The notes under the pieces were generated by a model. It did no database searches and had not been told where the DNA came from. It saw only the letters and a program-made list of their open reading frames with translations. Position numbers and translations under genes: made by a program. Below are positions 1 to 35,409 of a DNA stretch of 35,409 nt, piece by piece (within the stretch, counting starts at the first letter, position 1; the number at the start of each line of letters is the position of its first letter). The DNA is from Clostridiales bacterium (lineage in GTDB: Bacteria > Bacillota > Clostridia > Lachnospirales > Lachnospiraceae): the NCBI GenBank assembly GCA_012837865.1, contig DUQJ01000071.1, positions 1 through 35,409 of the forward strand. Direction: 5' to 3'.

Positions 1-386
1 GTTTTACTAATAAAATAATTAATAACTATAACTATTATGGTTAAACATGCTTTAACTATAAAATTATTATATTTCAAATAATCTATAAATATAAACATAC
101 CAAACTGTTCAAATATAAAAGATATTAGTCTAGCCAGAAAAAACTTTACAACTTTAATGGAACTTTTTTTATTACTAATATATCTGGCTTTAAAAACAAT
201 TATATTGTTTACAAGATATGCAAATGTAACAGCCACAATCCAAGCAATAGCATTTGAATTAAGATTAGATATATATAATAAATTAAACATAATAATATAA
301 GTTAAATAGTTTACAGCAGTAGTCATTACACCTGCAATACCATATTTTATAATCTCTTCATTTGTACCTCTTTTAAAGATTTTCAT
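1..386 (-). CDS. GtrA family membrane protein (3' end beyond window)
   Basis: The frame starts at ATG 386-384, preceded by AGGTG about 9 bases upstream, and runs open to the window edge, so about 128 residues are seen and only a short C-terminal part is missing. The translation opens MKIFKRGTNEEIIKYGIAG, followed by hydrophobic segments and the family-like stretch NAIAWIVAVTFAYLVNN. Four membrane helices are recognisable. GtrA-like proteins are small polytopic membrane proteins linked to moving undecaprenyl-phosphate-bound sugars for cell-surface glycans; the substrate cannot be told here. It starts 18 bases after the stop of the oxidoreductase gene with no terminator between, so the two are probably co-transcribed. 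Family call fairly firm, role inferred from the family. Confidence 0.75.
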   Translation of the reverse strand, partial: MKIFKRGTNEEIIKYGIAGVMTTAVNYLTYIIMFNLLYISNLNSNAIAWIVAVTFAYLVNNIIVFKARYISNKKSSIKVVKFFLARLISFIFEQFGMFIFIDYLKYNNFIVKACLTIIVIVINYFISK

Positions 387-404
387 TTGTTATTTCACCT
401 AATA

Positions 405-1754
405 TTATTTGTTAAAGAATTTATTAAATGGTTCTTTTTTATTTAAAGCTTCTGTTATTGTAGTCATTTTTTTTGTATCACCAATTAATATCGTACCTAT
501 AAATTTATCATCAACAAAATAATACTTTTCTAGTTGTTTTTTATTTTTATCAAATATTTCTATATATTTATAATTTAAATCTGGATTTTTCCCATTATCA
601 CCTGCTGAAAATAAGCTTGTATTCATTCCTTCAAATGTTAGTGTTGGAGCAACTAAGGAGTATTTGATATTATCACCAGCTGCATTGGCACCAGCTATTT
701 TACCCATATCCATAGCTTCAGGCCATATACCATAATTAATAGATTCAAATTCAGCACAATCACCACATGCATAAATATATTTATCATTGGTTTCCATTTT
801 ATCATTTACAATAATTGCTCTATTGGTTTCAATTCCAGCTTCTTTAGCAATATTAATATTGGCTCTGATGCCACATGATATAATAACAAGTTCGGCAGGG
901 TATTCCTCTCCAGTATCTAATTTAACTGACTCTACTGATTCATTTCCACTTATCTCGATAATATTTGCATTAACTTTAAAATCAATCCCCGCCGAAGTAA
1001 TTATATTAGATAAAATTTCTCCTGCCATATCATCCAATTGTCTAACCATTAACTTGTCTGCGATCTCTAGAACAGTAACCTTAGCATTTTTACTTAATTC
1101 CCAAGCAGCTTCTAATCCTAATACCCCTCCACCTATAACCACAACATTCTTTGCAGTCTTCATCTCTTCTCTTACTTTTAATACATCGGATATATCCCTT
1201 ATAGCTATTACACCTGATTTATCTGCGCCTTTAAATGGTGGAATAAAACACTTCGCACCTAGAGCATAAATGCATTTATCATATTTCATAGTATTTCCAT
1301 CAATAAATTCAATCGATTTTTCTTCTTTATTAATTTTTTTAATTTTCATATCTAGAATGTTATTAATATTATTTTGCTCATACCATTCTTTATCATATAT
1401 TAAAATATCATCTACCCTTTCTAAAGAGCTAAGGGTTTTAGTTAATAATGGTCTATTATATCCATATACACTTTCTTTAGAAATTAAAGTTATTTTACAA
1501 GTAGAGTTTCGTTCTCGTATCGCTTCTGCAGCTGAAATTCCTGCTATTCCATTCCCAAGTATTATAAAAGATTCATCTGTATCCTTTTTATAGGAAACAG
1601 CTTCTTCCTCATATGGAATAAAATATTCACGCCCCACTCCACATACTGGGCAAATATCAATATCTTCATCAAATATTGCTCCACACACTATACATTTAAC
1701 AAGTTTCTTATTGCCTTTACTAGATACAACTTGCTTATCATTATTGTTTTTCAT
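405..1754 (-). CDS. FAD/NAD-dependent oxidoreductase with N-terminal rubredoxin-like domain
   Basis: 449 residues. The first 45 residues hold two CxxC knuckles (C21/C24 and C35/C38) only ten residues apart, like the short rubredoxin-type ribbon of rubrerythrins rather than a full rubredoxin. A pyridine-nucleotide disulfide reductase fold follows: FAD GxGxxG at about 67-72 (GNGIAG), NAD GxGxxG at about 208-213 (GGGVLG), and the second FAD motif YACGD at about 328-332. This matches the NADH:rubredoxin oxidoreductase/nitrite-reductase-like flavoprotein group, which passes electrons from NADH to a small iron protein, often for O2 or peroxide detoxification in anaerobes. The partner is not in the window. 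A possible sigma-A promoter lies just upstream (1796-1824). The gene leads into the gtrA-like gene. The exact electron acceptor is unknown. Confidence 0.85.
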   Translation of the reverse strand: MKNNNDKQVVSSKGNKKLVKCIVCGAIFDEDIDICPVCGVGREYFIPYEEEAVSYKKDTDESFIILGNGIAGISAAEAIRERNSTCKITLISKESVYGYNRPLLTKTLSSLERVDDILIYDKEWYEQNNINNILDMKIKKINKEEKSIEFIDGNTMKYDKCIYALGAKCFIPPFKGADKSGVIAIRDISDVLKVREEMKTAKNVVVIGGGVLGLEAAWELSKNAKVTVLEIADKLMVRQLDDMAGEILSNIITSAGIDFKVNANIIEISGNESVESVKLDTGEEYPAELVIISCGIRANINIAKEAGIETNRAIIVNDKMETNDKYIYACGDCAEFESINYGIWPEAMDMGKIAGANAAGDNIKYSLVAPTLTFEGMNTSLFSAGDNGKNPDLNYKYIEIFDKNKKQLEKYYFVDDKFIGTILIGDTKKMTTITEALNKKEPFNKFFNK

Positions 1755-1795
1755 ACGATAGTTCTCCTTTTGTACAAACTTTTATTCTTTAACAT

Positions 1796-1824
1796 ATTAT
1801 ACATTATATTTAAAGATTATCCAA
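1796..1824 (-). promoter_or_regulatory. Possible sigma-A promoter for the oxidoreductase gene
   Basis: On the minus strand TTGGAT (1824-1819) is followed after 17 bases by a consensus TATAAT (1801-1796). The start codon lies about 40 bases further on, with AAGGAGA as ribosome binding site. The -35 box is weak and the region is very AT-rich. Confidence 0.4.
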
Positions 1825-1846
1825 ATGAATATTATTTAAACAAATT

Positions 1847-2467
1847 TTACTCAAAATATTCTCGCAATTTTTTCAAGGCCTTCTTTTCAATCCTACTTAC
1901 ATAGCTCCTGGATATCTCTAAATTACCTGCAATTTCTCTTTGTGTAACTTCATTTTTATTATTTAATCCATACCTTAAACTAATTATTTCTTTTTCCCTA
2001 TCAGTTAGTGCTTCCCCTATTATTTTATATAACTTCTCAACATTCTCATCTAAAATCAAATCATCAATAACATTGTTTTCTTTTTCTTCAATTATATCTA
2101 ACAAATTAATTTCATTTCCCTCCTTATCTGCACCTATAGGATCATACAAATATACTTCTTTGGAGATTTTTTTATTAGATCTTAACATCATTAATAATTC
2201 GTTTTCTATACATCTAGATGCATAGGTAGCCAATCTAACTTTTTTACTATTATCAAAGGTATCAATAGCCTTTATTAGTCCTATTGTTCCTATTGATATT
2301 AAATCATCTGTTTCTTTATCTACTAAGGAATATTTCTTAACTATATGTGCCACTAATCTAAGATTATGAACGATTAATGTCCCCCTAGCCTCTTCATCTC
2401 CCTCTTTACATTTTATAAGACAATCTCTTTCATCATTAGCACTTAAGGGTTGCGGAAATGATTTCAC
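1847..2467 (-). CDS. sigK: Sporulation sigma factor SigK, without pro-sequence
   Basis: 206 residues. It opens KSFPQPLSANDE and contains NLRLVAHIVKKY, DDLISIGTIGLIKAI, ATYASRCIENE and DPIGADKEGNEI, all typical of SigK, then region 4 with a helix-turn-helix ending SRSYVSRIEKKALKKL. SigK directs late mother-cell transcription (coat and cortex genes). In Bacillus subtilis about 20 extra residues precede the FPQPLS segment and must be cut off; here the gene begins at GTG 2467-2465 next to that segment, with AGAGGTG about 8 bases upstream. The frame upstream stays open for only about 12 codons, has no start codon, and then meets a stop. It is therefore made in mature form, as reported for Clostridioides difficile. 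It sits alone between the trhP terminator and the oxidoreductase. No interrupting skin element is seen. Confidence 0.92.
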   Translation of the reverse strand: MKSFPQPLSANDERDCLIKCKEGDEEARGTLIVHNLRLVAHIVKKYSLVDKETDDLISIGTIGLIKAIDTFDNSKKVRLATYASRCIENELLMMLRSNKKISKEVYLYDPIGADKEGNEINLLDIIEEKENNVIDDLILDENVEKLYKIIGEALTDREKEIISLRYGLNNKNEVTQREIAGNLEISRSYVSRIEKKALKKLREYFE

Positions 2468-2500
2468 AAGATAAGCACCTCTACAATAAGTATCATTATC

Positions 2501-2530
2501 AGTTTATGTTATCTATTAAAATAATGTGCC
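2501..2530 (-). promoter_or_regulatory. Candidate SigE/SigK-type promoter of sigK
   Basis: On the minus strand GGCACATT (2530-2523) and CATAAACT (2508-2501) are separated by 14 bases. This resembles the -35 and CATAnnnT -10 elements of mother-cell sigma factors E and K. A transcript would start about 27 bases before the GTG start of sigK, leaving room for the AGAGGTG site. Matched by eye only. Confidence 0.45.
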
Positions 2531-2581
2531 TTTCCCACTCAAATAAGGACGCAAGGACATCAAAACCTATTATTTAATTCG

Positions 2582-2611
2582 AAAAAGACGGAGTTTTATT
2601 CTCTCCGTCTT
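2582..2611 (-). terminator. Intrinsic terminator at the end of trhP
   Basis: A 9-bp perfect stem (2585-2593 pairing with 2603-2611, core AGACGGAG/CTCCGTCT) with a 9-base loop and a run of T on the minus strand. The stop codon of the U32 gene (2598-2596) lies in the loop, so the last codons form the stem. It separates the mtaB-to-trhP cluster from sigK. Confidence 0.85.
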
Positions 2612-3840
2612 AAAATATCATAATGATTTAATTGTACACCAAGGTCAATATATATCTTTTGCATCGGATGTGGGCAACTATCCATATCTATCCCATTTTC
2701 ATCTACAATCCTTAATACCTTAACTTCTATGGCTTCCTTATCTGGCTTCATTACTTCTAATCTTTCACCAATTGAAAACTTATTTTTTTGTACTAATCCA
2801 TACAGTCCATCTTTAATATCATCTTCAATTTGTCCCATATAAGTGTATGGTTTCTCATATGTATTATTATCATATATTTGACCTTCATGGGTTGGTTTAT
2901 CAAAGAAAAAACCTGTAGAATATTGTCGATGAATAGATCTTTTTATTTCATCTAAGTATATATCTTTATTTTTATTATAAATATTTGAATCTTCAAAAAA
3001 CTCATCTATTGCTTTTCTATATGTTCTTGCTACGGTTGCAACATATAAAGCGTTTTTCATTCTACCTTCAATTTTAAAACTATTAATACCTGCTTTTACT
3101 AACTCAGGTATATATTCTATCATACACAAGTCTTTTGCATTAAATATATATGTTCCTCTTTCATTTTCTTCTATAGGCAAATATTCACCGGGTCTTGTTT
3201 CTTCCACAATGTGATATTTCCAGCGGCATGAATGAGTACATGCACCTTTATTGGCATCACGTCCTGTGAAATAATTACTTAATAAGCATCTTCCGGAATA
3301 AGCTATGCACATTGCACCATGTACAAATGTTTCTATTTCCATATCACTAGGGATATTCATTCTTAATTGAGTTAATTCTTCTAAAGATAATTCCCTTGCA
3401 GATACAACTCTTTTAGCACCTAATCGATGCCAAAATTTATAGGTCTCATAATTTGTATTATTTGCTTGAGTGCTTATATGTATCTCTATCTCCGGAATAA
3501 CTTCTTTTGCAATATTAAAGACACCCGGATCTGATATTATTATTGCATCTGGTTTATCAGCAGCAAAACTCTTCAAATCATTAAAATACTTTTTAATACC
3601 AAGAAGATCATCATTATGAGCTGTTATATTAGCTGTTACATAAACTTTCTTTCCATGATTATGAGCAAATCTAATGCCTTCTTTCATTTTTTCTAGAGTG
3701 AAGTTTTTAGCCTTAGCCCTTAATCCATACATATCTCCACCAATATAAACAGCATCAGCACCATATAAAACTGCTATTTTTAATACTTCTAAGTCACCTG
3801 CTGGTATTAGTAATTCTGGTTTTATTATATCTAATTTCAT
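2596..3840 (-). CDS. U32 family protein, tRNA uridine 5-hydroxylation protein TrhP type
   Basis: 414 residues. The U32 core starts PELLIPAGDLEVLKIAVLYGADAVYIGG. The four cysteines of the family are present: C178 and C185 (in FVHGAMCIAYSGRC) and C201 and C205 (ACTHSC), likely an iron-sulfur site. The tail has the family signature SFKIEGRMK. U32 proteins are annotated as peptidases, but the YrrN/YrrO/TrhP branch is known to make 5-hydroxyuridine at the tRNA wobble position. It lies 13 bases downstream of a TrmR-type methyltransferase, which methylates that hydroxyl, so the pair would make 5-methoxyuridine. The same pairing is found in B. subtilis (yrrM-yrrN-yrrO). It ends inside a terminator. 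Family certain; role well supported by context. Confidence 0.85.
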   Translation of the reverse strand: MKLDIIKPELLIPAGDLEVLKIAVLYGADAVYIGGDMYGLRAKAKNFTLEKMKEGIRFAHNHGKKVYVTANITAHNDDLLGIKKYFNDLKSFAADKPDAIIISDPGVFNIAKEVIPEIEIHISTQANNTNYETYKFWHRLGAKRVVSARELSLEELTQLRMNIPSDMEIETFVHGAMCIAYSGRCLLSNYFTGRDANKGACTHSCRWKYHIVEETRPGEYLPIEENERGTYIFNAKDLCMIEYIPELVKAGINSFKIEGRMKNALYVATVARTYRKAIDEFFEDSNIYNKNKDIYLDEIKRSIHRQYSTGFFFDKPTHEGQIYDNNTYEKPYTYMGQIEDDIKDGLYGLVQKNKFSIGERLEVMKPDKEAIEVKVLRIVDENGIDMDSCPHPMQKIYIDLGVQLNHYDILRRRE

Positions 3841-3853
3841 TTTATCACTCTTT

Positions 3854-4513
3854 CTAATTCCTATTACTTATCGCAACTCCGTCCCCTACAGGCAGTATAA
3901 TGGTTTCCAATTCATCTATATGTTTTATAGCATATAAATATTCTCTCATTCTATTATGAATTGTTCTATCTCTTCTTGTTATACTATATCTTGATTGCGT
4001 TACAGTACCATCTTGTAATACATTATCCGTAAGTAATACTGCATCTTGTTGTAATAGTTCTATTAACATTGGCAGGAAATTCATATATTGTGCCTTGGCA
4101 GCATCTAGAAATATAAAGTCAAATTTAATTTTATTATCTACAAGATCATTTAAAACCTCAAATGCATCGGCTTTTATTAATTTGATTTTATCCCTTTTTG
4201 GATAAATATTATTTTTAAAATTAACTTCTGCTTCTTTATAGCGTTTTATACTTTTTTCTATTGTTGTAATTTTAGTATTATCACCTGTATTTTCACTCAT
4301 AAAGAGGGCAGAAAAGCCTATAGCTGTCCCGACCTCTAATATGTTTTTTGGTTTATAAATTTTTAATAAATACTTCAATAAATTTTGAGTGTCCTTTTTA
4401 ATAATTGGTATTTTATTTTTTATTGCCTCATTTTCAAGATTAATTAACTGTTTTGAAATATCTTTATTTAATGAGTTTATATATGAAGTAATTCTTCCAT
4501 CTACTATCATCAT
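3854..4513 (-). CDS. trmR: O-methyltransferase, tRNA 5-hydroxyuridine methyltransferase TrmR type
   Basis: 219 residues, class I SAM-dependent O-methyltransferase of the YrrM/COMT-like family. The SAM loop is ILEVGTAIGFSALF at about 58-71. Likely metal-binding residues are D137 (FIFLDAAKAQY) and D163/N164 (LLTDNVL). In B. subtilis this enzyme uses SAM and a divalent metal to turn 5-hydroxyuridine at tRNA position 34 into 5-methoxyuridine. Placement directly before a U32 hydroxylation protein gives this role rather than a catechol or caffeoyl-CoA substrate. Two ATG codons in tandem follow AGGAT; the first is used here. It follows the MltG-like gene by 13 bases and is part of the same cluster. 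Confidence 0.85.
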   Translation of the reverse strand: MMIVDGRITSYINSLNKDISKQLINLENEAIKNKIPIIKKDTQNLLKYLLKIYKPKNILEVGTAIGFSALFMSENTGDNTKITTIEKSIKRYKEAEVNFKNNIYPKRDKIKLIKADAFEVLNDLVDNKIKFDFIFLDAAKAQYMNFLPMLIELLQQDAVLLTDNVLQDGTVTQSRYSITRRDRTIHNRMREYLYAIKHIDELETIILPVGDGVAISNRN

Positions 4514-4526
4514 CTTATCCTAGCTT

Positions 4527-4940
4527 TCAATTATCAATGTCTTCATGAACAATAGATGCTGAATAATTAGTTATATTATCAAGTATTTGTTCATAAGTCA
4601 TAGATGTATTTAATCTGTATGTTCCTGGCAGAATATTAGCTTTTTGTAATTTTGCTTTTATAAGGAAGGGGTTTTTATCAACGATTAATCTATTAATTTC
4701 TAATTTCTTAGAAATATCCATCGAGGATTCACCTTTATTTATTTGGAATAATATATCCCTACCAGGCGCTTGTTCTACTGATACATCACCATATATTTGA
4801 TAAGTAAATGTATATGCCTGTCTACTTACTGATATTATAGCTGTTGCAATTAGGATATAAAATAAAACATTTAATACGAACCTAAATACAGAGCCTATTA
4901 TTCTAAATGCAATTTTTGATGAAGTAGATTTTGTTTCCAT
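4527..4940 (-). CDS. Short MltG/YceG-like membrane protein lacking the catalytic domain
   Basis: 137 residues from ATG 4940-4938, chosen because GAGG lies 6 bases upstream; a GTG at 4952 in frame has no binding site. A basic cytoplasmic N-terminus is followed by one membrane helix (about 20-38), then an extracellular stretch with FQINKGESSMDISKKLE and LPGTYRLNTSMTYEQILDNI. This matches the LysM-like N-terminal part of MltG (endolytic transglycosylase). Full MltG is about 330-380 residues and has a catalytic Glu in its C-terminal half; that half is absent and the gene ends in a clean stop with trmR 13 bases on. B. subtilis has its MltG homologue yrrL at the same place. It may be a regulator or scaffold rather than an enzyme. 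Confidence 0.7.
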   Translation of the reverse strand: METKSTSSKIAFRIIGSVFRFVLNVLFYILIATAIISVSRQAYTFTYQIYGDVSVEQAPGRDILFQINKGESSMDISKKLEINRLIVDKNPFLIKAKLQKANILPGTYRLNTSMTYEQILDNITNYSASIVHEDIDN

Positions 4941-4958
4941 TTTACGCCTCACATTGTT

Positions 4959-6926
4959 TTAGTGTATTTCCATGATTATCGGTAATATCATTGGATTTCT
5001 TTTAGTTTTTTTCCATATGAAATCACTTAGAGCATCTTTAGTAACCGCTTTGATTTTGCCCCATTCCATGTTGTTTGAATTCATGCATTTGTCCAATGCT
5101 TTTTCTACTACTAATCTTGCTTCTTCCATTAAATTTTCAGATTCTCTAACATATACAAAACCCCTAGATACAATATCAGGTCCAGATAAAATATTGTTAG
5201 TATGTTTCTCTAATGTAATTACAACTATTATTAGTCCGTTTTCAGATAAATGTTGCCTATCCCTTAAAACAATATTTCCAACATCACCAACACCTAAACC
5301 ATCAACAAAAATACCTTGTGCCTGTACTTTACCAGTAACAACTGCCTGTTCTTGATTAAGCGTTAGAACATCACCTGATGAAATAATTTTAATATTTTCT
5401 TTTGGTATCCCTATTAGTTCAGCTAATTCACCATGTTTAGTTAAATGTTTATATTCACCATGAACTGGTACTGCATATTTAGGTTTTGTTAATGCATATA
5501 TAAGTTTAATCTCTTCTTGACATGCGTGGCCAGATACATGCGTATCCTCGTAAATAACTTTAGCGCCTTTCATGGATAATTCATTAATTACCTTTGAAAC
5601 AGCTTTTTCATTACCAGGGATTGGAGTTGAACTTAAAATAACAACATCTCCTGGCTTAATTGACACTTTTCTATGAATCGATGCAGCCATTCTTGATAAT
5701 GCTGCCATTGATTCTCCTTGGCTACCAGTAGTGATTAATAAGAGTTGTTCATCAGTATAGTTTTTCATTGTTGCTACATCAATTATCATGTTTTCTGGAA
5801 TGTCCAAATAACCTAACTCTTGGGCAATTCTAACGATATTAACCATACTTCGACCTTCAATAACTACTTTTCTATCAAATTTCTTAGCCGAGTTTATGAT
5901 TTGTTGAACCCTATCAACATTAGAAGCGAAGGTTGCAACAATAATTCTTTTCTTAGAATGATCTGTAAAAATATTATCAAAATTTTTGCCTACAGAACTT
6001 TCTGACATAGTATAACCAGGTCGTTCTGCATTTGTACTATCACATAATAATGCTAAAACACCTTTTTTACCTATTTCAGCAATTCTTTGCAAATCAATTA
6101 CCCCACCAAATACTGGTGTGTAATCTATTTTAAAATCGCCTGTATGAAATATTGTACCTGCAGGTGTATAAATTGCAAGCGCTGAAGCATCAGCTATGCT
6201 ATGATTTGTTCTTATAAATTCTATTCTAAAGCAACCTAAATTAATTGATTGTCCATGACTAACTACTTTTCTTTTGGTAGCCTTTAATAAATTATGTTCT
6301 TTTAATTTATTTTCTATTATTCCTATAGTAAGTTTTGTTGCATAAATAGGTACATTCACATCCCTTAATACATATGGTAGTGAACCTATATGGTCTTCAT
6401 GACCATGAGTTATAACAAAACCTTTTACTTTGCTAAGATTATCCTTCAAATAAGTTACATCAGGTATTACTAGATCTATTCCTAACATATCATCTTCAGG
6501 GAAAGACAGGCCACAATCTACAACAATTATAGTGTCTTGATATTCTATTGCTGTTATATTCATACCTATTTTTTCTAGTCCACCTAAAGGAATGATTTTT
6601 ACACCCTCTATTTCATTTAGCTTTGTGTCTTTTGCTATATCTACAACCGTTTCTTTTATTTCATTTTTATCATTGTTTTTTTGTGGGGCCCTTTTTATAT
6701 ATTTTTTATATACAGGGTTCTTCTTTATAACCGCTGTTTTTGTATTATTAATTTTGATATTCTGTTTCTCCTTTTGATTTTCATTTTGTTTCACATTTTG
6801 TTTCGTATTTTCTTTCGTGTTTTGTTTCATATTTTGATTCTCATTTTCTTTCTGATTTTGTTTCATGTTCTGATTTTCATTTTGTTTCATACTTTCTTTC
6901 TCATTTTCTTTCTCATTTTCTTTCAA
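4959..6926 (-). CDS. rnj: Ribonuclease J with a long tetrapeptide-repeat N-terminal tail
   Basis: 655 residues; RNase J is usually about 555. The core begins near residue 108 (VKIIPLGGLEKIGMN) and has the metallo-beta-lactamase metal motif HGHEDH at 174-179, then the beta-CASP domain with CDSTNA and GHAC-type motifs and a C-terminal domain ending PMILPIIMEIH. The enzyme does 5'-3' exo- and endonucleolytic RNA decay and processing in the cytoplasm. The first 60 residues are 15 tandem tetrapeptides of form x-K-x-N, rich in Lys, Asn, Gln and Glu and certainly disordered. The start is TTG 6926-6924, supported by GGAGGTG 7 bases upstream. Next in the cluster is the MltG-like gene, 18 bases after the stop. 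Confidence 0.93.
   Translation of the reverse strand: MKENEKENEKESMKQNENQNMKQNQKENENQNMKQNTKENTKQNVKQNENQKEKQNIKINNTKTAVIKKNPVYKKYIKRAPQKNNDKNEIKETVVDIAKDTKLNEIEGVKIIPLGGLEKIGMNITAIEYQDTIIVVDCGLSFPEDDMLGIDLVIPDVTYLKDNLSKVKGFVITHGHEDHIGSLPYVLRDVNVPIYATKLTIGIIENKLKEHNLLKATKRKVVSHGQSINLGCFRIEFIRTNHSIADASALAIYTPAGTIFHTGDFKIDYTPVFGGVIDLQRIAEIGKKGVLALLCDSTNAERPGYTMSESSVGKNFDNIFTDHSKKRIIVATFASNVDRVQQIINSAKKFDRKVVIEGRSMVNIVRIAQELGYLDIPENMIIDVATMKNYTDEQLLLITTGSQGESMAALSRMAASIHRKVSIKPGDVVILSSTPIPGNEKAVSKVINELSMKGAKVIYEDTHVSGHACQEEIKLIYALTKPKYAVPVHGEYKHLTKHGELAELIGIPKENIKIISSGDVLTLNQEQAVVTGKVQAQGIFVDGLGVGDVGNIVLRDRQHLSENGLIIVVITLEKHTNNILSGPDIVSRGFVYVRESENLMEEARLVVEKALDKCMNSNNMEWGKIKAVTKDALSDFIWKKTKRNPMILPIIMEIH
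6747..6926 (-). repeat. Degenerate 12-bp tandem repeat coding the RNase J tail
   Basis: Fifteen 12-base units in frame, each coding a tetrapeptide such as MKEN, EKEN, MKQN, ENQN, TKEN or VKQN, with Asn in the fourth position of almost all units. On the plus strand it reads as repeated variants of CATTTTCTTTCT and CATTTTGTTTCA. Units have diverged by point changes, so it is old rather than a fresh expansion. Gain or loss of a unit would keep the frame. Confidence 0.85.
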
Positions 6927-6997
6927 TTATTGCACCTCCAATGGTTTTTATGTAATGTTTCTATCCATTAATTAAGTGCATGATTTGCATTAGATTT

Positions 6998-7450
6998 TTA
7001 ATCTGCATTATTCCTACATTTTCTGCAACGTCCAAATAATTTAACTTCATGGTCCTCAACCTTAAACCCTATAGAAGAAAATATTTTATTTTCGAGGTTC
7101 TCTAATAAATCATCTTGAAACGAAGAAATACTTCCACATTCAAGACATATTAGATGGTGATGTCTATGAGCTTTATCACGATCCTTATCTCCAATTTCAT
7201 ATCGCACATATCCATCTTCTAAATTCAATTTTTCAACAAGATTTAAATCAGTTAATAATAATATGGTTCTGTAAACAGTAGCTAGTCCAATATCTGGGTA
7301 GTCTTCTTTTACATAATCATAAATCTCATCCACTGTTAAATGCTCATTAGGCCTGGTATTTAACACCTGTAGAATAGCTATTCTTTGATTAGTCACTTTT
7401 AAGCCATGTTCTCTTAATAATACTTTAAATTTATCCTGAGTTTCTGGCAT
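6998..7450 (-). CDS. Fur family metal- or peroxide-sensing repressor
   Basis: 150 residues. The N-terminal winged helix contains GLKVTNQRIAILQVL and the DNA-reading helix around GLATVYRTILLLT. A His-rich metal site (HRHHHLIC, about 96-102) and two structural zinc pairs, C102/C105 and C142/C145, are all intact. Fur proteins repress iron (Fur), zinc (Zur) or peroxide (PerR) genes. The sensed signal cannot be settled by eye. In many Clostridia a Fur gene sits at exactly this place, between the DUF1292 gene and rnj. The start is ATG 7450, with AAAGGTG upstream. It lies 31 bases after the DUF1292 gene. There is no obvious operator in the short spacer. Confidence 0.88.
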   Translation of the reverse strand: MPETQDKFKVLLREHGLKVTNQRIAILQVLNTRPNEHLTVDEIYDYVKEDYPDIGLATVYRTILLLTDLNLVEKLNLEDGYVRYEIGDKDRDKAHRHHHLICLECGSISSFQDDLLENLENKIFSSIGFKVEDHEVKLFGRCRKCRNNAD

Positions 7451-7481
7451 ATTATCACCTTTCCATCTAATTTACATGCAA

Positions 7482-7772
7482 TTAATATAATTCAATATCA
7501 TCATTAAGTTCTTTAAATAAATTGCCTATTAAAATCATTTCGTTTTCATCTTCTAAAATTTCATAAACAGCTTCTTCATATTCATTTCTTGAAACTTCTT
7601 TTAATATAAGAGCTGTATCGTATTCTTCATCATCATTATCATCTTCTTCTATAAAATCTAAAGGGCATACTAACAAATATTCTTTCCCTACTAATTTAGT
7701 TCTTTCTATAATTTCAAAACGTATTTCTTCGCCATTATCATCAGTAAATACTAATATATTTTCTTGTTCCAA
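7482..7772 (-). CDS. DUF1292 family acidic small protein (YrzB-like)
   Basis: About 96 residues, strongly acidic, with ENILVFTDDNGEEIRFEIIE, DFIEEDDNDDEEYDTALILK and YEEAVYEILEDENEMILI. This is the DUF1292/YrzB pattern. Function is not known. The gene is nearly always found between ruvX and downstream cluster genes, as here. The longest frame would begin at GTG 7781, but that codon overlaps the likely ribosome binding site GAAAGGT; TTG 7772-7770, 7 bases after it, is the better start. Confidence 0.8.
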   Translation of the reverse strand: MEQENILVFTDDNGEEIRFEIIERTKLVGKEYLLVCPLDFIEEDDNDDEEYDTALILKEVSRNEYEEAVYEILEDENEMILIGNLFKELNDDIELY

Positions 7773-7809
7773 TTTTTTCACCTTTCATTAATAACTTTAA
7801 GTAATGTCT

Positions 7810-8244
7810 TTATAAATTCTTTTTAAAACTTAAATGGTCTAAATAACCCTGCAATATAAAGGTCGCTGCTATTTTATCTACAAACTCTGATTTTTTCTTA
7901 TAATTCATGCCAGCTTGATCAAGTATCTGGTGAGCAGCTACAGTTGTTAATCTCTCATCCCATAATATTACTTCGACACCTGTCCTAGTTGTGAGTTTAT
8001 GGGCGAAATCCGTTGCTTTTATTGCACTCTTACCAATTGAATTATTTAAATGTTTTGGATAGCCAACAACTATCTTCTCAACTTCGTATTCAGCAATTAA
8101 TTCTTCTATTCTAGCTAGAGTTCTCCGTAATTTGTTTTCTTCTTTTCTTCTAATTGTTTCGATTCCTTGCGCTGTCAATAATAAGGGGTCGCTAATAGCA
8201 ACTCCAATAGCCACAGTTCCATAATCAAGTCCCATTATCCTCAT
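7810..8244 (-). CDS. ruvX: Putative Holliday junction resolvase/pre-16S rRNA nuclease RuvX (YqgF)
   Basis: 144 residues, normal length. RNase H-like fold motifs are [17 protein letters not shown] near the N-terminus, [15 protein letters not shown] in the middle, and [10 protein letters not shown] followed by a late [13 protein letters not shown] segment, with acidic residues in the expected places. The family is described both as a Holliday junction resolvase-like protein and, in E. coli, as the nuclease finishing the 16S rRNA 5' end. The neighbours ireB (39 bases upstream) and DUF1292 are the conserved B. subtilis order yrzL-yrrK-yrzB. The upstream AAAGGT is about 10 bases from the ATG. Confidence 0.9.
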
Positions 8245-8283
8245 GTAAATTCATACCTTTCGTCAAAATTGACTTAATATCGA

Positions 8284-8538
8284 TTATAGCTTTTCAATAT
8301 ACTTTGTCAATAACTCCTCAATAATCTCATCTCTTTCAACCTTCATTATCAAGCTTCTCGCACCTTTATGGCTTGTAATATAAGTTGGATCCCCAGACAT
8401 AATATAACCTACAATTTGACTAACAGGGTTGTAGCCTTTTTCAGTTAAGGCTAAATATACTGATTTAACTACATCACCAACAACTATCTCAGTATCTTTT
8501 TGAACTTTAAAAAATTGTGTATTATTTGCCTTTTGCAT
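8284..8538 (-). CDS. IreB family regulatory protein (DUF965)
   Basis: 84 residues, the expected length. Sequence VVKSVYLALTEKGYNPVSQIVGYIMSGDPTYITSHKGAR is the highly conserved core of the IreB/YrzL family. In Enterococcus faecalis IreB is phosphorylated on N-terminal threonines by the PASTA kinase IreK and modulates cephalosporin resistance. Only T7 and T16 are candidates near the N-terminus here, so the phosphosite is uncertain. In B. subtilis the gene follows alaS; here mtaB stands upstream instead. ATG start with AAGGACG 8-10 bases upstream. Confidence 0.88.
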   Translation of the reverse strand: MQKANNTQFFKVQKDTEIVVGDVVKSVYLALTEKGYNPVSQIVGYIMSGDPTYITSHKGARSLIMKVERDEIIEELLTKYIEKL

Positions 8539-8574
8539 TATTTCACGTCCTTTTTATCTAATAGTCCTTATATT

Positions 8575-8603
8575 ATTCTAATATACTTTAACATATAATT
8601 CAA
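8575..8603 (-). promoter_or_regulatory. Possible internal sigma-A promoter before ireB
   Basis: TTGAAT (8603-8598) and TAGAAT (8580-8575), 17 bases apart, on the minus strand; the -35 box overlaps the mtaB stop codon. It would let the ireB-ruvX-fur-rnj group be transcribed apart from mtaB. AT-rich context makes chance matches likely. Confidence 0.35.
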
Positions 8604-9940
8604 TTCATTATTTCACAAAGCATTATTTCATCATTTAAATAATCTGTGTTTCTAACTTCAATGATCTTATTAAGATAATCAAACTCACTCTTGCTTGCAA
8701 ATGCAAGTTTAATAAATCTTTCATTGTGCCCTAGATAGTATTTAATATTATTTATAATTTCTTCATTTTCAACTAATATTTTATTAGATTTACCAATAAA
8801 ATGTTCCCTATAGTTTTTAGACATTTTAGCCCCTATCCTTATTAGTTCACTACTTCTTTTGCTTTTTATTTGGTTATTAATTTGATTTGGCATTGTTGCA
8901 GCTTTTGTTCCTTCTCTTTTTGAATATTTAAAAACATGAATATTTAAAAAAGTAACTTTTTCTAAAAATTCTTTTGTTTCTTCAAACTCTTCTTCTGTTT
9001 CTCCAGGAAAACCAACAATTATATCAGTTGTAAACGATGGATAATCAAACTCTTTTTTTAATAAAAGTACTTTTTCATAATATTCTTGGGCTGTATACCT
9101 TCTATTCATCCTTTTTAGTACTGTATCAGAACCACTCTGTAACGATAGGTGAAAATGCGGGCAAAATGATTTTATAGAAGAAATAACTTTAACAAATTCT
9201 TCTGTAATAACCATCGGTTCTAATGAACCAAGCCTAATTCTTTCTACACCTTCAACCTTACTTATTTTACTTATAATGTCTGCTAAAGGCATTTTCTCAT
9301 TTATTTCTTTTTTATCTAATAAATCATGGCCATAAGAAGATAAATGTATGCCTGTTAAGACAAATTCTTTATATCCCTTTAACGCTAAAATTTCTACCTC
9401 ATTTAATATCTCTTCCTGATCTCTACTTCTTATCCTACCCCTTACATATGGTATTATACAGTAGGAACAGTATCTATTACATCCCTCTTGAATCTTTATA
9501 AATATTCTTGTTTTATCAGATGTATCTGTTATATTTAATGTTTCATATTCCTGTTTAGAGTTTATATCTATAACTAAATCTTCTTTTGTCTCACTTTTAT
9601 AATAACGGTCAATCATATTGATTATATCAGATTTTTTATTGTTTCCAATAACAATATCAATTTTACAATCTTCTAACAATTCTTCCTCAGCTGCTTGTAC
9701 ATAACATCCTACAGCAACTATAATTGCATTAGGATTTCTTTTTTTAGCTTGATGTAGCATTTGCCTTGATTTTCTATCTGCAATATTAGTAACTGTACAT
9801 GTGTTTACAATATATATATCTGCTTTATCCTTAAAATCAACTATCTCATAACCTTCTTTTTCAAACAGTTCACGCATTGCATCTGTTTCATAGGAATTCA
9901 CTTTGCATCCCAAGGTATAAAATGCTGCTGTTTTATTCAT
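8600..9940 (-). CDS. mtaB: tRNA t6A37 methylthiotransferase MtaB
   Basis: 446 residues. The UPF0004 N-terminal domain carries a [4Fe-4S] triad C12, C48 and C79 (YTLGCKVNSYE, VNTCTVTN, VGCYVQ). The radical SAM domain has C154, C158 and C161 in GCNRYCSYC, and LRLGSLEP/FPGETEEEF-type motifs. The opening FYTLGCKVNSYETDAM and NTCTVTNIADRKSRQ mark the MtaB branch, which makes ms2t6A at position 37 of ANN-reading tRNAs, not MiaB or RimO. A short TRAM-like C-terminus follows. First gene of the long minus-strand cluster; AGAAAGGAAG precedes the ATG. It is divergent from the plus-strand HPr-like gene. Confidence 0.92.
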   Translation of the reverse strand: MNKTAAFYTLGCKVNSYETDAMRELFEKEGYEIVDFKDKADIYIVNTCTVTNIADRKSRQMLHQAKKRNPNAIIVAVGCYVQAAEEELLEDCKIDIVIGNNKKSDIINMIDRYYKSETKEDLVIDINSKQEYETLNITDTSDKTRIFIKIQEGCNRYCSYCIIPYVRGRIRSRDQEEILNEVEILALKGYKEFVLTGIHLSSYGHDLLDKKEINEKMPLADIISKISKVEGVERIRLGSLEPMVITEEFVKVISSIKSFCPHFHLSLQSGSDTVLKRMNRRYTAQEYYEKVLLLKKEFDYPSFTTDIIVGFPGETEEEFEETKEFLEKVTFLNIHVFKYSKREGTKAATMPNQINNQIKSKRSSELIRIGAKMSKNYREHFIGKSNKILVENEEIINNIKYYLGHNERFIKLAFASKSEFDYLNKIIEVRNTDYLNDEIMLCEIMN

Positions 9941-10057
9941 TAAATACTTCCTTTCTAAATAAGAACTTCTATCAAACTACCTAATATACACATGTTTCAT
10001 CATAATTCTTATGGTTTTTGTTATAAAATACATAAGTTTTATTATATACATTGCATA

Positions 10058-10086
10058 TTGACATTTGATAGGGTAAAATATAATAT
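10058..10086 (+). promoter_or_regulatory. Sigma-A promoter for the HPr-like gene
   Basis: A perfect TTGACA at 10058-10063 is followed by TAATAT (10081-10086, 17-base spacer) or TATAAT (10079-10084, 15-base spacer). The start codon is about 30 bases downstream. This is one of the better promoters in the window. Confidence 0.65.
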
Positions 10087-10116
10087 ATAAGTAAGATGAA
10101 AAAAGGAGGATTTACA

Positions 10117-10350
10117 ATGAAAACAATTAAAATTTCTTTAAATTCAATTGACAAAGTAAAATCATTTGTTAACGATGTTACCAAATTTGATACTGATTTT
10201 GACTTAGTATCAGGCAGATACGTAATTGATGCAAAATCAATTATGGGTATCTTTAGTTTAGATTTATCTAAGCCTATCGATTTAAATATCCATAACGAGG
10301 CAACTCTGGATAATATTATCGAAGTATTAAAACCATACACAGTTGAATAA
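10117..10350 (+). CDS. HPr-like protein lacking the phosphorylatable histidine
   Basis: 77 residues from ATG 10117, chosen because AAAGGAGG lies 7 bases upstream; an in-frame ATG at 10096 would start inside the leader. The pattern KTIKISLNSIDKVKSFVNDVTKF...VIDAKSIMGIFSLDL follows the HPr fold, and AKSIMG keeps the equivalent of regulatory Ser46 (here S41). The active-site loop GLHARPA is missing: SIDKVKS stands in its place and there is no His before residue 59. It therefore cannot pass phosphate from enzyme I to sugar permeases in the usual way. It may be a Crh-like regulator (Crh also lacks His15) or serve another purpose. It is a single-gene unit with its own promoter, divergent from mtaB. 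Confidence 0.8.
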   Translation: MKTIKISLNSIDKVKSFVNDVTKFDTDFDLVSGRYVIDAKSIMGIFSLDLSKPIDLNIHNEATLDNIIEVLKPYTVE

Positions 10351-10443
10351 CATCTTCTAACATAATCTTTTAAAGAAGAAGTGTATTATAATATTCCTTT
10401 TAGATAAAAGCAGAATATATATTACATTTCTTTTTTATTTATT

Positions 10444-11622
10444 CTAATCTATATTAATTACTTCAATTGTTTCTAATGCTTCATTTACTAATCCTTCTAT
10501 TTTCTCTTCTAGTTTTTTTTCTGATCTTATTATTGCTTTTATATTAGGTTTTGTAACTGGATGTTTAGCTACAAATATGGTGCAGCAATCTTCAAACGGT
10601 TGTATTGAAGTTTCATAAGTATCTATATTATCTGAAATATTTATAATATCCTGCTTATCAAATGCTATTAATGGTCTAAACACTGGTAGGCTACATACCT
10701 CATTTGTTGCAGCTAGGCTTTGAATTGTTTGACTTGCAACCTGTCCAATACTTTCTCCTGTTATTAAACCTAAGCAGCCTTCTTCAATTGCAATCTTCTC
10801 TGCAATTTTCATCATATACCTTCTCATAATAATAGTTAATTCTTCATGTGGACATTGATCATATATATATAATTGAATATCTGTAAAATTCACAACATTT
10901 AATTTAATACTTCCTGTGTATTTAGAAATCTTTTTAGCCAAATCAACTACTTTTTGTTTAGCTCTTTCACTTGTATATGGTGGTGCATGAAAATATGTTG
11001 CTGAAATTGATACTCCTCTTTTTGCAATCATATAGCCTGCTACAGGACTATCTATCCCACCAGATAACAACAACATCGCTTTACCATTGCTACCTACAGG
11101 CATACCGCCAGGCCCTTTAATAGAATCAGTGTAAAAATATGTTTGTGTTCTAATTTCAATTGTAATTCTCTTTTGTGGCTTATGAACATCTACTTTTAAT
11201 TCTGGAAATCTATCTAAAAGATAGGATCCCATTGCCGAACACATTTGAGGTGAATTTAAGGGATATCTTTTATCAGCTCTCTTTGCTTCAACCTTAAAAG
11301 TAAAGTCTTTTGTAGGATATTTTAGATCTATATAATCTCCTACTTCTTTCGTTATAACATCCCATGAATTATCGTTTGCAACTACAACAGGACAAATATA
11401 AGCAATACCAAATACCTTGTTTAAAGCTGCAATCGCTTCGTCAAAATCATACTCTCCTAAACATTGAACAAATAACCTTCCCTGCTCTTTTATTACATTA
11501 AACCTACCAACAGGTTCTAGACCTACTTTTGTTCTATTTATTAAAGCATTTTCAAACATATATCTATTTTTACCTTTTAAGCCGATTTCAGCGTATTTAA
11601 TCAAAAAAGCTTTATATAACAT
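10444..11622 (-). CDS. thiI: tRNA 4-thiouridine synthase ThiI
   Basis: 392 residues. An N-terminal ferredoxin-like/THUMP region (about 1-165) is followed by the PP-loop ATPase motif SGGIDS at 187-192 and the cysteine pair in FEDCCTIF (about 346-347), one of which matches the catalytic Cys344 of E. coli. The C-terminal rhodanese domain of the E. coli protein is absent, as is usual in Firmicutes. The enzyme adenylates U8 of tRNA and inserts sulfur. It starts 26 bases after the cysteine desulfurase gene, which is the expected sulfur donor. AAAGGG lies 7 bases before the ATG. Its 3' end faces the HPr-like gene, with no clear terminator between. Confidence 0.93.
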   Translation of the reverse strand: MLYKAFLIKYAEIGLKGKNRYMFENALINRTKVGLEPVGRFNVIKEQGRLFVQCLGEYDFDEAIAALNKVFGIAYICPVVVANDNSWDVITKEVGDYIDLKYPTKDFTFKVEAKRADKRYPLNSPQMCSAMGSYLLDRFPELKVDVHKPQKRITIEIRTQTYFYTDSIKGPGGMPVGSNGKAMLLLSGGIDSPVAGYMIAKRGVSISATYFHAPPYTSERAKQKVVDLAKKISKYTGSIKLNVVNFTDIQLYIYDQCPHEELTIIMRRYMMKIAEKIAIEEGCLGLITGESIGQVASQTIQSLAATNEVCSLPVFRPLIAFDKQDIINISDNIDTYETSIQPFEDCCTIFVAKHPVTKPNIKAIIRSEKKLEEKIEGLVNEALETIEVINID

Positions 11623-11648
11623 ACGATTTCCCTTTCTAAATTTCCCTT

Positions 11649-12830
11649 TTATTTTGCTTGATATCTACGTAAAATAGGTAGAATCTTTTTTATTTCTTCC
11701 AATGTGTAATTAATATCTTCTATTAATGTTTCGTCAGAAAATGAAAACCTCAATGTTGATGATAATAATTCATTGTCTAAACCTATCGAGACTAGTGTAC
11801 TACTGCGCTGGGGTTGATTTGAGCTACAAGCAGAGCCAGATGATACATATATACTCTTTTCTGCTAAAGAGTGTAGTAAGACCTCGTTCCGAACTCCTCT
11901 AAAACTTACACTTACAATATGAGGAGCTGTCTTTTTAACTTCTATTTCATTAATTGTATCTGTAAATTCTATACCATTAATGCTTGTACCATCTATTAAT
12001 AAAACTTTTTCTATAAAATACTTCTTTATTTTATAGATATTATTGATTTTGGTATCCATATTGTCAAATGTTTCAATCACGGCTTGGCCAAATCCAGCTA
12101 TTGCAGGTACATTCTCTGTTCCAGACCGGATATTTAATTCTTGACCACCGCCAAATATTATAGGATTAATTCTAGTTTTATTATTAATAAAAAGTGCTCC
12201 TATACCCTTGGGACCATTAATTTTATGTGCACTTATAGACAGCAAATCAATGCCCAATTTTTTAGGATTAATATTTATTTTTCCATAGGCTTGAATAGCA
12301 TCCACATGAATTATAATATCTTGTTTAGCTTCTTTAATTTTATTAATTATCGTTGAAAGGTCTTGAATCGTCCCTATCTCGTTATTTACATATATTATTG
12401 ATATTAATACAGTATCATCTCTTATAAGCTCTATAAGCTCATTTATTATAAGATTACCATATTTATCAACAGAGCAAAAATCAACTTCAAAACCATTATT
12501 CATCAAATGTTTAAGTGGTTCATTTACTGAAGAATGTTCAATCCTTGTTGTAATTATATGATTCCCTCGTCGTTTATTAGCATTCGCCACGCCAATTAAA
12601 GCCAAATTATTTGCTTCTGTCCCACCAGATGTAAATATAACTTCTTTTGCTTCCACTTTTAAACTATTAGCTATAATTTCTCTTGCTTCCTTTATATATT
12701 GCTCTGCATAAAATCCTTTGTTATGAAGTGATGAAGGATTACCGTAATCATTTGATAAGACTGTAATCATTTTGTCTTTTACCGAATCAAAAACCCTTGT
12801 TGTCGCTCCATTATCTAAATAAATCTCCAT
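11649..12830 (-). CDS. Cysteine desulfurase, NifS/IscS family, thiI partner
   Basis: 393 residues. Class V aminotransferase fold: YLDNGATTR at the N-terminus, FTSGGTEANNLAL, substrate-base His near 99 (RIEHSS), PLP-binding K203 in SISAHKINGPKG, and the catalytic persulfide cysteine C335 in SSGSACSSNQP on a long mobile loop. It removes sulfur from cysteine for transfer to acceptors. Being placed immediately upstream of thiI suggests it serves tRNA thiolation (NifZ/YrvO-like specialisation) rather than general Fe-S assembly; no iscU/sufU is nearby. The binding site is weak (AGGCGAAATA before ATG). Confidence 0.9.
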   Translation of the reverse strand: MEIYLDNGATTRVFDSVKDKMITVLSNDYGNPSSLHNKGFYAEQYIKEAREIIANSLKVEAKEVIFTSGGTEANNLALIGVANANKRRGNHIITTRIEHSSVNEPLKHLMNNGFEVDFCSVDKYGNLIINELIELIRDDTVLISIIYVNNEIGTIQDLSTIINKIKEAKQDIIIHVDAIQAYGKININPKKLGIDLLSISAHKINGPKGIGALFINNKTRINPIIFGGGQELNIRSGTENVPAIAGFGQAVIETFDNMDTKINNIYKIKKYFIEKVLLIDGTSINGIEFTDTINEIEVKKTAPHIVSVSFRGVRNEVLLHSLAEKSIYVSSGSACSSNQPQRSSTLVSIGLDNELLSSTLRFSFSDETLIEDINYTLEEIKKILPILRRYQAK

Positions 12831-12874
12831 TATTTCGCCTACTCTTTTTATATTTTACTATTTACAATTAATTT

Positions 12875-13741
12875 TCAGTATATCATATATGAAATATTTT
12901 TAATAGATTGATTTTCCAATGCTTTTAATATGTAATAGGGATTAACACTCATTTCTCCATTATTATCTACATATATACCCATATGCAGATGAACTGGGAA
13001 CATATCAATTGTAGCTTCTGGTCCATATCCACTATTACCCATAAAACCAAGTAATTGCCCAGCTATCACCATATCACCTTTTTGCAAATTAGGAGAATAT
13101 GAATATAAATGTGCATAATAAAAATAACCACCTGAATGCGTTCTAATTCCTATTCTATATCCACCTTTTTCAAGCCAGCCAATATTTTCAACAACACCAT
13201 CGGTTATACTTACTACTGGAATATTACCTTTTATATCGTCTGAATCAAAGATATCCGTTCCTTCATGTAATCTATCTCCACCATAACTTCTATGAGCATA
13301 CCAACTATTTTCATAATAATAATTAATATTATCATAATCAGGTTTTAGAATTGGAAAGCATTTCAAATCTAAAAAGACTGCCTTATTAAAATTATATAAT
13401 TCAATAAACTTTTCATTATTAGTTAAAGCAGGTAAAGACTTTACAAAAAGCTTTATACTTTTATTCTTTTTATTAATTAAATCATAGTCATTTACCAACA
13501 TATTAAATGTAATATATCCAATATCATTAAAGTATGGGTTTGAATTATCATATAATTCATTATTACAATCTATTATATCACTAGATATTTTCATCTCTCT
13601 ATATGCTTCATAATCAATTTCACTCTTAGTTATATTATTTATAAAAATTTTAGTTATCAAGAATGTATGTTGATTCATAATAATTATAAATAAGATACAA
13701 AGTAAAAATATTTTTATAACTCTCTTTTGACTACTTCTCAT
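12875..13741 (-). CDS. M23 family metallopeptidase, membrane-anchored
   Basis: 288 residues. A basic N-terminus and one hydrophobic segment (about 8-23) give a signal anchor. The C-terminal LytM/M23 domain has its zinc ligands: H159 and D163 in LHEGTD, and HLH 251-253, with H211 in YYAHLY. All catalytic positions are intact, so it is probably an active peptidoglycan endopeptidase outside the membrane. The region 40-145 is not recognised. It sits between a terminator (downstream of the LCP gene) and the cysteine desulfurase. GAGGTG lies 4 bases before the ATG. No coiled coil is evident, unlike EnvC-type activators. Confidence 0.85.
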   Translation of the reverse strand: MRSSQKRVIKIFLLCILFIIIMNQHTFLITKIFINNITKSEIDYEAYREMKISSDIIDCNNELYDNSNPYFNDIGYITFNMLVNDYDLINKKNKSIKLFVKSLPALTNNEKFIELYNFNKAVFLDLKCFPILKPDYDNINYYYENSWYAHRSYGGDRLHEGTDIFDSDDIKGNIPVVSITDGVVENIGWLEKGGYRIGIRTHSGGYFYYAHLYSYSPNLQKGDMVIAGQLLGFMGNSGYGPEATIDMFPVHLHMGIYVDNNGEMSVNPYYILKALENQSIKNISYMIY

Positions 13742-13760
13742 TATACACCTCTTTACATAT

Positions 13761-13801
13761 AAAAACCACGAGACAGCTATGTATTATAACTGTCATCGTG
13801 G
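13761..13801 (-). terminator. Intrinsic terminator after the LCP gene
   Basis: On the minus strand a long stem (CCACGA-GACAG pairing with CTGTC-TCGTGG, one bulged base, arms 13790-13801 and 13766-13776) is followed directly by TTTTTATA. It lies about 48 bases after the LCP stop codon and just before the M23 gene start. Confidence 0.88.
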
Positions 13802-13848
13802 AACACTGTTTAAAGAATTATATGTCCATAGCCAATAATCTATAACAA

Positions 13849-15132
13849 TTAATTACCATTGATTTTTAAATTCTCTGTAGAAATCGATAAAGTTTTAACA
13901 TCGCCAAATATAAATTGATGTAATGCTTCTATATTTTTATCAAAATCAAGTACAAGTGGATCCATTCCCCTGATTGAAACATTGTCTCTAAAGGCTCCAT
14001 CTATAGGTATCCTTAATTGTTCCATATCTCTTGCTCCTGTTTCTAAGAATTTAGAAAGCAGGAATTCAAACTCTTTATCTGTTATATCTGTTGTTAACAT
14101 TGGTAGCATTTTATACATCATAGTTAAAAGTTCAACATTGCTTAAATTCTTATATTTATCAAATATTGCATTTAATATAATTCTATGTCTATCTGTTCTT
14201 CCATAATCATCGCCTTTGCCTGTAATTGCTTTTCTATATCTTACCCTAGAATAACCAAGTGCTTGATTACCATTCATAATCTGTTTTCCAGCTACAACTT
14301 TTCTATTAGATATTTCGGAAATATAATTTGTTCTATTTAAATAGCTTGCCTCTGAAGAAGTGAGTTCAACTTCAACTCCACCTAAGAAGTCAATTATTTG
14401 TTCAAAATTACTAAAATTCACCAACACACAACCATCTATTCGTATATCAAAGTTTTTAGCAATTGTTTGATATAATAATTCAACTCCACCCTTAGAATAG
14501 ACAGAATTTATTTTATTATCATTATATCCCGGTATTTGAACATAACAATCCCTCATAAGAGAAGTTAATTTGATAGATTTTTCTTTTGTATTAATAGTTG
14601 CAATTATAATAAGATCAGTTCGTCCTCTATTTCCATATGAACCAATAGCTTCTTCTCCAAGTAAGAGAATATTATAAGCATAATCTTCATGTCTTCCCTC
14701 TCCATTATTATTTCTAAATATAATGTCTTCAGCTTTAATTTCTGTAAGATTATTTTCATCACTATCTTGCTCTATTAAATCTATATCATCAAAATCATCC
14801 GTTACATCATCAACATCATCAAATTTATTAGTAGATAATGACCATATCTTACCACTAATTTTTTTTAGTAAGGAATGCCCTTGTGGCGTATAAATAAGGA
14901 ATAAAGCAAGTGAACATAACATTACTAATGTTACGGATAGCCCTATTAATAATTTTTTAACATTAAACTTTTTATTTTCTGGTAGCTCTTCATTGGCAGA
15001 TAGTTCTTTCTTTACTTGTTCTGCTAATGATGAATTAATTCCCTCTAATTCTGAATCAACATTTTCATCAAATTCTATATTAGGCATGTAATCATCTGAT
15101 ATCTTATCAGAATCTATTTTATCTTTATCCAT
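13849..15132 (-). CDS. LytR-CpsA-Psr (LCP) family cell-wall glycopolymer transferase
   Basis: 427 residues. A charged cytoplasmic N-terminus of about 60 residues, one membrane helix (about 61-81), an acidic linker (105-119, DDVDDVTDDFDD), then the LCP domain from about 150. Key residues: R171 and D173 in GRTDLIIIATI, R194/D195 in LMRDCYVQIPG, and the late DYGRTDRHRIIL arginines. LCP enzymes move teichoic acid or other polymers from undecaprenyl phosphate to peptidoglycan outside the cell. The gene is followed by a strong terminator and begins 55 bases after the pepD stop; a TATAAT is visible in that gap but without a convincing -35. The long acidic linker is uncommon but not diagnostic. Confidence 0.9.
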   Translation of the reverse strand: MDKDKIDSDKISDDYMPNIEFDENVDSELEGINSSLAEQVKKELSANEELPENKKFNVKKLLIGLSVTLVMLCSLALFLIYTPQGHSLLKKISGKIWSLSTNKFDDVDDVTDDFDDIDLIEQDSDENNLTEIKAEDIIFRNNNGEGRHEDYAYNILLLGEEAIGSYGNRGRTDLIIIATINTKEKSIKLTSLMRDCYVQIPGYNDNKINSVYSKGGVELLYQTIAKNFDIRIDGCVLVNFSNFEQIIDFLGGVEVELTSSEASYLNRTNYISEISNRKVVAGKQIMNGNQALGYSRVRYRKAITGKGDDYGRTDRHRIILNAIFDKYKNLSNVELLTMMYKMLPMLTTDITDKEFEFLLSKFLETGARDMEQLRIPIDGAFRDNVSIRGMDPLVLDFDKNIEALHQFIFGDVKTLSISTENLKINGN

Positions 15133-15187
15133 ATTATCATCTCCTAGTTGTTAGCTATCTAAATTTTACAGCAATACTATTATATCA

Positions 15188-16678
15188 CTATAATATCTTT
15201 TCTTCTATCACTTTTTCTAAATATTTATAAACATTAATAGTTGATGTTATACTCACTCTTTCATCAATGGTATGAACATCATACATATCAGGTCCTATAG
15301 ATACAATATCTAGCTCTGGCATCTTTTTACTTATTAATCCGCATTCAAGGCCTGCATGAATTGCTTCAACTTTTATATCTTTATTATATTCTTTTAAATA
15401 TATTCTTTTCAAGTGTTCCCTAAGCTTTGATTCCGCTTTAAACTCCCATGCTGGATATTCATTTCTTACTTTATAATCACCACCAATAAAATTAGTTGCG
15501 TATTCAAGTTTATTACTCATAAAGTTTTTATAGCTTTCAACTGAGCTCCTTATCGAACTACAAAACTCTGCTGAATCATCATTTAATTTAAACATTCCAA
15601 GGTTAAGTGAACTCTCAACTAAACCTTCCATACTTTGACTCATTACTTGAACTCCATAAGGTATGTTTATTAAATGGAATAACACCTTTTCAAATGACCG
15701 TGAATCTATTGGCATATACTCACCATCTTCTAGATCTTGAATCTCATAATCCAAATACGGTTCGCTATTAGATAATTCTTTTTGTAATATATTTATAAGT
15801 TCATTGATTTTATCTTTTATTCCTTTGAACTGATCTAATAAATTAACATCAATTGGCTCCTTTATAGATGATACAGGTATAAATATCTCAGCTTCTGCTT
15901 CCCTTGGAATCACATTATCTTTAAATCCACCAAACATATCTATTAAACTAAAGGAGTAAAAAGCTCTTAATTCAAATAATAATCTAGCTAATAATTTAGT
16001 TGCATTACTCCTATTCTTATGAATCTCTGATCCTGAATGACCGCCTTTTAACCCTTTTATTCTAATACGGACTTTTTTACCATAATCACTTATTCTAACT
16101 ACTGGTATAGTGGCCGTACCTGTAAGTCCTCCAGCACAGCTAGTTAGCATATGCCCCTCTTCTTCAGAGTCTAAATTAATCATATATTTCGCTTTCAAAT
16201 TAGTAAGGTCGAGTGCCTTAGCACCGTGCATGCCTACTTCTTCATCTGTTGTAATTATTGCTTCTAATCTAGGGTGGTGGAGACCATCATCAGCTAATAT
16301 AGCTAGTATATAAGCTAGTCCAATTCCATCATCTGCTCCTAATGTTGTCCCATCCGCATGTATAAAGTCACCATTAACCAATAATCTTATTTCATCTTTA
16401 TCGAAATCATGAATTGAGTCCGTTTTCTTTTCACAAACCATATCCATATGAGCTTGTAAAATAATTGCTTCTTCATTTTCATAACCCCTTGTAGGGTTTT
16501 TAATAATTATTACATTTCCTGCTTCGTCTTGAACATATTCCAATTCTCGCTCTTTTGCAAATGATACTATAAAGTCACTTATCATTTTCTCATTACCAGA
16601 AGCTCTTGGAATTTTTGATATTTCACTAAAATATTTGAAAACATCTTTGTAGTCTCTCTCAGTTAATATATTATTCAT
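15188..16678 (-). CDS. pepD: Aminoacyl-histidine dipeptidase (PepD, M20 family)
   Basis: 496 residues, usual length. M20 metal and catalytic residues are visible: H77 and D79 (QAHMDMV), D116 (TTLGADDGIG), E146/E147 (TTDEEVGMHGA) and D170 (MINLDSEEEG), with HAGLECG near the C-terminus. The lid domain lies between. PepD cleaves Xaa-His dipeptides such as carnosine in the cytoplasm and serves peptide use. It follows the UPF0210 gene by 42 bases on the same strand, and GGAAGGG lies upstream of its ATG, so it may end the polA-to-pepD operon. Confidence 0.92.
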   Translation of the reverse strand: MNNILTERDYKDVFKYFSEISKIPRASGNEKMISDFIVSFAKERELEYVQDEAGNVIIIKNPTRGYENEEAIILQAHMDMVCEKKTDSIHDFDKDEIRLLVNGDFIHADGTTLGADDGIGLAYILAILADDGLHHPRLEAIITTDEEVGMHGAKALDLTNLKAKYMINLDSEEEGHMLTSCAGGLTGTATIPVVRISDYGKKVRIRIKGLKGGHSGSEIHKNRSNATKLLARLLFELRAFYSFSLIDMFGGFKDNVIPREAEAEIFIPVSSIKEPIDVNLLDQFKGIKDKINELINILQKELSNSEPYLDYEIQDLEDGEYMPIDSRSFEKVLFHLINIPYGVQVMSQSMEGLVESSLNLGMFKLNDDSAEFCSSIRSSVESYKNFMSNKLEYATNFIGGDYKVRNEYPAWEFKAESKLREHLKRIYLKEYNKDIKVEAIHAGLECGLISKKMPELDIVSIGPDMYDVHTIDERVSITSTINVYKYLEKVIEEKIL

Positions 16679-16720
16679 TATTATACCCTTCCTGTGATAT
16701 GTTTTTATAGTTATTCCGAA

Positions 16721-18085
16721 TTAGTTTTTAAAACTATGAATTGGTGCTGGAATTCTTCCACCTCTATTTATAAATGCATCACAACTGAATTTATTAACAG
16801 GCATAATTGGTCCATAGCCTAATAAACCACCAAAATTTACTTCTTCTCCAACCGTCTTACCTATAACAGGAATCAATCTAACTGCTGTCGTTTTATTATT
16901 TATCATGCCGATAGCCATTTCATCTGCTATCATACCAGAGATAGTTGTCGCTTTTGTGTCACCTGGAATTGGAATCATATCTAGTCCTACTGAGCACACA
17001 CAAGTCATAGCCTCAAGCTTTTCTATTGTTAATGCACCCATTTTAACCGCTTTTATCATCCCTTGATCTTCACTAACAGGAATAAAAGCACCACTTAATC
17101 CACCAACATAGGAAGAAGCCATAACTCCACCCTTTTTAACCTGGTCATTAAGCATTGCAAGTGCTGCAGTAGTGCCAGGTGCACCAACGCATTCTAAACC
17201 TATTTCCTCTAATATTTCTGCAACACTATCACCAATTGCTGGTGTTGGAGCTAAAGATAAATCAACTATGCCAAATGGTATACCCAATAATTTTGATGCT
17301 TCTTGAGCAACAAGTTGACCTACTCTTGTTATTTTAAATGCAGTCTTTTTAATTGTCTCACAAAGAACTTCAAAATCTTTTCCTCTTGCACTCTCTATTG
17401 CTTTCTTTACAACTCCTGGTCCACTAATCCCTACATTAATAATAGCATCGCCTTCTGTGACACCATGAAATGCACCTGCCATAAATGGATTATCATCAGG
17501 GGCGTTACAAAATATTACTAGCTTTGTACACCCTATAGAATCTCTCTCTTTAGTTAATTCTGCTGTTTCTAATACTATTTCACCTAACAGTTTCACAGCA
17601 TTCATATCAATACCTGTCTTTGTAGTACCTACATTAACAGAACTGCATACCCTATCTGTTTCTTTTAACACTCTAGGAATAGATTGAATGAGTAACCTCT
17701 CACTATTAGTCATACCTTTTGATACTAGGGCAGAAAATCCACCAATAAAGTTTACTCCAACTTCTTTTGCTGCTTTATCTAAAGTCTTTGCTATGCTTAT
17801 ATAATCTTCAATTGTTTTGCATGATGATGCTCCTACTAATGATATCGGAGTTACCGATATTCTTTTATTAACAATTGGAATTGCATATTCTTTCTCAATT
17901 CTATCACCAACAGAAACTAGGTTCTTAGCAGTATTTATTATTTTGTTATATATATTTTCATTTACTTCATTAATATCAGTGCTAGCACAATCTAAAAGGC
18001 TTATACCAAGTGTTATGGTTCTTACATCTAAATTATCCTGCTCTATCATATTATTAGTTTCTATAACTTCATGAATATTAATCAT
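16721..18085 (-). CDS. UPF0210/PFL family protein (DUF711)
   Basis: 454 residues from ATG 18085-18083, chosen because GGAGG lies 5 bases upstream; the first ATG at 18097 overlaps the preceding stop codon. The opening [25 protein letters not shown]... and [22 protein letters not shown] and [12 protein letters not shown] are typical of UPF0210. The fold is related to pyruvate-formate-lyase-like proteins, but no glycyl radical loop is evident and the biochemical role is not known. Almost always next to a small ACT protein, as here. The ACT partner suggests control by a small ligand such as an amino acid. Confidence 0.88.
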
Positions 18086-18096
18086 GTTGTCCTCCA

Positions 18097-18369
18097 TTAT
18101 ATTCTGTGCATTCTATCAAATATATCTTCATGTTGAACTTTTATATAAACTCCTATTGACTCTCCAAGTTTATCAAATTCACTTGCTAATTCTTCTATGC
18201 TTTTAGATGATTCATTTGAATCTACTATCATCATCATATTAAAATAACCTTGAACAATAGTTTGTGAAATATCTAATATATTGATATTGTTTTCAGCCAG
18301 ATATGTACATACTTTTGATATAATTCCCACGCTATCTTTACCAACTACAGTAATTATTGTTTTTTTCAA
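18097..18369 (-). CDS. ACT domain protein, UPF0237 family
   Basis: 90 residues comprising one ACT domain: [32 protein letters not shown] and a second beta strand set [13 protein letters not shown] domains bind amino acids and other small ligands. The start is TTG 18369-18367, with AAAGGT about 10 bases upstream. Eleven bases separate its stop from the UPF0210 start. The pair is conserved as a unit in many anaerobes and some pathogens; function unknown. No ligand can be inferred from sequence by eye. Confidence 0.88.
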
Positions 18370-18398
18370 TTTTCTATTTACCTTTCATATTAAAATAT

Positions 18399-19190
18399 TT
18401 ATATTATAACAAGCTCGGACGGAAAATCTTTTTCTGCTACGTTAAGGCATAGCTTAGAAAAATCACAACCCATTGCTGTCAATTGACTAAAAATTGTTTC
18501 ATATGCTAATTTATCATAATTATTTTCTTTGCTTAAATGTGCTAGCGTAATATATTGATATTTATCACTAATCAATGATGATATCAAATCTGCTGAAGCT
18601 TCATTGGATAAATGCCCCAACTCACCTAGAATTCTTTGTTTTAAATAATAGGGGTAACTTCCTACCAACAACATGTTTTCATCATGATTAGCCTCAATAA
18701 ATAAGATATCTGAATCTTTTAATTGATTAATAATATTCTCATCATACTTGCCTAAATCAGTTGCTATTCCAATTTTTCTGTCATTTGCTTCTAATGTATA
18801 TCCAACAGGATTAGAAGCATCATGAAATATTGAAAATGAATTTATTCTTATGTCTTGAATATTAAAGCTTTCATTTGGTTTGATATAATTAAATAAATCA
18901 TTAGATATCTTTCCCAACTTAGCCATTCCTAGAACACAATCTAATGTTTCTTTTGTTCCATAGATAGGAATATTGTGTTTTCTCGACATAACACCTAATC
19001 CTGCAATGTGGTCTGTGTGTTCATGAGTAATTAAAATAGCAGATATAGTTGTCGGATCTATATCTATTGTTTTTAATCCTTCTTCTATCCTTTTTTTACT
19101 GATTCCTACATCTATTAATATGTTAGTGTCATTGCTTCCTACATAAATGCAATTGCCACTGCTGCCACTTGCAATACTACATAATTTCAT
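18399..19190 (-). CDS. MBL-fold metallo-hydrolase of the WalJ/YycJ type
   Basis: 263 residues. It opens KLCSIASGSSGNCIYVGSN, then the metallo-beta-lactamase motif THEHTDH (H56, H58, D60, H61) and LFIEANHDENML and GHLSNEASADLI further on. This matches the YycJ/WalJ group, a putative exonuclease. In Bacilli it sits in the walRK operon and affects the coordination of division and replication; here it is instead between coaE and an ACT gene near polA. The start is ATG 19190; AAGG lies 7 bases upstream. Confidence 0.85.
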   Translation of the reverse strand: MKLCSIASGSSGNCIYVGSNDTNILIDVGISKKRIEEGLKTIDIDPTTISAILITHEHTDHIAGLGVMSRKHNIPIYGTKETLDCVLGMAKLGKISNDLFNYIKPNESFNIQDIRINSFSIFHDASNPVGYTLEANDRKIGIATDLGKYDENIINQLKDSDILFIEANHDENMLLVGSYPYYLKQRILGELGHLSNEASADLISSLISDKYQYITLAHLSKENNYDKLAYETIFSQLTAMGCDFSKLCLNVAEKDFPSELVII

Positions 19191-19249
19191 AACTATACCT
19201 TGTCTTTCATATTATTGTCAAATTATATTTACTGTTATCATTTATAAGT

Positions 19250-19837
19250 TTATATAATATCATAAATTAATAATTTTTTTATTCTTTCTTCCAATTCTTT
19301 AATACCATTATTATTTTCAATAATAACATAACCTTTATCAATAAAATCCTTTGCTTTTAATTGGCTTTTAAAAATAGACTTTATTTTATCCTCACTTAAA
19401 TTTCTAGTCTCCATCAATCTTTTTTTCCTTATTTCTTCTGATGAATTAATAAACCAAACTTGATTGCATAATAAATCTAAGCCTGATTCTACAGCTAATG
19501 CTGTTTCTATAGCGATTATATCACTTTTATTATTAGCAATAATATCTTTTACTCGTTCTATAACATTGGGATGAGTTATTTGATTAAGCTTTAGCAATTC
19601 ATTATTGTCATTAAACACTATAATAGCTAATTTTATTCTATCAATCTCACCATTTTTCAATAAAATATCTTCACCAAAATAATCTACGATATTAATATAT
19701 GAATTACCGCCCTTAGCCATTTGTTTTCTAGCAATTTCATCAGTATTAATAATATAGGCCTTATATTTATCTTCTAAAATCCTACAAACTAGGGATTTAC
19801 CACTTCCAATCCCCCCTGTAACGCCAATAACTGTCAT
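19250..19837 (-). CDS. coaE: Dephospho-CoA kinase
   Basis: 195 residues from ATG 19837-19835, chosen because AGGAG lies 5 bases upstream; an in-frame TTG at 19852 would overlap that site. The P-loop GGIGSGKS is at about 8-15, followed by INTDEIARKQ with the substrate-binding Asp, HPNVIERV, and the lid region around IRKKRLMETRNLSEDKI. It phosphorylates the 3'-hydroxyl of dephospho-CoA with ATP, the last step of coenzyme A synthesis. It follows polA by 32 bases, a pairing common in Firmicutes. Confidence 0.92.
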   Translation of the reverse strand: MTVIGVTGGIGSGKSLVCRILEDKYKAYIINTDEIARKQMAKGGNSYINIVDYFGEDILLKNGEIDRIKLAIIVFNDNNELLKLNQITHPNVIERVKDIIANNKSDIIAIETALAVESGLDLLCNQVWFINSSEEIRKKRLMETRNLSEDKIKSIFKSQLKAKDFIDKGYVIIENNNGIKELEERIKKLLIYDII

Positions 19838-19869
19838 ATTATCTCCTATCAATTATCAATAACATATAC

Positions 19870-22512
19870 TTATATTGTTTCATACCAACTATTCCCCTGC
19901 TTTATATCTACTGTTAAAGGAACAGATAGTTCTACTGCTTTTAGCATTTCTTCCAACATTATATTCCTTACCAATTCTACTTCATCTTTATGTGTTTCAA
20001 TCAGAAGCTCATCATGGATTTGTAAAATTAATCTTGATTTCATATTTAATTTAATAAGTTTTTTATCTACTGCAATCATAGCAAGCTTAATAATATCTGC
20101 TGCTGTTCCTTGTATAGGTGAATTCATTGCTATTCTTTCACCAAATGATCTTTGCATAAAATTACTTGAGCTTATTTCAGGAATTGGTCTTACTCTCCCG
20201 AATAATGTATATACCTTTCCTTCTAACTTTGCATTTTCAACAGTTTCATCCAGAAACTCTTTTACACGAGGATAAGTTGAGAAGTATTTATTTATATATT
20301 TTTCAGCTTCTTTACGGCTTATATTAAGGTCTTGTCCTAAACCAAACGAACTAATACCATATACTATTCCGAAGTTAACTGCTTTTGCACTATTTCTTTG
20401 ATATGGTGTTACTTCATCAAATGGTGTATGAAACACTTCTGATGCTGTTATCTTATGAATATCTTTAGCTTCTTTATATGCCTCGATTAACTTTTCATCT
20501 TCTGACATATGAGCAAGTACTCTTAATTCTATTTGAGAGTAATCTCCATCTAAAAACACATAATCTTCTTTTGGAATAAATGCTTTCCTGATTTGTCTTC
20601 CTAACTCCATTTTAATCGGTATGTTCTGCAGATTAGGTTCTGTACTGCTTATTCTTCCAGTTGCAGTAATAGTTTGATTAAAGCGTCCATGAATACGACC
20701 GTCATTGTCAATATATGCAATCAATCCATCAGCATAAGTTGATTTAAGTTTAGTTAATTGACGATATTCCAGTATTTTATTAATTACTTCATGCTCCGAT
20801 CTAAGCTTATCTAGAATATCTACAGCCGTTGAATATCCCGTTTTTGTCTTTTTGGCAAATGGTAATTGTAGTTTTTCAAATAATATTATTCCTAATTGTT
20901 TAGGTGATTTAATATTAAACTCTTCACCTACTAGGTCAAATATCTCTGCTTCTAATATATCAATACTTACAGATAATTTTTCACTATATTCTTTTAACTC
21001 TTCTTTATTTACACCTATTCCCCTTTGCTCCATTCTATAAAGTGTATAAATTAAAGGCATTTCTATATTAAAGAATAATGATGCCATTTCTGTTCTTTCA
21101 AGTAACTGAATTAATTTTTCTTTTGATAGATATGCTACTAATGCAGCATAGCAACTGTATTTTACAAGATTATCGATTTCTTCCTTTATTACATCTTGTA
21201 CTTTCTTTTTACCTATTACATCAGCTTTTGATGGAACAATTAAGTTCAAATAATCTCTAGCTATATCATCATAATTATAAGTATCTTTTAATGGGTTTAA
21301 AAGATAAGCGGCTATAGAACCATCAAACACTTTATCATTATCTTCAAATTTTATATAGTTTAATGTATTTTTTAATCCAATCAATGAAATTTCATGACTA
21401 TTTTCTAATAATTCTTTAATTTTATTTTCTATATATTCTAATGAAATTTTATTATCTATTAGTATTAGATCAGCCTTCTCCTTGTCTGAACATACACTAA
21501 CACCATATAAAACATTTTCTTCAATAATCAAATATATTCCAATCGTTTTTATCTTGCTTTTTATATTGCTAAATAAGTCTTCTACTTTTTCATATTCATT
21601 AATAATCCCAAATTCAAGACCCTCATCTGTTTGGTGATTCATTTCGTCCTGAAAACGAGACAACAAGCTTTTCAACTCTAATCTTTTGAAATATTCATAA
21701 GTATTATCATTAAACAAGTTGTTTATCTCTCCGTCTTTATAATTATATTCTATTTCGCAATCAGTCTTAATAGTAGCTAACACCTTTGATAGCTCAGCAA
21801 TTTCTTGATTCTCGATTATAGAAGTAGTAACCTTGCTTGGTTTTAATTTGTCCAAATTATTATATAGATTTTCCATTGTTCCATATTCAAGTAATAATTT
21901 CGTTGCAGTCTTTTCACCAACTCCAGGAACACCTGGTATATTATCTGATGTATCACCCATTAGACCCTTTAAGTCAATAAATTGTTCCGGAGTAACACTA
22001 TATTTATCTAATACATCTTTATCAAAATAATCTTCGACCTCAGTTACACCTCTTCTAGTCTTTGGAATACGTATCTTAATGTTTTCACTAGCTAATTGCA
22101 GGAGATCTTTGTCACCAGATATTATAGATACAGAGCATCCTTCTTTTTCAGCATTTTTAGCAATTGTTCCAAGTATATCATCAGCTTCATAACCCGCTTT
22201 TTCTATAATCTTAACATTCATTGCTTGTAACACTTCCTTCATAATAGGCACTTGTTCTTTTAGTTCCTCTGGCATTCCTTTTCTTGTTCCTTTATACTCA
22301 CTAAACATTTCATGCCTAAATGTTGGATGATGTACATCAAAGGCAACAGTTAAATAATCGGGCTGTTCTTCATCTATTATTTTAAGCATTATATTGATAA
22401 AACCTAGCACTGCATTAGTGTGTTCTCCTTTAGTAGTTGTTAAATCTGGTATCCCGTAAAATGCTCTATTTAATATACTATGTCCATCTATTAAAACCAT
22501 TTTATTACTCAT
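19870..22512 (-). CDS. polA: DNA polymerase I
   Basis: 880 residues. The N-terminal 5' nuclease domain (about 1-290) has LIDGHSILNRAFYG, DDILGTIAK and DLKGLMGDTSDNIPGVPGVGEKTA. The central 3'-5' exonuclease region (about 300-470) lacks the DxE pair and the later catalytic aspartates, so proofreading is probably absent, as in B. subtilis. The polymerase domain has motif A DYSQIELRVLAH, motif B RNSAKAVNFGIVYG and motif C QIHDELLIE. It fills gaps in repair and removes Okazaki primers. It follows a small anti-sigma-like gene by 15 bases and precedes coaE. Confidence 0.95.
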   Translation of the reverse strand: MSNKMVLIDGHSILNRAFYGIPDLTTTKGEHTNAVLGFINIMLKIIDEEQPDYLTVAFDVHHPTFRHEMFSEYKGTRKGMPEELKEQVPIMKEVLQAMNVKIIEKAGYEADDILGTIAKNAEKEGCSVSIISGDKDLLQLASENIKIRIPKTRRGVTEVEDYFDKDVLDKYSVTPEQFIDLKGLMGDTSDNIPGVPGVGEKTATKLLLEYGTMENLYNNLDKLKPSKVTTSIIENQEIAELSKVLATIKTDCEIEYNYKDGEINNLFNDNTYEYFKRLELKSLLSRFQDEMNHQTDEGLEFGIINEYEKVEDLFSNIKSKIKTIGIYLIIEENVLYGVSVCSDKEKADLILIDNKISLEYIENKIKELLENSHEISLIGLKNTLNYIKFEDNDKVFDGSIAAYLLNPLKDTYNYDDIARDYLNLIVPSKADVIGKKKVQDVIKEEIDNLVKYSCYAALVAYLSKEKLIQLLERTEMASLFFNIEMPLIYTLYRMEQRGIGVNKEELKEYSEKLSVSIDILEAEIFDLVGEEFNIKSPKQLGIILFEKLQLPFAKKTKTGYSTAVDILDKLRSEHEVINKILEYRQLTKLKSTYADGLIAYIDNDGRIHGRFNQTITATGRISSTEPNLQNIPIKMELGRQIRKAFIPKEDYVFLDGDYSQIELRVLAHMSEDEKLIEAYKEAKDIHKITASEVFHTPFDEVTPYQRNSAKAVNFGIVYGISSFGLGQDLNISRKEAEKYINKYFSTYPRVKEFLDETVENAKLEGKVYTLFGRVRPIPEISSSNFMQRSFGERIAMNSPIQGTAADIIKLAMIAVDKKLIKLNMKSRLILQIHDELLIETHKDEVELVRNIMLEEMLKAVELSVPLTVDIKQGNSWYETI

Positions 22513-22527
22513 CTTATCATTACCTCT

Positions 22528-22995
22528 CTAATTTTTATTATCAAATAAAACATTCAAATAATTATTATACTCTAATTCACGATTTATATATTTATTAGAT
22601 TTATATTCGTATTTTAAATTATATTCACTTATTGTTTTAGAGTGAACTCCTTTAGCTTCTTTACTAATAACACCATTTTTAAAGCTAATTATGGTTGATG
22701 TAAATAACACGATCATACAAAACATTATTATTTTACGTATTTTATGTATTCTTTTATTAACAATTTTTTCTTCTGAATAATATATTTTGTTCTTTAACTC
22801 TAATCGATAATCATTTGATAAATTTTGTTCTTCATCTAATTGTTTCATTGCCGTAAGGAGTGTGAAATATACTTCTAATTCTTCATAACATTCATCACAA
22901 GCTTTTACATGATGAATAAATTTATCTAATTCAGATAGACTAAGTTCATCATTAATAAAAGATGTAATTAATCTCTGTGTATACATACAAGTCAT
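22528..22995 (-). CDS. Zinc-finger (ZAS/zf-HC2) anti-sigma-like membrane protein
   Basis: 155 residues. The N-terminal half has the anti-sigma zinc motif H29-x3-C33-x2-C36 in HHVKACDECYEEL. A single membrane helix (about 88-104, IIMFCMIVLFTSTIISF) follows, and a 50-residue tail would lie outside. This layout is that of anti-sigma factors that hold an ECF sigma factor at the membrane. The expected partner sigma gene is not next to it; the neighbours are a tRNA upstream and polA 15 bases downstream. The binding site is weak (GAAAGG about 12 bases from the ATG). It is either an orphan regulator or a derived member with another target. Confidence 0.72.
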   Translation of the reverse strand: MTCMYTQRLITSFINDELSLSELDKFIHHVKACDECYEELEVYFTLLTAMKQLDEEQNLSNDYRLELKNKIYYSEEKIVNKRIHKIRKIIMFCMIVLFTSTIISFKNGVISKEAKGVHSKTISEYNLKYEYKSNKYINRELEYNNYLNVLFDNKN

Positions 22996-23112
22996 TTATC
23001 AAACCAGCCTTTCTAAATTAATAAATATTTTGTAAAATAAATCAAATTCCTATTGTATAATAAAATTTATTATGTTAAGATTATCGATGTTATATATTTC
23101 ATATATACATGC

Positions 23113-23195
23113 GCGGATGTGGCGGAATGGCAGACGCAACAGATTCAAAATCTGTCGCTTGCAAGAGCGTGAGGGTTCGAGTCCCTCTATCCGCA
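23113..23195 (+). tRNA. tRNA-Leu (anticodon CAA)
   Basis: 83 bases. The acceptor stem GCGGATG pairs with TATCCGC (one G-T pair), with A as discriminator. The anticodon arm ACAGA-TTCAAAA-TCTGT gives CAA at the 34-36 position, reading UUG. The long variable arm (CGCTTGCAAGAGCG type) and T arm AGGGTTCGAGTCCCT are those of a leucine tRNA. CCA is not encoded. It is a single tRNA gene, transcribed opposite to its neighbours. Confidence 0.95.
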
Positions 23196-23255
23196 TTTGT
23201 TATTCCTAATTATAACTTATATAATCTACCAATGCAATGAGATAGCAATAATACT

Positions 23256-23294
23256 AAAAAACCAGTTAGGTCATAAATGTCCAACTGGTTTTTA
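23256..23294. terminator. Two-way intrinsic terminator between tRNA-Leu and the NUDIX gene
   Basis: An 11-bp perfect stem AAAAACCAGTT/AACTGGTTTTT (23257-23267 with 23283-23293), extended by a GG/CC pair, has T runs on both strands. It can end the tRNA transcript on the plus strand and the NUDIX transcript on the minus strand. Confidence 0.9.
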
Positions 23295-23317
23295 TTTTTA
23301 AAACTATTTTTATTCTT

Positions 23318-23770
23318 TTAGAAGTATTTTCTATTTCCCCATAGATTACTTTTTTTCAAATCTATATACTCATTATAAGCCTCTTCTAAAATCTGCTTTT
23401 CATTAGCAAATCTTAGCATATGATAAGCTTCATGAAACTTGTAATAACCTGAATCTACAAAATACTCTTCTCTTTGTGGTTTGCTATAATAATTATCAGA
23501 CATCATTAAATACCAATGAACATCCTTTAATACTGTATCTCTGTGAGTGCTAAAAGAATATTGGCTTTTGCCTATATACTTTATTATAGATGCCTCTGCT
23601 CCCGTTTCTTCTAAAACTTCACGGATTGCCGTTTCTTTATATTCTTCGCCTGGTTCTACCGTGCCTTTTGGTAATACCCAGCCTTCATATTTGTTTCTAT
23701 AATTTTTATACAGTAATAAAATTTTGCCTCTGAATATAACAACACCACCACAGCTCGTTGCTTCTACCAT
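23318..23770 (-). CDS. NUDIX hydrolase
   Basis: 150 residues from ATG 23770-23768, chosen because GGAGGG lies 6 bases upstream; the longer in-frame ATG at 23824 has no such site. The NUDIX box is complete at about 36-58: G-x5-E-x7-REVLEETGA. It starts EATSCGGVVIFRGKILLLYKNYRNKYEGWVLPKG, typical of the family of nucleotide- and dinucleoside-polyphosphate hydrolases. Substrate unknown. Ends at the shared terminator. It lies 107 bases after the SEDS-PBP gene, with no terminator visible between, so may be read from the upstream operon. Confidence 0.88.
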   Translation of the reverse strand: MVEATSCGGVVIFRGKILLLYKNYRNKYEGWVLPKGTVEPGEEYKETAIREVLEETGAEASIIKYIGKSQYSFSTHRDTVLKDVHWYLMMSDNYYSKPQREEYFVDSGYYKFHEAYHMLRFANEKQILEEAYNEYIDLKKSNLWGNRKYF

Positions 23771-23876
23771 CGCAATCCCTCCTGCTTTTTGGTGTTTGCT
23801 TCTTAATCTAAAATTAGTATACACTAATAAAATTAAATTATCAACTTTATTTTTACAAGTTTTTTACCAGCATTTT

Positions 23877-26594
23877 TTAATTATCAAAGTAAACATTTAA
23901 TATTTTCTTAGCAATAGGCACAGCATAGCTACTTCCTGTTCCTTTGCTTTCTACTATAACACTAATTGCAATTTCAGGATTATCATATGGTGCATACCCA
24001 ATAAACCATGCATGGGCTGGTTTATCCTTTTGTTCAGCAGAACCTGTTTTACCTGCAACTTTAACTTTTAATTTATTTAGGTCACTAGCAGTACCTTCAG
24101 TAACTACACCTCTCAGCATTTTACTTAATACAATTGATTCCATACGAGAAATAGGTTTAGCTAATTCCTTTGCCTTATTTTGTTTAACTATACGCCCGCC
24201 TGCTTCTTCTATACGATCAACAACATATGGCTTCATCATCGTCCCTCTATTCGCTATTGTTGAAATTATCATAGCATTATGCAAAGGTGTTATTAATGTT
24301 TCGCCCTGCCCTATTGATGTTTGCATTATATCAGATATGCTTGCAGATTCTTTTGTTAACGAATAAACACTTGCACTATTATTAATATTAATAGGTAAAT
24401 TTTTATTAAAATAAAAATCTTGGCAAAGCCCATAAAAGCTATCCAAATCTAATTCTTTTCCTATATTAGCATAAAAAGTATTGCATGAATGAACCGTTGC
24501 TTTATATAAATCTACTTCTCCATGAACTTTTCCATTATAGCAATGTATGGTCATGTTATTATTGGTTGTTTTACCTTTACAATTATATTTATATTCTAAA
24601 TATGATGGATTGTTTCTTATATAAGATAATGCAGTCATTATTTTAAATGTAGAACCTGGTGGATACTTCCCTTGTGTTGCCCTGTTCATTAATACTGAAT
24701 TCTCAGTATCATCTTTTATATTATCCCATATATCATTTATTATATTAGGATTATAATCTGGTTTTGATACCATTGCTAAGATTTTACCTGTAGAAGGTTC
24801 CATAACTACTACTGCACCTTTATTGTCTCCAAGAGCTGAGGATGCTATTTTTTGCAAATCTAAATCCAATGTAGTTATAATATTATTAGCCTTATTCTTT
24901 TTACCTGATAATTCATTTATCAAACTTTCAACAGAATTGATCTCAGCAGTAAGTAGGCGGATATTTTCACTTTCTTCAATACCTGAGCGACCTTTAGAGA
25001 CTCTTCCTACTACATGAGCAAATAAATTATCATATGGATATATCCTTTGCTCACTTCCATCATCATTAGTTTTAGTTGTTGCTATAGCAGTTCCATCAGA
25101 TGTTAAAATGTCTCCTCTAACAACTATCTCTTCCAAAACATCATTTCTTTTATTATAAGCATTATTAATAAAATCCCCTCTATCGAATAATAGGAATTTA
25201 GTGAAATAACCAATCATAATTACAAATAAACCTAGAAATATATATATAACTTTTAATATAGCTTTATTTTGTTTGTTAAAATCTGATTTAGCTCCATCAT
25301 TACTAAATTTAAGTTGAATCCCTTGAATAATCATAAACATTATAATTGTTGAAATTATCGAGCTACCGCCATAACTTATTAAAGGCAAGGTAACTCCTGT
25401 AGAAGGAATGAATTTAATTACTCCTCCAATACAGAGAAATGTTTGAAATGCAAATAATATTGAAAATCCTAATGATAATAATCTATAAAACATATCTTTT
25501 ATCTTAAAAGAAATAATTATCATCATCAAAAATGTGTTTACATATATTAAAATTAAACTGATGACAAATAAAGCACCAAACTCTTCCGATAATGCTGAAA
25601 AAACAAAATCACTATCAACAACCGGAATATTGTTAGGCATTCCTCTATTGATTCCCATTCCAAACCATCCGCCGGTTCCTATAGCAAATAATGATTGTGA
25701 TACTTGAAATCCTTCTTTATCAATTAAACCTATCGGATTTTGCCAGGCCAAAACTCTAACTTTAACATGGGCAAATAAATTATAAGCAATATATGAAGCT
25801 AGGCTTCCTGCCAATAATCCCGAAAATAAATAAACTGATTTCTTTGTTGCAAAATATAGGATAAAAACATAAGTAACGTAAAATATTAATGCTCCACCAA
25901 GATCTCTTTCAATTACTAATGTTAAAACATTGGCTGCTGCCATAACTGATACTATTAGAACTCTTTTAAAATCAGTTCCTTCTGAAAACAATGCAGCAAT
26001 AGCAAAAACATATATTATTTTAACAAATTCCGATGGTTGAAATACATGACCTCTGATTTCCAGCCAATTAGTTGCACCATATTGTGTGTTCCCATAAAAG
26101 AATACAATTAATAAGATCACAATAGATATAACTCCATATATCCACCCCAATTTATTTAACCATGATAAATTTTCAATAAGGCTAGGGATAATTAAAGATA
26201 ATACAAAAGCTAAAGACACCATTATAAGATGTCTTTGTGCATTATCGAAGGATAATCTTAGTTGTATTATAAATCCGATACTAATTAATAATAAGATATT
26301 CCTAATTAGAAGTTTAGATAAACCAGGATATATCCATTGGTAACCACATAAAACCAATACAAATAACAACAATTCAAAACAATATAATATAATTATTTTA
26401 TTATTTTGCGTTTGTATATAAAGTGCGGCGTTACCTATAAAATGTATTATAAATATTATCACTGCCATTTTAAAATAGATTAAATCTTGCTTGATTTTAT
26501 CCTTTACTTTATAGGAAAAAAAAGCGAAATATGCATATATTGCTATTAGGAAAATCATACTGTATTTAATCAATTCAACGCTTAGATGCTTCAT
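23877..26594 (-). CDS. Fused SEDS glycosyltransferase and class B penicillin-binding protein
   Basis: 905 residues from ATG 26594-26592, one base after the upstream U32 stop; an ATG 14 codons earlier lies inside that gene without a binding site. Residues about 1-90 are three extra membrane helices. About 95-430 is a SEDS polymerase (FtsW/RodA/SpoVE) with FQPSEFVKI (185-193), the acidic residue D329 in DSDFVFSALSEEFG, and LISYGGSS (405-412). A further membrane helix (about 448-465) leads to a PBP pedestal (RGDILTSDG, 493-501) and a transpeptidase domain with S648 in STFK, SCN 703-705 and KTG 849-851, so both active sites look intact. Such an enzyme would polymerise lipid II and crosslink the strands from one chain. 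Normally these are two separate genes. It ends the ruvA-ruvB-zapA-U32 run. Confidence 0.93.
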   Translation of the reverse strand: MKHLSVELIKYSMIFLIAIYAYFAFFSYKVKDKIKQDLIYFKMAVIIFIIHFIGNAALYIQTQNNKIIILYCFELLLFVLVLCGYQWIYPGLSKLLIRNILLLISIGFIIQLRLSFDNAQRHLIMVSLAFVLSLIIPSLIENLSWLNKLGWIYGVISIVILLIVFFYGNTQYGATNWLEIRGHVFQPSEFVKIIYVFAIAALFSEGTDFKRVLIVSVMAAANVLTLVIERDLGGALIFYVTYVFILYFATKKSVYLFSGLLAGSLASYIAYNLFAHVKVRVLAWQNPIGLIDKEGFQVSQSLFAIGTGGWFGMGINRGMPNNIPVVDSDFVFSALSEEFGALFVISLILIYVNTFLMMIIISFKIKDMFYRLLSLGFSILFAFQTFLCIGGVIKFIPSTGVTLPLISYGGSSIISTIIMFMIIQGIQLKFSNDGAKSDFNKQNKAILKVIYIFLGLFVIMIGYFTKFLLFDRGDFINNAYNKRNDVLEEIVVRGDILTSDGTAIATTKTNDDGSEQRIYPYDNLFAHVVGRVSKGRSGIEESENIRLLTAEINSVESLINELSGKKNKANNIITTLDLDLQKIASSALGDNKGAVVVMEPSTGKILAMVSKPDYNPNIINDIWDNIKDDTENSVLMNRATQGKYPPGSTFKIMTALSYIRNNPSYLEYKYNCKGKTTNNNMTIHCYNGKVHGEVDLYKATVHSCNTFYANIGKELDLDSFYGLCQDFYFNKNLPININNSASVYSLTKESASISDIMQTSIGQGETLITPLHNAMIISTIANRGTMMKPYVVDRIEEAGGRIVKQNKAKELAKPISRMESIVLSKMLRGVVTEGTASDLNKLKVKVAGKTGSAEQKDKPAHAWFIGYAPYDNPEIAISVIVESKGTGSSYAVPIAKKILNVYFDN

Positions 26595-26595
26595 C

Positions 26596-29040
26596 TTATA
26601 ATATCCCTCGTTTAAAATGACCACTTGTATAGTCATCTATTCTTGATATAATATCCTTTTTATGTTTAAATTTATTAATATATTGATCAATTACATTTTC
26701 AATTTCATTATTATTCTCAATTGTAAAATCCATTCTAATTCTATGAGGTTTTAGTTTATCAATATCATTATTATGATTTATTAAAGACAAAACCTTACTA
26801 TTATAAATAATGTTATAACAATCTCTGCAATTAATCTTCACTGGAAATTTCATATCCATCTTGTCTAGTAAAACACCTGTTTTCCCACTATCCTCTCTAG
26901 CTTTTATACATCCTACAGTATTTTTATAAACACATTGAGTAGAAACCATTACAGGAATGTTACCATATACTATCAAATCACAATCATTAATAGTTAATTG
27001 TCTTAATTCACCATAATTAAGTTCTACCGGAGCAGTAAATCTACTAACCCCTAAACTATTCCACAATAGTTTGGCTTCTTTATTATAAATATACATATTG
27101 TAATCTAAAATACATTCTTTTTTAGAATTAATTTCTTTTATTAGATTTACCTCTTCAATATTTCTAATTATATACCCATCTATATTATTATCTAATAATA
27201 GGTGTTTATGCTTTAAAAGATAATTATAAGTTGATTCTCTACATATTCTAGGTAAGGCATAATAAAACTTTTTATTAGTTTTTAATTCATTAATAATATT
27301 ATAAATTTCATCTATCTCTAAAAAATCCAAATCAATATATATATATTTTACATCTTCCTTTGTTATAAGATATTCTAACTGTCCGACCATCTGTACCGAA
27401 GCTGCTATGCCATAGTTTTTAATTTCCAATTCTTTTGATACTCTTATAATATCTTCCTTATACTTTTCCTCTGAATTTCTCTGATATTTTTTAATGATTG
27501 TATCTTTTAATAATTCAATTGCTTCGCGCCGTATTTGATTTAAATTTGTTAAAGGAATAAAAGCAGAATCATATAATTCTAAATCAATCTTCTTAAAACT
27601 AAAATAACTTTCTCCTGTTTTATTTATTTGTTTAATTATATCGTCTTTTGTAATAGGACGTTTAAAAGCTTTTTCTACATTATTCATCTCTACTTCTATC
27701 TCTAAATGATGTAATTCTGAGATTAATTTCAACTTTAATGGTAAGCCTATTTTAGCTGTTAGTATTGCATGAACTTCTATTTTATTATCTTCTTCTATAT
27801 ACTTATTTTTTATATTATTAATAAGTTGCTTGTTTCTGGTCCGATATACTTTATCTCCAATTTTATATCTATCATTGCCTTTATTTTTTAAATACCTTGT
27901 AGAAAAAATATTTCCACTTGAAATGCTATCTTTAACTGTAAATTCATAAGATATGTTTTTCCCTCTAATCTCTAATATATCTTGACCATTAATATCCTTA
28001 GTTAGTAAAACTTTAATCAACTTAGGATTTACATCCGTAATTGTCCCAACTAAAACACCTTTGTGATTAGGTCTAGCCATTGACATCATGGTTTTACCAC
28101 TGTAGTTTTGAAGATATCCTGCTGTAAAATTACCTCTGTTATATATGTCTTGCAAAAGCATTATATCATCTGAATATTCTTTATTTTTTATATTTACTAT
28201 ACTTTTATAATTTGTCTTACCTTCACTAAAATATAAATCAATATATTTTCTATAAAAGCTTGTTACAGTCGCTGCATATGCCGAGCTTTTCATTCGTCCT
28301 TCTATTTTAAAAGAGTCTATCCCTGCATCAATCATTTCAGGTATAAACTCCACTGCGCATATATCTTTTGGGCTTAATATATATTTATTAACATCAGACG
28401 ATAATACTTGTCCATTATTATATAATTTATATTCCATTCTACATGGCTGTGCACATCTACCTCTATTGCCACTTCTGCCACCAATCATACTACTCATTAA
28501 GCATTGCCCTGAATAGGAGTAGCATAAAGCACCATGTACAAAAGTTTCAATTTCAACATTTGATTTTTCTTTTATTTTTTTAATTTCCTCTAATGATAAC
28601 TCCCTAGGGGTTACCATTCTACTTATCCCAAATCCTTCTAATAAGTTTATACCTTCTGCCATCATTGTTGTTGCTTGAGTGCTTAAATGAATAGGTAATT
28701 TAGGAAAATGCTTGTTTATAAAATTAATAGCTCCTAAATCCTGTACTATAACAGCATCTAATCCTTGTTGATAAAATTTATATAAAAATTCATATAATTG
28801 TTCTTTCATTTCTTTTTCTTTTATTAATGTATTTACAGTTAAATAAAGTTTTACATCTTTAATATGAGCCTCATCAATAGCCTCTAATAGTAATTCATCT
28901 GTAAAATTATTAGCATATGCTCTTGCACCAAAAGCACTGCCTCCTAAATACACAGCATCACAACCTGCATTAATAGCAGCTCTCATTGACTCTAATGTTC
29001 CTGCTGGTGATAATATTTCTATATTACTTTTATTATGCAT
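26596..29040 (-). CDS. Large U32 family protein with DUF3656-type C-terminus (TrhP-like)
   Basis: 814 residues, about twice the small U32 protein in this window. The U32 core has EILSPAGTLESMRAAINAGCDAVYLGG and cysteines C173, C180, C196 and C200 (HGALCYSYSGQC, GRCAQPC), likely an iron-sulfur site, then SFKIEGRMKSS. The C-terminal half (about 400-814) matches DUF3656-bearing members and holds further cysteines (INCRDCYN). Related proteins hydroxylate tRNA wobble uridines; some U32 members act on 23S rRNA (RlhA). The target here is not known. It overlaps the zapA stop (TAATG) and runs into the SEDS-PBP gene with one base between, so translation is tightly coupled. Confidence 0.85.
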   Translation of the reverse strand: MHNKSNIEILSPAGTLESMRAAINAGCDAVYLGGSAFGARAYANNFTDELLLEAIDEAHIKDVKLYLTVNTLIKEKEMKEQLYEFLYKFYQQGLDAVIVQDLGAINFINKHFPKLPIHLSTQATTMMAEGINLLEGFGISRMVTPRELSLEEIKKIKEKSNVEIETFVHGALCYSYSGQCLMSSMIGGRSGNRGRCAQPCRMEYKLYNNGQVLSSDVNKYILSPKDICAVEFIPEMIDAGIDSFKIEGRMKSSAYAATVTSFYRKYIDLYFSEGKTNYKSIVNIKNKEYSDDIMLLQDIYNRGNFTAGYLQNYSGKTMMSMARPNHKGVLVGTITDVNPKLIKVLLTKDINGQDILEIRGKNISYEFTVKDSISSGNIFSTRYLKNKGNDRYKIGDKVYRTRNKQLINNIKNKYIEEDNKIEVHAILTAKIGLPLKLKLISELHHLEIEVEMNNVEKAFKRPITKDDIIKQINKTGESYFSFKKIDLELYDSAFIPLTNLNQIRREAIELLKDTIIKKYQRNSEEKYKEDIIRVSKELEIKNYGIAASVQMVGQLEYLITKEDVKYIYIDLDFLEIDEIYNIINELKTNKKFYYALPRICRESTYNYLLKHKHLLLDNNIDGYIIRNIEEVNLIKEINSKKECILDYNMYIYNKEAKLLWNSLGVSRFTAPVELNYGELRQLTINDCDLIVYGNIPVMVSTQCVYKNTVGCIKAREDSGKTGVLLDKMDMKFPVKINCRDCYNIIYNSKVLSLINHNNDIDKLKPHRIRMDFTIENNNEIENVIDQYINKFKHKKDIISRIDDYTSGHFKRGIL

Positions 29041-29417
29041 TATTTATTCCTTTGTTTTTTTAAATCATTTATTTGCTGTTTAAGTTCCTTATTTTCTTTT
29101 TGATTTTCATCTGTTTTCACTTTTAAAGATAATATTTCATGTTTTAAATCATATATTTCTTGATTTTTTTCTTCAATCTTTTTATTCAACTCTTTTGTAT
29201 TATCTAAAGCTTTAAAATAGTCGTTGCCTATATTAATCTGTATAAGAGTATTCCTAGTATCAGAATCAATAAGCCTATATGCGTCTTTTCCTTTTAGTTC
29301 ACTGTGTTTGGAATTAATATATGAAGCTATTCTTTGTATATGTTCTTCGCTTTCATATCCACGAATAAGATAACGTTTGTTATTAATAATTACTTCAGCA
29401 TTATTTGCATTCTTCAT
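29040..29417 (-). CDS. zapA: Cell division protein ZapA
   Basis: 125 residues. The N-terminal globular part has [27 protein letters not shown], typical of ZapA, and residues about 78-124 form a long charged coiled coil ([21 protein letters not shown]...), longer than the minimal 80-90 residue form. ZapA binds FtsZ in the cytoplasm and bundles protofilaments at mid-cell. It overlaps ruvB by 17 bases and the U32 gene by 1 base. The AGAGGTG binding site lies inside ruvB. Confidence 0.88.
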
Positions 29418-30417
29418 CTAATTCACCTCTGTCCAATCCTAAATGTTTATAGCCTAGATCTGATACTACTCTGCCTCTAGGTGTACGCAATATTAAACCT
29501 TGCTGTACTAAAAAAGGTTCATATACTTCTTCTACTGTGCCAACATCCTCACCAATAGTTGTTGCTACCGCTTCAGCTCCAACTGGTCCTCCATTGAATT
29601 TCTCAATCATAGTATTAAGTATTTCACGATCAATGTTGTCTAGTCCGAGTTTGTCAACATCTAGTAAGTCTAGTGCATAATTTGCTACATCAATATTAAT
29701 ATCTCCATCGTATTTAACCTGTGCAAAATCTCTTACTCTTTTTAATAATCTATTAGCAAGCCTTGGGGTTCCCCTAGAACGTTTAGCAATCTCCAAAGCT
29801 CCTTTTTCATCTATTTTAACATTTAAAACATCTGCAGACCTAATTACTATAGTTTTTAATTCCTCAACCGAGTAAAATTCTAATCTATTCACTACACCAA
29901 ATCTATCTCTAAGTGGTGGCGTTAGCATTCCTGCTCTTGTTGTTGCACCAATAAGCGTAAATCTGGGTAGGTCTAAACGTATTGATTTTGCCGCAGACCC
30001 TTTTCCAATTATAATATCAATAGCATAATCCTCCATAGCTGGATATAACAATTCTTCTACCTGCCTATTTAGTCTATGGATTTCATCAACAAACAGTATA
30101 TCCCCATCCTGAAGATTATTAAGAATTGCAGCCATTTCACCCGGTTTCTCTATTGCAGGTCCTGAAGTAATCTTAACATTTACACCCATCTCATTGGCGA
30201 TAATTGTAGATAATGTAGTCTTGCCAAGCCCAGGCGGACCAAATAGCAACACATGATCTAGCGATTCTTTTCTTTGTTTTGCAGCCTTTATATATACTTT
30301 AAGATTATCCTTAATCTTTTGTTGTCCTATGTAATCTTTAAGGAGTTGAGGCCGAAGACTAGATTCAATTCTTTTTTCTTCATCTATTAATTCAGTTGTT
30401 ATTATCCTTTTAGACAT
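29401..30417 (-). CDS. ruvB: Holliday junction branch migration helicase RuvB
   Basis: 338 residues, the expected length. It starts with [19 protein letters not shown], then Walker [10 protein letters not shown] (60-68), Walker B DEIH (111-114), sensor-1 LIGATTRAG and the arginine-finger region (PPLRDRFG), and a winged-helix C-terminus ending LGLDRGEL. Hexameric RuvB drives branch migration on RuvA-bound junctions. It follows ruvA by 28 bases. No ruvC is in the window, in keeping with most Firmicutes, which use RecU or other resolvases. The 3' end overlaps zapA. Confidence 0.96.
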
Positions 30418-30445
30418 TTTGTTCTCCGTTCTACAATAGTATGAT

Positions 30446-31042
30446 TTAGAACTTTTTCAGACATTGTTTTAACAATTCATCTACTGTCATATTATCGTCA
30501 ACTTCTATTTGTTTGATTGCTCTCATAGCATCAGAGCTAGAATATCCCAATGCTAGAAGTGCCTGAATTGCTTCATCTTTAATTTCCATAATTTTATTGT
30601 TATTTTGCGTATTACTAATACTTTGCTCAAATACATCATTTAGCTCGAATTTATCTTTTAATTCAAGTATTAATTTACTAGCAGTTTTTTTGCCAACACC
30701 TGGCGCTTTCGTTATAGTGCTAATATCTTCTGCTAATACTGCAAACCTTATTTCATCTGCAGATAATCCCGATAAAATTCCCAAAGCTCCCTTTGGCCCT
30801 ATTCCATTGACTGTTATTAATAATTTAAACATTTCTAAATCATCTTTAGTAATAAATCCAAACAAAGCTATAACGTCTTCTCTAACATGTAAATGAGTAT
30901 ATATTTTAATTGTTCCACCAATTGAAGGAAGCCCCATAATCGCTGAAGTAGATAATGCTATTTCATATCCGATATTGTTAACATCTATAATTATATATTT
31001 TTCTTTTTTTTCAATAAGTTCGCCTCTAAGATATGAAATCAT
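30446..31042 (-). CDS. ruvA: Holliday junction binding protein RuvA
   Basis: 198 residues. The N-terminal OB-fold starts [20 protein letters not shown], followed by two helix-hairpin-helix motifs ([17 protein letters not shown] and [20 protein letters not shown]) and a C-terminal domain III ([21 protein letters not shown]) that binds RuvB. It recognises and squares the four-way junction. A strong GGAGGAC lies 7 bases before the ATG. Operon partner of ruvB, downstream of cls. Confidence 0.96.
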
Positions 31043-31070
31043 CTTTTGTCCTCCTAATTTCGTTTAAACA

Positions 31071-32633
31071 TTACATTTGTGTAGAAAATAAATTCAATAT
31101 CATTTGATATATTTTTATATACAAAGGTCTTTTAAGCCATTCTTGGTATGTGATTTCTTTTGATTGTTCTATTGTTTCAATAATATCAGCCTTTATAGTA
31201 TTAATAATTTCATTATCACACATCCATACTCCACATTCATAGTGAAGGTAAAAGCTTCTATAATCCATATTTATTGTTCCAACTATTCCACACTTCTCAT
31301 TTATTATTGTTTTTGCATGAATGAAACCGGGAGTATATTCGTATATTCTAACACCTGCTTTTAACAAGGGACCGTAATTATACTCTGTTAATATCTTAAC
31401 ACTCTTCTTGTCAGGTATATTAGGAGTAATTATTCTAACATCCACTCCGCTTTTAGCAGCAATAATTAATACATTTCTCATATCTTCTTCAATTATTAAA
31501 TATGGTGTTGTTATATATAAATAATCTTTAGAATAGTTAATTATTTGTTTATATATGTTTTCAATTGGATTAATAGGATTGTTTGATGGCCCATCTGCTA
31601 TAACATGACAATACACATCATTTTCCTCGAATGATTTAGTCGGTCTATATGCATTGTAATCAACACGTGTATCCTCAGATGAAATTTCCCACATTTGTAG
31701 AAATGTAACTGTTAATCCCCAAACTGCATCACCCATAACACGTATTGCGTTATCCTTCCATACACCAAATCTATCAATAATATTAACATATTCATCCGCT
31801 AAGTTCATTCCACCTGTATAACCAATATTACCATCAATTACAATTACTTTTTGATGTGTTCTGTAATTCATATAAAGCTTCTCAGCATATTTATGAATTG
31901 GATTAAATACTCTTACATGAAAGCCTTCTGTTTCTAAATCTTTCTTGAAGTTTTTATTAGTTCTAAATAATGCACCAAAATCATCATACAAAAACATGAT
32001 TTTTACACCTTGGCTAATTTTTTTTAGTAATACCTCGTGCATTCTATCCCAAAGAACGCCTTCTCCAATAATAAAAAAGTTAATTAATATAAAGTCTTTT
32101 GCTGCTTCAATATCTTCAAATATAGCTTGAAACGCATCTTCTCCCATACCATAATAATCAAGTTTATTATTTTTAAATAAAGGAAAATTACATCTACCAA
32201 GATATCTTGTCATTCTACTTTGAGTAGGGTGAGTTTTATCAAACTCATTTATTATATCTTCGTCAAATGCTAGATACTCGAATCCTCTTTTTATTTTTAC
32301 CTGTGCTCTTCTATGGATTTTCTTTTTGGCTTTATTATTTCCCCATAACATATACATAATATAACCTGTCACTGGCAAAGTAAGCATGATAAAAATCCAA
32401 CTCATCTTATAAGAAGAACTTCTATCATCATTAATAAGTATTACTATAAAAATAATACTTAAGATTTGTATTAATGAATATAAATAAACACTATAATTCC
32501 TTAACAGATTACTTATAATAAAAACCATTCCAAACTGAGCTAAAACTAATAAGCTTACAATTGCTGCTCTTAAAAAACCACTTAATGAACTTTGTATTCT
32601 TCCTGTAACATCTTCTTTATTAAAGATATTCAA
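31071..32633 (-). CDS. cls: Cardiolipin synthase, phospholipase D type
   Basis: About 520 residues from TTG 32633-32631, which lies 5 bases after AAAGGGTGG; a GTG at 32642 sits inside that site. N-terminal membrane helices (about 20-100) precede two phospholipase D domains. The first motif is HQKVIVID (HxKx4D), followed by GGMN; the second is HAKTIINE, in which the usual Asp is Glu, followed by GTINMDYRS. Such enzymes join two phosphatidylglycerols into cardiolipin. The Glu variant may alter activity but the partner site is intact. First gene of the cls-ruvAB-zapA-U32-PBP run, with a promoter at 32691-32720. Confidence 0.9.
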   Translation of the reverse strand: MNIFNKEDVTGRIQSSLSGFLRAAIVSLLVLAQFGMVFIISNLLRNYSVYLYSLIQILSIIFIVILINDDRSSSYKMSWIFIMLTLPVTGYIMYMLWGNNKAKKKIHRRAQVKIKRGFEYLAFDEDIINEFDKTHPTQSRMTRYLGRCNFPLFKNNKLDYYGMGEDAFQAIFEDIEAAKDFILINFFIIGEGVLWDRMHEVLLKKISQGVKIMFLYDDFGALFRTNKNFKKDLETEGFHVRVFNPIHKYAEKLYMNYRTHQKVIVIDGNIGYTGGMNLADEYVNIIDRFGVWKDNAIRVMGDAVWGLTVTFLQMWEISSEDTRVDYNAYRPTKSFEENDVYCHVIADGPSNNPINPIENIYKQIINYSKDYLYITTPYLIIEEDMRNVLIIAAKSGVDVRIITPNIPDKKSVKILTEYNYGPLLKAGVRIYEYTPGFIHAKTIINEKCGIVGTINMDYRSFYLHYECGVWMCDNEIINTIKADIIETIEQSKEITYQEWLKRPLYIKIYQMILNLFSTQM

Positions 32634-32673
32634 TTTTACCACCCTTTTAATTATACTTTCTTATATAATCTAC

Positions 32674-32702
32674 TTGATATATTTTAACATATTATATACT
32701 AT
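32674..32702 (+). promoter_or_regulatory. Possible promoter of the YprB-like gene
   Basis: TTGATA (32674-32679) and TACTAT (32697-32702) with 17 bases between, about 50 bases before the start codon. A better TATAAT at 32700-32705 would need a 20-base spacer. It overlaps the divergent promoter of cls. Confidence 0.35.
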
Positions 32703-32720
32703 AATCATAGTGCTATTCAA
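32691..32720 (-). promoter_or_regulatory. Likely sigma-A promoter of the cls-ruvAB-zapA operon
   Basis: On the minus strand TTGAAT (32720-32715) is followed after 18 bases by TATAAT (32696-32691), about 58 bases before the cls start codon. It lies back to back with the putative YprB-like promoter. Confidence 0.5.
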
Positions 32721-32753
32721 TATATTACAAACACATAAAGGATATAAGTAAGT

Positions 32754-33863
32754 ATGATAAAAAAACATTTTAGAATTAGTTCGCCAATACAATATCATTT
32801 CAAGTATGAGCTTGGCGATATTTTATTTTTTGATATTGAAACAACTGGATTTTCACCTAAAACTAATTACATCTACCTTATTGGATGTTGTTATTATAAA
32901 GACTCAACTTTCCATATTAAGCAATGGTTTTCAGATGACCTTTCTGATGAGGTTGAAATTATTGATGCCTTTTTTAAGTTTATTAAAAACTTTAAAGCTA
33001 TAATACATTACAATGGTGCTTCTTTTGATATGCCTTTTTTACAAAAGAAATCAGATTTTTATAAATTAAATCATAATTTTAATAATTTAGATAGTATTGA
33101 TATCTACAGAGAAATATTACAAGTTAAAAATCTATTAAATTTACCGAATTATAAATTGAAAACTATAGAATCTTTTTTAAATATAAAACGTAAGGATGAA
33201 TATTCTGGCGGTGAATTAATAGAAGTTTATCAATCGTATTTAGGATTAAAGAAAATAGATGATTTAAAAAAAATCACCAATGAAGAAACAAAGCAAATCT
33301 TATATAAACTTTTACTACATAATGAAGACGATTTAAGGGGATTACTCGATATATTACCAATCTTAAATTATTCGAAATTATTTGAAGAGTCGTTTTCAAT
33401 ATTAAAAACAGAATTTATTAATAAGCAATTACATATTGCATTTGATTATAATACAAGCATTCCTAAACCTATTAAATACAAAAATGATTTAATTAGTTTT
33501 GAAGCTAGTAGAAGTTATGGGCTTATAATAGTATCAAGCATTATTGATACATTAAAGTATTTTTATAAAGATTATAAAAATTATTATTACTTAACAAAAG
33601 AGGATGTAGCAATACATAAATCTTTAGCAGCATTTGTTGATAATGATTATAAAGAAAAAGCTAAAGTTTCTAATTGTTATAGTAAAAAATATGGAGAATA
33701 TATACCTCAGTTTAAACCTGTTCTCTCTCCATATTTCCAATATCAACACAATGATAAAATAACTTATTTAGAATATACAGATGAATTAATAACAGATCCT
33801 AAATTTTTAGATATATATGTTAAACATATTCTAAGGTATATCAAAAAAGACTCTTCGAAATAA
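32754..33863 (+). CDS. YprB-like ribonuclease H-fold 3'-5' exonuclease
   Basis: 369 residues. The DEDD exonuclease motifs are all present: D27 and E29 in FFDIETTG, D92 in HYNGASFDMPFL, and H189/D193 in HNEDDLRGLLD, so this is a DEDDh-type domain (RNase_H_2) as in B. subtilis YprB. The C-terminal 170 residues are not recognised and lack clear motifs. A polynucleotide 3'-5' exonuclease activity is expected; the substrate is unknown. It is a single gene on the plus strand, divergent from cls and ending in a terminator against rpmF. AGGAT lies about 12 bases before the ATG, rather far. Confidence 0.82.
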   Translation: MIKKHFRISSPIQYHFKYELGDILFFDIETTGFSPKTNYIYLIGCCYYKDSTFHIKQWFSDDLSDEVEIIDAFFKFIKNFKAIIHYNGASFDMPFLQKKSDFYKLNHNFNNLDSIDIYREILQVKNLLNLPNYKLKTIESFLNIKRKDEYSGGELIEVYQSYLGLKKIDDLKKITNEETKQILYKLLLHNEDDLRGLLDILPILNYSKLFEESFSILKTEFINKQLHIAFDYNTSIPKPIKYKNDLISFEASRSYGLIIVSSIIDTLKYFYKDYKNYYYLTKEDVAIHKSLAAFVDNDYKEKAKVSNCYSKKYGEYIPQFKPVLSPYFQYQHNDKITYLEYTDELITDPKFLDIYVKHILRYIKKDSSK

Positions 33864-33882
33864 ATTCCGAAAAGTCTTTTTA
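33843..33882. terminator. Two-way intrinsic terminator between the YprB-like gene and rpmF
   Basis: Stem AAAAGACT/AGTCTTTT (33845-33852 with 33873-33880), one mismatch, then TTCG/CGAA, closing a loop that carries the TAA of the YprB-like gene. A T run follows on the plus strand and A-rich flanks give T on the minus strand, where it lies 12 bases after the rpmF stop. Confidence 0.82.
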
Positions 33883-33893
33883 TAATTGTTTGA

Positions 33894-34073
33894 TTATTCA
33901 GCTGTAATGATTTCTTTCTTGTTATATGATCCACAAGCTTTACATACTCTGTGTGGTACCATTAGCTCACTACATTTGCTACATTTAACTAAGTTAGGTA
34001 CAGCCATTTTCCAGTTTGCTCTACGTCTATCTCTTCTACCTTTTGATGATTTATTTTTTGGACAAATTGACAT
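33894..34073 (-). CDS. rpmF: 50S ribosomal protein L32
   Basis: 59 residues, translation starting MSICPKNKSSKGRRDRRR and containing NWKMAVPNLVKCSKC then HRVCKACGSY. The paired CxxC motifs (CSKC, CKAC) form the zinc site of the zinc-binding L32 type. The gene starts ATG 34073-34071, 5 bases after GGAGGTG, and two bases after the yceD stop. Short but unmistakable. The usual next gene in many bacteria, plsX, is absent, replaced by a terminator and the YprB-like gene. Confidence 0.95.
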   Translation of the reverse strand: MSICPKNKSSKGRRDRRRANWKMAVPNLVKCSKCSELMVPHRVCKACGSYNKKEIITAE

Positions 34074-34075
34074 CG

Positions 34076-34603
34076 TTACACCTCCTTAAATTCATTGTAT
34101 ATATCACGGATTGCTAACATTCTGGGATCATATTCTGTATTATCACAATCGCAGTTTTTATTATTTAGATTAAGACCACATTTGTTACAGATCCCTTTAC
34201 AATCTTGATCGCATAAAACTTGCATAGGAAATCCTAATATTATTTCGTTACAAATCAAAACATCAAGATCTAATTCATAATTAATTATATAGCTGGCTTC
34301 ATCTAAGTTTTTAATCCGTTCTTCATCTGTCTGATTAAGATCAACCTCTTTAGATATATTAATTTTCATGGGATATATTATTTTACTTAAGCACCTATTA
34401 CAAAACAGTTCAATAGTTACTTTACCATCAGCCTCCATTAAAACTTTCTTACGGCCAATATTAGTAACAACTAAATCTACTGGTTCCTTATCTATAAAGG
34501 ATAGGAATTGTCCTTGATTTTCTATTCCTTTAATGTCGATTGGAACATTAAATTTGCTTGTTTTACCACTTGTGCTTGATATATCGGATAGCGATATTAT
34601 CAT
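34076..34603 (-). CDS. yceD: YceD family protein (DUF177), rRNA accumulation protein type
   Basis: 175 residues from ATG 34603-34601, chosen because GGAGGG lies 7 bases upstream; an in-frame TTG at 34618 overlaps that site. The family pattern is seen in DLVVTNIGRKKVLMEADGKVTIELFCNRCLS and, at the C-terminus, a cysteine-rich knuckle CDQDCKGICNKCGLNLNNKNCDC. YceD is coupled to rpmF in most bacteria and in E. coli is linked to 23S rRNA accumulation. Its molecular action is not settled. Driven by a perfect promoter just upstream. Confidence 0.88.
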   Translation of the reverse strand: MIISLSDISSTSGKTSKFNVPIDIKGIENQGQFLSFIDKEPVDLVVTNIGRKKVLMEADGKVTIELFCNRCLSKIIYPMKINISKEVDLNQTDEERIKNLDEASYIINYELDLDVLICNEIILGFPMQVLCDQDCKGICNKCGLNLNNKNCDCDNTEYDPRMLAIRDIYNEFKEV

Positions 34604-34670
34604 AGTATTTCCCTCCAATTAACGAGTAAGTAAGAGAGGATTATCAAACTTACATTGTTACACTCATTGT

Positions 34671-34699
34671 ATTATAGCTATTGATATAATATTTGTCAA
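34671..34699 (-). promoter_or_regulatory. Consensus sigma-A promoter of yceD-rpmF
   Basis: On the minus strand an exact TTGACA (34699-34694) and exact TATAAT (34676-34671) are separated by 17 bases, about 68 bases before the yceD ATG. This is the best promoter in the window, suiting a ribosomal protein gene. It also shows that yceD-rpmF is transcribed apart from ackA. Confidence 0.85.
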
Positions 34700-34724
34700 T
34701 AATTATTATTAAATAAGATAGTCT

Positions 34725-35409
34725 TTAAATTAATCTTGATGTTTCCCTTGCAATCGCAAGCTCTTCATTCGTTGGTATAACATATACTTTTACTTTAGAG
34801 TCCGGAGTTGAAATCGTAGCTTCATTCCCTCTAACTTCATTTGCCTTATGATCAATTTCAATGCCTAGATAGCTTAAATATTCACATATATCCGCTCTAA
34901 CCTTAGGATCATTTTCACCAACTCCTGCAGTAAATACTATTGCATCTATTCCATTCATAATCGCAACATATGCTCCAATGTATTTCACTACTCTATATAC
35001 AAAAACATTAAATGCAATTCTTGCCTTTTCATTTCCTGCTTGAATAGCTAAATTTATATCCCTAAAATCACTAGATACATCCGACATTCCTTGAATACCA
35101 GATTTTTTATTTAAAATATTCATTACATCTTCTAGGCTTATATTTTCTTTGTTTGCTATAAACTCAATAATAGATGGATCAATATCTCCACTTCTAGTAC
35201 CCATTATTAAACCTGCTAAAGGTGTAAATCCCATACTAGTATCAACTGACTCGCCACTCTTTACTGCTGAAACACTTGCACCACCACCCAAATGACATAC
35301 AATAATTTTGGAATCTTCTTTAGCCAAGCCTGTTAATTCAATTGCTCTATCTGATACAAAGCTATGACTTGTACCATGAAATCCATATTTTCTTATTTTA
35401 TATTTTTCA
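34725..35409 (-). CDS. ackA: Acetate kinase (N-terminal part beyond window)
   Basis: About 228 C-terminal residues are seen; the frame stays open to the right edge, so the start is outside. Readable from KIRKYGFHGTSHSFVSDRAIEL, then CHLGGGASVSAV, DTSMGFTPLAGL, MGTRSGDIDPSI, FTAGVGEND and a final IPTNEELAIARE, all acetate kinase signatures. Full length would be about 400 residues. The enzyme makes ATP from acetyl phosphate in fermentation. An internal methionine near 35327 is not the start. Gene order ackA-yceD-rpmF is common in Clostridia. Confidence 0.95.
   Translation of the reverse strand, partial: EKYKIRKYGFHGTSHSFVSDRAIELTGLAKEDSKIIVCHLGGGASVSAVKSGESVDTSMGFTPLAGLIMGTRSGDIDPSIIEFIANKENISLEDVMNILNKKSGIQGMSDVSSDFRDINLAIQAGNEKARIAFNVFVYRVVKYIGAYVAIMNGIDAIVFTAGVGENDPKVRADICEYLSYLGIEIDHKANEVRGNEATISTPDSKVKVYVIPTNEELAIARETSRLI

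Follow-up and report, generated by a model that had tools for sequence, protein, structure and literature searches.

In the 35,409-nt stretch of DNA analysed here (referred to as the window), a SEDS glycosyltransferase and a class B PBP lie within one and the same reading frame, which raises the questions whether this fusion is genuine, which of the cell's synthases it would represent, and how often and why two genes became one. Within these families, the SEDS protein polymerises lipid II and the PBP is responsible for crosslinking. The reading favoured here, with a probability of about 85%, is that of a single-chain peptidoglycan synthase, which arose when the two tandem genes of a SEDS-bPBP pair, the third of this genome and of PbpA type, merged into one (Table 1).

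Table 1 Features of the fusion gene and its neighbours; residue numbers refer to the 919-aa frame (subtract 14 to obtain the 905-aa numbering of the initial annotation)
Feature	Position	Strand	Details
NUDIX hydrolase gene, directly downstream	23318..23824	-	
SEDS-PBP fusion gene	23877..26594	-	905 aa, ATG 26594-26592
Alternative upstream in-frame start, ATG at 26636	23877..26636	-	919 aa
Three extra N-terminal membrane helices	26331..26594	-	residues 15-102, model secondary structure
SEDS glycosyltransferase core	25314..26279	-	residues 120-441, Pfam PF01098 FTSW_RODA_SPOVE 193 bits (cut-off 26.4); AlphaFold2 model
D343, conserved loop aspartate	25608..25610	-	D in 78/78 aligned proteins
Linker	25272..25301	-	residues 446-455, presumably cytoplasmic
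PBP membrane helix	25167..25271	-	residues 456-490, AlphaFold2 model
Short PbpA-type dimerisation domain	24879..25118	-	residues 507-586, Pfam PF21922 PBP_dimer_2 41.9 bits (cut-off 27)
Transpeptidase domain	23898..24818	-	residues 607-913, Pfam PF00905 209.4 bits; Foldseek 4mnr, 4r0q, 3upn
SxxK motif STFK	24642..24653	-	residues 662-665
SxN motif SCN	24480..24488	-	residues 717-719
KTG motif	24042..24050	-	residues 863-865
U32 peptidase gene, conserved neighbour immediately upstream	26596..29040	-	
zapA, next gene upstream of U32	29040..29417	-	

As claimed by the initial annotation, SEDS protein and class B PBP share a single uninterrupted frame, which contains no in-frame stop and carries both sets of catalytic motifs in complete form; the strand, which had not been named, is the minus strand. 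Its start, yielding 905 codons, is likewise preferred over the ATG at 26636, because the stop codon of the upstream U32 gene (TAA, 26598-26596) and a GAGGG 10 nt 5' of the ATG lie immediately ahead of this start codon, which is residue 15 of the 919-aa frame. A chance open frame is excluded, since 919 codons are free of stops, the other two frames contain many stops near the junction (residues 400-520) and third-position GC is low throughout the gene. Judged by its sequence, the fusion is thereby confirmed as real.

All three Pfam domains of the fusion score above their cut-offs, the PBP_dimer_2 match placing the protein in the PbpA subfamily. The second half is a class B PBP by virtue of its transpeptidase domain, its SxxK, SxN and KTG motifs, a single membrane helix and the lack of a GT51 transglycosylase domain, for which no Pfam match was found in the fusion protein. 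The chain resembles class A PBPs in uniting polymerase and transpeptidase, but differs from them in that its polymerase is of the SEDS type. The motifs listed earlier (FQPSEF, an aspartate then numbered D329, GGSS, SxxK, SxN and KTG) are all present, with FQPSEF at 199, D343 as the former D329 within DSDF, and GGSS at 423; D343 we take to be the equivalent of D262 in E. coli RodA. Among the aligned proteins covering the respective site, serine and lysine of SxxK are kept in 77/77, SCN in 75/75 and K(T/S)G in 72/72, with KSG in two of the latter. Two fused proteins carrying KSG instead of KTG (L191 and L192, from G414 and G099) are paired on a long branch.

An AlphaFold2 model of the whole chain, based on an input alignment of 85 sequences, gave a single confident arrangement of 14 helices (pLDDT 95.1, pTM 0.89). 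Accordingly modelled, the protein is predicted with high confidence to be a compact one-piece chain, in which the PBP membrane helix follows the SEDS helices; the new membrane helix that had been proposed at 448-465 is thus recovered, at 456-490. The three extra N-terminal helices described before are also found in the model. They cannot, however, be regarded as a feature of the fusion and constitute a subfamily trait instead, since the split SEDS genes of the window genus align from residue 6-19 onwards. With respect to topology, the K-rich loop 43-51 after helix 1 and the presence of K in the linker would fit an N terminus on the outside and a junction in the cytoplasm. A structure alignment comprised 15 of the 16 fused proteins (G039 left out) together with 35 of 62 other SEDS proteins and 35 of 62 other PBPs.

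Regarding the gene context, the fusion had been placed directly behind zapA, but the U32 peptidase gene intervenes. The order zapA, U32, SEDS gene recurs in 46 of 56 relatives' loci, while U32 without zapA occurs in 5/56 and neither gene in another 5/56, several of these lying on short or split stretches. Usually, ruvA and ruvB are located ahead and NUDIX after, and the split SEDS and PBP genes of relatives are arranged in tandem, in the same order as the halves of the fusion. Elsewhere in the window, M23 peptidase and LytR-CpsA-Psr genes at 12875-15132 represent additional cell-wall genes, and a second U32 peptidase gene, with a U32 C-terminal domain, is found at 2596-3840.

To which class of synthase the protein belongs can be judged from both halves. 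The PBP half is PbpA-like: its nearest solved relatives in sequence and fold are Atopobium and Eggerthella PBPs and M. tuberculosis PbpA (sequence matches 4n1x, E 1.2e-58; 4mnr, 9.1e-54; 3lo7, 9.6e-41), and with the latter enzyme it shares PBP_dimer_2 as well as a fold, with target TM-scores of 0.84-0.88 for 3upn, 3un7, 3upo, 3upp and 3lo7. Among solved structures, the SEDS half ranks RodA (6bar, 1.7e-27) ahead of FtsW (25hr, 3.5e-19); contrary to this ranking, NCBIfam places FtsW slightly above RodA, with all scores below the respective cut-offs (FtsW 200 of 337.5, RodA 184.5 of 336.7 and SpoVE 139.6 of 448.8 bits). The PBP half likewise stays below the NCBIfam cut-offs for PBP2 (301.7 of 455 bits) and SpoVD (170.3 of 688 bits), so that both halves are set apart from RodA, FtsW and PBP2 proper. 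SEDS core and transpeptidase are nevertheless homologous to those of RodA-PBP2 systems (RodA of T. thermophilus, 6pl5, E 2e-27; of E. coli, 8tj3, E 1e-21). RodA-PBP2 and FtsW-FtsI, however, consist of separate chains, and the PBP described here matches PBP_dimer_2 and not PBP_dimer. Tandem arrangements of SEDS and PBP genes are also known from 17 mostly actinobacterial loci (L125-L129, L131-L136, L138-L143), which differ from the present one in that all 17 contain two genes, the best segments are 28-35% identical, and the other neighbour genes of the window were found beside none of them.

The architecture as such is already known in print. Natural single-ORF SEDS-PBP fusions, likewise uniting a SEDS polymerase and a PBP in one reading frame, are stated in one sentence of PMC10449877, which cites the genome paper of Rhodococcus sp. 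RHA1. That sentence mentions no Clostridia, whereas the fusion reported here is of PbpA type, lies in a zapA-U32-NUDIX locus and belongs to several separate fusions. A search of the open-access literature, outside of which most subscription papers lie, returned no account of Lachnospiraceae SEDS-PBP fusions or of such fusions arising repeatedly.

The initial annotation had suggested looking for separate pairs elsewhere in the genome, and SpoVE/SpoVD-type as well as RodA/PBP2-type genes were indeed detected. Besides the fusion, two SEDS genes and four transpeptidase genes with near-full domain matches are present. One SEDS gene (contig C21) is clustered with two SpoVD-like PBPs of 584 and 646 aa, and the other (contig C90) is accompanied by mreC, a 948-aa PBP2-like protein and minD; here, the SEDS and PBP labels denote the highest or nearly highest match, with scores short of the equivalog cut-offs, while mreC and minD score above theirs. 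Because of these two sets of genes, the fusion is counted as the third synthase. For comparison, Clostridioides difficile is described as having the pairs SpoVE-SpoVD and RodA-PBP2, plus an orphan PBP3 (PMC12154710). The 948-aa PBP2-like protein is encoded at 4244-7090 of L100, between mreC and minD, and relatives likewise contain open frames with this match, about 950-965 aa in length.

A role in septal or sporulation wall synthesis, which had been proposed from the zapA neighbour alone, is not supported, and separate SpoVE/SpoVD-type and RodA/PBP2-type genes are at hand. Nor was a tight link to sporulation seen in the few genomes compared: G048 (97% complete) and G054 (100%) contain Spo0A without the pair, and G035 (94% complete) contains the pair without a Spo0A match. 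Neither does it follow from the fused state that activation between the partners is built in, as had been assumed, for a tether sets stoichiometry and not activity. An artificial RodA-PBP2 fusion is reported to be active and still to be stimulated by a PBP2 substitution (PMC6207328), and RodA-PBP2 is described as being switched by an opening motion (PMC10257715); tethering, therefore, need not mean constant activity.

Within the genus of the window, the locus is found in 32 of 34 genomes (it was not seen in G009 and G024, which are left out of the following counts). Four of the 32 are fused (G000, G020, G021, G033), another four keep both parts in frame with at least one stop (G013, G027, G028, G029; in G028 with an X near the SEDS end), and in the remaining 24 SEDS and PBP occupy different frames. 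Homologues that are always two genes in close relatives had been named as evidence against a fusion; this pattern applies to 28/32 genomes with two or stop-interrupted genes, but not to the 4/32 with a single gene. In the Lachnospiraceae, 353 of 397 sampled genomes match at least one half (E 1e-80), and at least 12 of these 353, the window included, are fused at ORF level among the matches listed. Further genera also have single-frame fusions at this locus, one example being the genome G447, which consists of one contig and is 99% complete. In 14 of the remaining fused genomes, the SEDS part of the fusion lies at places matched by the window protein, and the fused frame is the sole SEDS frame above 535 aa, with other SEDS frames measuring 369-535 aa. 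Across the class, 391 genomes searched at E 1e-115 gave no clear additional fusion, and 398 genomes of the phylum at E 1e-110 gave four more stop-free joint matches (G1105, G1123, G1142, G1202), with the junction inspected in G1105 alone. All fusion counts are lower bounds, as long linkers or distant sequences can escape such strict E limits.

Several candidates were treated separately. In genomes outside the class, joint matches whose halves are separated by a single TAG brought up stop-codon recoding; joint matches favour same-frame pairs, and recoding was rejected for L226-L229, where a SEDS stop is followed by a PBP start at the junction, a verdict that covers these four loci and not G855, G1021, G1068 and G1114. 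G521 appears to be fused, but has four X in the junction and was not counted; G218 (open frame 942) was left out of the fusion count as well, and the fused row of G387 runs off its contig and is doubtful. In another family of the order, L078 of G039 (3694-5919) is fused across the junction and frameshifted inside the transpeptidase part, by either error or decay; it was kept as fused in the tree.

This quick protein tree included 78 loci with both halves above the score limit; it under-samples split family genomes and over-samples fused ones (16/78 rows versus at least 12/353 in the family sample). On it, the fused state changes 10 times, at least 9 changes being forced by supported branches, or 9 times without the doubtful rows G039 and G387; within the genus, 4 changes account for 4 fusions, all of these figures referring to changes and not to their direction. 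Holding the genus fusions as one clade costs 567.5 log-likelihood units and is rejected (p-AU 1.2e-85), and in the genus no row is strongly supported as nearest sister of the window row. With split forms in most sister rows, repeated fusion is the most economical interpretation, and these two adjacent genes seem to have been fused several times in Lachnospiraceae. Fast evolution specific to the fusions, considered for the four genus members in comparison with their split sisters, is not supported in general: in the window genome, ruvB, U32 and zapA evolve at least as fast as SEDS and PBP, and G020 gives a mixed picture. In G021 and G033, the SEDS half is more distant from outgroups than its counterpart in the split sister, by 3-9 identity points, with neighbour genes ranging from -4 to 6 points in the same comparison, and a shift in the SEDS half after fusion is possible in these two.

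Against this background, the origin of the single frame can be weighed. An error in assembly or base calling could in principle join two normal genes, and the window genome is indeed a fragmented draft (221 contigs, 80.5% complete) within a genus where 28 of 32 loci consist of two genes or are interrupted by in-frame stops. Such an artefact is nonetheless hardly credible, as the junction is shortened and devoid of a PBP start codon instead of being merely frame-shifted, the same architecture recurs in further genera, also in a genome consisting of a single contig, and N bases are absent from all 16 fused genes. Compared with the window, the junction is longer in 30 of the remaining 31 genus loci and shorter in G020 only; a one-base error would not yield such a shortening. 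Moreover, no ATG, GTG or TTG occurs between residues 436 and 473 of the window gene, and thus a PBP including its membrane helix cannot start alone from a usual start codon. Cleavage of the fused chain after translation into two working subunits has a precedent in the artificial E. coli RodA-PBP2 fusion, of which a minor part is reported to be cut (PMC6207328); for the natural protein we regard it as improbable, given that the model suggests no exposed long linker, with about ten residues between the SEDS helices and the PBP helix.

Whether fusion was selected is a different matter. A tether might bring fixed stoichiometry, faster re-docking or independence from accessory factors and, hence, be gained repeatedly, which would agree with the at least nine forced changes, the conservation of catalytic residues in fused proteins whose sequence spans them (2/14 having KSG instead of KTG) and the possible shift in the SEDS halves of G021 and G033. 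This explanation is rather doubtful, as fusions are still rare in the family sample, short tandem genes fuse easily, and the neighbour genes in the window are as fast or faster, with G020 being mixed. Equally tentative is the extended version that the zapA-U32-linked pair was fused about 9-10 times independently because tethering is useful, that sister species form a natural experiment and that the window PBP can apparently be made in tethered form only; if true, split and fused sister species would test whether separation of the two partners is ever needed in a SEDS-bPBP complex. On the favoured reading, as the genome's third, PbpA-type pair turned into a single-chain synthase, the SEDS stop and a stretch with the PBP start would have been lost, and with both joined ends presumably cytoplasmic the membrane topology would remain unchanged. 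By analogy to the separate RodA-PBP2, the SEDS half would use D343 to polymerise lipid II, and crosslinking of the strand would fall to the transpeptidase half. The fusion looks like an easy, repeated by-product of an obligate 1:1 partner encoded by the next gene and not like a new enzyme mechanism.

Artificial fusions of RodA-PBP2-like pairs are reported to work (PMC6207328, PMC10449877), and nature here displays this lab-built design, a single chain comprising a SEDS polymerase and a class B PBP. The recurrent joining of one pair is consistent with an obligate and lasting 1:1 complex, the fused proteins, confidently predicted in one piece, are candidates for structural work on SEDS-bPBP complexes, and the locus marks a third, little-studied synthase of Lachnospiraceae.

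The junctions themselves vary considerably, with linkers of 10 to 85 residues in the fused proteins when measured on one scale. Only two of the 16 fused genes (G000 and G306) are without ATG, GTG or TTG in the aligned stretch, and the other 14 contain at least one such codon. Four of these start codons, found in G033, G151 and G414, are preceded by an SD-like stretch, and in some fused species the PBP might also be produced on its own. A near-fused state is observed in L053 of G013 (4630-7449), where SEDS and PBP share the same frame with a single TAA between them and ATG codons are located 12 and 14 codons ahead of the aligned start of the PBP.
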